Positions 1-64,000 of a stretch of 64,000 nt of DNA are shown piece by piece. The notes under the pieces were generated by a model, which was not told the origin of the DNA, did not search any database, and was given only the letters and a program-made list of their open reading frames with translations. Within the stretch, counting starts at the first letter, position 1. Every line of letters begins with the position of its first letter. Made by a program: the position numbers and the translations under genes. Origin of the DNA: Aureococcus anophagefferens (taxonomy: Eukaryota > Sar > Pelagophyceae > Pelagomonadales > Pelagomonadaceae); contig NW_008705561.1 in the NCBI RefSeq assembly GCF_000186865.1, forward strand, positions 1,771,976 through 1,835,975. The letters are read 5' to 3'.

Positions 1-719
1 GAGCATGTGACAAGCTTTGAGACCTTTTACAGCCGCTACAGCATGGATTCCAGCCGTTCCGCTTCCCACGCGCTCCAGATATGTTGCGCCGACAACGCGG
101 TGCAAAAGTAGTCGCGCGAACGCGGTCGCGCGCGTCCGAAATCGGCTCAAAAGGGATCGATTTGCGACCATACCCTACGATCCCAGACTTTGCGCGAGTT
201 CGGGCGTGCCAGGAGTCGCAGGGGCGTCGATCGTGTCCTATCGTAACCCCATCGTCGCGCTGCGCAAGCGGTTCCGCGTCTTGGCGTCCGTCGGCGTTTT
301 GGCAGCGTTCGCGGTCGTGTCGGCGTTTCGGCGCTCGTCTCGAACGCGCGGCCGCGGAGTCGAAACAGTCCCCGAGGGTGTTCTCGCGGTTCAGTCCGCT
401 CGAGGCGTGTATGGAGCAGACCGCGGTAACAAAACGGCTCTCTATGATGCCACGAGCGGCTCGGAGAGGTGGGATCGACACGATTTGAGCATATATTCGT
501 CGAGAGCGCGACCTCCGCGCGCCCGCGCGCCCGCGATTCGCTGGAAAAAAGTAGTCAGGCCCACGCGTTGGGTCTATGCGCCGCGCGTCACGGCTTTACC
601 GCGCTCAAATCGACGCGGTACAGCCGCCGTCTCGGCCAGACGGCGGCGGCGCCAGCGGCTGAAACAGGCCAAAAGGCAGTGAGCACGGCAGGATGGTCTG
701 AGCCCAATTTCAGAGCAGC
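1..719. other. Upstream stretch with no supported gene
   Basis: Two plus-strand open frames occur here (17-682 and 81-488). Their translations are arginine- and serine-rich, lack recognisable domains, and do not show the C/G-ending codon preference of the genes that follow. GC content is also lower than in the genes downstream. The last part is presumably the promoter and 5' leader of the gene starting at 720. I see no RNA gene or repeat here. Confidence 0.5.
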
Positions 720-3299
720 ATGCGCCGCGCGCTGCTCGGATGCCTGCTGGGCGCCGCGCGCGTCGCCGGCCGCGTGGAGCTGAGCCCCCTCTTCTCCGAC
801 GGCGCGGTCCTCCAGACGAACTTCGAGTCGGGCATGCGGTCCCTCATCTACGGCCGCGCCGCGCCCGGCGAGACCGTGTCCGTGGCCGGGGCGCACCGCA
901 TCGTCGGCAAGGCGCCCTTCTCGACGGTGACCGATTCGAAGGGCCGCTGGCGCATCCAGCTGGATCCCTACACGCACCCGAAGCACGCGACGAACAGCTT
1001 CGCGCTGACGGTGTCCGGGTCGGCGACGCGCGACGATATAACGCTCCGCGGCGTCACCTACGGCGACGTCTACCTCTGCGCGGGCGGCGGCCCCGCGGCG
1101 GCGCCGGGCGCGCGGCCACCGCCGGGCGCGGCGCGCGTGTCGCTCCTCAAGGTCGACGCGGCGCCGTCGGCGGCCGCGCGCGACGACTTCCGCGCCGCGA
1201 GCCTCGGCGGCCGGCGCGGCTGGGCGCCGCTCGACCGCGCGGCGAACGTCAGCGCCGCCTGCGTCGCCGCGGCGCTCGCCGTCGCGGACAAACACTGGGG
1301 CGACCGGCCCCTGGGCATCGTCGAAGCGACGGCCGACGCGTCGATCGACGCGTGGCTGCCCCGCGAGGCGCGCGGCGCCTGCGACAACCGGCGGCGCCTG
1401 TCGTTCTTCGGCGCGAAGAAGAAGCGGCGCGAGGGCGACGCGCACGGGTCCGTCTTCGGCGGGCTGATTCATCCGCTCGTGGGCTTCGCGCTCCGCGGCG
1501 TGTTCTGGCTCCAGGGCGACCGCGACGTCGCCGCGGCCCCGGGCGCCTACGGCTGCCGGCTCCGCGCGCTCATCTCCTCCTGGCGGGACCGCTGGGGCAT
1601 CGGCGAGTTCGCGTTCGTCGCCGTGGAGGCGGCACCGGGCGCCGCGTCGGCGGCGCTCCCGGCGTTCCGCGCCGCGCAAAGGTCCGCGCTGCCGCGGCCG
1701 GGCGGCGACGTGCAGACCACGGGCCTCGCGGCGACGTATGACCTCGGGCGCGCGCCGCCGGCGGCGGCCGTCGGCGACCGGCTCGCGGCGGAGATGCTGA
1801 GGGTGGCCTTCGGGCGCCGGGACGCGCCCGAGGCGCCGCGCGTGGTCCGCGTCGCCGCGGCGGGCGGCGCCGTCGTCGTGGAGCTCAGCGCGCCCGTGGT
1901 CTACCGGGACGCGCGCGGCTGCGCGGCCTGCTGCAAGCGCGACCGCCGCGTCTTCCAGATTTCGAGGGACGGTGACACCTGGGCGAGCGCGGGAGCGCCC
2001 GCGGCGGCGAACGGCACGATCGTCGTCGCCGCGGCCGGCGTCGTCAGGCTGCGCTACGACTGGCTCCCCGCGCCGGAGTGCGTCGTCGTCGGCGAAAACG
2101 GCGGCCTGCCCCTCGCGCCCTTTGTGCTCGACGTCGGCGGCGGCGCCGTCGCGCGGACGCCGCCGATGGGCTACAACACGTGGAACTACTTCCACTGCAA
2201 CGTCGACGAGAGGGCCGTCGTGCGCACGGCGCGGCTCCTCATCGACCTGGGGCTCGCGGCCAAGGGCTACGCCTACGTCAACGTCGACGACTGCTGGCAG
2301 GTCGGGCGGGACGGCGCGGGGAACATCGTCGCGGATCCCGCGCGGTTCCCGGGCGGCATGAAGGCCGTCGCGGACGCGGTGCACGCCCTGGGCATGAAGT
2401 ACGGCCTCTACACGGCGTCGCACGAGTTCACGTGCCAGGGCCGGCCCGGGTCCTACCTCCACGAGACGCGCGACGCGGACGCGTACTGCGCCTTCGAGGT
2501 CGACTACGTCAAGATCGACGCGTGCGGCGGCCGGGGCTACGCCAAGAAGGACCGTCGGAAGTCGTGGCAGCTGTTCCGCGACGCTTTTGATGAGTGCCAC
2601 GCGCGCACGGGCCGCGCCGTCGTCGAGTCCGTCGAGAGCTGCGGCACCGTCGACGAATGCGGCGCGTGGGTCGGCGACGTCGCGCACCTCTGGCGGACGA
2701 CGAACGACATCCAGAACAACTGGGCGTCCGTGCTCGCGAACGCGGACGCGACGGAGCGGCTCTGGAGCCTGGCGGGGCCCGGCCACTGGAACGACCCGGA
2801 CATGCTGCTGGTGGGGAACGTCGGGCTGGACGCGGACGAGGCGAGGGCGCATTTCTCCATCTGGTGCATGCTCGCGGCGCCGCTGCTCATCGGGACGGAC
2901 CTCCACGCGCTGTCGGCGGAGAACCTGGCGATCCTCGGCAACGAGCACCTCATCGCCATCGACCAGGACCCGCTGGGCTTCCAGGGGCGCAAGGTCGTCC
3001 GCGGGGCGCGGGAGGTGTGGATGAAGCAGCTCGCGAACGGCGACGTCGCCGTCATGCTCCTCAACCGCGACGCCCGGGCGGCGCGCGTCTCGGCGAAGCT
3101 CGACGCGGTCGGACTGGCGGCGGGGCGGCGCTACGCGGTCTTCGACTGCTGGCGGGGCAAGGCCGCGGGGACCGCCGCGGGCTCGTACGCGGCGGACGTC
3201 CCGCGCCACGGCGCGGTCGTCGTCCGGCTGTCGCCGGACACCGCGGGGAAGGAGCCGGCGAAAAGCGGCGGCCTGCTGAAGGGGCTGCTGGCGGGGTAA
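720..3299 (+). CDS. Sialate O-acetylesterase-like domain fused to GH27 alpha-galactosidase
   Basis: 859 aa, secreted or ER-bound, starting with a short hydrophobic N-terminus. Residues about 20-460 resemble sialate O-acetylesterases: a beta-rich start (LSPLFSDGAVLQ), GETVSVAG, and later HPLVGFALRGVFWLQGDRD. The esterase catalytic motif (family GQSNM) is replaced by AGGGPAAA, so this half is probably inactive. Residues 478-859 form a GH27 domain beginning ARTPPMGYNTWN, with the nucleophile region YVKIDACGG (Asp600) and the acid/base region RTTNDIQNN (Asp663), both intact. GH27 enzymes remove terminal alpha-galactose or alpha-N-acetylgalactosamine. The frame is continuous through both domains with uniform codon use, so the fusion looks real. 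Galactosidase activity is likely; the exact substrate is unknown. Confidence 0.9.
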   Translation: MRRALLGCLLGAARVAGRVELSPLFSDGAVLQTNFESGMRSLIYGRAAPGETVSVAGAHRIVGKAPFSTVTDSKGRWRIQLDPYTHPKHATNSFALTVSGSATRDDITLRGVTYGDVYLCAGGGPAAAPGARPPPGAARVSLLKVDAAPSAAARDDFRAASLGGRRGWAPLDRAANVSAACVAAALAVADKHWGDRPLGIVEATADASIDAWLPREARGACDNRRRLSFFGAKKKRREGDAHGSVFGGLIHPLVGFALRGVFWLQGDRDVAAAPGAYGCRLRALISSWRDRWGIGEFAFVAVEAAPGAASAALPAFRAAQRSALPRPGGDVQTTGLAATYDLGRAPPAAAVGDRLAAEMLRVAFGRRDAPEAPRVVRVAAAGGAVVVELSAPVVYRDARGCAACCKRDRRVFQISRDGDTWASAGAPAAANGTIVVAAAGVVRLRYDWLPAPECVVVGENGGLPLAPFVLDVGGGAVARTPPMGYNTWNYFHCNVDERAVVRTARLLIDLGLAAKGYAYVNVDDCWQVGRDGAGNIVADPARFPGGMKAVADAVHALGMKYGLYTASHEFTCQGRPGSYLHETRDADAYCAFEVDYVKIDACGGRGYAKKDRRKSWQLFRDAFDECHARTGRAVVESVESCGTVDECGAWVGDVAHLWRTTNDIQNNWASVLANADATERLWSLAGPGHWNDPDMLLVGNVGLDADEARAHFSIWCMLAAPLLIGTDLHALSAENLAILGNEHLIAIDQDPLGFQGRKVVRGAREVWMKQLANGDVAVMLLNRDARAARVSAKLDAVGLAAGRRYAVFDCWRGKAAGTAAGSYAADVPRHGAVVVRLSPDTAGKEPAKSGGLLKGLLAG

Positions 3300-3559
3300 G
3301 GCGGCACGGCGGGCGGGATGGGATGGGGGACCGGACGGCGTCGATTTTGCCTTGACGTGTCTCTAAACGTAGGGGGCCCATGGAGGAACCGCGGGGGAAG
3401 GGAGGCTCAAAGGGATTTTGCCGAGGTCGTCTGGGCGCCGGGGGGCCGCGGACTTCGACTGCGAACCGCACAGCGAGGGACACGATGTCTGCGCCCGCGA
3501 CAGCAGCGAAGCCCGCTGAAGCGGCGACGACCGTGCGACCCCCGCGTCGAATCCGTGCG

Positions 3560-3600
3560 GGGGAGCGCGCGCGCGCGCGCGCGCGCGGCACCGCGCGCGC
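3560..3600. repeat. GC dinucleotide run
   Basis: An alternating CG run with small interruptions lies about 80-100 nt upstream of the DSS1 start codon. It is a simple repeat. It may sit in the promoter or 5' leader; no function can be assigned. Confidence 0.7.
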
Positions 3601-3669
3601 GTCCGGAGCGGGCGCGGCGCCGTCGCTTTTCGCGAGACCACCTTTGGGAAGAGGCTCGCGCGCGCACCC

Positions 3670-4094
3670 ATGACGGACGCCCGCCCTCCGCAGGACGCCG
3701 CGGCCTCCGGCGAGAAGCGCAAGGCCGACATCGAGATCTTCGAGGAGGACGACGAGTTCGAGGAGTTCACCATGGAAGATTGGGACGAGACGAAGGAGGA
3801 CACCGACGACCAGAAGCTCTGGCAGGCGCGGCGCCGGCGTCCGGGGCGCCGCGCGCGCGGCTCGGCCGCCGCCGCGCGTGTCCGCGGTCGCGCGCGACGC
3901 GACCGCCGCTCGCTCGCCGCGCGCGCGCGCGGCCCCGCCGCGCGACGCGACCGCCGCTCGCTCGCCGCGCGCGCGCGCGGCTCCGCCGCGCGACGCGACC
4001 GCCGCGCGTTCCGCAGGACGACTGGGACGACGACGACGTCGACGATGACTTCTGCCGCCACCTGAGGGAAGAGATCAACAAGCCGGAGAAGTAG
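3670..4094 (+). CDS. SEM1: DSS1/SEM1 26S proteasome lid subunit, two exons
   Basis: Exon 1 is 3670-3825 and exon 2 is 4017-4094, giving a 77-residue acidic protein. The first exon carries EEDDEFEEFTMEDWDE; the second carries DDWDDDDVDDDF followed by a basic C-terminal helix ending at the stop. This is the two-acidic-motif-plus-helix plan of DSS1/SEM1, a small subunit of the proteasome lid and of TREX-2 and BRCA2-type complexes, about 70 residues long. The intron is 3826-4016 and begins GC rather than GT; acceptor CCGCAG. Protein homology fixes the junction (LWQ joined to DDW). Codon phase is preserved: 156 + 78 nt. Confidence 0.9.
3826..4016 (+). repeat. GC-AG intron of DSS1 containing a 46-bp tandem repeat
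   Basis: The intron holds about two and a half copies of a 46-bp GC-only-rich unit (roughly 3885-4010) with the core CGCGACGCGACCGCCGC. Copies differ at very few positions. The intron starts GCGCGG, far from the usual GCAAGT of GC-AG introns. The sequence GCAGG is shared at both ends, so the junction could slide by four bases, but only the GC-AG reading gives known splice dinucleotides. Confidence 0.75.
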
Positions 4095-4142
4095 GCGCGC
4101 CCCCTCGACCCTCGCGCGCGTCGCTACACACACCGTTCTTAG

Positions 4143-5429
4143 CTAGCGGCCCCGCGCGAGGACGTCGCCGACGACGCGGTTGAACGCGTCCGCGTTCTCG
4201 AGGGCGATCTGGTGGCCCGAGTCGGGGACGATGACGAGGTCCGCGCCGTCGGGCCCGAAGCGGCCGAGGACGTCGGGCACGGCCGGGTTGAACATCCAGT
4301 CGCGCCGGCGGTCGCCGAAGAGCACCGTCGTGTCGCACGAGAGCGACTCGAGGTCCTCGGCGGCGAGGGGCCGCCGCGCGTAGATGCCGCGGAGCGCGTC
4401 GTCGCGGTCCGCGGGCGCGAAGAGGCTCGTGAGCGCGAACTCGCTCGACGCGTCGAGCACGTTGATGGAGTAGAGGTACTTGGCGAGGTCGAGGACGTCC
4501 TCCTCGGACACGGCGACGCGCGCGTAGCGCTCGCGCACGGAGCGGAGCGCGGCCGCGAAGGCCGCGGCGTCGCCGAGGACGCCGACGGTGCGGAGCATGG
4601 TCTGCGGCGTGCACGACCAGCGCCAGAGGCGCAGCAGGAGCTCCGAGGACGCCGTCCGGAGCCCCGCGGCCGACGCGTCCGTGCCCGCGGCGGCGACGGC
4701 GGCCGCGCGCCTCGCGGCGCGCGCCGACGGGCCGCGGCCGCGCCGGCGGACGCCCGCGGGCCGCGCCGCGTCCGGCGCGAAGGGGAGCCCGAGCGGGCTC
4801 ACGAGCACGAGCCGGTCGACCTTGTCCGGGCGGCGGAGCGCGTAGTGCGTCGCGAAGTAGGCGCCCATGGAGTGCGCGACGATGTCGACCTTGCGGCCGG
4901 GCACGCAGGCGTCGACCCACGCGTCGAAGCTCTTGGTGAACCAGTCGACGCCGCGCGCCACGGCGGCGTCGCGCGCGGCCTCCGTCGGGAACGGCGCGAC
5001 GGCCTCGAAGCGCGGCCGCGCGGACCGGCCCATGCCGAGCCAGTCGAGCGCGAGCACGCGCCGCCCGCCGCCCGCGCCCGCGAGGGAGTCGACGTTGCGG
5101 TAGTACGTCGCCTTGCCCGAGCCGAAGCCGTGCGCGAGCACGCAGGGCGTCGCCGACGGCGGGCCGGACACGTCCAAGGTCGCGATGGTCTGCGCGCCGA
5201 GGCTGCAGGAGTCGATGACCACGTCCTTGACGTCGACGTCGCGCGACACGCGCGCGAGCAGGAGCCGCTCGGCCTCCGCCGCGCGCTGCTGCCTGCCTTC
5301 CGGGCTGCGCGGCCACTGCGCGGGCCAGCTCGAGGCGATGGGCACCTCCGTCGCCGGCCGAAGCGACAGCGACAGCGCGCGCCGCACCATCGCGCTGAGA
5401 ACGACGAACGTGCTTCCGCAACGAATCAT
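4143..5429 (-). CDS. Alpha/beta hydrolase of the ABHD4/ABHD5 type
   Basis: 428 aa. The N-terminal 20 residues are hydrophobic with arginines (possible signal or membrane anchor), followed by the WP..WP..P segment typical of CGI-58-like proteins. Fold motifs in order: AHGFGSGKATYYRN (oxyanion region, about 99-112), LDWLGMGRSARP (about 128-139), nucleophile elbow AHSMGAY with Ser187, LVSPLGLPF, the acidic strand TTVLFGDRRRDW, and DSGHQIALEN with His406. Serine and histidine of the triad are present, so unlike animal ABHD5 (Asn at the nucleophile) this should be an active lipase or acyltransferase. Residues about 225-265 are an Arg/Ala-rich insertion that could be a low-complexity loop or an unrecognised in-frame intron. 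Converges on DSS1 with under 50 nt between stop codons. Confidence 0.8.
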   Translation of the reverse strand: MIRCGSTFVVLSAMVRRALSLSLRPATEVPIASSWPAQWPRSPEGRQQRAAEAERLLLARVSRDVDVKDVVIDSCSLGAQTIATLDVSGPPSATPCVLAHGFGSGKATYYRNVDSLAGAGGGRRVLALDWLGMGRSARPRFEAVAPFPTEAARDAAVARGVDWFTKSFDAWVDACVPGRKVDIVAHSMGAYFATHYALRRPDKVDRLVLVSPLGLPFAPDAARPAGVRRRGRGPSARAARRAAAVAAAGTDASAAGLRTASSELLLRLWRWSCTPQTMLRTVGVLGDAAAFAAALRSVRERYARVAVSEEDVLDLAKYLYSINVLDASSEFALTSLFAPADRDDALRGIYARRPLAAEDLESLSCDTTVLFGDRRRDWMFNPAVPDVLGRFGPDGADLVIVPDSGHQIALENADAFNRVVGDVLARGR

Positions 5430-5566
5430 TGCAACACGCTAGCCGACAACAGCGGTGCAGGCTTGCAGGGTTCGAACCTTACATTCTAATGCCGAATCGA
5501 CAACTCCAACGTCAAAGAGCACGTTGACCCAAGAGGCAGCCCGGATATCCGAGCACGTCGGGGACG

Positions 5567-7243
5567 ATGGGCCGGTCGGACTACGAGGCGCTCGAGGAGC
5601 GCGCCTGGGGCGGCCGCGGCCTGCTGGCCGTCGTCGGCGGCCTCGCCGTCGGCGGCCTCGCGAACTTGGCGGCCATCGGCGGCACGCCGTACAAAGGCGC
5701 GATGCTGGCCCTCGAGAGCTTCGGCGGCAAGGGCGCGCGCTCGTCGCCGGCGCAGCTGTCGAACGCGACGGACGAGAGCGTGGTCACGACGACGGTCTAC
5801 GCCGCGGATCTGCTGAAGATCGACTCCGTGTGCGAGTGGATCGAATCCTACGAGGGCGTGGACAAGTGCACGTCGCTGAGCGACGAGAAGCTCTACAAGC
5901 TCGTGCCCAAGAGGATGGTCTTCGAGACGCGCAAGTCCTTTGTGCGCGGGTCCATCGGCGACGACGCCGAGGGCGGCTACCTGACCTTCAACATGGTCAT
6001 GCAGAACCGGGACAACACCTTCGACGCGTCGTGGCTGGTGGTGTGCGACGTCTACGGGACCATCGAGACCATGGAGCCCCTCTACCAGGGCAAGGAGTTC
6101 TACCGCGCGGCGGGCCTGAAGATGTACAGCGACACCGAGGTGCTCTTCGCCGCCGGCGAGTCGACGTCCCTCAACGGCTACGTCTACCTCTTCGACTGGA
6201 AGACGGGCACCTACGCGAAGCACGGCGACAAGAAGGTCGACATCCACGACCTCCAGCGCGCCTACAGCGGCGACTACTACTGGGCGCTGGATTCCAAGGA
6301 GTACGGCAAGGTCGACGTCGCTAACGGCGCCTGGACGATCGGCCCGAACGAGATCGGCGTCGCGCAGTCCGAGGTCGACGACCTCAACCATATCCAGCTC
6401 ATCGAGGACGACAAGTACGCCATCCTGAGCTCGCGGTCGACGAACACGATCTACAAGGTCAAGGCCGATTCCGGCGACGAGGTCTGGGCCCTGGGCGGCG
6501 ACCTCGGCGACTTCACGATCACCGGCATCGACGGCACGGAGTACGAGGCGGGCCACTCCTACTGGCACGGCCAGCACAACGCGGAGTACATCGGCAACGA
6601 CGAGTACGCCATGTTCGACAACAACTTCGACTACGTCGAGAAGGGCTCGAAGCTGCTCGTCGTCAAGCTCGACGAGGACGGCGGGAACGCGACCGTCGTC
6701 TTCGAGTACTCCACGGGCACCTACTCCATGGTCTTCGGCGACAACGACAAGCTGCCGACGACGAACATGCTCGGCTGCTGGTGGCCGTCGTCCTACTACA
6801 CGTCGAGCGACTACGCGAACGCGAAGGTCGTCGAGGTCGTCCGCGACACGTCGGACATCGCGTTCGAGCTCGACATCTACAACGACGTCACCTGCGAGGC
6901 GGACTCCTGCGACGTCGAGGAGGGCTGGCTCATGTACTCCGTCGAGCGCTTCTACACGAAGCCCCTGGTCTACGGCCTCGCCTGCGCCGCGGGCGACGAC
7001 GACGGCGCCTACACGCTCACCGCGACGACGATGGACACGCACAAGATGGCCTCCAAGTCGCCGGGCTCCTACGTCGTCGAGGACGCCAAGGGCGCGACCA
7101 TCGCGTCGGGCACCTTCGACTTCGACGCCCACTGGAACCCGACGGCGCTCAGCGTCGACGTCACGGGCCTCACGAGCGGCGAGGGCACGCTCAAGGTCAC
7201 GAACAAGTACGACTCCGTCCGCAGCTACGACTTCACGTGCTAG
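5567..7243 (+). CDS. Arylsulfotransferase (ASST)-like type II membrane protein
   Basis: 558 aa. A short cytoplasmic N-terminus precedes a glycine/alanine hydrophobic segment at about 18-38, so the bulk should face the ER/Golgi lumen or cell exterior. The body is a beta-propeller-like region with the ASST family pattern: VDDLNHIQLI, ILSSRSTNTIYKV, EVWALGGDLGDF, then the histidine region YWHGQHNAEYI (His334 and His337) and YAMFDNNFD. Bacterial ASST transfers sulfate between phenols through a catalytic histidine; the eukaryotic members are mostly uncharacterised. The C-terminal 120 residues are beta-rich and carry several cysteines. Substrate cannot be inferred; a role in sulfated metabolites or glycans is possible. 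Confidence 0.7.
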   Translation: MGRSDYEALEERAWGGRGLLAVVGGLAVGGLANLAAIGGTPYKGAMLALESFGGKGARSSPAQLSNATDESVVTTTVYAADLLKIDSVCEWIESYEGVDKCTSLSDEKLYKLVPKRMVFETRKSFVRGSIGDDAEGGYLTFNMVMQNRDNTFDASWLVVCDVYGTIETMEPLYQGKEFYRAAGLKMYSDTEVLFAAGESTSLNGYVYLFDWKTGTYAKHGDKKVDIHDLQRAYSGDYYWALDSKEYGKVDVANGAWTIGPNEIGVAQSEVDDLNHIQLIEDDKYAILSSRSTNTIYKVKADSGDEVWALGGDLGDFTITGIDGTEYEAGHSYWHGQHNAEYIGNDEYAMFDNNFDYVEKGSKLLVVKLDEDGGNATVVFEYSTGTYSMVFGDNDKLPTTNMLGCWWPSSYYTSSDYANAKVVEVVRDTSDIAFELDIYNDVTCEADSCDVEEGWLMYSVERFYTKPLVYGLACAAGDDDGAYTLTATTMDTHKMASKSPGSYVVEDAKGATIASGTFDFDAHWNPTALSVDVTGLTSGEGTLKVTNKYDSVRSYDFTC

Positions 7244-7267
7244 GCGCGCGTCTCTCCCTTTCGAACG

Positions 7268-8422
7268 TTACAGAAATTCCAGCATGGCGAAGAGCACGCG
7301 CGCGAGGAGCGGGTGGTTGTGCCGCGTGTGGACCGCGTCGCCCTTGACGACGCCGCAGAACGTCCGCGAGATCGCGTCGGCGCGCAGGATGCGCAGGCCC
7401 GGCAGGGGCCAGGCCTCGCGGCCCGCGACGCCGCGGACGTCGTCGGGGCAGGGGAAGCCCGGCCGCCGCGTCGCGCCGCCGACCCAGCACGCGTTCAGGT
7501 CGTCGACGAAGTGCTCCGCGACGCCGTTGAGGAAGGCGGAGCCGTAGGCGTCGATGGTCACGTTCGCGCACATGGCCTCGGGCGACAGCGTGCCGTAGCG
7601 CCGCCGCGGCGGCGGCCGCTCGCGCCGCGCGTCGTCGACGCAGCTTCTGACGAGCGGCGCCGCCGCGGTCCGCGGCTCCGACTCGAGGGACCGGAGCGCC
7701 GCGTCCCACGCGCCGTACAGGTTCTTGTCACAAACAAAATTCGTGTGCCGCCAGACGAGGGCCGTCCGGGCCAGCGCGCCCCGCGCGAGCGACCAGCGCA
7801 CGATTTGGTGCGCGACGTCCGCAAAGTCCGCGACGTAGTTCGCGTCCTTGGCGTAGGTGAGGGGCCGCCCGGGGTGCGCGTGGAGCACGTGGAGGCCGTA
7901 GTTCATGACCCAGATGCGCCGGACGTTGTCGTTCCCCGGCCAGACGGGCACGCCTAAAACCGCGTCGTGGTTGACTTTCGCGACGGACGCGTTGGCGAAG
8001 CCGTGGTAGGACTCGGCGTCGAAGGCGTCGGAGCAGTTCCGGCCGTCCTTCTCGAGGATCATGACGCGGCAGTTCGGGCTCGTGTCCGGCGACCGGCTCA
8101 CGCGCGCGGCGCGGAGCGCGTCGTTCAAGGTCCTCGGCGGCGACACGGTGCCCTTGTCGTCGGCCGTGCCCGGGTAGATGAGGCGCAGCGAGTGGCGCGT
8201 CTTATTCTTCGAGCCCTCGGTCCTGGCCTTGGCGACGGCCGCGCGCGTCGCCGCGACGACCTTGTCGGCGTAGTACCGCGCCGCGGCCGCGACGTCCGGC
8301 GCGGCGGCGAAGCGCAGGAGCTCCTGCAGCGGGCCCTGCATGTTCCGCGTCGTCGAGTCGCCGTGGAAGACGAAGCCGGCGTTCCTCACGGCCGCGGACA
8401 GCGCGACGGCCGTGTCGAGGGC
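7268..8422 (-). CDS. SGNH/PC-esterase-like secreted protein (main exon)
   Basis: About 385 codons. Motifs: GFVFHGDSTTRNMQGPL near the start (block I GDS with the TR typical of TBL/PC-esterase families) and a C-terminal HTRHNHPLLARVL histidine region. Family members add or remove acetyl or other groups on polysaccharides or glycoproteins. The frame has no ATG before the GDS block; it opens right after a splice-acceptor-like CCTAG at 8423-8427. The 94-codon open frame upstream (8449-8733) is therefore probably its first exon, joined by a 41-nt intron (8423-8463) containing a branch-point-like TTCTAAC. That join is in phase and gives 474 aa. If it is wrong, the start of this gene is missing. Confidence 0.65.
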   Translation of the reverse strand, partial: ALDTAVALSAAVRNAGFVFHGDSTTRNMQGPLQELLRFAAAPDVAAAARYYADKVVAATRAAVAKARTEGSKNKTRHSLRLIYPGTADDKGTVSPPRTLNDALRAARVSRSPDTSPNCRVMILEKDGRNCSDAFDAESYHGFANASVAKVNHDAVLGVPVWPGNDNVRRIWVMNYGLHVLHAHPGRPLTYAKDANYVADFADVAHQIVRWSLARGALARTALVWRHTNFVCDKNLYGAWDAALRSLESEPRTAAAPLVRSCVDDARRERPPPRRRYGTLSPEAMCANVTIDAYGSAFLNGVAEHFVDDLNACWVGGATRRPGFPCPDDVRGVAGREAWPLPGLRILRADAISRTFCGVVKGDAVHTRHNHPLLARVLFAMLEFL

Positions 8423-8448
8423 CTAGGCGGGCGCGCGTCGCTCAAACG

Positions 8449-8733
8449 TTAGAAGGACGCGACGCCGGGGGTCCGCGCCGGCGCGACGCAGCCGCAGGTC
8501 CCGTCGCGCGCGACGCATTTGAGCTCGCCGTAGGGATCGCCGAGCGTGCGCGACCAGGACTCGGCGACGGCGCCGACCATGAGCCCGGCGCAGAGCACGT
8601 CGCTGCAGCGCGGTAAGTGGTCCGGGATGTCGACGAAGCAGGCCGTCGCGCGCGGCCGATTCGCGTAGTCGAGGTCCTCGAGCACGGTGGCGGCCGTCGC
8701 CGCCGCGACGGCCCATGCGAGTAAAGCGATCAT
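8449..8733 (-). CDS. Signal-peptide-bearing small ORF, probably exon 1 of the PC-esterase gene
   Basis: 94 codons, ATG at 8733. The N-terminus (MIALLAWAVAAATAAT) is a good signal peptide, followed by a short Cys-containing region (ACF, RCSDVLC, LKC, GTCGC). Codon use is like that of real neighbouring genes. As a stand-alone protein it would be a small secreted cysteine protein of no known family. Alternatively a GT donor at 8463, just before its last codons, joins it in phase to the SGNH exon at 8422, which otherwise lacks an ATG and a signal peptide. I favour the spliced model at roughly 60:40. Confidence 0.55.
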   Translation of the reverse strand: MIALLAWAVAAATAATVLEDLDYANRPRATACFVDIPDHLPRCSDVLCAGLMVGAVAESWSRTLGDPYGELKCVARDGTCGCVAPARTPGVASF

Positions 8734-8982
8734 CGAGTCGAGGTCACCATCGTAAATAACACGTTGGAGTGAGCCAATGCTTCAACTTACGTCAAATGTA
8801 TCATCGTCAAACGCTCAAACTACCGCGCTATAGTCTCACCGCCCATCGCGCAGCGGTTTGCGTCCGCCGCGCCTCGACGGTCGCCGCATCCTTCGGAGCC
8901 CTCCGCCCGCCGTGAGTGGGGGCGCGGCTAACACCGGAGCCACCTCGACGCGCGGCGCACCGCCCGCGACGCCGCCGGCGCC

Positions 8983-9288
8983 ATGTCGACGTCGAAGACG
9001 ACGCAGCAGCAGATCTACGCCGAGGACATGAGCGAGGAGAAGGTCGAGTTCGCGCTGGACATCGCCCAGGAGGGTTTCAACCAGGCGTCCTTCAAGGGCA
9101 AGGTCTACTCCTACATCGCCCAGTTCATCCGCGCGGGCTTCGAGAAGGCGTACGGCAAGGGCTGGAACGTCGTCGTCGGCCGGTCCTTCGGCGCCTACGT
9201 GACGCACGAGATCAAAACCTACATGTACTGCTCCGTCGTCCCCGGCGTCTGCGTCCTGATCTGGAGATGCGAAGGCGAGCCGACCTAG
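8983..9288 (+). CDS. DYNLL: LC8-type dynein light chain
   Basis: 101 aa against about 89 for canonical LC8. Conserved elements are AFDIA-like FALDIAQEGFNQ, IAQFIRAGFEKAYGKGWN, and the signature VVVGRSFGAYVTHE followed by a beta strand. LC8 is a homodimeric hub that binds short linear motifs and is part of cytoplasmic and axonemal dynein. The C-terminal strand (YMYCSVVPGVCVLIW) is more divergent than usual and there is a short extra tail, so this may be an LC8 paralogue rather than the core subunit. Confidence 0.9.
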   Translation: MSTSKTTQQQIYAEDMSEEKVEFALDIAQEGFNQASFKGKVYSYIAQFIRAGFEKAYGKGWNVVVGRSFGAYVTHEIKTYMYCSVVPGVCVLIWRCEGEPT

Positions 9289-9516
9289 ACGCGCCGCGAG
9301 ACGCGCCGCGGCGCCGCGGCGCCCGCCGCCGCGGCCGCGGGCCGCCGCCCGACGTTTTTGGAGGACCCGACGCCGCGCCGGAGATGGCCGGACGCCGCGC
9401 CGGAGCCCCCACGACGCACCACTCGCCTCGCCGCCCCTCCCCGACCTAAGCACCCCCCGAGACGAGCGGCGCCCGGACGCGGTTACCACGCGCGGGGGCC
9501 TTTTCGCGGCCTCCGC

Positions 9517-10653
9517 CTAGGAGACGCGGAGGCCGAGGAAGGTGGAGAAGATCGCGGAGGAGGACGACTCGAAGACCGCGTCGTGGAGGAAGCGCTCGAG
9601 GAGGAAGCACTTGACGGCGAGGTAGTCCTTGTCGAGGCAGCGGAAGAGGCGCTGGCGGCGCTTGAGGCAGCGCCAGGACCAGAGCGTGTTGCGGTAGGTG
9701 ACGTCGGCGTCGGGCTCCTTGGCGATGGCCTGCTGGAGGTCGAGGAAGTGGGAGTGGCGGCGCCAGATGCCGAAGGTCACGCCGCCGAGGCGCGCGACGA
9801 CGAGGTACTCGGCGCGGAGGTCGACGCCGCTGCGCTCGCGGACGATCTGGAACTTGGGGATGCGGATCATGAGCGACGTGCGCTCGCCGCAGCAGTCGCA
9901 CTGGAACGACTTCGTGACGGACGTGCCGAACGGCGACGGCTCCCGGAGGATGGGCACGGCCGCGCGGCCCGGCGGCGGGCCGCAGGGCGGGCAGGCGCCG
10001 TCGTCGTAGGCCACGCAGGACTTCTCGAAGTTGGCGCGCATGGCCGCCTCGGCCGCGCGCCGCTCCGCGAGCGGCTGCGGCGGCCGCTGGCCCGCCGTCG
10101 CGTGCCAGAGCACCTGGTCGTCCAAGGTCGCCTCGAGCACGTAGTCGGGCACCTCGACCTCGCTGCGGTTCCCGCCGAGCCGCTCCTGGGACGGCTGGTC
10201 GCCGTGGGCGCCCTCCTCCTCGTAGAAGCCCCAGTCGCTCGCGTACGTGCTCGCGCTCTCGGAGCTCGGGTTCCGCGCGAGGCGGCTCCGGCTGAAGACG
10301 CGCGCCGGGGCGCCCGCGTGCATGTTCCCCGAGCGCATGGCACGCGCGAGGCCCTCGAGGGCGCCGCCGGAGTCGTGCTTCGCCGCGGCGTCGAGCTTCG
10401 CGGGCGACCCGGTCCGCGAGTTGTTCGACCCGTGCTTCGAGCCCGCGGAGCTCCCGGAGTCGTCGCGCCGCGCGGCGACGGGGCGCAGGTGGAAGCCCCC
10501 GCCGAGGTGCTTGCTCCAGCTCAGGCGGTGCATCGCGCACGCCTTGCGCGACAGCGAGTTCGCGCGCGGCCGGCGGCTCGGCGCCGGCTCGTCCTGGATG
10601 CCGAACATGGTGTTGAGCTGGATGCGGGTGTCGTTGATGCCCAAGCTCGCCAT
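9517..10653 (-). CDS. PX (phox homology) domain protein
   Basis: 378 aa. The first 150 residues are Ser/Arg/Gly-rich and probably disordered. Residues about 165-250 include a cysteine-containing stretch (FQCDCCGERT). From about 255 to 370 a PX domain can be followed: IPKFQIVRERSGVDLRAEYLV (first strands), IWRRHSHFLDL (the family R-R-Y-S-x-F region), then LFRCLDKDYLAVKCFLLERFLHDAVFES (the C-terminal helices). PX domains bind phosphoinositides, usually PI3P, and direct proteins to endosomes. No BAR or other partner domain is visible. Confidence 0.65.
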   Translation of the reverse strand: MASLGINDTRIQLNTMFGIQDEPAPSRRPRANSLSRKACAMHRLSWSKHLGGGFHLRPVAARRDDSGSSAGSKHGSNNSRTGSPAKLDAAAKHDSGGALEGLARAMRSGNMHAGAPARVFSRSRLARNPSSESASTYASDWGFYEEEGAHGDQPSQERLGGNRSEVEVPDYVLEATLDDQVLWHATAGQRPPQPLAERRAAEAAMRANFEKSCVAYDDGACPPCGPPPGRAAVPILREPSPFGTSVTKSFQCDCCGERTSLMIRIPKFQIVRERSGVDLRAEYLVVARLGGVTFGIWRRHSHFLDLQQAIAKEPDADVTYRNTLWSWRCLKRRQRLFRCLDKDYLAVKCFLLERFLHDAVFESSSSAIFSTFLGLRVS

Positions 10654-11003
10654 TGTTTTAAGCCGTGGTTTTGGCTATCGGTCGACTTTTTGACGCGAGG
10701 AACGTCGATGGATTTGTTTCGAGGCGTTTTGAGGCGTTTTGAGAGCCGGGTCTTCGCTGTTTTGGTCGCGAGGGGACGTGAGCGGCGGTCGTCGACGCGT
10801 CGATCGAGTGGGAGGTATGCTCGACTCGTAGCCCGTCTCGGAGCCGCGCCTTCTTCGATGCCAGCTTGCCAGCGAAGCAAAGCCGCAATCTTTTGTGGCG
10901 AATCGGGTCGACGGCCGTCGCGCACCCAGGCGGATCGACGCCCCGGCTAGGTGTCGTCTTACGCTCGTGGGCTCGCGCTTCGACGGGTGTGACGGCGGGC
11001 GTG
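10654..11003. other. Divergent promoter region, lower GC
   Basis: The 350-nt gap between the PX gene (minus) and the ankyrin gene (plus) is less GC-rich than its flanks. It has short direct repeats of GAGGCGTTTT near 10720-10740. No gene or clear core-promoter motif is visible. Confidence 0.45.
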
Positions 11004-11708
11004 ATGGATGGCGAGCTCGTCGATGAGAGATCGCTTTATCGCAAATTATGCGACGCCACAGTAGTTGGGGATATTCCGCTAATGCGACGTGCGCTGGCTG
11101 CGGGTGCCGACCCGAACATGATAGAAGTTGAACGTCTTGCGCCCTTACAGAGCGCTGCTGTCATATGTCGCCCTGAAGCTGTCGCCGAACTCCTATCAGC
11201 CGGTGCGCGTGCAGACATCTCGGCCGATCGTACCGACACGCCGCTAATCTTGGTTTTCTTAGTACATAAGAATAAAGAACGGAAAACGCGTACGATCGTC
11301 AATGATCTCATTTCAGCGGGCGCTGATGTTCATGCGCGAAGCCAACGTCGCGGCGCGACTTGCGGCGCGTGTCCATTCAGTCTGGCTCTCGAGGGAGGAT
11401 TTCGATGGATTCTTCTAGATCTTCTTCGCGCCGGGGCCGAGGTCAATACAGTCCTCCGATCGAAGATAGTCCCCGCCTATGACACAACACCGAGTTTTGA
11501 ACGCACAATAGAGGTCACTCGTTCAGTTGAAAACGCGTCCGCTTGGGCGCTCGTGGACGCCATCAAGAAGGCCGGCGATTTCGACGAATACGCGCGCCGG
11601 CAGCTAAACGGCCACATCTCCATGCTCACCAAATGCTTCGGAACCGCGTTGCCCGTCGATGCGTGGTCGCACGTCGCCGGATTCTACGCGCCTCGGGGGG
11701 GCTACTGA
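11004..11708 (+). CDS. Ankyrin-repeat protein with atypical base composition
   Basis: 234 aa from the ATG at 11004; the frame extends further upstream but that part lacks coding character. At least four ankyrin-like units are visible: DIPLMRRALAAGADPN, AVAELLSAGARADI, IVNDLISAGADVHARSQ and WILLDLLRAGAEVNT. The C-terminus (DEYARRQLNGHISML onward) is non-repetitive. Many codons end in A or T, unlike all neighbours, which suggests recent arrival or weak selection on codon use. No partner or function can be inferred. Confidence 0.7.
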   Translation: MDGELVDERSLYRKLCDATVVGDIPLMRRALAAGADPNMIEVERLAPLQSAAVICRPEAVAELLSAGARADISADRTDTPLILVFLVHKNKERKTRTIVNDLISAGADVHARSQRRGATCGACPFSLALEGGFRWILLDLLRAGAEVNTVLRSKIVPAYDTTPSFERTIEVTRSVENASAWALVDAIKKAGDFDEYARRQLNGHISMLTKCFGTALPVDAWSHVAGFYAPRGGY

Positions 11709-11785
11709 CTCATGACTAAGCATCGATCGCGAGTTTTTCACTCAGAATCTGATCCCCCGGGGAGAAACCTCCACCCAAAAGGTAG

Positions 11786-12643
11786 TTACGACACCCAGTC
11801 GGGCTTCTTCGGCGGCGCCTTCTTCTTGGCCGGCGCGGGCGCGGGCGCGGGCTCCGGCGGCGTCGCGCCGCCGAAGTTGTCGTCCCAGGCGGGCCGGCCG
11901 TCGTCGCGCGGCGGCGACGCGTCGGGCTCCGGCGGCGGCGCGGGCTCCGGCGGCGGCGCGGGCTCCTCCGGCGGCGGCGGCGCCGCGTCCTCGGCTCGCG
12001 CGAGGTCCCGCGGCTTCGCGGTCCGTCGCGCCGCGCGGCGGTCGCGCGCCGCGTCCGAATCCGCGCCCAGCGCGAGCTCGCGCCGCGCGCGCTTGGACTG
12101 CTCCGCGCGCGCGCGCAGCGCCTCGACGGTGCCGAGGAGCTGGGCGCGGCCCGGCGCCTTCTTCGGCGGCGCCGCGGCGCCGTCGGCGGCGGGCGGGTCG
12201 CCGAGCCACGCCGGACGCTCGGTGCCCTCGCGCAGCGACACGGCGAGCGCGTCGAGCAGCTCCTCGACGTCCGCGGCGTCCTCGTCGGCCGCGGCGAGCG
12301 CCGCGGCCTGGTCGCGGGTCACGCGCTCCTGCGCGAGCGCCGCCTGCCGCGACTGCTCCAGCCGTCGCCAGACGTGCGGCGCCGCCGCGCAGGTGCACTC
12401 GGGCAGGCTGTCGGCCTCGACGCGCCGCTCGCCGAGGGCGAGGGCCATGGCCTCCTCGAGCTCCGCGACGCGCGCGCGCAGGCGCGCGTTCTCCTCCGCG
12501 AGGCCCCCGGGCGCCGCGAGGCCGACGCCGCGGCGCTGCTTCGACGACGCGCGCGGCGGCGTCACGGCCCAGAGGCCCGTCTGGGTCATCTGGCCGCCGA
12601 GCTTGGCCACCTGGCCCTTGTAGTCCTGGGCCGGCTGGGCCAT
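11786..12643 (-). CDS. Coiled-coil and proline-rich protein of unknown function
   Basis: 285 aa from the ATG at 12643; an in-frame ATG at 12730 would add 29 residues encoded by AT-richer sequence that looks like 5' leader. A heptad-like segment ENARLRARVAELEEAMAL (about 50-70) and a second helical region (QSRQAALAQERVTRDQAAAL) predict a coiled coil. The C-terminal third is Pro/Glu/Ala repeats ending in a basic KKKAPPKKPDW tail. No family recognised. Confidence 0.5.
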   Translation of the reverse strand: MAQPAQDYKGQVAKLGGQMTQTGLWAVTPPRASSKQRRGVGLAAPGGLAEENARLRARVAELEEAMALALGERRVEADSLPECTCAAAPHVWRRLEQSRQAALAQERVTRDQAAALAAADEDAADVEELLDALAVSLREGTERPAWLGDPPAADGAAAPPKKAPGRAQLLGTVEALRARAEQSKRARRELALGADSDAARDRRAARRTAKPRDLARAEDAAPPPPEEPAPPPEPAPPPEPDASPPRDDGRPAWDDNFGGATPPEPAPAPAPAKKKAPPKKPDWVS

Positions 12644-12783
12644 CGTCGCGTCTTGGAGGTCTGGGCGGGCGCTCTCAGAGAGCCATGCCCCCTGTTTTTG
12701 ACGCTGTTCAACCTCCTCATGTGAGGTCATGTTTACCCGAGCGCGCAGTTCTGGCCCGGCGCTGGCTGCGCGCGCGGGCTGCC

Positions 12784-13744
12784 ATGGGCGGCGCGTCGAG
12801 CAAGCCGAAGAAGAAGCAACGGAAAGAGAGGCCGCCGGCGCCGCCGCAGCGGCGCCTCTCCTTGCCGCCTCTAGCCTTCGCGAATGCGCGCTCCAAGGAG
12901 GACAAGGTCCAAAAGGCCTTCGACGCCATGGACGGCAACAAGGACGGCAAATTGGACCCGGCGGAGGTCACGGCCTACCTGCTCAAGATGGGCTACGGCC
13001 GCGACGAGTGCGAGCGCTTCGTCAAGCTCGCGGACGTGTCCGGCCACGGCTGCGTCGACTTCAACGAGTTCCACGCGGCCTGGGGCTTCCTGAACGCGTT
13101 CCGCGTGTCCAAGCACACGGCCGGCGAGGTCGTGCGCAAGCCGGGCTCCGTCGACGGCAAGGATTTGGTCGTCGAGGACTGCAAGGACTGCGCCGTGAAG
13201 ATATTGGACGTGACCGCGGCGCTACAAATCGACGGCTGCGAGAACGTCACGTTCGCGCTGGGGCCCTGCGCGGGGAGCGCGCGCGTCGGCGTCCCATGTT
13301 CAGAAGCCGTCGCCGAGGAATCATGGTATGTAGGTCTTCGTCCGCGACTGCAAGAACTGCACCGTCTCTCTCGCGTGTCAGCAGCTACGAACCCGCGACT
13401 GCGCCGACACGACGTTCTACCTCTACGCGGCGACGGAGCCCATCGTCGAGTCGTCGCAGAACCTCTCCTTCGCGCCCTTCAACGTCGCCTACGACGGCCT
13501 CGGCGCGCAGTTCGCCAAGGCGGGCTTCGACCCCGCGGCGAACCTGTGGTACGCGGTCTACGACTTCTCGTCGCCGGACGCGCAGGACGAGAGCCACTGG
13601 GTCGAGCAGCCGCCGGAGCGCTTCGCGCCCCTCGCCGTCGAGGTCGAGGAGGGCGTCCCCTGCGGCGAGCAATGTCCCGTGCCCCGCGACGCGCGCGCGC
13701 CCATCCCCGCGGACAGCATGCGGGGCATGGCCATGCACAAGTAA
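12784..13744 (+). CDS. EF-hand plus TBCC/RP2-type (Arl3 GAP-like) protein, two exons
   Basis: Exons 12784-13284 and 13334-13744; 303 aa. The N-terminus MGGASSKPKKK is a myristoylation plus polybasic signal, as in RP2 (which starts MGCFFSK). One canonical EF-hand loop follows (DGNKDGKLDPAE, about residues 48-59) with a second, weaker one (DVSGHGCVDFNE). From about residue 100 a cofactor-C-like beta-helix appears: VVEDCKDCAVKILDVTAALQIDGC, then across the intron VFVRDCKNCTVSLACQQLRTRDC. The QQLRTRDC segment holds the arginine-finger motif that gives RP2 and TBCC their GAP activity on Arl3 or tubulin. The C-terminal kinase-like domain of animal RP2 is absent. The 49-nt intron (13285-13333) restores frame with the GT-AG rule. 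Confidence 0.8.
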
Positions 13745-13768
13745 CATTCGAACGGACAGCACGCGGGG

Positions 13769-15576
13769 CTACCGCGGCGCGTCGCGCGGCGTGCGCAGGA
13801 TCGCGGGGATCTTGCTGCCGCGGATGCGCGTCTCCTCCGGCGGCGCGGCCCCGGGGCGGCCCAGGACGGGGGGCTCCCGGGGCGTGTTCGGCCCGCGCGC
13901 GGCCTCCGGGAGCTCCTCGGCGTGGGCGACGCTGTGGCGGCGGTAGAGCTCCGTCGCGCGGCGCAGCGTGGGCGCGTCGGCGCCGGGGCGCTTCGCCGCC
14001 GCGGCCCGCGCGAGCGCGAGGTAGCGGACGCCGAGCGCGAGGTCGCCGACGCGCGCGCGCTTGTAGAGGCCGGCGGCGACGCCCGCGGCGCACTCGACGT
14101 ACTCGGCGTCGTCCGGCGACGCGCCGGAGAGCGCCATCGTCAGGTCCGTGATGGCGCCGTCGAAGTCGTCCCTGTGGAACCGGTCGAGGCCCCGGAACCT
14201 GGGCAGCAAAAGGGTGATTCAACGTCGCTTCAACGTGAGTGTTCCGCGCGCGCGTGATCCGGAAAAAGCATCCACGCTTCGAGAACGCTCCAAGAGATGA
14301 TCGCTCGTCCAAGAATTAGCCGAAACGAGTGGAAAATGGCCGAGATACGAGCCTTTGAAGTTGGGAATTTCGCTCTCTTTTGCTGCCCTGCCCGGAACGC
14401 GCGCCACACGAAGTCGACGTGCGGCTCCCAGTCGTGGAGCTTCAGGATGACGTCCAGCGCCGCAAGCTGGGCCCCGGAGTCGCCCGCGGTCGCCGCGAGG
14501 TACGCCAAACCCTCGTGGCTCTTCGCCGCGACCATGAAGAGCTGGCGCGCGGCCGCCGCCGCGCGCAGCCGCGCGGCGTCGTCGGCGCCGTCCGCGTGCC
14601 GCCGCGCCGCGTCCTTGGCGGCCTGGCCCAGGCTCACGAGCGCGTCGCGGAAGCACGCCGTCGCCTCCGCCTCGTGCGCCGGGCCGTAGCCGACCCAGGT
14701 GAAGCCCCGGAGGAAGTGGAGCTGGTAGGGGAGCACCGCGTCGCCGAACTCGTCCTTGCGCTTCTCGACGACCTGGTTCCCGAAGTGGACGGCCTTGGCC
14801 TCGTCGGGCGACAGCGCCTCGAGGTAGCCGCTCCAGCTCAGCGACTCGGCGACCAAAGCCATGGCCTTGGCCACGAGGCGCGCGTCGTCGTCGTCGAGCA
14901 GCTCGCCCTCGTCGCGCGCGGCGTCCAGCGCGCGGATCGCGTCCGCGCGCGTCGCGGCCGCGAGCGCCTGGCGGTGCGCGAGCACGCTCCGCGTCGGCGG
15001 CGGCCGACGCGCCGCCGGCGGCGCGTCCGGGAAGAAGCGCGTCCGCAGGAGCCTGCGCGCCGACGCCCAGTGCTTCGGGTACCAATACTGCGACGCGAAC
15101 TCCGCCGACATCTCGGGCGTCCAGACGGGCTGCGCGACGGAGACGCCCGTCGCGTCTTGGTACGCGTCGACGAGCGCTTCGACGATCGTCGTCAGCGTGT
15201 TGAGCCAGTCGACGGCCTCGTCGGAGACGCGCGGCGCCCAGTACGTGAGCGGATCGGCGACGATCGCGAACGCCCGCAGCGCGCCGTCGTAGGGCCGGAA
15301 CGCCAGGGGCTCCGTGCCGTTCTCGCCGTCAACGTCGACGAGCTCGAGCAGCTTGTCCACGTGGAACTCCGGCGGGAACGTCGCGAGCCGCTCGGATGCC
15401 GGCGTCTCGGCGAGCGGCACGCCGCAGTCGCGGAGGTACTCGCTCCGCTGCTTGACGAGCAGCCGCCGCCACCAATTGCTAAAGTCCGTGCAGCGCTGCA
15501 CGAAGAACAACTGCAGGTAGACCTTGCGATTCTCGATGTCGTCGGTGTTGATCGTTCGCTCGAGAATGGACGCCAT
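13769..15576 (-). CDS. Helical-repeat (TPR-like) protein split by an introner element
   Basis: Exon 1 is 15576-14399 and exon 2 is 14198-13769; 535 aa. Removing the 200-nt introner joins WRAFR to GLDRFHRDDF in frame. The protein is helical throughout; the C-terminal half has repeated A/L-rich pairs of helices (for example AEATACFRDALVSLGQAAKD, and DDFDGAITDLTMALSGAS) that look like degenerate TPRs. The N-terminal half (ENRKVYLQLFFVQRC, FASQYWYPKHW) is conserved-looking but of no family I recognise. The C-terminus is Pro/Arg-rich. It converges on the EF-hand/TBCC gene with 24 nt between stops. Confidence 0.65.
14199..14398 (-). mobile_element. Introner element, family A, acting as an intron
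   Basis: 200-nt intron in the gene at 13769-15576. Flanking duplication GTTCCGGG on the transcribed strand; the first copy supplies the GT donor. The element ends CTTTTGCTGCCCAG, whose last AG is the acceptor; the matching start CAGCAAAAG is slightly shortened. It is closely similar along its length to 25894-26098. Splicing restores the uninterrupted frame. Confidence 0.9.
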
Positions 15577-15823
15577 CGTTGCGTGGGCTGCGAATACGGT
15601 TCAGGCAACCACGTCTACGCTTCGACGAGCGACGCCATCGTTGTAGTGGGCTGCTATGAATTATGAAACAACGGCGTCAACGGCTACGTTTCCCTCGGAG
15701 AGCAGCCATTATGGCCGTGGACGCAGCCCACGGAGAGCAGCCCACGATGGCCGAGGACGCAGCCCACGATTGACGCAGCCCACGATGGCAGCGGACGCAG
15801 CCCACGATTGACGCACAAGCACC
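15577..15823. promoter_or_regulatory. Bidirectional promoter with repeated GCAGCCCAC elements
   Basis: This 247-nt region separates two divergent genes. It holds five plus-strand copies of GCAGCCCAC (15723, 15737, 15759, 15775, 15797), most followed by GAT, and two copies in the opposite orientation nearer the minus gene (15583, 15646; the first lies within 15 nt of that gene's ATG). Spacings of 14, 22, 16 and 22 nt suggest locally duplicated binding sites. The factor is unknown. Confidence 0.5.
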
Positions 15824-16413
15824 ATGAAGGTCATCATGGTCGGCGACAGCCTGACCGCCGGCTTCTACGCCGGCGGATCCAAGTTCGCGCCGCCGGCGGC
15901 GACGCTGCAGAAACTCCTGGACAAGGAGTGCGGCAAGGGGAAGCACACAGTCCAGGCGTCGAGCTCCTGCGGCGAGACCGCGGTGTCGATGGCCAAGCGA
16001 AAAGTCATCGACCCCCAGTTCGCCAAGCGAGATCCGCCGCGAGTCGTCGTCATCCTCGGCGGCACGAACGACCTGCGCGCCTGGCCCGTCATTAGCGTCG
16101 ACGAGATCCTCGAGGCGCTGGCGACGCTCGCGGCGGCGGCCGCCGCGGGCGGCGCCGCGCCGCTCCTGCTCACGGTGCCGAGGATGCCCGCGAGCGAGGA
16201 CCGCGCGGCGGCCCTCACGGCGCGACGGCTCGAGCTCAACGGGAGACTCCGCGACGACGAGCGGTTCGCGACCGCGGACGTCGCGCGGGCCTTCGAGGAC
16301 GCCGGCGACCTCTTCGACGCCGACGGCCTCCACCTCACACCGCGAGGCTACGCGACGCTCGCGGAGGCGCTGTTCCCGGCGCTCCGCGCGGCCCAGAAGA
16401 CGAAGAAGCGTAA
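15824..16413 (+). CDS. GDSL/SGNH-type esterase
   Basis: About 196 aa. SGNH blocks are complete: block I VGDSLTAG at the very N-terminus, block II glycine in SSCGETA, block III GGTNDLR, and block V DADGLHLTPRG with the catalytic Asp and His. No signal peptide is visible, so it is probably cytosolic. These enzymes hydrolyse esters or thioesters of small molecules, lipids or acetylated sugars. The 3' end is unclear: the frame has no stop before the facing TFIIF gene begins and stays open to 17332 antisense to it. A TAA at 16411 is out of frame by one base, so a frameshift error or small intron near 16400 is likely. Confidence 0.75.
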
Positions 16414-16422
16414 GCCTCGGAC

Positions 16423-17805
16423 CTACTTGAGGACGAGGACGCGGCCGTCCGCGGGATCCTCGACGATGTCGGCGATGGCCTTGAGGATGCCCTTGAGCAG
16501 CTCCTTGTTCGCGGGCGTGTCCTTGAGGCGCTTCTTGTACTTGACGAGGAGGTCCTTGGTCTTCATGCGGCCGCCGCGGGACGCGATGAGCGCGCGGACC
16601 TCGTCGGCGGTGAGGAGCGTGGGCCCCACCGCGGCCGGCGCGGCGGCCGCCGCCGGCGCCGCGGGCCCGGCCCAGGGCGTCGCGCCCTTGGACGGGCCGG
16701 CCCAGGGCGTCGCGCCCTTGTCGGGCCCGTCCCAGCCCTTCGTCTCCTCCGTCTTCGCGCGCTTCTCCGGGCGCGCCTTCGCCTCCTCGTGCTCCGCCTC
16801 GCGCCAGCGCTTCGTCTCGACGGGCGCGTTCCTGTCGACGTGCGCCTTCGTCTTGTCGAGCTCCGCCTGCTCCTTCTGGGCCTTGTCGTCCTTGTCGTCC
16901 TTGCCCTCGTCGCCCTCGTCGTCGGACATCGCGTCGTCGTGGAAGTCCATGCCCTCGAACTGGTTCTTCTCCTCGTCGGCCTCGTCGTCCTGGAAGTCCT
17001 CCTCGAAGTCGAGGTCGTCGCCCATGCCCTCGTTCATCTCCGCCTGCTCGACCTCGGCGCCCGACGCCGACAAACCGAACGCCGCCGCCTCGGCGCCCTC
17101 CTCCCGGAAGAGGTCGCCCTGGCCCGCGCCGCCGCCGCGGCGCCCGCCGCCGCCGCCGCCGCCGCGCTTCTTCGGCTTCTCGTCCTCCGGCCCGGCCATC
17201 TTCGCCGCGAGCCGCGAGAGCGCCGCCGACGGCGCGCGCGCGGGCGCCGCGGGCAGGCCCGCGGACTCGGCGCGCTCCGCGTCGCGCTTCATGCGCCAGG
17301 GCTGGAGCTTCGCCGCCGCGCCGACGTCGTAGCGCACGTTGTCGTTCTTCAGCGCCTTCTCGACCTGCTCCTGGTTGAGCGTCTCGTGGCTCGACACGGG
17401 CCGGAAGTTGAACCAGCTGTCGACGACGGTCGCCTCGAGGCGGCCCGGCGCCGTCTCCCGCAGGAGCACGTAGGTCGACGCCTGGCCGCCCTCGCGCGTG
17501 CCCACGAGCGCCTGGCCGCCGCCCGTCGTCCGCCACCGGTGCTGCTTCTCGCGGCGCCGGCCGCGCCACCGCTGCTTCTTCCGCAGCCACGGCGGCACCT
17601 GCACGGCGTTCGGGTCCTCCTCGTCCTCGCTCACGTCCGACTCGAGCTCCTCGACGAGCGCCCCCTTGGCGGCGCCGTCGAAGAGGGCCGTGCACGTGGC
17701 CACCGGCGGCACCTTGGCCATGCAGACGCGGCCCGCGCCGCGCACGACGCGCCACGACCGCGGCGGCGCCGACGACTGGTCGACGTCCATGGCGTCGTCG
17801 GCCAT
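16423..17805 (-). CDS. GTF2F1: TFIIF alpha subunit (RAP74)
   Basis: 460 aa from the ATG at 17805. The N-terminal half carries the dimerisation-domain pattern (ALVGTREGGQASTYVLL, VVDSWFNFRP). The centre is highly acidic with the family-typical DLDFEEDFQDDEADEE. The C-terminal about 70 residues form the winged helix (LTADEVRALIASRGGRMKTKDLLVKY and LLKGILKAIADIV, ending GRVLVLK). TFIIF binds RNA polymerase II and TFIIB/FCP1 during initiation and elongation. A glycine run and two copies of KGATPWAGP lie in the linker. The open frame continues upstream to 19131 but that part is antisense to the HSF promoter and is not coding. Confidence 0.85.
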   Translation of the reverse strand: MADDAMDVDQSSAPPRSWRVVRGAGRVCMAKVPPVATCTALFDGAAKGALVEELESDVSEDEEDPNAVQVPPWLRKKQRWRGRRREKQHRWRTTGGGQALVGTREGGQASTYVLLRETAPGRLEATVVDSWFNFRPVSSHETLNQEQVEKALKNDNVRYDVGAAAKLQPWRMKRDAERAESAGLPAAPARAPSAALSRLAAKMAGPEDEKPKKRGGGGGGGRRGGGAGQGDLFREEGAEAAAFGLSASGAEVEQAEMNEGMGDDLDFEEDFQDDEADEEKNQFEGMDFHDDAMSDDEGDEGKDDKDDKAQKEQAELDKTKAHVDRNAPVETKRWREAEHEEAKARPEKRAKTEETKGWDGPDKGATPWAGPSKGATPWAGPAAPAAAAAPAAVGPTLLTADEVRALIASRGGRMKTKDLLVKYKKRLKDTPANKELLKGILKAIADIVEDPADGRVLVLK

Positions 17806-18098
17806 CGATGCGACGAGCGCGAGACGCGATGCGATGCAGCGGTGCGCGCGCGCAGCGACGCGGTGCCTCGCCGCCGAGCCTCGCGCCGTCCGCGACGCCA
17901 GCCGCGCGACGCGCCCGCCGCCCCATTGCGTCCGCCCCCCAGAACGTCTCTGGATAAACGAGACGTCATGTATAGCAGAGGGCCGGGTGTCGTCGGCGTT
18001 CGGCGGGCGGGGTCGGTTCGGTGGGCGGCGCGGCGAATTGGGCGCGCCGGGGAGGCATGCTTCGTACTCCCGTCGGCGCGCGGCATCGGCGGCGCGCC

Positions 18099-19115
18099 TC
18101 AGGACAGGGCGCCGACGGGGAGCCAGAGGCCCGGCAGGTCGTCGGCGCCGCGGTGCTCGGGCCGCGGCGGCGCGGCCGCGCCGTCGTCGCGGCCGTCGCC
18201 GAGGTGCGCGAGGAGCGCGTCGAAGCCGTCGGCGGCCTCGTCGGCGCCGCGGGCGAAGGGCGCGTCGGGCAGCGCGGCGACCTCGACGTCGAGCTCGTTG
18301 CGCAGCTGGCAGAGCTCGAGCTCGGCCTCGACGGCCGCGTAGTCCATCCGGCCGTCGAAGGCCATCCGGCCGTCGAAGGCGCCGTCGCCGAGCTCGCCGC
18401 CGAAGAGGGGCGGCGGCGCCGGCGAGTGGTCCGACGCGCCGTCGTCGATCTCGCCAAAGGGCGGCGCGCCGCCGAGGGCCGCGGCCGCGCCGGGCTCGGC
18501 GCGCGGCGGCGGGCCCGACGCCGGCGGGTCCCACGTCGCGAAGGCGCAGCCCGGCTTGCGGCGGAGGCTGAGCAGCGCCTCGGCGGGGAAGCCGTCCATG
18601 TCGGCGCGGGCGTAGACGCGGGCCGACGACGTCGACTCCGAGACCTTCTTGTGGAAGCCGAAGTTGTTGAGCTGGCGCTGGAACGACGTGAACTTGCCCG
18701 TGCGGAAGAACTTGCTCAGGACGGAGCCGAGCTTCGTCGCCGGCGCGGGGATGACGATCTTGCCGCTGTCCCAGGCGATGAGCTCGGGGAACTCCTGGAA
18801 CATGAGGAAGAGCTTGACGACGAAGTCCGGCGGCCGCTGCCCGCCGCCGGAGCGCACGAGCTGCATGGCCTCGTGGCGCGCCTTGCTCTCGGGGGAGAGG
18901 GGGCCGCCGGCCGCCTTCTTGCTCCGCGGCGCGCGGCGCCGCTTCGGCGGCGGCGCCGCCGCGGCCGCGGCGCCGCGCGGCGGGCTCTCGAGCGACGGGC
19001 TCGATACGCAGTTCGGCGACTGCGGCGTCGGCGAGTGGGCGCGGCTCGCCCGCAGGTTGTAGGTCGACTGCTCGCCGGGCGCCCTGGCCAACTGCGGGAG
19101 GCTGCTCGGCACCAT
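18099..19115 (-). CDS. HSF: Heat shock factor-type transcription factor
   Basis: 338 aa. A basic stretch PKRRRAPRSKK (57-67) is a probable nuclear localisation signal. The HSF DNA-binding domain spans about 96-175: FVVKLFLMFQEFPELIAW, KLGSVLSKFFRTGKFTSF, then the recognition helix and wing QRQLNNFGFHK. A short leucine-containing helix AAVEAELELCQLRNELDVEV (about 265-285) could be a reduced trimerisation coiled coil. A FDGRM duplication precedes it. The acidic and proline-rich tail may activate transcription. Stramenopiles have expanded HSF families, so the target genes cannot be named. Confidence 0.85.
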   Translation of the reverse strand: MVPSSLPQLARAPGEQSTYNLRASRAHSPTPQSPNCVSSPSLESPPRGAAAAAAPPPKRRRAPRSKKAAGGPLSPESKARHEAMQLVRSGGGQRPPDFVVKLFLMFQEFPELIAWDSGKIVIPAPATKLGSVLSKFFRTGKFTSFQRQLNNFGFHKKVSESTSSARVYARADMDGFPAEALLSLRRKPGCAFATWDPPASGPPPRAEPGAAAALGGAPPFGEIDDGASDHSPAPPPLFGGELGDGAFDGRMAFDGRMDYAAVEAELELCQLRNELDVEVAALPDAPFARGADEAADGFDALLAHLGDGRDDGAAAPPRPEHRGADDLPGLWLPVGALS

Positions 19116-19465
19116 GGCGGCGCGACGTCACTCAGGCGATAGGCGCGGGGCTGCCGGGCCGGTGCCCGTCGATGGGGTCGGTGCGTCTCGCGGCGCGGCG
19201 TGCGAGCGGCGGCGCGAGCGCCGGCGGCGGCTCGCGGAGGGTGCGCGCGTGCGGCTCGGCGGGTGCGCGCGCGGCGCCGTCGGTGGAGCGTGTGACGACG
19301 GGACTGGCTGGGCCACACGTTGTTGTCTGGGGGTTGTATAAAAACTCCTTATTCAACGTTACCTTGATCATTCCACGGGATGATCAACGTACGCTTCAAG
19401 GGCCACGGCCGGCATTGCATTGCGTATCTCCAGGACTATCAGCGCCGCCGCGCGAGGCAGCCCCG
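19116..19465. promoter_or_regulatory. Divergent promoter with TATA box
   Basis: 350 nt lie between the HSF gene (minus) and the DPY-30-motif gene (plus). TATAAAA occurs at 19337-19343, directly followed by ACTCCTTATTCAACG (19344-19358), which recurs almost exactly upstream of the gene at 45294. The HSF-proximal part is GC-rich with no clear heat-shock elements (inverted GAA triplets) visible. Confidence 0.5.
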
Positions 19466-21805
19466 ATGGCCCCCGCCATGGAGATGAAGGGCGACCTCGT
19501 GAAGCCCCTGCTGGCGCCGCTCCTGGAGAAGATGACGCCGCGGCGGAGCGGCATGGTCGACTACCTGAGCGCGAACGTGCTGCCGACGCTGCTGCCGGCC
19601 CTGCGGAGCCTCGCGCGCGCCGCGGAGCGGCTCGACGCGGGCCTCCTCGCGGCCAAGGAGGGGTCCGAGGGCATGGCCTTCGACCAGCGGTCCGTGCCGC
19701 TGCGCACCTACGTCACCAGGAACGTGTCGCCGGAGCTGAGCCGGGGCTTGGAGTTGTGCTACAAGGAGCAGCCGGCGGACGCGATCGACTTCCTCGCGAA
19801 GTTCCTCTTCGAGCGGTCCGGCGACGACGGCCCCGTGGACGACGACGAGGAGGAGACGCTGAACCCGCTCCACTGGCTCGGCCAGTACCTCATGCGCCAC
19901 AACGTCGCCCACGGCGACCGGAGCTTCCCGAGCGAGGCGTCGCCGCGGCTGTACGCGCCGCTCCGACCTACCAAACTCCGCGACGGCCGCGCGGCGACGC
20001 CGGAGCGGCGCGCGAGCCCGCGGACCTACCCGGCGGCGCTCGAGCCCAAGTTCGAGGACGTGGGCGGCGGCGTCCTGCGCCTCTACCGCGAGAACCACCG
20101 CTTCCGCGTCGGCCTGGAAGACCAGGCGATGGTCCTCGAGGTCTTCCGCGACGAGGTCGCCCACAGCGTCGACTTCAAGACCACGAACCTCCAGACGGGC
20201 CGGAGCGTGCTCCGGCGCGCGTCCGAGGCCGAGCTCATGGACCTCGTGAGCAGCGGCGACAAGTGGGGCGTCGGCATCTCGACGGCCGCGTTGGAATTGG
20301 CCCCGAAGGTCCGCGTGCTCAAGAAGAAGTACTCCAACGCGTTGAAGATCGGCTTCGCGGGCACGAAGGAGACGGCCGTCGAGCGCCTCACGTCGACGAC
20401 GCGGCGCTGCGACGGCAAGCTCTACGTCGTCGACGTGCTCCGCGAGCCGACGCCGGGGGGCAGCACGGACCGCAAGCTGAACGACGAGAAGGGCGATTTG
20501 TGCGCCCTGCGCTTCCGCGCCTACCACCCGGACACGTCGACCTACATCGAGGCAAGGGTGCCGGGCCAGCGGCTCCACAACGCGACGGCGAAGATGCGCG
20601 ACCAGGTCCAGGACCTCGCGGACCGCGTCGACGTCGTCGCCGTGCCCGGCAGCGGCGAGCACGTCCTCGTCAAGCTCCACGCGCCCTACGACTGCGACAT
20701 GCTCCCGCCGGCGGGCGGGCCCGACGACGGCAAGCGCTGCCGCGTCCAGGTGAGCACGGGCCTCATCGCGGCCGCGGCCGCGAGTGCCGACGAGCCCGAC
20801 CAGGTCCGCATGGTCGCGGCCGTCGTCGACCTCTGGGGCGGCGGCGACGACCCGGAGCTCCAGGCCGCGGCGCGCGCGCCCAAGTACCTCGTGCTGCCCG
20901 AGGAGAGCTACGAGGGCGTGCCCGATTTGGCGCTGTCCATCGCGCCGACGGCGCCGGAGCTCCAGGCTTTGACGTCGGGCCTGCGCTACGACCCCGCGAC
21001 GGCGCTCCTGAGCCACAAGGCCATGCAGCGCGCCAAGTCGCTCCTGGCCAAGCGCTTCGACGCCGCCGTCGAGCTCGACGCGACGCTGAAGAAGGGCGAG
21101 GTCGTTTTGGGCGTCGACGCGGCGACGGGGCTCCAGGTACCCTACAAGTACGACCAGAAGATCGTCGACAAGCGCGACCGCCTCTTCGCGTTGCGCCGGG
21201 ACCAGAGCCTCGTGGACGCGCAGCGGTCCCGGGGCGAGGACGGCGCGCTCGTCTACCGCCAGGGCGTGCAGATGTCGAACATGTACATGATCGTCTCCGT
21301 GTTCCGCGTGTCGGCGAGCGTGACGGGGTCGCTCAAGTTCACGGCCTACGAGCCGACGCAGTGCGCCCAGCTGGAGCTCGACGTCGACCACCTCGACACG
21401 CGGCCCCTGTCGTCGCCGCTCGCGCCCGCGGGCAAGCGCCTCGCGAAGCAGCTCTGCGCGCGGCTCCGCCTCGAGAAGAGCGACAAGGGCCGGGGGCCGC
21501 CGGCCCTCGTGCTCTGGGAGGTCGACCCCGTGGCGACGAAGATGAAGCGCGCCTTCGACGGGCTGCACAAGGACTCGCGCGGCCGCGCGGGCAAGGCCGA
21601 CGTCGTCGACCTCTTCGCGACGGCCCAGAACGAGCTCGACCACTTCCTCGCGCCGCCCAAGAGCAACAAGGCGAAGCTGCCGCCCATCGTCGGCTTCGAC
21701 GCCGTCGCGACGTCCCTCGAGACGGCCAAGAGGCGCATCGCCGACGACGCGCGGGCGCGGATCGACTTCCACACGTTCTCCAAGGTCCTCCTCGACGCCG
21801 AGTGA
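19466..21805 (+). CDS. Large protein with DPY-30-like motif, probable axonemal or scaffold role
   Basis: 779 aa from the ATG at 19466. An N-terminal helical segment (VDYLSANVLPTLLPALRSL) and a second (PADAIDFLAKFLFER, then NPLHWLGQYLMRHN) match the helix pair of DPY-30/RIIa dimerisation motifs. The remainder contains two similar beta-rich modules: one with KLYVVDVLRE and CALRFRAYHPDT (about 310-360), the other with NMYMIVSVFRV and LKFTAYEPTQ (about 605-650). The C-terminus (AKMKRAFDGLHK onward) is helical and may be a degenerate EF-hand pair. DPY-30 motifs in large proteins are common in flagellar radial-spoke and IQ proteins, but the function here is inference. Confidence 0.6.
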   Translation: MAPAMEMKGDLVKPLLAPLLEKMTPRRSGMVDYLSANVLPTLLPALRSLARAAERLDAGLLAAKEGSEGMAFDQRSVPLRTYVTRNVSPELSRGLELCYKEQPADAIDFLAKFLFERSGDDGPVDDDEEETLNPLHWLGQYLMRHNVAHGDRSFPSEASPRLYAPLRPTKLRDGRAATPERRASPRTYPAALEPKFEDVGGGVLRLYRENHRFRVGLEDQAMVLEVFRDEVAHSVDFKTTNLQTGRSVLRRASEAELMDLVSSGDKWGVGISTAALELAPKVRVLKKKYSNALKIGFAGTKETAVERLTSTTRRCDGKLYVVDVLREPTPGGSTDRKLNDEKGDLCALRFRAYHPDTSTYIEARVPGQRLHNATAKMRDQVQDLADRVDVVAVPGSGEHVLVKLHAPYDCDMLPPAGGPDDGKRCRVQVSTGLIAAAAASADEPDQVRMVAAVVDLWGGGDDPELQAAARAPKYLVLPEESYEGVPDLALSIAPTAPELQALTSGLRYDPATALLSHKAMQRAKSLLAKRFDAAVELDATLKKGEVVLGVDAATGLQVPYKYDQKIVDKRDRLFALRRDQSLVDAQRSRGEDGALVYRQGVQMSNMYMIVSVFRVSASVTGSLKFTAYEPTQCAQLELDVDHLDTRPLSSPLAPAGKRLAKQLCARLRLEKSDKGRGPPALVLWEVDPVATKMKRAFDGLHKDSRGRAGKADVVDLFATAQNELDHFLAPPKSNKAKLPPIVGFDAVATSLETAKRRIADDARARIDFHTFSKVLLDAE

Positions 21806-21823
21806 CCCGTGTGCGCTCCTAAC

Positions 21824-22441
21824 TTACATCCAGTCGCAGCCGGCCATGGGCACCGCGAGGATCGCGTCCTGGCTGATGTCGTGTTGTTGTAGATGGGCGC
21901 GCATGTCCGCTTCGATTTCGGAGGGCAAGGTGGGTGCTCGACTGAAGAGGTAGACGTACTCCGACGTGAAGCCCGCGGCGCCGACGCACGCGTAGACGAG
22001 CGCCGCGTCGTAGGTGGCGGGCGTCGCGTTGTAGGTCTTCAGGACCCAGTACGGCGGGGAGACCGGACCGAGGCTCTCGACCATCTTTCCTGGCATCTCC
22101 GCGGGAAAGGATCCGTGATTGGGCAGCGTCGTCACGCTGCCGTTCGGCGCGTCCTTGTGGCAGGTGAAGACGTCGGAGAAGGTCGTCGGGGATGTTCGCG
22201 TCATGTTGTAGCGCGTACACTGGCAGCCCTTCGTGAGAAAGACATTGGCCGAGTAGATCTCGTACCAAAAGCCCTGGACGTAAATGTCGGGGTCTAGGTG
22301 CTGTGCCTCGGGCGTGGAGACGGCCTCGTAATCGGGGCAGCTGGAGGGCCAAGCGACGCTCGAGGCTGCCCCCAGGCCGAGGAGTACGGCCGTCGTCATC
22401 ATCGTGCTGCTGCGCCGAAGACAACACCGACATTCTGCCAT
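21824..22441 (-). CDS. Secreted lipocalin
   Basis: 205 aa. A signal peptide is seen at MMTTAVLLGLGAASSVAW, and the first 13 residues may be dispensable. The lipocalin first motif is YVQGFWYEIYSANVF (G-x-W-Y-E-I), followed by CQCTRYNM, WVLKTYNATPATYDAALVYACV, and SEYVYLFSRAPTLPSEIEADM, which matches the family's third motif. Cysteines fit two disulfides. Relatives include apolipoprotein D, bacterial Blc and plastid lipocalins that bind lipids or pigments under stress. The ligand is unknown. Confidence 0.8.
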   Translation of the reverse strand: MAECRCCLRRSSTMMTTAVLLGLGAASSVAWPSSCPDYEAVSTPEAQHLDPDIYVQGFWYEIYSANVFLTKGCQCTRYNMTRTSPTTFSDVFTCHKDAPNGSVTTLPNHGSFPAEMPGKMVESLGPVSPPYWVLKTYNATPATYDAALVYACVGAAGFTSEYVYLFSRAPTLPSEIEADMRAHLQQHDISQDAILAVPMAGCDWM

Positions 22442-22576
22442 GATCTCCTGCGCTCAGCTGCCCTACTGTGCTCAGCTCAGCTCAGCTCAGCGGAGCTCAG
22501 CCAAGCTCTCTGTTAAGCTCAGCAACATCGTCTAATTGCAGGTCAATCTCGACCTCGCAGCAAGCGACTCGGCACG
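22442..22576. repeat. CTCAG/AGCTC short repeats in divergent promoter
   Basis: Several copies of CTCAG/GCTCAG cluster at about 22450-22525 between the divergent lipocalin and oxygenase genes. It looks like a small simple-sequence expansion. No clear core-promoter motif is visible. Confidence 0.5.
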
Positions 22577-23764
22577 ATGGTCTCATTGCGGCGCCTCGCA
22601 GAGCGCCTCCTTGTCGTCGCCGCGCTGTGCCTAGGCAAGCCGACGCCGGTACACAAAGCCGCGCCCGCCGCGCACGACGCCTGCGACGACGCGCCGCCGC
22701 TCGTGTCCTTCGCCGGCGCGTTCACGGCCGCGGAGTGCGAGAGAATAGAGAAGCTCTTCGAGGCCCGCGCGGACGTCGAGGTCGACGAGCGGCCGGCCTT
22801 CGGCATCAGCCGACGGAACCGGTGGCTGCCGCGGTCATCCTGGGGCGACTTCGCCTGGGTCGTCGAGCGCGTCCTCGAGCGACGGCCGGCGTCGGACGCC
22901 GCGTGGCAACTCGAAGCGCCCGTCGACGCCGAAACCTTCCTCGAGAAACACGTCGAGTTCGTGCTCATGCACGAGTTCCGCGAGGGCGCCTTCTTCGACT
23001 GGCACGTCGACGCGCACCCCGACGACGGCAAGCGACGGACGATGAACGTCAACGTCGCGCTCACGGACCCGGCGACGTTCGAGGGCGGCGCGCTCCAGGT
23101 CGGCGCCGCGAACGCGACGCTGCGGCGCGGCGACCTCTACGTGTACCCCGCGTCCTACCCGCACAAGGTCCACGACGTCGCGAAGGGGTTCCGACGGACG
23201 TTGGTCCTCGCGACGCGGCGCGCGACCGAGACCGCCGACGACGGCGCCGCGGCCGCGGCCTACTGGCGCGCGGCGGCGGCGCGCTACGAGGCGCTCTGCG
23301 CGTCCCTCGGCGACGCACACCCGAAGCTGCACTGGATCTTCGGCGAGTTCCTCGAGAAGACGGGCGACGCCGACGCCGCGACGCGAAAGTTCGCGGACAG
23401 CTACCGCGCGACGCCGGAGCGCGCGGCCTACGCGCGGTCCTTCGCCGACGCCGCGGCGGAGAAGCACGAGGGCGGGGACCTGGCGGGCGCCGTCGACGAC
23501 CTGTACCTCGCGTCGCTCGTCGAACCGGACGAACCGGAGTTCCGCGCGGACCTGGGCGTGCTGCGCTGGCGGGCGGGCGACCTCGCGGCCGCGGAGGCGG
23601 AGCTGCGGGCCGCGCTCGCGCTCGAGGACAACGCGGGTCTGCGCGCGGCGCTCTCGCTCGTGCTCCGCGACGCGGGCCGCGCGGACGACGCCGCGCGCGA
23701 GCGACGAAAGGCGCTCGACGCCGACGAGGACTCGGCCCGAGCCGCGCTGGAGGCGCTCGAGTAA
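22577..23764 (+). CDS. 2OG-Fe(II) oxygenase (prolyl hydroxylase-like) with TPR tail
   Basis: 395 aa with an N-terminal signal-like segment (LLVVAALCLGKP). The oxygenase core has the iron-binding HxD at His143/Asp145 (FDWHVDAHPDD), distal histidine His196 (SYPHKVHD) and the 2-oxoglutarate-binding arginine at about 206 (GFRRTLV), so it should be active. From about 230 to the end there are helical pairs typical of TPRs (for example LHWIFGEFLEKTGDADAATR and AEAELRAALALEDNAGLRAA). The arrangement resembles secretory-pathway prolyl or aspartyl hydroxylases. The substrate is unknown. Confidence 0.8.
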   Translation: MVSLRRLAERLLVVAALCLGKPTPVHKAAPAAHDACDDAPPLVSFAGAFTAAECERIEKLFEARADVEVDERPAFGISRRNRWLPRSSWGDFAWVVERVLERRPASDAAWQLEAPVDAETFLEKHVEFVLMHEFREGAFFDWHVDAHPDDGKRRTMNVNVALTDPATFEGGALQVGAANATLRRGDLYVYPASYPHKVHDVAKGFRRTLVLATRRATETADDGAAAAAYWRAAAARYEALCASLGDAHPKLHWIFGEFLEKTGDADAATRKFADSYRATPERAAYARSFADAAAEKHEGGDLAGAVDDLYLASLVEPDEPEFRADLGVLRWRAGDLAAAEAELRAALALEDNAGLRAALSLVLRDAGRADDAARERRKALDADEDSARAALEALE

Positions 23765-23976
23765 CTGTGGTCGTCTTTTATGCGTCGCGAGCGCTCCGGC
23801 TCGCTGAGTTTCTTCAACTTTGAGTTCATCAGCTTCATTTCCCCGTCATTCCCCCTTCAAGTAGATCGAGCCTTTTATACTTTTTATGGGGTGCGTCTCG
23901 ATGGGCTGCCCGATCCGGATCTAGTGGCGTTTGCGGCGTCGGTCTCGGTTACGGCTGGGGGGTGTCGGAACCCATC

Positions 23977-26605
23977 ATGGCTCCACCGGCGCCCGGGGCC
24001 ATCGAGGACTCGAGCCCGCTGCTGCGGCCCGAGGCGGCCGTCGCGCCGCCCGCGCCCGCCTTCCAGCGCCACTGGCGCAAGGCCGTCGCCCTCGGCCTCG
24101 TGCTCGGCGCCGCCGTCGTCGTCCTCGGCGTCGTCCTCGCCGTGGACGCGCGGGACGCGTCGTCGTCGTCCGACGACGACGCTGCTTCGGATTTATCTCT
24201 ATCGTTTGAGACGGAGGGCTACGGGACCGTGCGTTCCAACGACGAGGGCATCTACCCGTGGACCGTCGTCGAGCCGTTTCGCCGGACGATCCTGACGGCC
24301 GTGCTCGGCGAGCGGCTCGAGAACTTGACGCGCGCCGACGTCAACGGCCCGGCCGCGGGCGCGGGCATCGCGGAGACGCGCTGGACGATCACGAAGCACG
24401 CCGACGGCGGCTCGAAGCGGTCCGGCGCGGGCGAGGGCGAGAAGCCCGAACTCGCGGGCGCCTCCATCGCCTACGAGTTCGGCGTGCCCGGCGCGTCCTA
24501 CGTCGTTTCGGCGACGGTGCGACGAAAAAGGACCCGCGAGCTCCTCGCGTCCGCGTCGGAGGTCGTCCGGTGCAAGTACGTGAAGCGCGAGATTCGCGCT
24601 CTCTCGGAGAGCGACCGCGCGGCGCTCTTCGACGCCTACAACGCCCTCTACCGGAACCGCGACGAGGCCGCGGGTGTGAAGCGCTACGGTCCGGACTTCC
24701 GTTCGGCGCGCTACTTCGTGACGAAGCACATGGACAGGATGACGAAGCTCGGCTGCTCGGCCTGGCACTCGAGCGACGTCTTCCTCACGTCCCACCTGGC
24801 CTTCAACCTCGAATTCGACCGGGCGCTGCAGGCCGTGAATCGGACGCTCGTGAACAGTTACTGGGACTACACGAAGGACGACAGCCGGTACGGCGAGTCC
24901 TGGTACGCCGAGTCGCCGCTGTTCACCGACGACTTTTTCGGGGCGGACCCGGACGCGGACGCGGACGCGCCGACGAAGGGCGACGGGGAGGCGCACGTCG
25001 TCGCGACGGGCCCCTTCGCGTACACGCCCGTGTGGACCGGCGGCGAGGGCGCGCCGGAGCACAACGCCTTCTACAAGCTCTCGGACGCGAACAACTACAA
25101 TCCGTCGCCCTGGCTCCAGCGGTCCTCGCGGATCTCGGGCCTCGAGACGAAGGTGCGGCTCCCGTCGTGCACGCTCGTCCGCGGCACGCTCGCGGCGCCG
25201 ACGCTCACGTGGCTCCACATGATGGTCGAGGACTACTTCCACGGCGAGCTCCACTCGGCGATCGGCGGCGCGTGGGGCTCGACGCTGGACCTCGGCTGCG
25301 TCGTCGACGAGCTCCGTCGGTCCTGCGAGAAGGAAATTCACCACAACGAAACGACGGACGGGAAGTACTACTCGTCCTGCGAGACGGTGAAGTACGTCGA
25401 AGACTTCGCCGTGAACATCAACACGTTCTCGCGGGCCGCGTTCTTCGTCGCGCACCAGGGCGATCAAGGCGCGACCAGCACGGAGGACTGGTACAACTGC
25501 CCGACGGCCGCCGAGTGCGACAACCGGACGGCGACCGGCGGCGGCGCCGCGGACTGCGCGTGCTCGTCGCCGATGATCCGCGCCGAGGCGGGGAACACGT
25601 CCGTGGCCATGGCCAAGGACTTCCTCGACGAGATCGCCGTCGCGACGTCGCTCTCGTCCCACGCGGGCACGGACATCGTCCACGACGTCGACGACGACGA
25701 CGTGATCGAGCTCGTGGACGACCCGCTGCACAACGCGACGCTGAACGTGTCCGTGGGCCAGGAGAACTTTCTCCACGTGACCGACGACGACGCGAACACG
25801 CTCTGGGTCCTGATGGCCGACTGGCTCGCGGCGCCGCCGCGCTTCGGCCCCATGGCCGCGACGTTGGCCGCGCCGAACGACCCGATCTTCTGGGTCATGC
25901 ACAGGGCAGGAAAAGAGAGCGAAATTCCCAACTTCAAAGGCTCCGATCTCGGCCGGTTTGGTTTCCACTCGTTTCGGCTGATTTTTGGACGAGCGATCAT
26001 CTCTCGGAACGGTCTCGAAGCATGGATGCTTTTTCCGGAACGCGCGCGCGCGAAACACTCACGTTGAAGCGACGTTGAATCACCCTTTTCCTGCCCAGGT
26101 CATGCACAACACGTGGGAGCGCATGTACCACAAGAAGTTCCTCACGCCGTCCCTGGCGGAGAACTTCCTCTGGGCGTGGACGACGACGGACACGTGCTGG
26201 TCCTTCGCCCTGGAGTCCGTGCTGCCCTTCTCGGACTTGCTGGACGAGCAGCGGACGGGGCGGAAGTTCGACGGGCCGCGGAGGAACGGCACGACGGACT
26301 ACACGAACCAGCAGCTGCTGGACCTCTTCAACCCCGCGAACCCGGACCTGCCGTACGTCTACGACTCGCTGTCGTGGGACCACTGCGACGGGTCGGAGAA
26401 CGCGACGTCGACGGCCGAGGCCTTCGACCACGAGGTCCGCGTCGCCTACGAGGACGCGGTCGGCCGCCAGCCGGAGACGGCGCCGGGCGCCTGGCCCTGG
26501 GCCGCGACCGACGACGCGCTCGACGAGGACACGCGCCGCGTCCTGCGCCGCGGGTCCATCTACGGGCGGTTGTGGGCGACGATCGACGCGGCGCGCCGAC
26601 GCTAA
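23977..26605 (+). CDS. Tyrosinase-family copper oxidase, type II membrane protein, two exons
   Basis: Exons 23977-25893 and 26099-26605; 807 aa. The in-frame codon at 23962 is GTG, so the ATG at 23977 is used. A transmembrane segment (KAVALGLVLGAAVVVLGVVL) lies near residues 30-50, leaving the enzyme lumenal or extracellular. CuA-like: SAWHSSDVFLTSHLAFNLEFDRAL followed by SYWDYTKD. CuB-like: HGELHSAIGG, then NDPIFWVMHNTWERMYHK, which is split by the introner right before VMH. In the last motif the usual HH is MH and the following Asp is Glu, so the copper site may be altered. The family oxidises phenols to quinones. Several N-glycosylation sites occur. Confidence 0.8.
25894..26098 (+). mobile_element. 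Introner element, family A, acting as an intron
   Basis: 205-nt intron flanked by the 8-bp duplication GTCATGCA. Ends are near-perfect inverted repeats: CAGGGCAGGAAAAG at the start and CTTTTCCTGCCCAG at the end. The first duplication copy supplies the GT donor; the element's terminal AG is the acceptor. Removing it restores FWVMHNTW in the tyrosinase. It is highly similar to the copy at 14199-14398, in the same orientation relative to transcription. Confidence 0.95.
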
Positions 26606-26710
26606 TTAAGTCGTGGAGGTGTAAAGGAATGGGGTCCTCCACCTTGAAGTCAAGTGAAGTCAAGTTTCTGTCGCCACAAAGCCCGGCGCAATAGAGCGCC
26701 TCGCCGCGCC

Positions 26711-29501
26711 ATGCCGCCGCCGGTCGTGCCAGGCCTGCGCGTCTGGGCGCCGCTCGTCGCCATCTGCCAGTGCGAGCGCGGCGGCCGGAGCACGACGTCG
26801 ATCTACGCGCTCACGTTGATCCTCTACGCGGCCCTCGACGGGTCGGGCCTCTGCGACGAGGCGGCGACGGCGAGTTTGGTCGGCTGCGTCGCGGCGACGA
26901 TCTCGCTGCTCGTGCGCATCGCGCAGGAGTGCGGCGCGGGCATGGCCACCGCGAGCCTCCTCGAGCTCGTGCTCCAGGCCTTCGGCGCGGCGGGCGTCTG
27001 CACGTGCTTGTGGTCCTTGGCGCTCGAGGCGTCGGCGCCGCGCGACGCCTTCATCAACCGGCGCGTCGCCCTCGCCGCGCTCACGGGCGCGGGCCCCGCG
27101 CTGCTCGTGGCGACGGCGACGCGGCTCGCGGGCGTCGCGCGCGCGTCCGGCGGCGAGGCGCGGCTCCTGGCGCTCGCCGGCGGCCTCGCGCTCTGGAGCG
27201 TCGGCGCGCTCGAGGCGACGCCGGCGCGCCGCGCGCCGGGCGCGCCGGAGCGGCTCAAGGAGCTCCGGGAGACGCGGCGGCTCCGCGCGAAGCCGCGCGC
27301 GCGAAACGTCGACGCGGGCTGCCTCGAGCCCCGGGTCGTCGGCGAGGGCGCCGTCGACGCCAAGTTCGGCGTGTCGCGCAACGCCCTCGCGGCGACGCCG
27401 GCGCTCTGCTGCTGCTATTTGATCTTTGCCGTCGCGTCGCCGCCGCTGGTCGCGCTGGGCTCCTTCGTCGGCCCGTTGTCGCCCGCGGACGCGCTCGCCG
27501 AGGGCGTCCTGCTCGCCGCGACGCCCGTGGTCGTCGCCCTCGGCCTCTCGCGCGCCGCGGGCAACGGCGCGGGCCCGCCCTGGTGGCTCGGGCCCGCCTG
27601 GGAGCGGGCCTACGAGCGCCTCGCGGCCGACCGCGGCGGTTTCGCGTTGCGCGCCGCGCTCGCGGCCGCGGCCGTCGCGGCGGAGCACCGGCTCCGCAAC
27701 GCGCTCGAGGCGCCGCCGGCGACGGCGGCGACCTTCGCCGCGGGCGCCGCGGCGGCGGCCTGCGCCTGCGCGGCGGCCGCGCTCGCGACGGCCGCGCGGC
27801 GGACCGACGACGACTCGCCGGGCCCGCTCGCCGCGCCGCTCTGCTTCGCCGGCCTCGGCGCGGTATTCGTCGGCGCCGCGCCGATTTTTCTCGCGCTCGG
27901 CGTCGTCGAAGTCGCCGGCGGCGCGAGGTTCCATCGCGCGGTCGACGCGACCGGGACCGCGGCCGCGGCGGCGTTTCTGGCCGTCGCGTCTCGCGCGGCG
28001 GGGCCCGCGCCGGCCCTCGCCGTCGCGGCGCCGCTCCTCCTCGGCGCGGCGACGGCGGGCGGCCCGCCCTGGCGCACGCAGTGGTGCGCCGTCGCCGCCG
28101 GGGTCGGCGCGACGTGGGCGCGTGTCGCGTCCGCGTCGCCGGTCTTCTCCGGCGCGACGGTCGCCGGCCAGGTCGCGGCCGTCGTCTACGACTGGCGGCG
28201 CCCGGAGACGCGCGCGTTCCTGGGCCCGACGGCGGCGCTGCTCGTCGCCGCGGCGCTCGGCGACGGCGTCGCCGCGGCGGCCGCGGACTTTTCGCGCGGC
28301 CCGGCGCTCGGCGCGGTCGCGGCGCTGCTGGTCGCGCCCGCGTCGCTGCTCGACGACGGCTCCGAGGCGAAGGCGCTCCTCGGCACCTACCTCGGCGACG
28401 CCGTCGCGCCCAAGGGCCGCGGGGAGAAGCGGTCCGCGGTCGCGCTCGCGCTTTCCGGCGGCGCGCTGCTCGTCTTCGCGCCGACGCAGCCCCTCTTCCG
28501 GAGCCTGTGCCTCCNNNNNNNNNNNNNNNNNNNNNNNNNNNNNNNNNNNNNNNNNNNNNNNNNNNNNNNNNNNNNNNNNNNNNNNNNNNNNNNNNNNNNN
28601 NNNNNNNNNNNNNNNNNNNNNNNNNNNNNNNNNNNNNNNNNNNNNNNNNNNNNNNNNNNNNNNNNNNNNNNNNNNNNNNNNNNNNNNNNNNNNNNNNNNN
28701 NNNNNNNNNNNNNNNNNNNNNNNNNNNNNNNNNNNNNNNNNNNNNNNNNNNNNNNNNNNNNNNNNNNNNNNNNNNNNNNNNNNNNNNNNNNNNNNNNNNN
28801 NNNNNNNNNNNNNNNNNNNNNNNNNNNNNNNNNNNNNNNNNNNNNNNNNNNNNNNNNNNNNNNNNNNNNNNNNNNNNNNNNNNNNNNNNNNNNNNNNNNN
28901 NNNNNNNNNNNNNNNNNNNNNNNNNNNNNNNNNNNNNNNNNNNNNNNNNNNNNNNNNNNNNNNNNNNNNNNNNNNNNNNNNNNNNNNNNNNNNNNNNNNN
29001 NNNNNNNNNNNNNNCGGCGCCGCGGCCGCGTTGGCCGCGCAGCTCGCCGCGGCGCCCAACGCGCCGAAGCTCCTCGCGCGCTTCGTCGTCCTCGCCGCGG
29101 CGCCCGTGCTGTCGCTGCTCCAGCGCGACGACGACCTCGACGCCGCGCTGCCCGCGGCGGGCGCCGGGCCGGGCGCCGCCGCGCGCCTCGCCGACGACGC
29201 GCGGGACGCCGCGCCCGTGCTCGCGCCGGCGCTCTGGCTCGTCGCGGGGGCGCTGGCGACGGCGTCGACGGCCCTCGAGGTCGTCGCCGTGCTCCTGGCC
29301 CTCGCGGGGCCCGCGGCGCTCGCGCGCGCGGCGACGGCGAGGCGCGCCGTCGACCTCGCGCTCGTCGCCTGGCCCCTCACGCTCGCGCCCTTCGCCCTCT
29401 ACGACTGCAAACTCGACGCCAAGCTCCTCGGCGCCGTCGGCTGCGCCGGGGCCACGCTCATCACCCTCCTCTTCGAGGACCCGAAGGAGGAGTGGGAGTA
29501 G
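26711..29501 (+). CDS. Multi-span membrane protein of unknown function, interrupted by an assembly gap
   Basis: The first ATG with coding character is at 26711. Many hydrophobic Ala/Leu/Val/Gly helices (ten or more before the gap) alternate with short Arg-rich loops. A basic loop APERLKELRETRRLRAKPRAR lies near residues 175-200. After the gap (28515-29014) the protein continues in a different nominal frame with more membrane helices (LAPALWLVAGALATAST, VAWPLTLAPFALYDC) and ends FEDPKEEWE. The frame difference means only that the 500-N spacer is not the true length. No transporter signature recognised. Confidence 0.6.
28515..29014. other. Assembly gap of exactly 500 N
   Basis: A run of 500 undetermined bases inside the membrane-protein gene; the round number is a scaffolding placeholder. 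The flanks are extremely GC-rich, a likely reason for failed sequencing. Confidence 0.99.
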
Positions 29502-29632
29502 AAACGCGATTTTTACCCCCGGTCAAGGGGGTACAACTAAAAAGTCAACAAATCATTTTTAGGCTGCCTTTCCAGCGCTGCCGGGCTGCGGTCTGAGCCT
29601 GGGCGGAGCGCCGTTCTCCGGCGGCCACGCCC

Positions 29633-32005
29633 ATGGCGACGGTCCTGCCGGTGGCGGCGGGCGGCGGCGGCTGCGACGTCGAACTCGCCGCCTTGAGCGA
29701 CGCGCCGCCGGCAGCGAACCGCGGCAAGCGCGCCTCGTCGCCGGCCGGGCTCGAGCCCTACCGCGCGCAGGCCGAGGCGCCCGCGGCGTCGCAGCTGCCC
29801 GCCGTCGACGGCGAGGGCGCGGCGCCGCTCGACGGCGCCCACGACGGCGGCGGCGAGATGAAGGCGCCGGACTCGCCGCGCTACGAGCCGGCGGAGCCCG
29901 TGCACTCGGAGAAGGCGCGGACGCTCTGGACGAACGTGCGGCAGACGATCTTCGAGCCCGGCGGCCTGCACAGCGCCATGCCCGTCGAGTACGAGGCGAA
30001 GCGGCGGACGGAGGAGATCGTCGTCAAGGTCGCGCCGTCGAAGCCGCCGAACTTCGTGCGGAACCGGCACCTGCTCGTGCACCCCGAGGGCGACCTGCGG
30101 CTCTACTGGGACCTCATCCAGATCGTCGCGCTGGTCTACGTGTCGCTCATGGTGCCGCTGCGCATGGGCCTGAGCTGGAGCGCCATCGGCGCCTGGTTCA
30201 TCATCGAGTCGATCATCGACGCCTACTTCATCGCGGACGTCGCGTTCAGCTTCACCACGGCGGTGTTCCTCTACGACGAGCAGGGCGCGCACCTCTGCAG
30301 CGACCGGCGGAAGATCGCGTCGAGCTACGTGCGGGGCTACTTCCTCATCGACATTTTAGCCTGCGCGCCCATCGACCAGGTCCAGCGGGGCCTCGTGGGC
30401 AAGATCTGGTGCTCGTACAAGATCCGGAACCCGTGCAGCCCGAACGTGACGCGGTTCCAGGCCTTCAAGCTGCTCAAGGTGCTGCGCATGTTCCGGCTCC
30501 TGAAGCTGCTGCGCCTGTTCCGCCTGCGGCGCCTCTTCCTCAAGTACCAGGACCGGGTCCTGGACTGGATGCCCGTGATCTCGTCGATGAAGCTGTGCCT
30601 CGTGCTCGTCTTCGCGTCGCACTGGATGGGCTGCGTCTACGCGTCGGTCTACAAGTTCCAGGAGAGCGACAAGGCGACGACGAACTGGGAGAAGTGGGTC
30701 GCCTGCGTCTACTGGGCCATGCAGACGATCACGACCGTGGGCTACGGGGACCTGACGTCGAAGAACACGGACGCGCGGCTCGTCGCGACGGCGGCCATGG
30801 CCGTCGGCGGCCTGATCTTCGGCTGGCTCATCCAGTACGTGCTGACGGTCGTGAACCCGGACACCTTCGAGCACAAGCAGCAGGCGCGGCTCGAGCGCGT
30901 CGTCCGCTACCTCCGCGCGAACGGCCTCTCGAAGGACGTGTCGCTCCGCGTCGTGCGCCACGTGCGGAACCAGAACTCGCGGCAGCGCGAGGACAAGTCC
31001 GTGCTCACGGAGATCCCGCGGCAGCTCCGGGCGGAGATCTGTCTGGAGCTCTACAGCGACGTCACGCGGCGCGTGCCCTTCTTCGCGGGCGCGGGCGACG
31101 CGTTCGTCACGGAGATCTGCACGCACCTGGCGCCGCTGACGACGCCCGCGGGCGATCTGATCTATTCCCAGAGCGACCCGGCCGACGCGCTCTACGTCGT
31201 GCTCACGGGCCGCGTCGCCGTCCTCGTGCGGCCCGACATGGACCCGCGCGACGTGCTCACGCAGCACGGCCGCTACGGGCCGGAGCACGTCACGCAGCGG
31301 CGCCAGGGCCCGGCGAAGCCCAAGCTGATCACGACGCTCGAGAGCGGCGCGGTCTTCGGGGAGGGCGGTCTGTGCGACCTGGACCGGCGCCTCGAGACGA
31401 CCAAGGCCGCGGTGACGGCGGGCCTGCTCACGGTCGACGGCGAGGACATGAAGCGCGCGCTGAGCCTGGCGCCGAATCTGCACTGGCGATTGGTGAAAAA
31501 GCACGCGCACTTGGTCGTCAAGTCGCTGGGCGAGACGCGGCCCGCGGCGCAGTGCCTCCTGCGCATGAACCTGCCGGATCTCGTGCGGTCCACGGACATC
31601 TTCAACGACCTCACGCTGCGGGACCGCATCCGCGCCTTCACGCGGGCGAAGGTCACGGTGAAGGAGGACTGGCGCGAGTGCCTCATCGCGTCGCGCACGG
31701 AGTGGGAGCGGCGCCACTTCGGCGTCGGCGCGACGCCCGCCGGCGCGCCGAGCGGCCCGCGGCCGTCGCTCTCCAACGACGCGCGCGCGTCGCTGCGCCG
31801 CGCGTCGTCGAGGTCGCCCTCGGCCCGCGGGGGGGCGCTGCCGGGCGACGCGACGGAGCGCCTGGAGCGGCGCCTCGCGGAGAGCGAGCGCGCGACGGCC
31901 GCGCGGCTCGACGACCTCGCGGCGCAGGTCGCCCGGCTCACCGCCGTCGCCACCGCGGCCCTCGAACGCAACACGCGCCTCGCGCCCCTCGCGTCGCCGT
32001 CGTAA
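29633..32005 (+). CDS. Voltage-gated K+ channel with cyclic-nucleotide-binding domain
   Basis: 790 aa, EAG/KAT/CNGK-type six-helix channel in the plasma or an internal membrane. A disordered N-terminus (about 1-130) precedes S1-S6. S4 is unusually rich: FKLLKVLRMFRLLKLLRLF, with regularly spaced K/R. The pore carries TITTVGYGDL with the GYG filter at 370-372, so it is K+-selective. The C-linker and cNMP domain follow: VPFFAGAGDAFVTEICTHL, LIYSQSDPADALYVVLTGRVAVL, and FGEGGLCDLDRRLETTKAA in place of the usual phosphate-binding FGE...RTA, so ligand binding is uncertain. A C-terminal heptad (LERRLAESERATAARLDDLA) may tetramerise. No intron is apparent. Confidence 0.9.
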   Translation: MATVLPVAAGGGGCDVELAALSDAPPAANRGKRASSPAGLEPYRAQAEAPAASQLPAVDGEGAAPLDGAHDGGGEMKAPDSPRYEPAEPVHSEKARTLWTNVRQTIFEPGGLHSAMPVEYEAKRRTEEIVVKVAPSKPPNFVRNRHLLVHPEGDLRLYWDLIQIVALVYVSLMVPLRMGLSWSAIGAWFIIESIIDAYFIADVAFSFTTAVFLYDEQGAHLCSDRRKIASSYVRGYFLIDILACAPIDQVQRGLVGKIWCSYKIRNPCSPNVTRFQAFKLLKVLRMFRLLKLLRLFRLRRLFLKYQDRVLDWMPVISSMKLCLVLVFASHWMGCVYASVYKFQESDKATTNWEKWVACVYWAMQTITTVGYGDLTSKNTDARLVATAAMAVGGLIFGWLIQYVLTVVNPDTFEHKQQARLERVVRYLRANGLSKDVSLRVVRHVRNQNSRQREDKSVLTEIPRQLRAEICLELYSDVTRRVPFFAGAGDAFVTEICTHLAPLTTPAGDLIYSQSDPADALYVVLTGRVAVLVRPDMDPRDVLTQHGRYGPEHVTQRRQGPAKPKLITTLESGAVFGEGGLCDLDRRLETTKAAVTAGLLTVDGEDMKRALSLAPNLHWRLVKKHAHLVVKSLGETRPAAQCLLRMNLPDLVRSTDIFNDLTLRDRIRAFTRAKVTVKEDWRECLIASRTEWERRHFGVGATPAGAPSGPRPSLSNDARASLRRASSRSPSARGGALPGDATERLERRLAESERATAARLDDLAAQVARLTAVATAALERNTRLAPLASPS

Positions 32006-32012
32006 TTCGCTT

Positions 32013-32609
32013 TTAATCGTCGAAGGCGTAGCTGGTCCCCGCGACGCCCGACGGCCGCGTGAAGTCGGACGGGTCGACGCCCGGCGGCGGCGCGCGCTCC
32101 ATGGCCGCGAGCTCGAGCGTGTTGGCGATCATCGCGACGGCCATCTGCCGCGGCGACGCCCAGAAGACGCGCTCCCGCGTGCGCCGGTCCCGGTAGAAGT
32201 ACTCGATGCGCGCGGGATCCGCGAGGAGCCGGTTCACCTCCTCCTCGTCGCCCTCGGCGTCGTCGTCGTCGAGGCGCACGATGCGGATCTCGCGCGCGGC
32301 GTCGTCGACGTAGATGTGCTCGCGCGCCACGATGCCGTCGAGCGGGCCGTCGTCGGGGAACTTCGTCTCCCGGAAGACGCGGCCGCCGCGCGGCTCCGTG
32401 CGGATCTTCACGCCGGGCAGCCGCTGGAACAGCTCCGGCCGCGTCGCCTTGAGCGTCATGGCCTTGAAGAGGTCCGCCTCCGATTGCTCGCCGAGCGGCT
32501 CCGACGTGTAGCCCATGCCGACGGCGTCCGAATTCGCCACCTTCGCGGCCGTCTCGTCCTCGTCGTCGCTCGTGTCGACTGCGTCCCACTTGCTGTAGTC
32601 TATGGGCAT
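32013..32609 (-). CDS. Protein with Cdc37-like N-terminal motif, otherwise unknown
   Basis: 198 aa, acidic. The N-terminus MPIDYSKWDAVDTSDDEDE resembles the short Hsp90-cochaperone-style start (YSxWDxxxxSDDED) of Cdc37, where a CK2-type Ser in SDDE is phosphorylated. The rest (KAMTLKATRPELFQRLPGVK, ARIEYFYRDRRTRERVFW, RQMAVAMIANTLELAAMERA) is not a known domain. The stop lies 8 nt from that of the convergent K+ channel. Link to chaperones is inference. Confidence 0.55.
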   Translation of the reverse strand: MPIDYSKWDAVDTSDDEDETAAKVANSDAVGMGYTSEPLGEQSEADLFKAMTLKATRPELFQRLPGVKIRTEPRGGRVFRETKFPDDGPLDGIVAREHIYVDDAAREIRIVRLDDDDAEGDEEEVNRLLADPARIEYFYRDRRTRERVFWASPRQMAVAMIANTLELAAMERAPPPGVDPSDFTRPSGVAGTSYAFDD

Positions 32610-32890
32610 CGTTTCGCACGTTTGAGCCTTGCACGTTCGAGCGCAGCAGCGCGTGTGCGCGCGCTGCGACGCGCTGGGCTGCCAGTTGGGCTGCCCTCGA
32701 GAGAATGCTTCAATACAGCAGCAACAAAATATGGTGCCGCAGGCATCGGGAAGTCACCCGGCAGCATCATGATCGCCCCATGGCCGCCGGCTGAAAAACA
32801 AACGCACGGTTGAATTGAAATCCCACTTACTCATTCAACTGGGCGGGGGGCTCCGCTTCGTGGAGCCGCGCCCCGCGGGTTGGCTTTCGC

Positions 32891-34252
32891 CTAGTACTCC
32901 TCGCCGAAGTCCTCCTCCTCGCCCTCGCCCTCGGCGGTCTCGGCGCCGACCTCCTCGTAGTCCTTCTCGAGGGCCGCGAGGTCCTCGCGGGCCTCGGAGA
33001 ACTCGCCCTCCTCCATGCCCTCGCCGACGTACCAGTGGACGAAGGCGCGCTTGGCGTACATGAGGTCGAACTTGTGGTCGATGCGCGAGAGCGCCTCGGC
33101 GATGGCCGTCGTGTTGGCGACCATGCAGACCGCGCGCATGACGCGGGCGAGGTCGCCGCCGGGGACGACCGTGGGCGGCTGGTAGTTGATGCCGCACTTG
33201 AAGCCCGTGGGGCACCAGTCGACGAACTGGATCGTGCGCTTCGTCTTGATCGTCGCGACGGAGGCGTTGACGTCCTTGGGGACGACGTCGCCGCGGTACA
33301 TGAGGCAGCACGCCATGTACTTGCCGTGGCGGGGGTCGCACTTGGTCATCATGCCCGCGGGCTCGAAGACGGAATTGGTGATCTCAGCGACGGACAGCTG
33401 CTCGTGGTACGCCTTCTCCGCCGAGATGACGGGGGCGTACGACGTGAGCATGAAGTGGATGCGCGGGTAGGGCACGAGGTTGGTCTGGAACTCCGTGATG
33501 TCGACGTTGAGCGCGCCGTCGAAGCGGAGCGACGCCGTGAGCGACGACGCGACCTGGGCGAAGAGGCGGTTGAGGTTCGTGTACGTCGGGCGCTCGATGT
33601 CGAGGTTGCGGCGGCACACGTCGTAGAGGGCCTCGTTGTCGAGGCAGAAGGTCACGTCCGTGTGCTCGAGGAGCGCGTGCGTCGAGAGCACGGAGTTGTA
33701 GGGCTCGACGACGGCGTTGGAGATCTGGGGCGCCGGGGAGATGCAGAAGGAGAGCTTGGACTTGCGGCCGTAGTCGACGGAGAGGCGCTCGAGGATGAGC
33801 GAGCCGAGGCCGGAGCCCGTGCCGCCGCCCGTCGCGTGGAACGCGAGGAAGCCCTGGAGGCCCGTGCAGTTGTCCGCGAGCTTGCGGATGCGGTCGAGGA
33901 CGAGGTCGACGATCTCCTTGCCGATGGTGTAGTGGCCGCGGGCGTAGTTGTTCGCCGCGTCCTCCTTGCCCGAGATGATCTGCTCGGGGTGGTAGAGCTG
34001 GCGGTACGTGCCCGTGCGGACCTCGTCGCACACCGTGGGCTCGAGGTCGACGTAGACCGCGCGGGGCACGTGCTTGCCGGCGCCCGTCTCCGAGAAGAAG
34101 GTGTTGAAGGCGTCGTCGCCGCCGCCGATGGTCTTGTCCGAGGGCATCTGGCCGTCGGGCTGGATGCCGTGCTCGAGGCAGAACAGCTCCCAGCAGGCGT
34201 TGCCGCCCTGGATGCCGCCCTGGCCGATGTGGATGCAGATGCACTCGCGCAT
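32891..34252 (-). CDS. TUBA: Alpha-tubulin
   Basis: 453 aa, full length and intronless. [20 protein letters not shown] at the N-terminus, Lys40 in PSDKTIGGG (the acetylation site of axonemal tubulin), the GTP-binding loop [10 protein letters not shown], and the catalytic-loop glutamate region. The C-terminal tail is strongly acidic and ends [10 protein letters not shown], so it can be detyrosinated. Conservation is essentially complete, making this the most secure call in the window. With the LC8 gene it supports a flagellated or flagellum-derived lineage. Confidence 0.99.
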
Positions 34253-34493
34253 GGTGGAGAAGGTGGGTGTGAGGTGGGAGAAGAGAGGTTAAAACGACGA
34301 CGGATGAGGTCGACGCGTTGTTTGGTTTTGAGCGGAGGGCTGCCGCCGTTGCGCCGAATTAAAAATGATATGCGAGCGGAAGTATCAATCTCAAGAGTTC
34401 GCTCGCCAATCACCTGCCACAGCCTCGACCAAGGCAAGACTTGGGCGCGCCGGACCCCGCTGCGTCGACCACCGCCCTGCTCGAAAGAAAAAC

Positions 34494-35111
34494 ATGAACG
34501 CGAAGCCGTTCATCGACGACTTCGACCGGCGGCTCGAAGCCGAAACGCAGCGGCGCCTGGACCACGCCGAGGCGCAGCGCTACGGCGAGGTGGAGTTGGA
34601 ACTGCCCGAGGCGCCGCGCAACCCCTGGGACCTGCCGAGCGGGTCCGAGAACTGCATCGGCGAGTGGAAGGAGAGCTTCGTCTGCCTCCGGTGCGTCTCC
34701 GCGCCGCGCGCCGCGCGATCGCGCGCGCGACCGACCGTCCGCCCCCCCCGCGCGCGCAGCGTCGTCGGCGCGAACATCTGGGGCGACCCCCGCGCGCCGC
34801 CGCCGCCGGAGCCCGAGTCGGACTCCGAGGAGACGCGCGTGCCGGGCCGCAAGCAGAAGCGCGAGCAGAAGCGCGACACGGGCGGCTTCAAGCTCTCGGG
34901 CGGGTTTTCGGATATCCAAATCATCGGCGCGAACAAGCCGCGGGATGTGCCGCCGGCGGCGCCGAAATCGGCGCCGTCGACGACGCCCAAGTCGACGCGG
35001 ACGCGACCCCTGCCAGCGATGCCGCGGCTGCCCATCGGCCCCGGCGGCGTCATCGGCGAGGAGGGCAAGTCCGAGGGCGTCGACCGCTGGGTCGCGGACG
35101 AGGACGGCTAG
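34494..35111 (+). CDS. Small acidic/basic protein of unknown function with a probable 69-nt intron
   Basis: 205 codons if read through, 182 aa if the intron 34691-34759 (GTGCGT donor, CGCGCGCAG acceptor) is removed; both are in frame. The N-terminal part (FIDDFDRRLEAETQRRLDHA, NPWDLPSGSENCIGEWKESFVCL) looks conserved; the putative intron reads as an Ala/Arg/Pro run that fits poorly. After it, NIWGDPRAPPPPEPE, a KQKREQKRDTGG basic patch, and a C-terminal EGVDRWVADEDG. No known family. Confidence 0.5.
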   Translation: MNAKPFIDDFDRRLEAETQRRLDHAEAQRYGEVELELPEAPRNPWDLPSGSENCIGEWKESFVCLRCVSAPRAARSRARPTVRPPRARSVVGANIWGDPRAPPPPEPESDSEETRVPGRKQKREQKRDTGGFKLSGGFSDIQIIGANKPRDVPPAAPKSAPSTTPKSTRTRPLPAMPRLPIGPGGVIGEEGKSEGVDRWVADEDG

Positions 35112-35205
35112 GCGTGCGCTCTAAACTGCGGGACCATGCGACTGTGAGCGAGGGCGCGGACCGCTGGGTCGCGGACGAGGACAGCCCATGCGACTGTGAA
35201 GGAGA
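35073..35205 (+). repeat. Tandem duplication of the 3' end of the preceding gene
   Basis: The last 36 nt of coding sequence (35073-35108, encoding EGVDRWVADEDG) recur at 35150-35185 with three mismatches. A downstream CCATGCGACTGTGA also recurs (35134 and 35186). The second copy lacks the 25 nt containing the TAG stop. Confidence 0.75.
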
Positions 35206-35384
35206 TTACGAACAGGGCGATGTGAGTGTTTCCGCGAGGGACAGACGACGCGCGGGCTCCGAGCAGCCAGCGCCGCGCGCCGCCGATGCCGCCGCCGGCG
35301 CTGCGACGCGCCGGCCGCCCGCGCCGCCCTCGCGCGCGCGGCCGCGCCCGACGCCCGGCGCGGCCGCGCGGCGACGCGCGCGCC

Positions 35385-35636
35385 TCAGTCCTCGTCGGCG
35401 TACTCGTCCTTGTCGTCGCCGTAGGCCTTCGTCGGCTCGCGGATCCAGTTCCTGTTGGAGAAATGGATCTGCATGCAGACGACGAACATGCACCACAAGA
35501 TCACGTAGATCAGACAGCGGAAGGTCGGCAGGCAGCCGATGGTGCACGCGAGCCGCCTCTCGAGCCACGACAGCTCGACGGCGCCCTTGAAGGGCTTCTT
35601 CGGCGGCGGCCCGGCGACCTTCTTCAGCGCCCCCAT
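35385..35636 (-). CDS. Small single-span membrane protein
   Basis: 83 aa. A basic N-terminus (KKVAGPPPKKPFKG) precedes SWLERRLACTIGC and one membrane helix at about 41-57 (CLIYVILWCMFVVCMQI), then an acidic tail (DDKDEYADED). Codon use is like that of real genes and the ATG context is reasonable. It is divergently transcribed from the two-pore channel about 200 nt away. No family recognised; a mitochondrial or ER accessory subunit is possible. Confidence 0.5.
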   Translation of the reverse strand: MGALKKVAGPPPKKPFKGAVELSWLERRLACTIGCLPTFRCLIYVILWCMFVVCMQIHFSNRNWIREPTKAYGDDKDEYADED

Positions 35637-35836
35637 GGTCGCGTGCGCCCGGCTCTTCGCTGCGGCGGCCGCTGCGACGGGCGCTCAAAATCTAAAGCTG
35701 CCCCGTCGTTGCGCGTTGCCCGGCCATTGCAAACCTCTCGGTTCCGATTGGATCCCTATGACGTCGAGGAAGGCTGCCCGCCGATCGATGGGCGGCGCCC
35801 GCCGTCGCCGCCGCCGCGATGCGACCGTGAGCTAGG

Positions 35837-38800
35837 ATGTCCTACGGGTCGACGGACGACGTCGAGGCCGGCGGCGCGCCGCCGGGGTCGCGGCGCCCGT
35901 CGAGCGCCGCGTCGAGCGCCGACGGCGTCGTCGAGCAGCTGGCCCAGGGCCTGAGCGAGGCCATCTACGGGTCGACGGAGGACGGCGAGGACGACGCGCC
36001 CATGGACATGGACGCGCTCATGGGCACGCTGCGGCGGAGCGAGAAGTTCATCGCGGGCCTCTACCTCGAGCACGCGTGGAAGGGCCACCGGCTGCCCGAG
36101 TTGGATCTGGACAACTTCTACGAGCAGGTCACGGGCTCGAAGCGCCAGATCAAGCGGGGCCAGCGCCTCTTCGCGCTGCAGCGGGGCCTCGAGGTCATCG
36201 CCCAGCAGAGCGTGCTCTGGCTGCTCCTGCTCACCTTCTTCGAGCGGCCGTGGTGGTGCGTGGGCCACCACGCGTACCGCTGCGACCGCGACATGGGCGA
36301 CCTCTACCCACGGGCCGACGTGCCGCTGGCGACGGCGGACGCGTCCTTCTGGCTGGGCATGCTGCCCCTGGGGCCGCTCCTCGCGCTGAGCTACGTCGAC
36401 ATCCAGGTGAAGCTCGCGCTGCCGATGAAGGTCGCGCTCGAGGACATGGTCGTCGACAGCTCGCGCTACCGCGTGATCCTGACGCTGGCTCTAGGCGGCG
36501 TGACCATCACGAAATTCGTCACGCGGGACCAGAGCGCGGGGCTCCTCGTCGCGACGCCGCTGCTCCGAGCGGCCGTCGCGCTCACGAATTTCCCCGCGGT
36601 CCGCGCGCAGATCAAGCTCGTGCTGCGGACGGCGCCGGCCATGGCCGCCGTGCTCTTTTTGCTCACGGTGGTCATCGCCTTCTACGCGTGGATCGGCATC
36701 GTGCTCTTCCCGCGGGGCACGCCCCAGGGCGACCTCGTCTTCGAGAACTTTTGGGAGACGTACTGGCAGCTCGTCGTCCTCGTGACGACGGCGAACTTCC
36801 CGGACGTCATGCAGCATGCCTACCGGCGCCACAAGTACTACATGTTCTACTTCGGGTCCTTCATCGCTTTATGCATCTTCCTGCTCATGAACGTCGTCCT
36901 GGCGGTGGTCTCCGACAGCTACTTGAGGCGCGCGGGCGAGGAGAAGGAGCGCAAGCTCGAGGCGCGGTCCGAGAACATCGGCCACGCCTACCGCATGCTC
37001 AGCGCCAACGGGCCCGTGACGAAGGACGACATCCGCGAATTGTGCGGCGAGCTCGACCGCACGTTCCGTCTGATCCCGCCGCTCTTCGCGGAGTTCGAGG
37101 CGATCCTCTTCGGCGTGCTGGACAGCGCGACGCAGGACACGGTGAGCCAGGACGAGTTCGAGAAGATCGTCGACACGCTGCGCCTGCGGCTGACGAAGCT
37201 CGAGGACCCGCCGAAGCCCGGCAGCGCGCGCGCGCGGCTCCGGGAGATTCTAGAGGAGTCGAACTTCGTCGAGCTCTTCGTGGACGGCCTCCTCATCTTC
37301 AACGCCCTCTTCGACTACGGCGTCTGGACGGCGCAGTCCGAGATCGCGCGCCACGGCGCGGAGGGGTCCGAGGACCTCGGCGGCGACGACTACTTTGGCG
37401 CGGCGCCGCGGGACGACGCGATCTCCGAGGACAACGTGCGGACCTACGCCGAGTACCACAAGTACGTCTGGGCGCTCTGGAAGGTGCTGTCCGTGCTCTT
37501 CTGCTGCGTCTACGTCGCCGAGTGCGCCGCGAAGCTCTACGTGATGGACCTGAAGAAGTACTACGCGTCCTACGGCAACGTCTTCGACTTTTTGCTGACG
37601 GCGGCGACGGTGCTGGGCACGACGTTCAGCCTCATCAGCGACGACGGCATCCACAGCGGCCTCGTCGTGTCCATTCTGGTGCTGCGGCTCCTACGATTGA
37701 TGCGGCTGCCGATGGCGATCCCCGCGGTGAAGCGGATCATCGACAGCTTGTTGGCGGCGTTGCCGCGCGCGACGGAGATGGTCGTGGCCTTCCTGTGGCT
37801 CGGCTTCGTCTTCAGCGCGCTGGGGCAGATGGTCTTCGGCGGGAAGATCACGACGGACCCGCGGAACCCGCATTCGGACAAGATCGCGCGCCGCGCGCCG
37901 CTCTACGCGTCGGCCGCCGACGGCGTGGGCTACTACGACAACAACTTCAACGACATGTTCTCGGGCGTCGTCCTGCTCTTCGAGCTGCTCATGGTCAACA
38001 ACTGGCACGTGCTCGTGTCCGCGTTCGTCGCCGTGTCGAGCCGCTACGCGCGCCTCTTTTTTGTGGCCTGGTGGGCCGTGTCCGTGCTCATCGGCCTCAA
38101 CGTCGTCGTCGTCATCATTCTGGACACGTTCATCAACGTGAGCGACGAGGAGGAGGTCGAGGACGACGCCATGGAGTACGACCACTTCGACGACGCGGGC
38201 CACACGCAGTACCAGGCCGTCCTCGTCGACGACGGCGTGCGCCAGGGGTCGCGGCGGTCGTCCGTCGCGCGCGTCCTCGACAGCGCCAACGCGTCGAAGA
38301 AGCACGCGCCGACGCACCGCCGCGAGCGCGCGGGGTCGCACCACAAGCGGCCCTCGGCCAAGCTCGCGGCCGTCGACGAGGACGCGGAGACCTTCGTGGA
38401 CCCGACGGCGCCCCAGCCCGGGTCGCCGCGCGGGAAGAAGACGCCCCAGCGGAGCTCCGTGAAGCGCGGGTCCGTCCTCGCGGGCTACGGCAAGAAGCGC
38501 GCGTCGCCCGCGAAGAGGAGCCCGCCGGGGTCCCTGCCCACGGGCGCGCCCGACTTCTCCGGGCCGACGGTCGACCTCCACGACCACGACGGCGACGTCG
38601 AGCGCCGCGACGACCGCGACGACGAGGAGGACGACCTGCGCCACCCGGAGGACCGCGAGGACGACCGCCACGTCTCCGGCTTCGGCTTCGACGGCGAGCC
38701 CCTCTACGAGTCCGACGACGAGGAGGAGCCCGTGCCCCCGCTGGCGGACGCCGTCGACGGCATCGGCCTGGAGGAGGAGCCGCCGCCCGACGAGGGGGAG

Positions 38801-38914
38801 GATTCCGACGAGGAGGAGGAGGACACTGCCGGCGAGGAGGAGGAAGAGTCCTCGGAGGAGGCGTCCTCGTCGTCCGGCGAATCCGCCGCGCGGCGCGCCG
38901 TGGACCGGCTGTAA
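35837..38914 (+). CDS. TPC: Two-pore channel (TPC)-like cation channel
   Basis: 1025 aa with two six-helix repeats. Pore I has VTTANFPDVM (residues 316-325), the TPC signature. The linker carries helices resembling the EF-hands of plant TPC1 (NGPVTKDDIRELCGEL, FGVLDSATQDTVSQDEFEKIV). Repeat II has an S4 with spaced arginines (SILVLRLLRLMRLPM) and pore II MVNNWHVLV (719-727), again TPC-type. TPCs conduct Na+ or Ca2+ from vacuoles and endolysosomes. The C-terminal about 260 residues are disordered, first basic with serines, then an Asp/Glu-rich run that is much longer than in known TPCs. Confidence 0.9.
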   Translation: MSYGSTDDVEAGGAPPGSRRPSSAASSADGVVEQLAQGLSEAIYGSTEDGEDDAPMDMDALMGTLRRSEKFIAGLYLEHAWKGHRLPELDLDNFYEQVTGSKRQIKRGQRLFALQRGLEVIAQQSVLWLLLLTFFERPWWCVGHHAYRCDRDMGDLYPRADVPLATADASFWLGMLPLGPLLALSYVDIQVKLALPMKVALEDMVVDSSRYRVILTLALGGVTITKFVTRDQSAGLLVATPLLRAAVALTNFPAVRAQIKLVLRTAPAMAAVLFLLTVVIAFYAWIGIVLFPRGTPQGDLVFENFWETYWQLVVLVTTANFPDVMQHAYRRHKYYMFYFGSFIALCIFLLMNVVLAVVSDSYLRRAGEEKERKLEARSENIGHAYRMLSANGPVTKDDIRELCGELDRTFRLIPPLFAEFEAILFGVLDSATQDTVSQDEFEKIVDTLRLRLTKLEDPPKPGSARARLREILEESNFVELFVDGLLIFNALFDYGVWTAQSEIARHGAEGSEDLGGDDYFGAAPRDDAISEDNVRTYAEYHKYVWALWKVLSVLFCCVYVAECAAKLYVMDLKKYYASYGNVFDFLLTAATVLGTTFSLISDDGIHSGLVVSILVLRLLRLMRLPMAIPAVKRIIDSLLAALPRATEMVVAFLWLGFVFSALGQMVFGGKITTDPRNPHSDKIARRAPLYASAADGVGYYDNNFNDMFSGVVLLFELLMVNNWHVLVSAFVAVSSRYARLFFVAWWAVSVLIGLNVVVVIILDTFINVSDEEEVEDDAMEYDHFDDAGHTQYQAVLVDDGVRQGSRRSSVARVLDSANASKKHAPTHRRERAGSHHKRPSAKLAAVDEDAETFVDPTAPQPGSPRGKKTPQRSSVKRGSVLAGYGKKRASPAKRSPPGSLPTGAPDFSGPTVDLHDHDGDVERRDDRDDEEDDLRHPEDREDDRHVSGFGFDGEPLYESDDEEEPVPPLADAVDGIGLEEEPPPDEGEDSDEEEEDTAGEEEEESSEEASSSSGESAARRAVDRL

Positions 38915-38932
38915 GTTTGTTAATGTTAGAAG

Positions 38933-39923
38933 CTAGGTCGCGAAGTGGAACTTGTTGTAGGACTTCCGCCGCCGGTAGACGAAGACGTCGCTGCCGCCGC
39001 CCGCCGGGTTCCAGGTCATCCGCGCGCGCCGCGGCGCGCCGTCCTGGACGAAGCGCTTCGCCGGCACGCTCGACAGCGCCGCGAAGCTCTCGACGTTGGA
39101 CGCGTCGAGGGCCGCGCCGAGCCTCGCGAGCATGGGGTCGTCGAAGAGGAGCGACGCGCAGTAGGCGTGCGAGACGCGGTCGAGGCGCGGCAGCTCCGCG
39201 AGGATGTCGCCCTCGCGCAGATCAACCTTCTTCAGCGCGGCGACGTCGACGTCGTCGTCGAAGCTCAGGCGCTTGAGCGCCTCGACGGCGCGGTCGTGGC
39301 GCGACCGCGACAGCTCGACGCCGACGCTGCCGGCGACCTGTGTGGAAATCAAATCTTCAACCCGACTTCAATGTGCGCGTAATCGAACGGTTCGGACCAG
39401 ATTCTTTCACCGTGCTTCGAGAACTTGACGAGCGCAATCGATTCGTCCAAAAATCAGCCGAATCGACTTCGATGTGACCGAGCTAGAGAGTTCTGAAGTT
39501 TGGTGGGGACCCCCCAAACCAGTGGTTGATTTCCACGCTGCCGGCGACGGCGCACTCGACGGCGCAGTGCGCGACCATCTGGCCGACGCCCGAGCCCAGG
39601 TCCGCGAAGACCGCGCCGGCCGGCGCGTCGTAGAGGCCCAGCGCGTCGAAGACGCAGCGCGCGCCGTCGAAGGTCACCTCGCCGTAGGTGTTGCCGTTTT
39701 CCCCCGAGACCGCGTCGATCGCCGCGTCCTCCTCGGGCGTCGCCGTCGAGAACCCGTCGAGCCCCGTCCAGGCCCGGCGCAGCGCGGCGTCGATCGTCGT
39801 CCGGCGCTGCAGGTCCTCGGGCGTGCGCGGCGCCGGCGGCAGGGCCGGGAGGCCCGGGACCGTCAGGCCCGAGGCGGCCAGCGACGCGGCGGCGACGGCC
39901 GTCGTGATGGCGTCGAGTCTCAT
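38933..39923 (-). CDS. DOT1-like SAM-dependent methyltransferase, two exons
   Basis: Exon 1 is 39923-39549 and exon 2 is 39337-38933; 259 aa. An in-frame ATG at 39962 would add 13 residues. The N-terminus (ITTAVAAASLAASGLTVPG) could be a targeting peptide. Catalytic motifs are YGEVTFDGARCVFDALGLY, motif I VFADLGSGVGQ, then SVGVELSRSRHDRA, produced only after the introner is removed. This is the DOT1/KMT4-like fold that methylates histone H3 Lys79 in animals and fungi; short algal relatives may have other targets. The C-terminus VYRRRKSYNKFHF is basic. Confidence 0.7.
39338..39548 (-). mobile_element. Introner element, family B, acting as an intron (antisense orientation)
   Basis: 211-nt intron of the DOT1-like gene. 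On the transcribed strand the 8-bp duplication is GTCGCCGG; the first copy is the donor and the element tip CCACACAG is the acceptor. Left tip CAGCGTGGAAATC, right tip GATTTCCACACAG. On the plus strand its body has the same orientation as the copies at 41121 and 49607, although this host gene is on the minus strand. Confidence 0.95.
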
Positions 39924-39962
39924 GGTGGCGATGGCGAGATGGGTCACGGCCTCCGGGCGCAT

Positions 39963-40292
39963 GCGAGAGAGGGTGCTAGAGGGAGCGCTAGAGGGGGCGG
40001 CTAGCAGCAGACACGAGTACTGCAAGCCATCGCAGTGGCAAATCTGCGGCAATCGAGCTGCATCGCAAACCTCGGCCGGCATCCGACTCGCTTGTGGACG
40101 CCGGCGTCTGCCCAGGCTGCGGCGCGAGGACAACTCACCTTGCGTTGTCGAGGGCAAGCGCCACCGCGCTTGCGCGTGGAACGAGGCCGAGCCGCGAGCT
40201 CGGCGCAGATCGAGCGGGCGTGATCGCGGCGCGCGCCTAGAACGACGGCCGGCTCGCCGTTCGCTCCCTAGAAACAGTTCCAGAGAGTTATC
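39963..40292. other. Divergent intergenic region
   Basis: 330 nt between the methyltransferase and the PH/appendage gene. It contains GCTAGAGGG-type short repeats near 39975-40005 and no clear core-promoter element or gene. Confidence 0.4.
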
Positions 40293-43200
40293 ATGGGGGT
40301 GAACCAGAGCAGCGCCCAGAAGGACGACAAGCTCGCGGCGGCGAACATCGGCCACTTCGACCACAGCTACGAGGCGCTGCTCATCACGGCGAGCCCCGGC
40401 ATGGTCCCCGAGCCGCTCGCGGGCGCGCCGCCGCGGCCTCCCGCGATCGCGAAGAAGCTCGGCGACGAGGGCCGCTTCGTCGAGCTCGTCATGAAGTTCG
40501 ACACGGTGCAGCTCTGCGAGGTGACGAACGTCGCGTCGGGCGAGAAGCGCACGCTCTGCTTGATCCCCTACGGGAGCCTCAAGTCGCTCGAGTGGGACCA
40601 CTCGTGCTCGTCCGTGAAGATGGTCACGGGCGGCCGCGAGGCGGGCCTCGAGACCTTCGCGGTCGTCAAGGTGCACAACTCGCTCGAGCTCGAGAACGAG
40701 GCGAAGCTGCGGCTCCGCGGCCTGTCGCGCGCGTCGAACGCCGCGCCGGTGTCGATCACGTTCGGCTACTGCGGCGTCTACGCGGGCCCGACGAAGCCCA
40801 AGCCCTTCCAGCGCAAGCGCGCGAACCTGAGCACGCGCGAGCAGGGCAAGCTGCCGCCCCTGGCGCTCATGCGCGACCTCGCCCTCGCGCGGCACCTGGG
40901 CTCGGGCGCGCCGACGCGCGCGAACGGCTCGAAGCGCCTCGTGCACGCGTTGGAGCACATCCACAAGGGCGGCAACACCTTCGCGGTCATGCACGCCTAC
41001 GAGCGCGGCGTCGCGACGGCGGCCGGCGCCAACGGCATGAACGCCGTCGAGTCGAAGCTCGCGCTGACCGCGGGCGACTTCGGGCAGCCGGGCATCGCGT
41101 ACGTCGAGGGCCAGAAGATGGTCTTGGACTGTGTGCAAATCAAATCTTCAACCCGACTTCAATGTGCGCGTATTCGAATGTGTTGACACGAGCACTTCCG
41201 CCGTGCTTCGAGAACTCGACGAGAGCAATCGATCCGTCCAAGAATCAGCCGAATCGACTTCGATTTGACCGAGCTAGAGAATTCTCAAGTTTGGTCAGGA
41301 CCACCCAAACCAGTGGTTGGTTTCCACACAGGTCTTGGAGCACGCGTGGGCCGACGTGCTGGACTACGAGGTCCACGACAAGGTGCACCAGGGCGAGCAC
41401 AGCAGCGGCATCGAGATCACCTTCGCGGACAAGGCCGGCGGCGCCGCCCACAAGTGGTTCTTCGTGGTCCTGGACGTGTTGCAGCTCGGCGACGCCGTCG
41501 AGCACTTCTGGAACCGGCGCGAGGTCGCCGCGGGGCGGCCGCCGCGGCCCCGGTCGACGCACGGCCGCGCCGTGGCCAAGGTGACGACGCTCCACGGCGA
41601 GATCGACGCGCCGAAGCGGCCGCGCGGCGATCTGGACGTCGTCGACGAGCACGGCACCTTGGTCCGGTCTTCCGGGACCGCGCACGGCGGCGTCGCGAAG
41701 CGCAAGTCGACCCTCTTGGGGTCCATCAAGGGCAAGAAGGCCAACGGCTGGGCGCTGAACGACCAGACGAACAAGTACTGGGATTCCGTGGTCGTGCACC
41801 AGGGCTGGCTTTTGAAGAAGGGCGGCCTCGCGAAGTCGTGGATCAAGCGCTACGCCGTGTTGTACGAGACGGCCATGGGCCACTTCCTCTGCTACTACGC
41901 CGACTTCGCCAAGGCGCCGTTGTTTCACCCGGAGGAGCGCGAGCGGCGCATCATCGACCTCTGCAAGACGACGTTCGTGCGGCCCGTGAGCAGCCGGGCC
42001 GAGGCGCCGCCGAATTCGTTCGACATCTGCACGATCGAGCGCGAGTGGACGCTGTCCGCGGACAGCAAGCAGTCCATGCAGACCTGGCTCCAGGTCATCA
42101 CGCGCTGCATCGACGAGGACGTGGCCATCGTGCCCGACGACGAGCTCGTCTTCCACGTGAAGCCGCGCGTCGACCCTTCCATGCAGCTCGTCAAGAACGA
42201 GTACAGCGCGGCGCTCAAGGTGTCCGCGTCGGGCGTGTCCGTCTGCGCCGTGGCGTCCAACGAGGAGCTCGTGGAGCGCTTCTTCTGGTGCTACACGGAC
42301 TTCTTCAAGTGGTCCATCCTCCACCACGGCGGCAAGACGGGCCTCCAGGTGTCCGTCTTCACCTCCGCGGACTTCAACGTCAAGGACCGCCACGAGTTCC
42401 TCTTCCGCACGCGCGACGCCGTGAAGCTGGCGACGGCCATCGAGTTCTACATCGAGAAGTTCATGTCGGCCATGCACTTGTACCTCGAGGGCGCGCCGCC
42501 GGACGCGGCGCCGGCCGCGGGCTCGGGCGGCATGGCGATGGCGACGGCGGAGATGGCGAGCGACAATTTGCTAGGCGACGACGCGTTGCTCCTCGGCGGC
42601 GACGACGACGACGACTCCCAAAAGGCCGCGGCGCCGCCGCCGCCGCCGCCGCCGGGCCAGGACGTGCAGTCGATCCTCGACCTCTTCACGACGCCGACGG
42701 TCGCGGGCCCCGCGCACGCGGCCGACGACCCCTTCAACCCGGCGCCGCCGCCGGCGCCGCCGCCGGCGCCGCCGGGCGCCGACCTGCCGGACCCGATGCG
42801 GGACCCCTTCGCGGCCTTCGACGGCGGCGAGAATTTGGCGGACGACGTCTCCGCGCTGTCGGTCGACACGGGCCACGCGGCGCCCGTGACCATGGACCAC
42901 GCGGACGACATGGTCCACGCGTCGGCCTTGTTCGAGGCGCTGGCCGTGGGCGCCGAGGCGGGCGCGGGCGCGGCCAAGGGGCTGCTCTTCGAGAACGACC
43001 ACGTCCGCGTCGCCGTCGAGCAGGACTACCGCGGCTCCGAGGGCCGCGTCACCGTCCGCGTCGCCAACAAGGCGTCCGCGGTTTTAGCGGGCCTCGCGAC
43101 GGAGCTCGACGTCGGCGCGACGGGCCTGCGCCACGAGTTCGGCCCGCTGAGCGGCACGACGCTCGCGCCGAACGAGGCCGCCGCGCAGCTGCTCATGCTC

Positions 43201-43680
43201 GAGTGCATGCGGCCCTACGACGCCGCGCCGACGCTCGTCGTCAAGTTCGGCGTGGCCAACGTGCCCTACGAGCTGCGGCTCGCGCTGCCCGCGCTCTTCA
43301 CCAAGTTCCTCGAGGCCGTGCCCCTGTCGCCCAACGTCTTCGTCCAGCGCTGGGCGACGCTCGGCGCGCCGGGCCTCGAGCACATGGTCACCTTCGCGGC
43401 GCGGCGCGGCGCGGCGACGAAGGACGCGGCGCTGCCGCGGCTCCGCGACCTCGCGCAGATCGCCGTCGTCGAGGGCGTCGACGACGGCGGCGGCACGATC
43501 CTCTCGGGGGCGACCGCGCTCCGCACGGGCACGCTCAACGCCGGCGGCGAGAAGATCAGCGTCGGCTGCCTCGTGCGCCTCGAGATGAACGAGGCCGCCG
43601 CGGCCTTCCGCCTCACCGTGCGCACGGCCGTGCCCCACGTGTCCACGGCGCTCTCCGACGCCATCCAGAATTTACTCTAG
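40293..43680 (+). CDS. PH-domain protein with a C-terminal AP-2 alpha-appendage (ear) domain, two exons
   Basis: Exons 40293-41120 and 41332-43680; 1058 aa. Residues about 1-275 contain a PH-like beta-rich segment (FVELVMKFDTVQLCEV, LCLIPYGSLKSLEW). A clear PH domain spans about 428-535 (HQGWLLKKGGLAKSWIKRYAVL to SMQTWLQVI), followed by a second PH/PTB-like region. A Pro-rich linker (about 715-790) holds endocytic motifs: ILDLF, DDPFNP and RDPFAAF. From about 825 an entire alpha-adaptin appendage follows: LLFENDHVRVAVEQDYRG (sandwich) and platform residues PNVFVQRWATL and VGCLVRLEMNE. In AP-2 this ear recruits proteins through DPF/FxDxF motifs, and here both are in one chain. A role in clathrin-mediated trafficking at phosphoinositide membranes is inferred. 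Confidence 0.8.
41121..41331 (+). mobile_element. Introner element, family B, acting as an intron
   Basis: 211-nt intron in the PH/appendage gene. 8-bp duplication GTCTTGGA at both ends; the first supplies GT, and the element's tip TTTCCACACAG supplies AG. Left tip CTGTGTGCAAATCAA. Exact removal joins QKM to VLEHAW in phase 0. Confidence 0.97.
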
Positions 43681-43860
43681 GGCCGCCCCCGCGGCCCGCG
43701 CCGGCACCACCTACTGTCCGCCCCCCCCCCCGGTCCCCCCTCCACGCCCCCTCCCGACCCGGTTGGCGCGTCTAAACCCGCCGACACCAGGGGCTTGCGC
43801 GCGGATTCCATTCCGGACACGACGGTGCCCCTGGTCTACTCCGCTTCGGCCCCCTCCTCC

Positions 43861-45162
43861 CTAGCGGCGAGCGAAGACGCCGGGGCGGTTCTCCCCCTGC
43901 GCGCCTTCGCCGTATTGCTCGGCGGACACGGACACGACGCTGCCCGTGAGGACCTGGCCCTGGGCCATGACGGGCGCGCCGAGGAGCACCTGGCCCTGCG
44001 GCTGCGCGATGCCGACGACCATGGCGACGGGCTGGACGGGCTGCTGCTCGAACTTGGGCGGCGGGACCATCTCCTGCTGGGGCGCCCGCGCCGGCGTCGG
44101 CGCGACCGTGCGGCTCGGCACGCTCGCGAAGCCGCCGGCGCTCCGCGCGTCCGCCTGGCGCGCGGTCTCCGCGAGCAGGACCGCGAAGACCGCGGCGAGG
44201 AAGAGGAACGCCGCCCCGGCGACGAGCATGGCGTGCGCGTAGCCAAAGTCGACGGACCGGAAGGGGTACGCCTCCTCGACGACGTCCTTGAAGTTGGCCC
44301 AGTTCCCGTAGGACAGGACGGCGCCGACGCCGCCCGCGGCGCAGTAGACGGCGACGCCGTAGGCCAGGTTGCAGCTGAGCTCGCCCGAGGCGACGCCGCG
44401 GCCGACGAGGAAGATGAGCGCCCAGTGCGCGAGCATGACGAAGCCGACGCAGATGAGCATGTTCTTCGAGCCCCGGAAGCGGCCGCCGCAGAGCGCCTTG
44501 AGCAGCCGGGCCTGCGCGCGGTTCATGGGGCTGTTCCACCAGCCGTAGAGGTGGGGCGTGTTCTTGAGGCCGTAGCTGTTGCGCGAGTCCGCGTGCTTGG
44601 CGTCGCTCGAGGCGCCGCAGATATTGGTCAGGGGCGTGTGCTGCATCGCCGCCGTGTAGTCGTCGAAGCGCGTCGGCGGCTCGGGCGGCACGACGGCCGA
44701 GAAGACGTGGTCGACCGCGCACCCGAACTTCTTGTCGTTCCCCGTCCCGATGCAGAGCACCTCGAAGCTCCCGAAGCCGATCATGCTGTTCGTGTATTTG
44801 TGGTCCGCGGCCGCGTCGTAGCCCCCGGCCATGTAGGCCGGCAATTGCGCCGTCGCGGACGCCGCGGCGCCCGAGTCCCACTTGCCGACGTAGACGAAGG
44901 ACTTGCTGCTGCCGGCCATGAGCACGATGGCGAAGCCGACGACGGCGCAGACCTCCGCGCAGGCGTGGCAGATGGCGGGGCCCGGCCGCGCCGACCCGCC
45001 GTTCTGCCAGGCGACGGCGTGGAGGACGACGTCGATGAGGACGAAGAGCGGGATGAACACGCAGGCCATGATCAAGGAGACGGCAAAATCCGCCGTCGAC
45101 CCGCCGTTCCCGGCCGCGACCAGGGCGGGGACGAGAACGACCAGCAGCGCGCGGCGCATCAT
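43861..45162 (-). CDS. Membrane protein with about five spans, unknown family
   Basis: 433 aa from the first of two ATGs at 45162; the frame further upstream starts at GTG. Signal peptide or first span MMRRALLVVLVPALVAA, then spans near FAVSLIMACVFIPLFVLIDVVL, CAVVGFAIVLMAG, MLICVGFVMLAHWALIFLVG, LAYGVAVYCAAGGVGAVL and MLVAGAAFLFLAAVFAVLL. The loop between spans three and four has paired cysteines and an RNSYGLKNTPHLYGWWNSP segment. The C-terminus is Pro/Gln-rich (PPPKFEQQPVQPVAM) and probably cytoplasmic. It resembles tetraspan-like surface proteins only in general layout. Confidence 0.6.
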   Translation of the reverse strand: MMRRALLVVLVPALVAAGNGGSTADFAVSLIMACVFIPLFVLIDVVLHAVAWQNGGSARPGPAICHACAEVCAVVGFAIVLMAGSSKSFVYVGKWDSGAAASATAQLPAYMAGGYDAAADHKYTNSMIGFGSFEVLCIGTGNDKKFGCAVDHVFSAVVPPEPPTRFDDYTAAMQHTPLTNICGASSDAKHADSRNSYGLKNTPHLYGWWNSPMNRAQARLLKALCGGRFRGSKNMLICVGFVMLAHWALIFLVGRGVASGELSCNLAYGVAVYCAAGGVGAVLSYGNWANFKDVVEEAYPFRSVDFGYAHAMLVAGAAFLFLAAVFAVLLAETARQADARSAGGFASVPSRTVAPTPARAPQQEMVPPPKFEQQPVQPVAMVVGIAQPQGQVLLGAPVMAQGQVLTGSVVSVSAEQYGEGAQGENRPGVFARR

Positions 45163-45186
45163 CGTCGACGGAGGGCGGTGGGGCAC

Positions 45187-45293
45187 GAACGATGCGTCGG
45201 CGTCGAACAGAGCAGCCCAGCGCTTTTAGAGCACTCCTTATCCAACGCACAATGCTCTTTTGATTGAGGTTTTACTGCTCGAGAGCATTAACG
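45187..45293. promoter_or_regulatory. Divergent promoter, shared ACTCCTTATCCAACG motif
   Basis: A short divergent region. A GCAGCCC element lies at 45212-45218 and ACTCCTTATCCAACG at 45233-45247, about 50 nt before the ATG at 45294. The latter matches the sequence after the TATA box at 19344 in 14 of 15 positions. Confidence 0.4.
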
Positions 45294-48200
45294 ATGGTCG
45301 TGCGCGTGTTCGTAATCGTCGGCATGGTCGCCGTACGCGCCCAGAAGGAGGCGCCGGCCCACGCGGGACCCCCGCTCCTCGCCGAGTGCCTGGCGGATCC
45401 GTCGCGCGCCCAGGCGGGCGTGTCCGGCGCGGGCTGCCCGCCCGCCGACTCGCCGGCGGCCGCGGCCTACCTCGCCTACGTCAACGCGCCCCCGCGGGCG
45501 GCGGCCCCCGCGGCGGCGGACCGGCAGCTCTACGCCTGGGACAACACGGGCCGGTCCTGCCCCATGTTCAGCGACGGCCGCGTCTCCGAGCCGCAGTGGA
45601 ACCTGCAGAACTGCACGAACCACCGGAAGAACAGCTGCTGCCGCCAGGCGGACGTCACGGCGGCCTTCTCCGAGCTCGGGAGCGCGAACCTCATGCTCGA
45701 CGCCGGCGTGGGCTCCGTCTGCACGCAGATCGTGACGGCGCTCATGTGCCACTTTTGCGCCTACGACCAGTCGGACTGGTACGACGCGTCCGCGAGCGCC
45801 TCCTCCTCGAGCGGCGCGCTGGCGTCGGGCCACAAGGCCGTCACGGTCTGCAAGAGCATGTGCGACCGCGTGCACTACCACTGCGCCGGCGCCTTCTACA
45901 ACGGCGTCCTGCTGAGCGACGCGTTCTCCGACGGCACGGAATTCTGCGAGGCGAACAACTTCGAGGTCTACAACGACGGCTCCTACTCGACCGGCGGCCC
46001 CTGTTTCGGCGTGTTCAGCGACCCCTGGGACATCCCCTGGCTCTACAGCGCCCGCCGGCGCCTCGGCGACGGGGACGCGGCGGAACGCGCCGGGGACGCG
46101 CGCCTCGGCGACGGGGACGCGGCCGCGGGCGCCGGGGACGCGCGCCGGCGCCTCGGCGGCGGGGACGACGCGCCGCCCCCGGCCCGGAGCGCCGCCGCCG
46201 CCGCGCGGCCGCGGCTCGCCGCCGCCGCCGCCGCCGCCGCGGCGCTCGGCGGCCGCGGCGGCGTCGCCGCGCTCCTGCTGCTCGGCGCCGGCGCGCGCGC
46301 CGAGGAGGTCCAGCACTGCCCCTACTTCAACAACCGCGCGCCGCGGCCCGAGTGGGGCCTGACGAACTGCACGTGGCACCGGCCCATGAGCTGCTGCGGC
46401 GCCTCCGAGGAGGCGAGCCTCGTCGCGGGCCTCGAGGACTTACACGTCCAGGGCGAGTCGCTCGAGTGCCAGCAGCTCCTCAACTACCTCGTCTGCTGGC
46501 CCTGCCACGGGAACCAGATGGAGTTCTACGACCTCGAGTCGAACCGCCTGTCCGTCTGCGCGTCCTACTGCGACGCCATCTACGCCAACTGCGCGGGCGC
46601 GCGCTTCAAGGGCGCGACGATGGCCGACTACTTCGACTCGGGCGACGACTTCTGCGGCATGCTCCACGCGGACGTCGTCGACGACGCGAACGACGACGGC
46701 GCGTCGTGCCTCCGGCTCTACGACGGCGCCTGCACGGCCCCGGACTGGCGCTTCATGCCCAAGCTCAAGAGCGGCGCGTCGGCCGCGCGGCCGGCGCTCG
46801 CCGCCGCGGCGCTCGCCGCCGCGGCCGCCGCGCTGCTCGCCGCGGGCGCCGGCGGCGCGCCGCGGCGCCGCCGCCGCCGCGGCCCCGCGCGCGTCGCGCT
46901 CGCCGCGCTCGCCGCGCTCGCCGCGCCGGCGCCCGCGGGCGCGAGCGTGACGACGGCCCAGGTCCTGCGCTGGGCCGCGGCCGTCGGCGACGAGCTCAAG
47001 AACGCGTCGCGCGACGTCCTGCTCCGCGACGAGATCCAGGCCGTCTACGACGCCGCGAACTACACCTACACGTCCTACAACGGCACGGCCGAGGCCGAGA
47101 AGCTCGCGGACCGCCTCTACGAGGCCAAGACCTTCGTCGAGGACGTCGTCACGGACTTCAAGGCCGAGCTCAAGGCCGCCTACGGCCGCCGCGACGACGC
47201 CGCGGTCGGCGACGACCTCAAGCCCTGCAAGGGCGCGTGCGAGCCCGACGGCACGGGCGGCGCGGGCTGCGCGTCGACGTGCTACTACGACGTGGACCTC
47301 GCGCTGCCCCCCGACATCGAGTACAGCAACCGCTACAAGCAGAAGGTGTCGCCCTCGAAGTGGTGCGCGAAGATGCCCGACGAGGAGCTCCGGACCCTCG
47401 ACGCGAAGCGGACCATCGCCTGGACCCAGGACGCGACCCTGGAGGCCTGGCTCGAGGCCAAGTGGGCGCACCAGGAGCAGTGGCACTACATCGTCTTCGG
47501 CGCGCCCGACGGCGTCATCCGCCAGTTCCCGGGCTCCGCGCGCCCGACGAACGCCGCGGGCATGCCCATGGACTACGACCCGCGGCTCCGGCCCTGGTAC
47601 CTCGCGCCCACGGGCGGGCCCAAGGACGTGGTCATCGTCATCGACGCGTCCTACTCCATGGACGAGGGGCGGCGGCTGGACCGCGCGAAGCGCATCGCGA
47701 AGTCGCTCCTGCTCACGCTCACGGTCGAGGACTACGTCGGCGTCGTCGAGGCCAAGCAGGGCTACTGGGGCTACTGGAACCAGTGGGAGTGGCGCCAGCC
47801 GACGGAGCTCGGCTGCGTCGACGACGCCATGTTCCCCGCGACGACGTCGGTCCGCGTGGACCTCGGCGGGAAGATCGACGGCATCAAGACCGACGGCGGC
47901 ACGTGCGTCGAGGACGCCATGGCCCTCGCTAGGAGCCTGCTGGACAAGTACCGATCCTTCCGGGGCGGCTGCCAGGAGTACATCATCTACATCGGCGACG
48001 GCGACGACTACGACGCCATGGGATCGACGTCGGGCACCGCGCGCAAGGCTGCCTGCGGCTACTGGGACTGCTGCCCGTGCGGCGACAACTGCTGCTACAC
48101 CTGCTGGATCCCCTGCGACAAGCAGGACTACGAGTACGAGTACAGCCACGCGGCGACCTACGCCGCGGAGCTCCTCGACGACGAGGGCATCAACACGATC

Positions 48201-50792
48201 ACCTACAGCGTCAAGGACGACGAGAAGCGGAACCCGCTCTCGTGCGTCGCCATGGCCGGCGGCGGCTTCCACCAGAGCTACGACGACGCGGCGCACGACG
48301 TCAACACCTTCGCGCTCCTCGCCGAGTGGCTCGACTACCTGCGGCAAAAGTCCGAGGACGAGGGCCAGGAGTGGACGTCGTCCTACATCGACCTCACGGG
48401 CAGCGGCCTCATCGCGAGCCTCTGCGAGAGCGTCTACCTCGACGACGGCTCCTTCCTGGGCGTCGCCATGAGCTCGCTGAGCCTCGAGCAGACGGAGAAG
48501 CTGCTCCTGAACGACATCTGGGGCACGGCCTACGCGTTCATGGTCGACGTCGAGGGCGAGGCCATGATCCACCCGCGGCTCACGCCGCCGTCGCACCTCG
48601 CCGCGTCGCCCCTCTTCCCGGACATCGAGTCGCTCGAGACCTACAACGGCTTCCCGGCCGAGTTCCTCCAGGCGCGCGACGACATGGTCCACTCGCGGGC
48701 CGGCGCGGCGAAGATGACGACGCGCCAGCTCCGGCCGCGCGGCGGCGTGCTCGACGGCGTCATGGTCGTCGAGGACGAGGTCGAGTACTTCTGGGCGCCC
48801 GTGCCGGACAGCGAGTACGTCGTCGGCTACGTGCTCGCGACGCCCGACGACGTCCACTACCGCGTGCCCGTGGAGCCGCCGGCGCACTGGGGCGTGACGA
48901 ACCACATGACGAACTACCTCCACAAGTTGCTGGACTACGAGACGCTCGGCGCGCTCGGCGACGCGACGCTCGCCCAGGCCTTTCTCGATCTGGACGTCCA
49001 GAAGGACGGCGTCTTCGGGGGCATCTCCTACAACGGCATCTGGGTCACGGGCGCGCACTCCGTCGTGACGCTCGCGGAGCGGTCGCTCTGCGCGCCGGAC
49101 GAGTTCACGCAGCTCGATTTAGACGACCTGCTCCTACCGACGGCGCACGGCGACCTCAACGAGGACCGCGACGCGACCGTGGGCTGGCGCGACTGCGACT
49201 CGGGGTCGTTCATGCACGAGCGGGCCTTCGCGGACGTCGAATTGACCTTGGCCATCGAGGAGCCGTGGCTCGCGCGCGACATGTCCGGCGACTACGGCTC
49301 CTTCGCCATCACGGGCATCGGCACGGCGAGCGGCAGCTTCCGCTTCTACCCGGGCTACCAGCTCTACCGCGGCTTCGACCCGACGGTGCGGCCCTGGTAC
49401 TACGCGGCGGTGGCGAACAAGGACGCGCTCGCGATCTCGACGCCCTACACGGCGGCCGCGGGCGAGGGCATCTACGTGACCATCTCCGCGACGATCTTCG
49501 AGGGCGCGCCGGACTGCGCCGAGTCCGCGACCATGGGCCACGACGGCGGCTGCGCGTGCGCCGACGGCTCCGACTGCGAGAGCGGCGTCTGCGCGGCGAC
49601 GGGCACGTGCACGTCCGTGTGGAAATCAAATCTTCAACCCGACTTCAATGTGCGCATATGCGACCGTTTCGACGCGAGGCTTTCTGTTGTGCCTCGAGAA
49701 CTCGATGAGAGCAATCGATTCGTCCAAAAATCAGCCGAATCGACGTCGATTTGACCGAGATAGAGTTCTGAAGTTTGGTGGGGACCCCCCAAACCAGTGG
49801 TTGGAATCCACACAGGTGCACGTCCGTGCGCGTCGAGGCCGTCGCCATGGGCGCGCGCTTCTACGACGCCTTCCACGACCGCATGCACGAGCTCACGGAG
49901 GGCGCGTGCTCCGATGCCGTCGCGACGGATTCCAGCTCGACGGCGCGGCGCTGCTACCTCGTCGACACGGCGGGCTACGCGATCTGGAGCCCCCACTTCG
50001 CCGCGCTGGACATCTACGACACGCGGTCCTTCCAGTCCGTGCCCCTGGCCCGCACGGAGGGCAAGGTCTTCTCCGCGCTCGAGGCGCTCGGCGTCTTCGT
50101 GCGCCACAGCGAGATCCTGTACCAGGGCACGTGCACGAAGACGCCGTCGTACCTCATGGACAGCGTCACGACCAGTGTCGGCGCAGGGGTCCCTACGTAC
50201 GCGCCTCTCCGTAGCCCCTTCCTGATCCTATGGACCCATGACGTATTCGCCTGCGCAGGTCACCGCCGACGGCGCGTTCCCGCCGGCCGAGGAGGTCGAC
50301 GCGCACTACCCGGGCTCGCCGAGCTTGGGCTACTTCCCGCCCTGGGCGAACACGCACGGCTGCGTCCAGGACGTCGTCTACTACGACCTCGACGAGGACG
50401 CGCTCGCGGCGCAGGCCGACGGCGTCGCGTCGGGCTACATCTCCGGCGCGGGCTGCTACGAGGCCGCGTCCTGGCACTTTGCGCGCGCGCCGGGCACGAA
50501 CGCCTACCTCCTCGTCATCGACGACATCGAGGTCGCGACGACGCCCGAGAGCGCGACGTCCTTCGAGTTCGCGTGCTCCGTCGAAAACGGCCTCTACACG
50601 CCGGGCGCCTACCTCCTCGTCAACGGCTCCTGCGGCATTCTCCACGAGGTGCCCGAGCACCCCATCACTTGCCCGGCGAAGACGGACTACCGACCGACCG
50701 TGCCCGAGTGCGAGGACGACGGCGCCGCGCGCGCCGCGGCCTCGACGGCCGCGGCGCTGCTCGCGCTGCTGCTGGTGATGGCGCGCGGCTAG
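45294..50792 (+). CDS. Giant alpha2-delta-like surface protein: two folate-receptor-like Cys domains, VWA, Cache; three exons
   Basis: Exons 45294-49606, 49816-50164 and 50259-50792; 1731 aa. The upstream in-frame codon at 45264 is TTG, so ATG 45294 is used. A signal peptide comes first, then two Cys-rich modules (about 89-246 and 341-485) with the folate-receptor pattern: NCTNHRKNSCC, MCHFCAYDQSDW and VCKSMCDRVHYHC; and NCTWHRPMSCC, CWPCHGNQMEF, VCASYCDAIYANC. A VWA_N-type region (about 552-770, DPRLRPWYLAP) leads to a VWA domain with the MIDAS VIDASYSMDEG (Asp784, Ser786, Ser788), then Cache-like modules. The C-terminus (TAAALLALLLVMARG) suits a GPI or membrane anchor. VWA_N-VWA-Cache with such an end is the plan of animal voltage-gated Ca2+ channel alpha2-delta subunits. 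Which channel it serves here is unknown. Confidence 0.75.
46055..46170 (+). repeat. Coding minisatellite of about 42 bp
   Basis: Two full copies and one partial copy of a GC-rich unit encode RRLGDGDAA-type repeats between the first Cys-rich module and the internal hydrophobic segment of the alpha2-delta-like protein. The units are in frame. Confidence 0.65.
49607..49815 (+). mobile_element. Introner element, family B, acting as an intron
   Basis: 209-nt first intron of the alpha2-delta-like gene. 8-bp duplication GTGCACGT, followed by tip CCGTGTGGAAATC; right tip GGAATCCACACAG. Donor GT comes from the duplication and acceptor AG from the tip. Removal restores GTCTSVRVEAV in frame. Confidence 0.97.
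50165..50258 (+). other. Short conventional intron of the alpha2-delta-like gene
   Basis: 94-nt GT-AG intron (GTCACG donor, CTGCGCAG acceptor) joining YLMDS to VTADGAF in phase 0; the total coding length of all three exons is then divisible by three. Its body shows no introner similarity, but the first bases GTCACGACC resemble the first exon bases after it, GTCACCGCC. Confidence 0.75.
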
Positions 50793-50826
50793 GCGGGCTA
50801 CAACTGTGCTGTCGGTAAGGGAGTCC

Positions 50827-50991
50827 CCGGCACACTGCTCCCGGACGACCGAGGGAGCTCGGCACACGGCGACTTGTTCGCCGGCGCTCGCCCCGTCCGG
50901 GGACTCCCAGAGGGCGGTCGCGCGCGGCTAGACGGCGCGCGGACTACCGCGGTCAGTGAGGGAAGCGCCCGGCACACTGCTCCCGGACGAC
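50827..50991. repeat. 23-bp direct repeat downstream of the alpha2-delta-like gene
   Basis: CCGGCACACTGCTCCCGGAC(GAC) occurs at 50827-50849 and 50969-50991. Surrounding GGGACTCCC/GGACTCCCAG fragments are also repeated. It lies in the 279-nt convergent 3' region, where no gene is visible. Confidence 0.7.
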
Positions 50992-51071
50992 AGAGAGGAC
51001 TCCCAGGAGGATATCTAGCGCGCTCCGCGGGACGACGGAGGGGGGTCGCGCGCGCGGGCCCGCGGGGCCGC

Positions 51072-51401
51072 CTACTTGCGGCGCTCGTCGTACTCGGCGA
51101 AGAAGTCCGAGTCGGAGTCGGGCTGGTCCTTGGCCCAGTTGTAGTAGAGCCAGAAGAACGAGCCGAAGACGAGCGTCAGCACCGTCGTCTCGCGGCCGTC
51201 GTCGATGCCGAGCACGAGGCCCGTGCCCTCGGACTGGCCGCCGGCGAGCGCGGCGAAGGGCGTGAAGGCCGCGGCGGCGGCGGCGAAGGAGACGGGCTTG
51301 GGCGCCGAGATCTTGGGCGCGGACACGGTCCGCTTCGCCTGCGTCGGCGCGAGCGCCGACGAGCACGCGAGCAGGGTGGCGACGAGGACGGACTTGAACA
51401 T
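51072..51401 (-). CDS. psbW: Plastid thylakoid PsbW-like protein
   Basis: 109 aa from the ATG at 51401. A bipartite presequence: signal-like MFKSVLVATLLACSSALAP (close to the ASAFAP-type stramenopile plastid signal, though with Leu where Phe is usual), a basic/Ser/Pro transit region, then FTPFAALAGG, typical before a thylakoid-inserted mature part. The mature part EGTGLVLGIDD, one membrane helix (about 72-88, TTVLTLVFGSFFWLYYN) and an acidic tail (SDSDFFAEYDE) fit photosystem II PsbW, a one-span subunit stabilising the PSII complex. Other one-span thylakoid proteins are possible. Confidence 0.55.
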   Translation of the reverse strand: MFKSVLVATLLACSSALAPTQAKRTVSAPKISAPKPVSFAAAAAAFTPFAALAGGQSEGTGLVLGIDDGRETTVLTLVFGSFFWLYYNWAKDQPDSDSDFFAEYDERRK

Positions 51402-52037
51402 GGTGCGAGGCGGGGCCTGCGGGCGGGGCGGCGCCGTGAGCCGCGTGCGGGGCGCCCCGGGGGGCGGCGAGCCGCCGGCGCGCGGCGGCGAGCGCTTGGG
51501 ATTGGATTTCGCGCGGAGAGCGCTGCGGCTCGGCCCCCGGCTCGTTTTTCGGTGCGAAATCGGTGCGCGCACGCGTGGACCGTTGCGACAAAGCTCTCAC
51601 GGCGTCCTCTATCTCACGGCGACTACGTCGCGTAGCTTTCCACGCTGATGTACATACGCTTGCACTGAGTGGAAGGGCAGCGGATCGCGATCGAGGCGCG
51701 GGCGAGCCGCGCGCCGCTCCGCCACAGCCGGGGCTCGGCCGTCCACAACTCGGGAGCGCCTCGCGCCTTGTCCCGAAGACGCCCAATCCTCCCGCGCGCC
51801 TCGGCCGCCAGACCGGGCACGTCGGTTCTCGCGTCACACCATTTGCGCGAGGTTCCTGCTGGGCGTGCGGCCTGCGGCGGTCTTGCTCGGCGGCGCGTTC
51901 GCGGCGAGGGACGAGTCCCGGGCCCACTTCGTCGGCGGTCCGCGCCGGCGTCCTTGGGAACCGACGGGAAGAGAAGAACGCCCGCGCGCGCACATCCCAA
52001 AACCACCCCCTCCCGCGCAGGCGCGCCGCTCGTCCTC
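51402..52037. other. Long divergent intergenic region
   Basis: 636 nt between the PsbW-like and PP2C genes. An open frame runs into the PP2C gene from 51669 but has no conserved features before the ATG at 52038, so I treat it as promoter and 5' leader. GC content dips near 51590-51670. No RNA gene is seen. Confidence 0.5.
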
Positions 52038-53093
52038 ATGGCGGCGAACAACGACGCGGCGGCGCTGTCGAAGCAGCGGCGGCGGCTGAGCGTGCAGAGC
52101 GACAGCAAGTTCATCGAGGGCGTGGAGAACATGGACATCTCCGGCGGCGGCAAGGCGCGGCGGCAGAGCATCCAGATCCGCGAGGGCGAGGCGGGGAGCC
52201 ACATCAGCCGGCTCTTCGGGCTGAGCAAGAAGGGCTACGCGCCGTACAACCCGCGGAAGAAGAACCAGGACGCGCTGGCCATGGCCGAGGACCCGGCGAC
52301 GGCGACGCAGGCGATCCTCGTTTTGGACGGCCACGGCGAGGCCGGCGACCTCGTGAGTGGCTACTACAAGGAGAAGTACCTCGACGAGGTCTTCGCGCAC
52401 GCGGCGTGGCCCGGCGACGTCGAGGGCATGAAGCGCGCGTCGCGCGACGTGCTGCTCAAGCTCGAGCGCGAGCTCATCGGGAACAAGGCCGTGGACACGG
52501 AGTTCTCCGGGTCGACCTACGTCTTCGCGGCGTTGCGCGGCGGCGCGCTGCTCGTGTCGAACGTCGGCGACTCGCGCGTGACGCTCGGCGTCGAGGTCGA
52601 CGGCGCCATCGTCGCGCGGCCCGTGTCCATAGACCACAAGCCCGACGCGCCGGCCGAGAAGGCGCGCATCCTCGGCGCGGGCGGCCGCGTCTTCGCCGTC
52701 GAGTACGACGACGGCGTCGACGGCCCGCCGCGCGTCTGGCTGGGGCACATGGACGTGCCGGGGCTCGCCATGAGCCGCTCGGTGGGCGACGTCGTCGCCC
52801 ACGCCGCGGGCGTGTCCACGGAGCCCGAGTTCTTCGTCCACCCCGTCTCCCACGAGGACCGCTTCCTCGTCTCCGCCACGGACGGGCTCTGGGAGTTCCT
52901 CACGGACGACGAGGTCGTCGCCATGGTCGCCAAGGTCGCCATGGAGACGGGCAGCCCCAAGGCCTGCGTCGAGGCGCTCGTCGAGGAGTCGAACGCGCGG
53001 TGGATGAAGAACGAGCAGGTCATCGACGACACGACCATCGCCGTCGCCTTCCTCTCCGCGGACCTCGTCGCCGCGGCCACGAACGCCAAGTAG
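52038..53093 (+). CDS. PP2C-type (PPM) protein phosphatase
   Basis: 351 aa. Metal-binding and catalytic motifs of the PPM family are in order: KKNQDALAM, LVLDGHGEAGD (DGHG), SGSTYVFAAL, LLVSNVGDSRV, IDHKPDAPAEKARI, GLAMSRSVGD, LVSATDGLWEFL (SxTDG with metal Asp) and DDTTIAVAF. All metal aspartates are visible, so it should be an active Mg2+/Mn2+ Ser/Thr phosphatase. The first 60 residues are Arg/Ser-rich and may be regulatory. No membrane segment. Confidence 0.92.
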   Translation: MAANNDAAALSKQRRRLSVQSDSKFIEGVENMDISGGGKARRQSIQIREGEAGSHISRLFGLSKKGYAPYNPRKKNQDALAMAEDPATATQAILVLDGHGEAGDLVSGYYKEKYLDEVFAHAAWPGDVEGMKRASRDVLLKLERELIGNKAVDTEFSGSTYVFAALRGGALLVSNVGDSRVTLGVEVDGAIVARPVSIDHKPDAPAEKARILGAGGRVFAVEYDDGVDGPPRVWLGHMDVPGLAMSRSVGDVVAHAAGVSTEPEFFVHPVSHEDRFLVSATDGLWEFLTDDEVVAMVAKVAMETGSPKACVEALVEESNARWMKNEQVIDDTTIAVAFLSADLVAAATNAK

Positions 53094-53165
53094 GCGTCCC
53101 TCCCCTTTTGCCCGCGGAGCCGCGCATATCCCCGCTCCCCCCGAGATTCGTTCGCCCCCTTATAG

Positions 53166-53627
53166 TTACGTCGGGGGAAACACGGGCGCCCAGAACTGGC
53201 CGGGCTGCGCGGCCCGGAGCTCCGCGAGCGCGGCGCGCCAGCACGACGTCCCCGACGCGCGGACGACGCCCCGCGCGACGAGGTCGCCGTCGCCGGCGTA
53301 GCGCGCGTAGTCCGCCGCGATCTTCTTCGCGAGCGCGGACTTGGCCTCGGGGTCGTTGCACGCGTGCGGGTCGTTCCGGTTGTGGATCGCGCCGTCGGAG
53401 AGCGCGGTGAAGTTCACGAGGATCAGCGGCCGGTCGTCCGCCGGCGGCTTCTTCGGCGCGGGCGCGGGCGCGGGCGCGGGAGCCTTCGCCTTCGTCAGCC
53501 ACTCGTCGTCGCCGCCGTCGGCGACGGGCGCCGCGGGGGGAGCCGGCGCGCCGTGGTCCGCCGGCAGCGCCGTCACCGCCCAGTCGTCCTCGTCGTCCGC
53601 ATCCTCCCAGCTTTCGAGCTCGGCCAT
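53166..53627 (-). CDS. Small acidic protein of unknown function
   Basis: 153 aa. The N-terminus MAELESWEDADDEDDW is reminiscent of acidic Trp-containing starts such as that of eIF3j, but the rest does not match. An Ala-Pro-Lys linker is followed by a probably folded C-terminal domain (RPLILVNFTALSDGAIHNRN, KSALAKKIAADYARYA, SCWRAALAELRAA). Convergent with PP2C. Confidence 0.5.
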   Translation of the reverse strand: MAELESWEDADDEDDWAVTALPADHGAPAPPAAPVADGGDDEWLTKAKAPAPAPAPAPKKPPADDRPLILVNFTALSDGAIHNRNDPHACNDPEAKSALAKKIAADYARYAGDGDLVARGVVRASGTSCWRAALAELRAAQPGQFWAPVFPPT

Positions 53628-53859
53628 CTGTGTCGCAGCGGTTGTGCTAGCAGCGGCGTGAGAATCCGAGCTGCGCTACTGCCTTGACGGCGCGAGCTTG
53701 CAAAGCTGGGAGGACGCGATGCTTGTCCTTGCGCCTCATGCGATGCTGTGGCAAAAAAATGTTTAGCATTGCACTTGGTATCACTTCTTCAACCAAGGAG
53801 TTTCACAAAAAACGAGGCAAGGCGCTGGCCCTCCGCTGCGTGCTCTCTCCGCAGCGGCG

Positions 53860-55194
53860 ATGTGCGCGCTGTTCCAGGGCTTGCAGGAGCCGGTCGTGCC
53901 GGCGGCGGACGAGCCGAAGATCAAGGAGGTGCGCGCCTTCGTACTGCGGCCCAAGCCGCCACCCGAGGGCGGCGCCAACCCCTGGCACGCCGGCCCGCCG
54001 ACGGCGGCGCCCCGCTGCCCCGCCGGCGCCGTCGTCGTCGAGGTCGAGCAGGACGACGGCCTCGTGGGCGTGGGCTGCACCGTCGGCGGCGAGGCGGTCT
54101 GCGTCGTCGTCGAGGAGCACCTCGCCAAATTCGTCGAGGGCCAGTCCGCGAGGAACATCGCGCACGTCTGGGACCGGTGCTGGCGCGGCCAGACGGCGCA
54201 GGGCCGCCGGGGCCTGGGGCTCCACGCCCTCTCCGCCGTCGACCTCGCGCTCTGGGACCTGCTGGGCAAGATCACGGGCGAGCCCTGCCACGTGCTGTTA
54301 GGCGGCATGACGACGGCGCGCGTGCCGCTCATCGCGGCGACGGCGCGGCCGGAGCTCGCGCGGCGCCTCGGCTTCAAGGGCGCCAAGGTCGCGTTGCCCC
54401 GGGGCCCGGAGGCCGGCGACGCGGGCCTGCGGGAGAACGCGGAGGCCGTCCACGCGTGGCGCCGCTCCGTGGGCCCCGACTTCCCGCTCGTCGTCGCCGG
54501 CGGCGGCCGCTTCGACGCGGCCTACGCGGCCGCGCTCGCGAAGCGCTGCGAGGCCGACGGCGTCGCCTGGTTCGAGGACTGCGTCCCGCCCGACGAGCCC
54601 GCGGCGCGGCGCGCGCTGAGCCGCAAGCTCGAGCGCCTCGGCGCGGTCCACGGCGCGGGAAGCCGCGAGGCGACGCGCTGGGGCTTCGACGCGCTCGCGG
54701 ACCAGGGCGTCGGCGTGCTCGCGCCCGACGTCTGCCGCTGCGGCGGGGCCTCGGAGTTCCTCAAGATCGCCGCGCTCGCGCGCGCGCGCGGCGTCGCCGT
54801 CGCGCCGTCCGGCGGCGGCGTCTACGCCTACGGCCTCGCCATGGCGCTGCCCGACGTCCACGTCGCCGAGTGCGCCCTCGGCGAGTCCGGGGCACCCGCG
54901 CCCTTCTGGGGCGACCTCCTCGCGGGCGAGCCGCCGCCCGCGGACGGCTACGTCGCGCTCCCGCGCGCGCCGGGCTGGGGCGTGGCGCTCAACCGGGACC
55001 GCGTCGACCTCGTCCGCCCCCACGACCGCGACACGAAGCGCGCGCTCCTCTCGGCCTTCAAGAAGGTCACCGACGAGTGCAAGAACGCGCCGGAGCCCGC
55101 CACCAAGGGCCGCCGCTCCGAGTCCGCGCCCACGATCCGCGACGAGAGCGTCATGGCCGCGGACCGCGCCCTCGCCGCGAGCCTCCTCGGGTAA
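53860..55194 (+). CDS. Enolase-superfamily, rhamnonate dehydratase-like protein, probable pseudoenzyme
   Basis: 444 aa. The family layout is preserved: N-terminal capping domain (VEVEQDDGLVGVGCTVGGE, HLAKFVEGQSARNI), then the barrel with LDLLGK-type and LLGGMTTARVPLIAATARPE segments, WFEDCVPPDE (Glu239), EATRWGFDALAD, LAPDVCRCGG and VYAYGLAMALPDVHVAE. Key residues are changed: the first metal ligand (family LMLD) is Ala213 in LVVAGGG, the third (TGEHE) is Ser268, and the base histidine (VPHG) is Ser317 in APSGGG. Two of three Mg2+ ligands and the catalytic base are therefore missing. A non-dehydratase role is inferred. The C-terminal 50 residues are an added Ser/Lys-rich tail. Confidence 0.8.
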   Translation: MCALFQGLQEPVVPAADEPKIKEVRAFVLRPKPPPEGGANPWHAGPPTAAPRCPAGAVVVEVEQDDGLVGVGCTVGGEAVCVVVEEHLAKFVEGQSARNIAHVWDRCWRGQTAQGRRGLGLHALSAVDLALWDLLGKITGEPCHVLLGGMTTARVPLIAATARPELARRLGFKGAKVALPRGPEAGDAGLRENAEAVHAWRRSVGPDFPLVVAGGGRFDAAYAAALAKRCEADGVAWFEDCVPPDEPAARRALSRKLERLGAVHGAGSREATRWGFDALADQGVGVLAPDVCRCGGASEFLKIAALARARGVAVAPSGGGVYAYGLAMALPDVHVAECALGESGAPAPFWGDLLAGEPPPADGYVALPRAPGWGVALNRDRVDLVRPHDRDTKRALLSAFKKVTDECKNAPEPATKGRRSESAPTIRDESVMAADRALAASLLG

Positions 55195-55286
55195 AAAAGC
55201 CTAGCCGCGGTCGGCGCGAGCACCGGTCGACGCCTCCCTTTTTTGGGAGAGCTTCAACAACCGCTATTAATCGTGAGTCCAGAAGA

Positions 55287-55967
55287 ATGGGCGCCGAGTT
55301 TGCGGACAACGACAAGGAGGCGGCCGCCGCGCCGGCGGCGGACGCAGCGCCCGGGAACGACGAGAACGTCGCGCCCGCGGCCGCGGCGCCGGCCAAGGCG
55401 CCGGCGGGCGAGGACGCGCCGGCGCCGGGGCTGCCCGAGGACGTCGTCACGGCCGTGCGCGCCGGCGACGTCGCGACGCTCGAGGACTACCTCGCCGGCG
55501 GCGCCGACGCCGACGCGCGGCAGACGACGCCCGCGGGGCGGGGCCTGCTCTGCTGGGCCGCGCTGACGCGCCAGGCCGCGTGCCTCGCGGCGCTCCTCGA
55601 GAACGGCGCGAGCGTCGACGTCCCGGACAACTCGGGCTTCACGGCCCTCAACTACGTCGTCACCTACGGCGACGACGCCAACCGCCTCGCCGAACTCCGG
55701 CTCCTCCTCGACGCCGGCGCCGACGTCGACAAGTGCGACAACCGCGGCTTCACGCCGCTCATCCACGGCTGCGTCCGCGGCCGCGGCGACGCCGTCCGCG
55801 CGCTCCTCGCCGCCGGCGCGAACTACGACCTGCGCAACGAGATGGGCCACGACGCCGAGGCCCACGCGCGCGCCGCGGGCCACGAGGACCTCGCCGGCCT
55901 CCTCGCGGACGTCCGCGCCGCGGGCTCCTGGGCCGCGTACGAGGCGGCGCCGCCGCTGGCGGAGTAG
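55287..55967 (+). CDS. Ankyrin-repeat protein
   Basis: 226 aa. An Ala/Pro/Asp-rich N-terminus (1-50) precedes four or five ankyrin repeats: DVVTAVRAGDVATLEDYLAG, RGLLCWAALTRQAACLAALLENGASVD, SGFTALNYVVTYGDD...LRLLLDAGADVDK, RGFTPLIHGCVRGRGDAVRALLAAGANYD, and a capping unit GHDAEAHARAAGHEDLAGLL. Base composition is normal for the window, unlike the ankyrin gene at 11004. A protein-interaction module; partners unknown. Confidence 0.8.
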   Translation: MGAEFADNDKEAAAAPAADAAPGNDENVAPAAAAPAKAPAGEDAPAPGLPEDVVTAVRAGDVATLEDYLAGGADADARQTTPAGRGLLCWAALTRQAACLAALLENGASVDVPDNSGFTALNYVVTYGDDANRLAELRLLLDAGADVDKCDNRGFTPLIHGCVRGRGDAVRALLAAGANYDLRNEMGHDAEAHARAAGHEDLAGLLADVRAAGSWAAYEAAPPLAE

Positions 55968-56163
55968 GCGCGCCGCGGCGCCACGCGTATTGTAGAGGCA
56001 CTCGTCTGACTGGAACGACGGAACGCGTTCAGACAGAAAGGCGCTCCATGTTGACGACAAGGTGCATCGCATGCGAGCTCTGCGTGCGCAATGCCACCCC
56101 CGATGCCGCAGCAGCAGCATATGTAGCACGTAGTAGAAGCATCGCAAGCCGGTAGCAGAAGCG

Positions 56164-57924
56164 ATGCTGCGGCCGGCGCAGGTGAAACACACCATGGCGG
56201 TCCTCAGGCCCGAGTGGTACCACCTCTCCCCGGCGGTCGGCTGCGCGGCGACCGCCGGCGACGCCGTGCTCTCGAACATGTACCGGACCGTGAGTACGAC
56301 GAGAGAGTCGCCGTTCCTCGCGGCCTGCGACGTCGCGCGCGAGCTCTTCCACTCCGCCGGCGGCGGCGCGCCGCGGCCCGCGCGGACGCGGTCGCGCGCG
56401 GCGGGCCACCTCGACGCCGGCGACCTCGGCGCGCTCTGCGCCCAGGCGCTGGCGGGCGCGCCCGAGGACGACGCGAAGGCGCTGCGGTCCCGCGGCGTCG
56501 AGTCGAACCGCAAGCACGGCGACTGGACGGGCGTCTCCCTCGCGCGCTACCTGCGGCTCGTCGACCGGCTCCGCGCGGCCAGGGGCTTCGGCTGCGCCGT
56601 CGTGGCCCGGCGCGTCTGGGCGAGCGCGCGCGACCGCGGCGATCTGCTGGATTTCCTCGCGGGCGTCGACGGCGCCGTGTCCGTGTTCGCGCGCGGCGCG
56701 CCGGACCCCCTTTCGTGGGCGGATGACGCCTTTCCGGACGAGCCCGACGCGGCGGCCGTCGCCGCGGCGACGGCCGCGGTGCTCGCGAGCGATGCAGGCC
56801 GTACCTCCACCTTCGCGGCGAACTACGAGGTGCTGGCCTGCTCGCTCGCGTCCGCCGGGTGCCTGCGGCGGCCGCGGCGCGCGGCGACGCGGGTCTTCGG
56901 GAACGCGGAAAAGATGGACTGCGTCGAGGCGTGCGTCCGCGAGATCTGCGACCTGGTGCTCTACGACGGCGCGGCCTTCGACGCGTCGCGGCTCCCCGCG
57001 GCCGCGCCCGCGCGGCGCTTCTACGACGCCGGCGGCGACGGCGACGCGTGGTTCGCGCTCTGCCAGGGGCTTCCCGGGTGCGCGTACCTCGCCGAGACGG
57101 CCGCCGGCGACGCCTTCGAGCTCGCGCCGCGCATGGACACCGTCGCGCTCGCGGCGAGCACCCTGCTCGGCGTCGAAAAGGCGACGACGCTCGAGGCGCT
57201 CGCGGACAACTGGAACGCGCGGAACGGGTGCGCGCGGTCGCCCTCGCTCGTCGCGGACGCGAGCCGCTCGGGGTCGTACACGCCGCCGCTCGGCGAGGGC
57301 AAGCGCGTGCGCGCCGTGGGGGACCTGTGGCTCGAGTCGGGCGCGACGGAGTTGGAAATCGTCCTGGAGGAGCACCCGCCGGTGGCGCTCTCGGCGGTCC
57401 GGCGGGTGGCGGACGCCTGGACCGACGACGCTCGAAGACGGCACCTCGACGCGTTCCTCGGCCGGGGCGAGTCGGTCCTCGACGCGCTCGTCGCGCCGCT
57501 CCTCGGCGACGCGCTCATCGCGGAACTCCCCGCCGACGCCTCCGCGGAGAAGAAGCGCCTCGCGATCCTCGCCGCGCGGCTCGCGGCCTCGGACGCCCGG
57601 GCCTGGGCGCCGGCGTCCGAGGCCGCGGACCGCGGGAGCCGCGACGACGTCGCCCGGGCCGCGGACCGCGCGCGCGAGGCCCGGGTCGCGGCCGCGCTGC
57701 GCGTCGCCGCCTCGGACGCCGCGCTCGCCGGCGAGCTCCTGCCGACGCTGCTCGCCCACGCGGACCACCTCGACGCGCGCGGCGTCGCCAAGGCGCTCCG
57801 CGGCCGCGCCGGCACCTACGCCGGCGACGCCGAGCTCCTGGCGTCGCGGCCCGACGTCGCCCGCTACCTCGCGGAGCCGCCGCCGCTCGAGCGGGTCCGC
57901 CGGTTCTTCGAGTTTCCCGGCTAA
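56164..57924 (+). CDS. Large protein of unknown family with CVEACVREI motif
   Basis: 586 aa, no signal peptide or membrane span. Possible landmarks are GVSLARYLRLVDRLRAARGF, a stretch around NAEKMDCVEACVREICDLVLYD followed by FDASRLP and RRFYD (about 240-290), LADNWNARNG, and a C-terminal alpha-solenoid-like half (PLLGDALIAELPAD, LAGELLPTLLAHADHLDARG). The Cys-Val-Glu...Arg-Glu segment looks like a conserved core, but I cannot name the family. The last 150 residues are Ala/Arg/Asp-rich helices. Confidence 0.55.
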   Translation: MLRPAQVKHTMAVLRPEWYHLSPAVGCAATAGDAVLSNMYRTVSTTRESPFLAACDVARELFHSAGGGAPRPARTRSRAAGHLDAGDLGALCAQALAGAPEDDAKALRSRGVESNRKHGDWTGVSLARYLRLVDRLRAARGFGCAVVARRVWASARDRGDLLDFLAGVDGAVSVFARGAPDPLSWADDAFPDEPDAAAVAAATAAVLASDAGRTSTFAANYEVLACSLASAGCLRRPRRAATRVFGNAEKMDCVEACVREICDLVLYDGAAFDASRLPAAAPARRFYDAGGDGDAWFALCQGLPGCAYLAETAAGDAFELAPRMDTVALAASTLLGVEKATTLEALADNWNARNGCARSPSLVADASRSGSYTPPLGEGKRVRAVGDLWLESGATELEIVLEEHPPVALSAVRRVADAWTDDARRRHLDAFLGRGESVLDALVAPLLGDALIAELPADASAEKKRLAILAARLAASDARAWAPASEAADRGSRDDVARAADRAREARVAAALRVAASDAALAGELLPTLLAHADHLDARGVAKALRGRAGTYAGDAELLASRPDVARYLAEPPPLERVRRFFEFPG

Positions 57925-57944
57925 GGATCTCCGCGCTAGACGGC

Positions 57945-60047
57945 TTACTTGTCGAGCGCGACCTTGAGGCTCGCGGCGTCCGTGGGCTTGAGGAGCACGC
58001 CGCTCTGCTCGCGCGTCCACACGCGGCCGTCGGGGTCGTCGAGGGGCGCGAACTTGTACGTGTACTGCGAGACGCGCACCTGGCTCGGCGGGTCGCCGGC
58101 GGCGAAGGGGTTCTCGTTGAGCAGCGAGCTCGTCGCCTCGTCGTTCGTCGCGAGCTTGTGGAGCAGGGTCAGGAACCAGCGCTCGGTCGTCGCGTCCCTG
58201 CCCCGGCACGCGGAGATCCAGAGCTGCCAGTCGAGGCGCCAGTGCCAGGGGCTCACCTGGCGCAGCTTCGCGGTCGGGTCCGCGGGTAAGGCCCGGAAGT
58301 CGTACTCGCGCCAGTCCTCGCCGTCGCGTTTGCCCTCGATGACCAGCGCGTTTTTCCGGTCGTTGACGGACCCGAAGGCGCCGAAGGCGTTGGCGAGGCG
58401 GAAGGCCCGCAGGTTCACGGGCCGCGGCGCGTCGTCGCTCAGGCCCAGCGCGCGGTACGCGGGCCGCACGTCGACGACGCGGTCGAAGGTCGAGTTCATC
58501 GCCTGGTGTGGCGGCCGCCGGCCGTCCAAATCGCCGCGGCGCGCCGGCGCGGCGAGGTTCTCGTAGGTCGGCCGGTTGAGCCAGAGGAGGAGGGCGCCGA
58601 GCGCGACCGCGAGCGGATTGTCGATCAGGGTCCGCTGGAGGAACGGCGCCGCGGCCGCCGGGCCCACGCTCCCGAGGAACGCGTCGTCGAAGCACATGAG
58701 CGCGGGGACCATGGTCAGGTAGTTGAGGAAGGACAGGTTGCCCGACGCGACGAGGCCCCCCTGGAAGAGGATGTGGACGAGGCCGTAGCCCGCCGTCGCC
58801 GCGCGGCCGAGGCCGCCCACGGCGCCGCCGACGCAGGAAAGCGCGAGCCCCAACGGCAACAACGCGGGCGCGAAGAGCTCGATGACGTGGTTCGACGCCG
58901 TCGCGAAGCGGTGCGCGGCCTTGGGCAGGAAGTGGAGCCGCCGGCTCAGGGGCCCCGGCAGGGGCTGCGTCTCGAAGAACGTGGACATGGCGCTCAGGTC
59001 GAACCAGCCGTCCGTCGCGCGCCCCCGCGCGCGGAGCTTGATCAGGCCCGCGCCGAGCATGATCTTGAAGCAGAGCCAGCGAAACGCGAGCACGCCGAGC
59101 CACTGCGGCGATTGCGGGAGCAGGCAGAGCGCCGTCGTCTCCAGGAGCTGCGAATCCCAGCCGTAGGAGTAGAACGGCGCGCCGACGGTCGCCAAACTGA
59201 GGTAGCACGCGTAGCAGCCCGCGAGCGCGAGCCAGCCCGGCCCGCCGCCGGCGCCGAAGAGGAAGAGCGGCGCCGCGCAGGCGAGGCCCGACGCCGCGAC
59301 GACGTCCAGGCCCGCGTCGAGCGACACGCGCTTCTTCGGCGCGTCGAGCTCCTTGCCCTGGTAGCAGAACCAGAGCAGCGTCGGCGCGGCCTCGACGCGC
59401 CGCCGCCACGTGGACTGCCTCGTCGCGACGCGGTCGAGCGTCGCCGTCGCCGGCGACAGGCCCCGTGACCCGACGAGCGCGCGGTTCTGGCGCAGCGCCA
59501 TGAGGAAGCCGACACCGTAGAGGCCCGCGATGGCGCGCGCCGCGAGCGCCCGCGCGGCGCCGAAGGATCCGACGCCCAGGGGCCGCGCGACGGCCGACGA
59601 GCTCGCGAGCGACGCTGCGACGACGAGGACCATCGCGAGGCACGTGCCGGCCTGGGCCCACGCCGCGACGTGCGCGCGCGACAGGTACGCCGACGCCGCG
59701 GCGTAGTCCGTGACCTCCGCCGCGACGTCCCTGCAGTCGCGCGCGACGCGGCGCGCGCGCGTCGTCACCTCGCCGCGGCGCGCCCAGGCGTAGTGCCACG
59801 TCGCATTGAGGAGCGTCCGCGCCTCCTTCGCGGCGGCCTTCGGGACGGGCTCGAGGTCGCCGCGCTCCGTCTCGCCCTCGAAGGCGCTCGAGTGGCGGCG
59901 CATGCGGTCGATGCGCGCACCGAGCGCGCTGCAGGGACCGGTGCCCGAGCTTGCAGGCGATTCGCGGCGCGTCGAGCGCGCACCGAGGCGCCTTTGCGGC
60001 ACCACGAAGGCCGACGCGACGGCCAAGACCGGCAGCACGATGCGCAT
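57945..60047 (-). CDS. LMF1: Lipase maturation factor (LMF1/2) family membrane protein
   Basis: 700 aa, multi-span. The family core is well conserved: YSYGWDSQLLETTALCLLP, FRWLCFKIMLGAGLIKLRA, TFFETQPLPGPLSRRLHFLP, ATASNHVIELFAPALLPL, then the lumenal C-terminal domain with ANAFGAFGSVNDRKNALVIEG, DWREYDFRALPADP and SPWHWRLDWQLWISA. In animals LMF1 sits in the ER and folds dimeric lipases. The N-terminus MRIVLPVLAVASAFVVPQRR has a signal peptide ending in ASA|FVVP, the stramenopile plastid-import pattern, followed by a basic region. Plastid or periplastid location is therefore possible and would be unusual. Confidence 0.85.
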   Translation of the reverse strand: MRIVLPVLAVASAFVVPQRRLGARSTRRESPASSGTGPCSALGARIDRMRRHSSAFEGETERGDLEPVPKAAAKEARTLLNATWHYAWARRGEVTTRARRVARDCRDVAAEVTDYAAASAYLSRAHVAAWAQAGTCLAMVLVVAASLASSSAVARPLGVGSFGAARALAARAIAGLYGVGFLMALRQNRALVGSRGLSPATATLDRVATRQSTWRRRVEAAPTLLWFCYQGKELDAPKKRVSLDAGLDVVAASGLACAAPLFLFGAGGGPGWLALAGCYACYLSLATVGAPFYSYGWDSQLLETTALCLLPQSPQWLGVLAFRWLCFKIMLGAGLIKLRARGRATDGWFDLSAMSTFFETQPLPGPLSRRLHFLPKAAHRFATASNHVIELFAPALLPLGLALSCVGGAVGGLGRAATAGYGLVHILFQGGLVASGNLSFLNYLTMVPALMCFDDAFLGSVGPAAAAPFLQRTLIDNPLAVALGALLLWLNRPTYENLAAPARRGDLDGRRPPHQAMNSTFDRVVDVRPAYRALGLSDDAPRPVNLRAFRLANAFGAFGSVNDRKNALVIEGKRDGEDWREYDFRALPADPTAKLRQVSPWHWRLDWQLWISACRGRDATTERWFLTLLHKLATNDEATSSLLNENPFAAGDPPSQVRVSQYTYKFAPLDDPDGRVWTREQSGVLLKPTDAASLKVALDK

Positions 60048-60231
60048 CGACCTGTGTCCACCACCGACGGCGGCAAGGGCGCGCGGCTCAGCCTTAGACT
60101 TCTTGGCTGCTTCAATTCTAGGAACTGTGGGCCACGATCAAGACGCCTATCAAGGGGACTTTAACCAACAAAAGCAGCCGGGCACGCACGCATAAAGCCC
60201 CCCCCGGTCGCGCCGCTCGCGGCGCGCGCGC

Positions 60232-60891
60232 TCACGCGCCCTCGGCCGGCGCGGCGGCGTCCGCCGCGCCCTCCTTGGGCGTGCCGTCGTGCGTCTCCTC
60301 GCCGGCCGCGACCTTGGTCGCCTTGTCGAGGTTCGCCGCGAAGTCCGTGTTGTTCGGCGCGAGCGAGAGCGCGTGGGCGAACTCGAGCTTGGCGGCCTCG
60401 TAGTCGAAGGTGTTGTAGTGCGCCGCGCCGAGCGAGTTCGCGATGGCCGGGTTCGCCTCGTTCGCCTCGCGGAGCCGCGTGAGGAGGGGCTTGGACTCGT
60501 CCCAGCGGCCGGCCTGGCTCAGGCGCTGGGCGTGGAGGAAGATGGTCTCGCCGTCGTTGGGGTTGAGCTGGGACAGGATCTGGCTGAACGCGGCCGCGCG
60601 GTTCGCCATCGACATCGCCGCGCTCAGGTCGCTGAGGAGCGACAAAGCCCCGAAGGTCGACTGCATGGCCTCGAGGAGGCAGACCTCGGCCTGGGGCAGG
60701 TTCCGCTGCATGATCAGCAGCTGCGCGACGGCGTAGCGGTCGTCGAAGCCGCCGCCCATCACGGGGCACTGGATGGGCTGCTCCGGCGCCGCCGCCGCCG
60801 CCGCCGGCTCCTCGGCGGCGGGCGCGGCGGCCTCCTGGGCGAGCGACGACGCGCACAGCGCGGCGGCGGCGACGAAGACGCGGGCGAGCAT
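60232..60891 (-). CDS. Secreted or lumenal TPR protein
   Basis: 219 aa. Signal peptide MLARVFVAAAALCASSLAQ, an Ala/Glu/Pro linker, one CPVMGGG segment, then helical repeats: AVAQLLIMQRNLPQAEVCLLE, FSQILSQLNPNDGETIFLHA, LSQAGRWDESKPLLTRL, NSLGAAHYNTFDYEAAKLEFAHALSLAPN. The last is a near-canonical TPR. Ala/Glu-rich tail. Partners unknown. Confidence 0.7.
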   Translation of the reverse strand: MLARVFVAAAALCASSLAQEAAAPAAEEPAAAAAAPEQPIQCPVMGGGFDDRYAVAQLLIMQRNLPQAEVCLLEAMQSTFGALSLLSDLSAAMSMANRAAAFSQILSQLNPNDGETIFLHAQRLSQAGRWDESKPLLTRLREANEANPAIANSLGAAHYNTFDYEAAKLEFAHALSLAPNNTDFAANLDKATKVAAGEETHDGTPKEGAADAAAPAEGA

Positions 60892-61077
60892 GGCTGCGGA
60901 AGGCGACGCGGTCCGGTGGCGGGGGCTGCCCTCGCGAGGAATTCAATCGCGCGCTGTGACGAGTTGCGGCCGACAGTGCTGTGAGAGAGCATGAGGGCTG
61001 CCCCCGGCAGCTCGTGCTCAGCCGCCGCGCGTCGACATCCCGCACGCTGACGCAGATCTTCGCCCATAAATGATGCG
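60892..61077. promoter_or_regulatory. Divergent promoter with two GGGCTGC elements
   Basis: This region lies between the TPR gene (minus) and the PC-esterase-like gene (plus). GGGCTGC occurs at 60923 and 60995, the same core seen upstream of several other genes in the window. No TATA box. Confidence 0.35.
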
Positions 61078-61881
61078 ATGCTCTCCGCCGTCCTCGGCGT
61101 CACCAGCATCCTCTTCGTCGGCGACTCTCTCGTCGCCTCGCAATATTTCTGGCTGCGAGAGGCGCTCGTGGAGCAAGGCTATCGCTGCGCGGAGTCGGCA
61201 GCCCGGCACCACGCCGAGGGATCGGTGAAGCATAGCCTCTGCAGCGGCACAGAGCCGTCATCCATCGAGCTCGCGCTCCTCGCCAACATCCCCTCGATCC
61301 CCGGCCTGCGGCACAACCGCGACTCGCGGCCCTTCAAATGCGCGCGCTTCGCCGCGGAGTCCGAGCGCGCGCTCGGCAACGGCACGCGCCCGCGCGCCGT
61401 CGTCTTCAACGTCGGCGCCTGGTACGAATGGTGGCAGAACCACACGTCCGCCGAGGCGCTCGCGCGCTTCGAGGTCGACGTGCGGAAGCTCGGGACGTGC
61501 CTCGCGCGCCTCGCGCGGCCGGGCGACCGCGTGGTATGGCGGGAGGTCGCGCCGTCGCACTTCTCGTCGCCCGACGGCTCCTTCGGCGCGCTCCTCGCGG
61601 CGATCTTCGACGGGACGGCCGCGCGGGACGCGCCGTGCCGGCCCCTGGCGCCCGGCGTCGAGCCCTGGCAGGTCGCCTACAACCGCGCGGCGGACCTCGT
61701 CCTCCCGGCGCGCGTCGAGCGGCTCCGCGTCTACGATGCGACGGCGCCGCTCTGGGACGACCACAAGGCGACGACGGCGACGGCGTCGGGCATCCGCGAC
61801 TGCACGCACTTCGCCGACGGCGGCGACGCGCGGGCCCTGTGGACGCGGCTGCTCCTCGCGCTCCTCGCGCGTGCGACGTAG
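61078..61881 (+). CDS. SGNH/PC-esterase-like (TBL-type) secreted protein
   Basis: 267 aa. N-terminal MLSAVLGVTSILFVGDSLVASQYFWLREAL combines a hydrophobic start with the GDS block. The later AVVFNVGAWYEWW and VVWREVAPSHF segments match the central strands of TBL/CAS1-type PC-esterases, and DCTHFADGGDA near the C-terminus is the DxxH catalytic motif. Such proteins transfer or remove O-acetyl groups on cell-wall or mucin-like glycans. Short signal sequence; no other membrane span. Confidence 0.7.
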   Translation: MLSAVLGVTSILFVGDSLVASQYFWLREALVEQGYRCAESAARHHAEGSVKHSLCSGTEPSSIELALLANIPSIPGLRHNRDSRPFKCARFAAESERALGNGTRPRAVVFNVGAWYEWWQNHTSAEALARFEVDVRKLGTCLARLARPGDRVVWREVAPSHFSSPDGSFGALLAAIFDGTAARDAPCRPLAPGVEPWQVAYNRAADLVLPARVERLRVYDATAPLWDDHKATTATASGIRDCTHFADGGDARALWTRLLLALLARAT

Positions 61882-61901
61882 GCGCCGCTCTCTCGGAGCC
61901 G

Positions 61902-64000
61902 TTAGTACACCGTCGGCGCCTCGGCGCCGCCCTCGTCGGTCTGCTCGCTCTCCATGCGCAGGGCGATGGCCTCGAAGCTGTCCTGGTTGTACTGGATGTC
62001 CTCGTTGCGGATGCGGAGCGCCGTGTCGGCGTTGGCGTCGCCCGTCGACGCGCGGCCCCGGCCCTTGGCGACGGCGGCCTCGCCCGCCCCCTCCTTGGCC
62101 GCGGCCTTGGGCTTCTTCTTCCGCTTGCCTGTCGGCGCGGACTGCGCCGAGCGCCAGAGCTCGGGCGGGATGGGGTTCTCGACGAGCCTCGCGCCCGGCG
62201 CGTTGAAGTTCGCCCAGCAGAGCGGGCTCGGCTTGTCCAGGGGCACGCAGAGGCCCCGCTCGAGGCGCGCCTTGATGGGCTGCACCGCGAAGACGTCGCG
62301 CGCGCGGCGCACGAGCTCGTAGAAGTGCTCGGCCCGGAGGGGCTGGCCCTTGCCCTGGGCCTTCTCGTGGTGCCGCGTCATGCGCTTCACGACGAGCTCC
62401 ACGGTCTCGTCGTCGGCCTCGTCGGCCTCCTCCGCGTCGTCGCGCGCCGCGGCCGCGTCCGCGTCCTCGGGCGACGGCCGGGGCCCCGCGAACTGCGCGT
62501 AGTCGTCGGCGTCCGCCGCCTCGGCGCGCCGCGCCGCGGCCTTGGCCCGCAGCGCCGCGCGGAGCACGGGCGCGAGGGCCAGGCCCGTGAGCCGGCCGCG
62601 GTACTCGACGGGCAGGCCCGTCGCGCGGAGCGCGGCCTCGACGCCGACGTCCTCCTCGAAGGCGACGCACTTGCGCATGAGGCGCAGCTCGCGCGCGTTC
62701 ATGCCCCGGAGGTCCGGCGCGTAGGTGCCCGCGAGGTGGTTCTCGACGGACCGCGGCGACACGCGCCGCGCGCCCGCCGCCGTCGTCGCGCGGCCCGGGC
62801 TCGCGAGCAGGCGCCGGAAGCAGTCCGTGACCTCGGCGGCCTGGAGCTCGCGGCGGGGCGACGACGCCGTCGTCGACGGGAAGCGCTCGCCGACGATGCC
62901 CGCGGCGGCCTGGAGCCGCGCGGCGTGCGATATCGTGTGGTGGCCGTGCGCGTTCTCGCCCGAGAGGCGCGCGTGGACGTTCTGGAGCGTGTGCATGCCC
63001 GCGAAGGGCGCCGCCCAGGGGCTCTCGTCCTTCCGCGGCCGCGCGGGCTGGGTGTAGCCGCTCATCGTCGTCGCGGGCCGCTCGTCCGGGTCGCGGCGCG
63101 GCTTCGACGCGCGGTCCCAGCCGCGCGGCGTCGCCGGCGCGAGGCGCGCGACGAGCTCGCGCTGGATGAGGAGCTGGTCCCTCTCGAGGTCCGCCTCGGC
63201 CCAGGTCTCGCTCGTCGTCGGGCACGCGGGGCTGCTCGAGTTGGGCCGGAGCACGCGGCGCAGCTTCTCGTAGTCGTACCACGGCGGCCGCCGCGGCTCG
63301 CGCTTCACGGGCTGGGGCGCGCCGGGGTACTGGGGCCGCGGCGCGGGCGCCGGCGCGCGCGCGCTCGGCAGCGCCGCCGCCGCGTCCGCGACGAGCCGCT
63401 GGGGCGCCGTCGCGCGCGACGGCGCGTCCGCGGCGGGCGGCGCGCGCCGCGCGTGCGCGGCGGACGCGGACCGCGCGAGCTCCGGGAGGTTCGTCGCCGC
63501 CGGCGCCGGCGCGAGGTGGGCCATGTCGCCCGGCGTTTCCTGCCGCTTCCGGCTCCGGAGGCGGCCCAGCAGGTCCGCCGCGCGCGCGGTCTCCGCGCGG
63601 AACGCGCGCGCCGCGTTCAGGCGGAAGGCGTCGACCTTGGCGTCGCGGTCCAGCACCTCCCGCAGGATGCCGCCGTCGTCCTCGGCCGGGGGCGGCGGCT
63701 CCGTGCCGTCGAGGCCCTTGCCCTGCGAGCCCGCGGACCCCCGCGACCGGTTGCTCCGCTTCGAGCCCGCGCTGTGGGGCCGGCTCCGCGACCGCTCCAT
63801 GCGCTTCATCTCCATGAAGGGCGTGAGCACGCCGGCGACGACGTCCGTGAACTCCTCGACGTCGAGCGTGCCGCCCTCGTCCGTGTCGGCCGCCTGGAAC
63901 ATGTCGAGGCTCTCGGCCTCGGAGAGCACGAGGCCCAGGCCGATGAGGGCCATGCGGAACTCGGCGAGGCCGATCTCCTCGGCGTGGCCGCCCATCTCGT
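61902..64000 (-). CDS. EF-hand and disordered-region protein, 5' end outside the window
   Basis: At least 697 aa; the frame runs off the 3' edge of the window on the plus strand, so the N-terminus is missing. At the visible start AADTDEGGTLDVEEF is a complete EF-hand loop, preceded by a possible second one. Then a Ser/Arg-rich stretch (RSRSRPHSAGSKRSNRSRG), Ala/Pro-rich disorder, and several conserved-looking islands: PPWYDYEKLRRVLRPNSS, ARLSGENAHGHHTISHAARL, and SPLCWANFNAPGARLVENP near the C-terminus. No enzyme domain recognised. It may be a cytoskeletal or flagellar scaffold, but that is a guess. Confidence 0.6.
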   Translation of the reverse strand, partial: EMGGHAEEIGLAEFRMALIGLGLVLSEAESLDMFQAADTDEGGTLDVEEFTDVVAGVLTPFMEMKRMERSRSRPHSAGSKRSNRSRGSAGSQGKGLDGTEPPPPAEDDGGILREVLDRDAKVDAFRLNAARAFRAETARAADLLGRLRSRKRQETPGDMAHLAPAPAATNLPELARSASAAHARRAPPAADAPSRATAPQRLVADAAAALPSARAPAPAPRPQYPGAPQPVKREPRRPPWYDYEKLRRVLRPNSSSPACPTTSETWAEADLERDQLLIQRELVARLAPATPRGWDRASKPRRDPDERPATTMSGYTQPARPRKDESPWAAPFAGMHTLQNVHARLSGENAHGHHTISHAARLQAAAGIVGERFPSTTASSPRRELQAAEVTDCFRRLLASPGRATTAAGARRVSPRSVENHLAGTYAPDLRGMNARELRLMRKCVAFEEDVGVEAALRATGLPVEYRGRLTGLALAPVLRAALRAKAAARRAEAADADDYAQFAGPRPSPEDADAAAARDDAEEADEADDETVELVVKRMTRHHEKAQGKGQPLRAEHFYELVRRARDVFAVQPIKARLERGLCVPLDKPSPLCWANFNAPGARLVENPIPPELWRSAQSAPTGKRKKKPKAAAKEGAGEAAVAKGRGRASTGDANADTALRIRNEDIQYNQDSFEAIALRMESEQTDEGGAEAPTVY

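What the first reader, a model, noticed from the sequence alone, without database searches (positions are those of the whole stretch)
39338..49815. Three copies of one introner family (B), each making a perfect intron with GT from the target duplication and AG from the element
The introns at 39338-39548, 41121-41331 and 49607-49815 share nearly the whole of their about 210 nt, including TIRs of the type CTGTGTGGAAATC/GATTTCCACACAG. Each is flanked by a distinct 8-bp duplication (GTCGCCGG, GTCTTGGA, GTGCACGT). All three duplications start with GT, and removing one duplication plus the element restores the coding frame. This is intron creation by a non-autonomous DNA transposon, in three different genes within 10.5 kb. 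Introners of this kind are known in pelagophytes; the specific copies and clustering are what I see here.
Basis: partly seen in the sequence, partly recalled or inferred. Interest (0 to 1): 0.9.

Follow-up and report, generated by a model that had tools for sequence, protein, structure and literature searches.

The report
Intron-making DNA transposons in a pelagophyte
Short mobile DNA elements have landed inside several genes of a marine alga and appear to be spliced out as ready-made introns; this way of making introns is already known, but these copies often seem to use the unusual GC splice start and look like shuffled mosaics of one another.

Summary
Three ~203-nt TIR elements (84-86% identical) sit in a DOT1-domain gene, a PH/adaptin gene and a VWA/Cache gene; removing the element plus one 8-bp duplication leaves an open frame. 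They belong to a family of roughly 600-800 copies in a 49-Mb pelagophyte-like genome. In 93 sampled copies whose gene strand was set by codon usage alone, the duplication starts with G on the coding strand in 93 of 93: GC 50, GT 42, GA 1. Insertions occur in both orientations (51/42). The acceptor-end AG is never mutated (0/93, against 19/93 for the same bases at the donor end). Flank frames join in 91 of 91 testable cases. Two of the three direct repeats are longer than 8 bp (14 and 13), because part of the donor-side TIR matches exon sequence. The 10.5-kb cluster is not beyond chance. New features: copies are mosaics (little linkage beyond 40 bp), and a second family (847 pattern matches) has different TIRs on a related core. 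A public relative of one gene carries a second-family insertion about 12 nt away. No RNA data were available. The kind is known (introners).

The parts
39338..39548 (-). B-family introner intron in a DOT1-domain gene; element 39338-39540, duplication copies 39330-39337 and 39541-39548; donor GT, acceptor AG
   Evidence: the DOT1 Pfam match spans the spliced junction
39535..39540 (-). donor-side TIR end identical to the exon sequence that follows the other duplication copy (direct repeat 14 bp)
41121..41331 (+). B-family introner intron in a PH / alpha-adaptin-C gene; duplication 41121-41128 and 41332-41339 (GTCTTGGA), element 41129-41331
49607..49815 (+). B-family introner intron in a VWA/Cache-domain gene; duplication 49607-49614 and 49816-49823, element 49615-49815
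49615..49619 (+). donor-side TIR end identical to the exon sequence after the second duplication copy (direct repeat 13 bp)
14199..14398 (-). A-family introner intron (TIR CTGGGCAGCAAAAG, 8-bp duplication CCCGGAAC), core related to B
25894..26098 (+). A-family introner intron (8-bp duplication GTCATGCA on the coding strand)
38933..39962 (-). DOT1-domain host gene (spliced model; ends worked out by hand and the start of P0001)
40293..43680 (+). PH / alpha-adaptin-C host gene (spliced model; ends worked out by hand)
45264..50155 (+). VWA/Cache host gene, approximate open-frame model, may contain further introns

Best explanation
The three introns are copies of an introner: a ~203-nt non-autonomous cut-and-paste DNA transposon (MITE) with TIRs CTGTGTGGAAATCAA and 8-bp target duplications. 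Both TIRs, read outward, end in ...TTTCCACACAG, so either orientation supplies a 3' splice site. The 5' splice site is the first two bases of the duplicated target, GT or GC on the coding strand, so splicing removes element plus one duplication and restores the mRNA. Shown here, at sequence level: structure, duplications, strand-specific G at position 1, frame restoration, conserved domains over junctions, AG conserved only at the acceptor end. Inferred: splicing in vivo, transposase-driven insertion, the branch-site role of TTGAT in the TIR, and loss by selection of copies without a usable donor.
For: 194 copies with both exact TIRs. 97 of 111 near-full copies have 8-bp duplications with at most 1 mismatch, 84 of them perfect. 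Coding strand set by codon usage: G first in 93/93; background GT 0.044, GC 0.160. Acceptor-end dinucleotide mutated 0/93, donor-end 19/93, Fisher p=1.4e-6. Flank frames agree with exact removal in 91/91; 0/93 stops within 20 codons of the junction; 90/93 frameshift or stop if retained. A Pfam domain spans the junction in 9 of 10 non-GT copies scanned; I chose these ten for looking conserved from the 32 (of 51 non-GT) with peptides over 150 residues, 30 of which were printed. CTP synthase aligns to a solved structure without a gap at a GC-AG junction. DOT1 spans the 39338 junction. Public proteins 98-99% identical carry the joined sequences of genes 1 and 2.
Against: No RNA-seq, so splicing and the GC donors are inferred. 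No transposase was found, but the hAT and KDZ searches had silent controls. Fourteen copies with 2 or more duplication mismatches and 4 with unresolved strand were dropped before the 93. Copies were picked by having at least one exact TIR and lie on four of 86 contigs, so degenerate copies are under-sampled. For gene 3 the relatives differ by a 5-residue gap a few residues from the junction. One of the ten scanned peptides had no Pfam match.
Confidence: 0.93

Rival explanations
1. Target-site preference, not splicing, explains the G/GT start: a hAT-like transposase prefers nTnnnnAn (consensus recalled, not from a call) and the introns are incidental.
For: 8-bp duplications fit hAT (recalled); T at position 2 in 42/93 against 0.126 background.
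Against: The preference should be palindromic, but A at position 7 is 14/93 against 0.13 background and C at position 8 is 33/93 against 0.375. G1 follows the coding strand although element orientation is 51/42. AG is kept only at the acceptor end.
Confidence: 0.04
2. Copies spread as RNA, by reverse splicing of excised introns followed by reverse transcription.
For: Nearly all sampled copies lie in coding sequence: 92 of 95 flanks score above 5 as coding, against 81% of 3000 random 400-bp pieces of the window.
Against: 8-bp target duplications, TIRs and both orientations relative to the gene, which reverse splicing is not expected to give.
Confidence: 0.02
3. Old introns of duplicated genes, inherited rather than newly inserted.
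For: Copies differ by ~16% at the median, so the family is not one very recent burst.
Against: 84 of 111 duplications are still perfect; the three window hosts are different genes; a public relative has a different introner about 12 nt away.
Confidence: 0.01

Closest known systems
Introner elements of Aureococcus anophagefferens (Huff, Zilberman and Roy 2016, recalled; paper not held)
   Same: Pelagophyte class; about 210-bp introns (PMC9481584, passage); direct repeats and TIRs of constant length (PMC7789003, passage); MITE-like insertion making introns.
   Different: Sequences could not be compared. PMC7789003 describes the Aureococcus elements as having canonical splicing motifs, while here about half of the donors would be GC. 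The present genome's named matches are other pelagophytes at 56-61% protein identity for genes 1 and 2. The passages seen do not describe mosaic copies or donor-end replacement.
Introner families surveyed by Gozashti et al. 2022 (PMC9860276, passages read)
   Same: Families that carry the 3' splice site and take the 5' splice site from the duplication (their Fig. 2B type); GC donors 0-50% by family; bias to genes.
   Different: Here GC is 50 of 93 (54%), at the top of their range and not clearly above it; their Aureococcus sp. example adds 12 nt to the mRNA, which the strict G1 rule argues against here.
hAT-superfamily MITEs (class features recalled)
   Same: 8-bp duplications; family A donor end CAGGGCAG resembles hAT termini.
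   Different: No hAT transposase found (controls silent); B ends are CTG at both sides; no nTnnnnAn palindrome.

Membership tests
Introner (intron-generating transposable element) | Many similar introns in different genes | tested here: met
   About 607 copies with one or both exact TIRs, counting each unpaired end as one copy (arithmetic); 93 of 97 sampled copies resolved as lying in coding sequence
Introner (intron-generating transposable element) | Insertion leaves the mRNA unchanged after splicing | tested here: met
   Frame joins in 91/91; 0/93 stops; domains span junctions in 9 of 10 chosen. Sequence level only
Introner (intron-generating transposable element) | Spliced in vivo | not testable with these tools
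   No RNA reads; public proteins carry the joined sequence but may come from intron-free DNA or from RNA
TIR/TSD (MITE-type) introner | TIRs and constant-length target duplication | tested here: met
   84 perfect and 13 one-mismatch 8-bp duplications of 111; 194 copies with both exact TIRs
TIR/TSD (MITE-type) introner | Presence/absence between close strains | tested here: inconclusive
   P0007 passes the 39338 site without B and enters an A element whose insertion point is about 12 nt on; protein only, and whether its source is DNA or RNA is unknown
hAT superfamily | hAT transposase in the genome, or an autonomous element with the same TIRs | tested here: inconclusive
   PF05699 and PF14372 gave 0 matches but controls were silent
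hAT superfamily | nTnnnnAn target consensus (recalled) | tested here: not met
   T2 42/93 but A7 14/93; splicing selection confounds position 2

The most novel reading that the evidence does not exclude
The introners behave as a recombining pool: copies are shuffled in short (<40 bp) segments, cores flip between ends and acquire different TIRs, and donor-side ends are sometimes rebuilt by repair that uses the other duplication copy as template, leaving an intron with a damaged, probably immobile end. About half of all such introns are GC-AG, so this lineage's spliceosome would accept GC donors routinely.
Probability: 0.35. Interest if true: 0.65.

Novelty: new member of a known kind. Interest (0 to 1): 0.45.

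Why it matters
How introns arise in bulk is a long-standing question. This family gives hundreds of similar natural insertions with a simple rule (G, then T or C, on the coding strand) that RNA-seq can test directly, and a system in which GC donors appear to be as common as GT. The mosaic copies and rebuilt donor ends, if confirmed, would show how introners diversify and become fixed.

Tried and rejected
Autonomous partner: 23 exact TIR ends are followed by C, G or T. The four followed by C or T were fetched; all four match the same element with deletions. The 19 followed by G were not all looked at. The 745-bp TIR pair on contig 1 is two separate copies (L059). hAT and KDZ domain searches gave 0 matches with silent controls, so they show nothing. 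Virus carriage: one core pattern has 0 exact matches in viral contigs (which warns that records near the window's genome may be left out).

A general tendency of altered donor-end bases to match the flank is not significant (23 of 51 positions, 19.2 expected, p=0.16). Only long runs stand out: 4 of 26 altered donor ends have runs of 5 or more, reached in 1 of 20000 shuffles. Two of those four are the window copies that suggested the test. Outside the window, 2 of 23 have runs of 7 or more, p=0.0002, a threshold set after seeing them; runs of 5 or more give p=0.012. The acceptor side has 0 of 20.

Clustering as a hotspot was rejected. The species could not be named.

Full report
WHAT IS THERE. 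The three introns exist at the stated coordinates. The elements are 203, 203 and 201 nt and 84-86% identical. In the direction of their genes they read duplication (donor), element ending in AG, duplication. The exact repeats at donor and acceptor are GTCGCCGGCAGCGT (14), GTCTTGGA (8) and GTGCACGTCCGTG (13). Spliced models give a DOT1-domain protein, a PH plus alpha-adaptin-C protein and a VWA protein with a Cache match below its curated cut-off. The DOT1 match runs through the junction. Retention would give a stop within 21, 21 and 49 codons.

WHERE IT IS FROM. The window lies in a 49.05-Mb, 86-contig genome; the window is 71% GC. Named protein relatives are pelagophytes: Chrysophaeum taylorii 57% and Pelagophyceae sp. 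CCMP2097 56% for gene 2, and an entry labelled with the taxon 'unclassified Pelagophyceae' at 61% for gene 1. Unnamed ENA proteins reach 98-99%, on contigs of 2,675 and 5,807 bases, so they are not this assembly; whether they come from DNA or RNA is not shown. The species was not identified.

GENOME-WIDE. The 13-nt TIR occurs 801 times (408 and 393) with 0 for the reversed control, and 194 copies have both exact ends 160-186 nt apart. Counting each unpaired end as one copy gives 607 copies; a two-end capture estimate that assumes independent ends gives about 827. I fetched copies from the first-listed places, so the sample is from contigs 1-4. A profile search of these loci and the window gave 130 hits; after removing 2 duplicates and 17 partial or edge hits, 111 remain. 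84 have perfect 8-bp duplications and 13 have one mismatch. The other 14 were set aside; several of these have shifted ends.

STRAND TEST. A codon-usage model trained on long open frames of the window and longer loci assigned the gene strand from flanks with element and one duplication removed, without using splice sites. Of 97 copies 93 were resolved; 1 was ambiguous and 3 scored as non-coding. On the coding strand the duplication begins with G in 93/93: GC 50, GT 42, GA 1. Flank background is GT 0.044 and GC 0.160, so GT is enriched about tenfold and GC about threefold. Elements are sense in 51 and antisense in 42. In the whole genome 230 of 801 exact ends are followed by GT and 294 by GC; these counts mix acceptor and donor ends. 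The terminal dinucleotide that must be AG is intact at the acceptor in 93/93, while the same two bases are altered at the donor end in 19/93. Exactness of the full 13 nt does not differ between the ends (18 against 21 copies with only one end exact, p=0.75).

FRAME AND DOMAIN TEST. In 91 copies both flanks have a clear frame of their own, and in all 91 these frames join after removal of exactly one duplication plus element. No spliced junction has a stop within 20 codons, and 90 of 93 would shift frame or stop if retained. Of ten non-GT copies scanned (nine GC, one GA; chosen by me for looking conserved), nine have a Pfam domain across the junction and one has no match. In CTP synthase the GC-AG junction aligns to a solved structure without a gap.

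MECHANISM. A 15-nt TIR whose outward reading is TTGATTTCCACACAG supplies a pyrimidine-rich stretch and AG at whichever end lies 3'; the branch-site role of TTGAT is inference. The donor comes from the target. A palindromic target preference is not seen: T at position 2 is enriched, A at position 7 and C at position 8 are not. Selection for splicing therefore explains the rule better than target choice. Sampled copies are almost all in coding sequence (92 of 95 above threshold against 81% of random window pieces), so insertion or retention is also biased to genes; the window was the only background.

NEW DETAILS. (a) Mosaics: among 93 copies mean r2 between variable sites is 0.19-0.25 within 20 bp, 0.053 at 20-40 bp and 0.014-0.022 beyond, where 0.013 is expected for independence; the decline with distance was reached in 0 of 5000 permutations. 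In the 44 copies with both TIRs exact the value beyond 40 bp is 0.051, above 1/n = 0.023, so linkage is low rather than nil there. (b) Donor-end replacement: 4 of 26 altered donor ends, including two in the window, match the exon after the other duplication for 5-9 nt; the limits are in Tried and rejected. In three of the four the match ends in GT or GTG shared with the TIR, which suggests microhomology-guided repair; that is inference. (c) Family A: 847 matches to a strict pattern, TIR CTGGGCAGCAAAAG, 8-bp duplications, a core alignable with B. Only 6 rows, 5 places, have CTG at both ends, so unlike B it supplies AG at one end only. (d) P0007, a JGI protein identical to gene 1 over about 145 residues, reads past the B site and ends in a translation of an A element; the two insertion points lie about 12 nt apart if the A duplication is 8 bp. 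This A insertion is absent from the window. If the source is DNA, B is absent there.

KNOWN OR NEW. Introners with TIRs and duplications are described in pelagophytes and elsewhere (PMC9860276, PMC9481584, PMC7789003: passages only). A 2025 mirusvirus paper reports candidate introners in viruses with no hit to the eukaryotic introner database it used (PMC12768974, passages). The original Aureococcus paper is not held and is recalled. GC donors of 0-50% by family are reported. Seven searches (the last with mosaic, gene conversion and recombination) listed no paper whose title or abstract start describes mosaic introner copies or donor-end replacement. Only the top rows are listed, full texts were not read for this, and subscription journals are mostly missing. 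In PMC9860276 the word 'recombination' does not occur.

Noticed in passing
14199-14398 (-) and 25894-26098 (+): A second introner family (A) with different TIRs and a core related to B; in the copies seen the donor end is mostly CAGGGCAG or CGGGGCAG and the acceptor end CTGCCCAG, with the core in either direction relative to these ends.
   Followed up: partly
P0007 against the 39338 site: A public relative of the DOT1 gene has an A-family insertion about 12 nt from the B site in the window, which suggests recurrent insertion at nearly the same place.
   Followed up: partly
L033:5699-5847 and flanks: An A-family copy with a 17-bp direct repeat in which the donor-side TIR is replaced by flank sequence, as in B.
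   Followed up: no
L097 and L085: Two B copies dropped from the counts (duplication mismatches from small indels) also show long direct repeats running into the donor-side end.
   Followed up: no
L100:201-270: A 70-bp B deletion derivative with an apparently intact 8-bp duplication, which would be a 78-nt intron.
   Followed up: no
B element positions about 165-186: The right-hand variable block takes several quite different sequences, many of them locally palindromic.
   Followed up: no
28515-29014: A 500-N run (assembly gap or withheld stretch).
   Followed up: no
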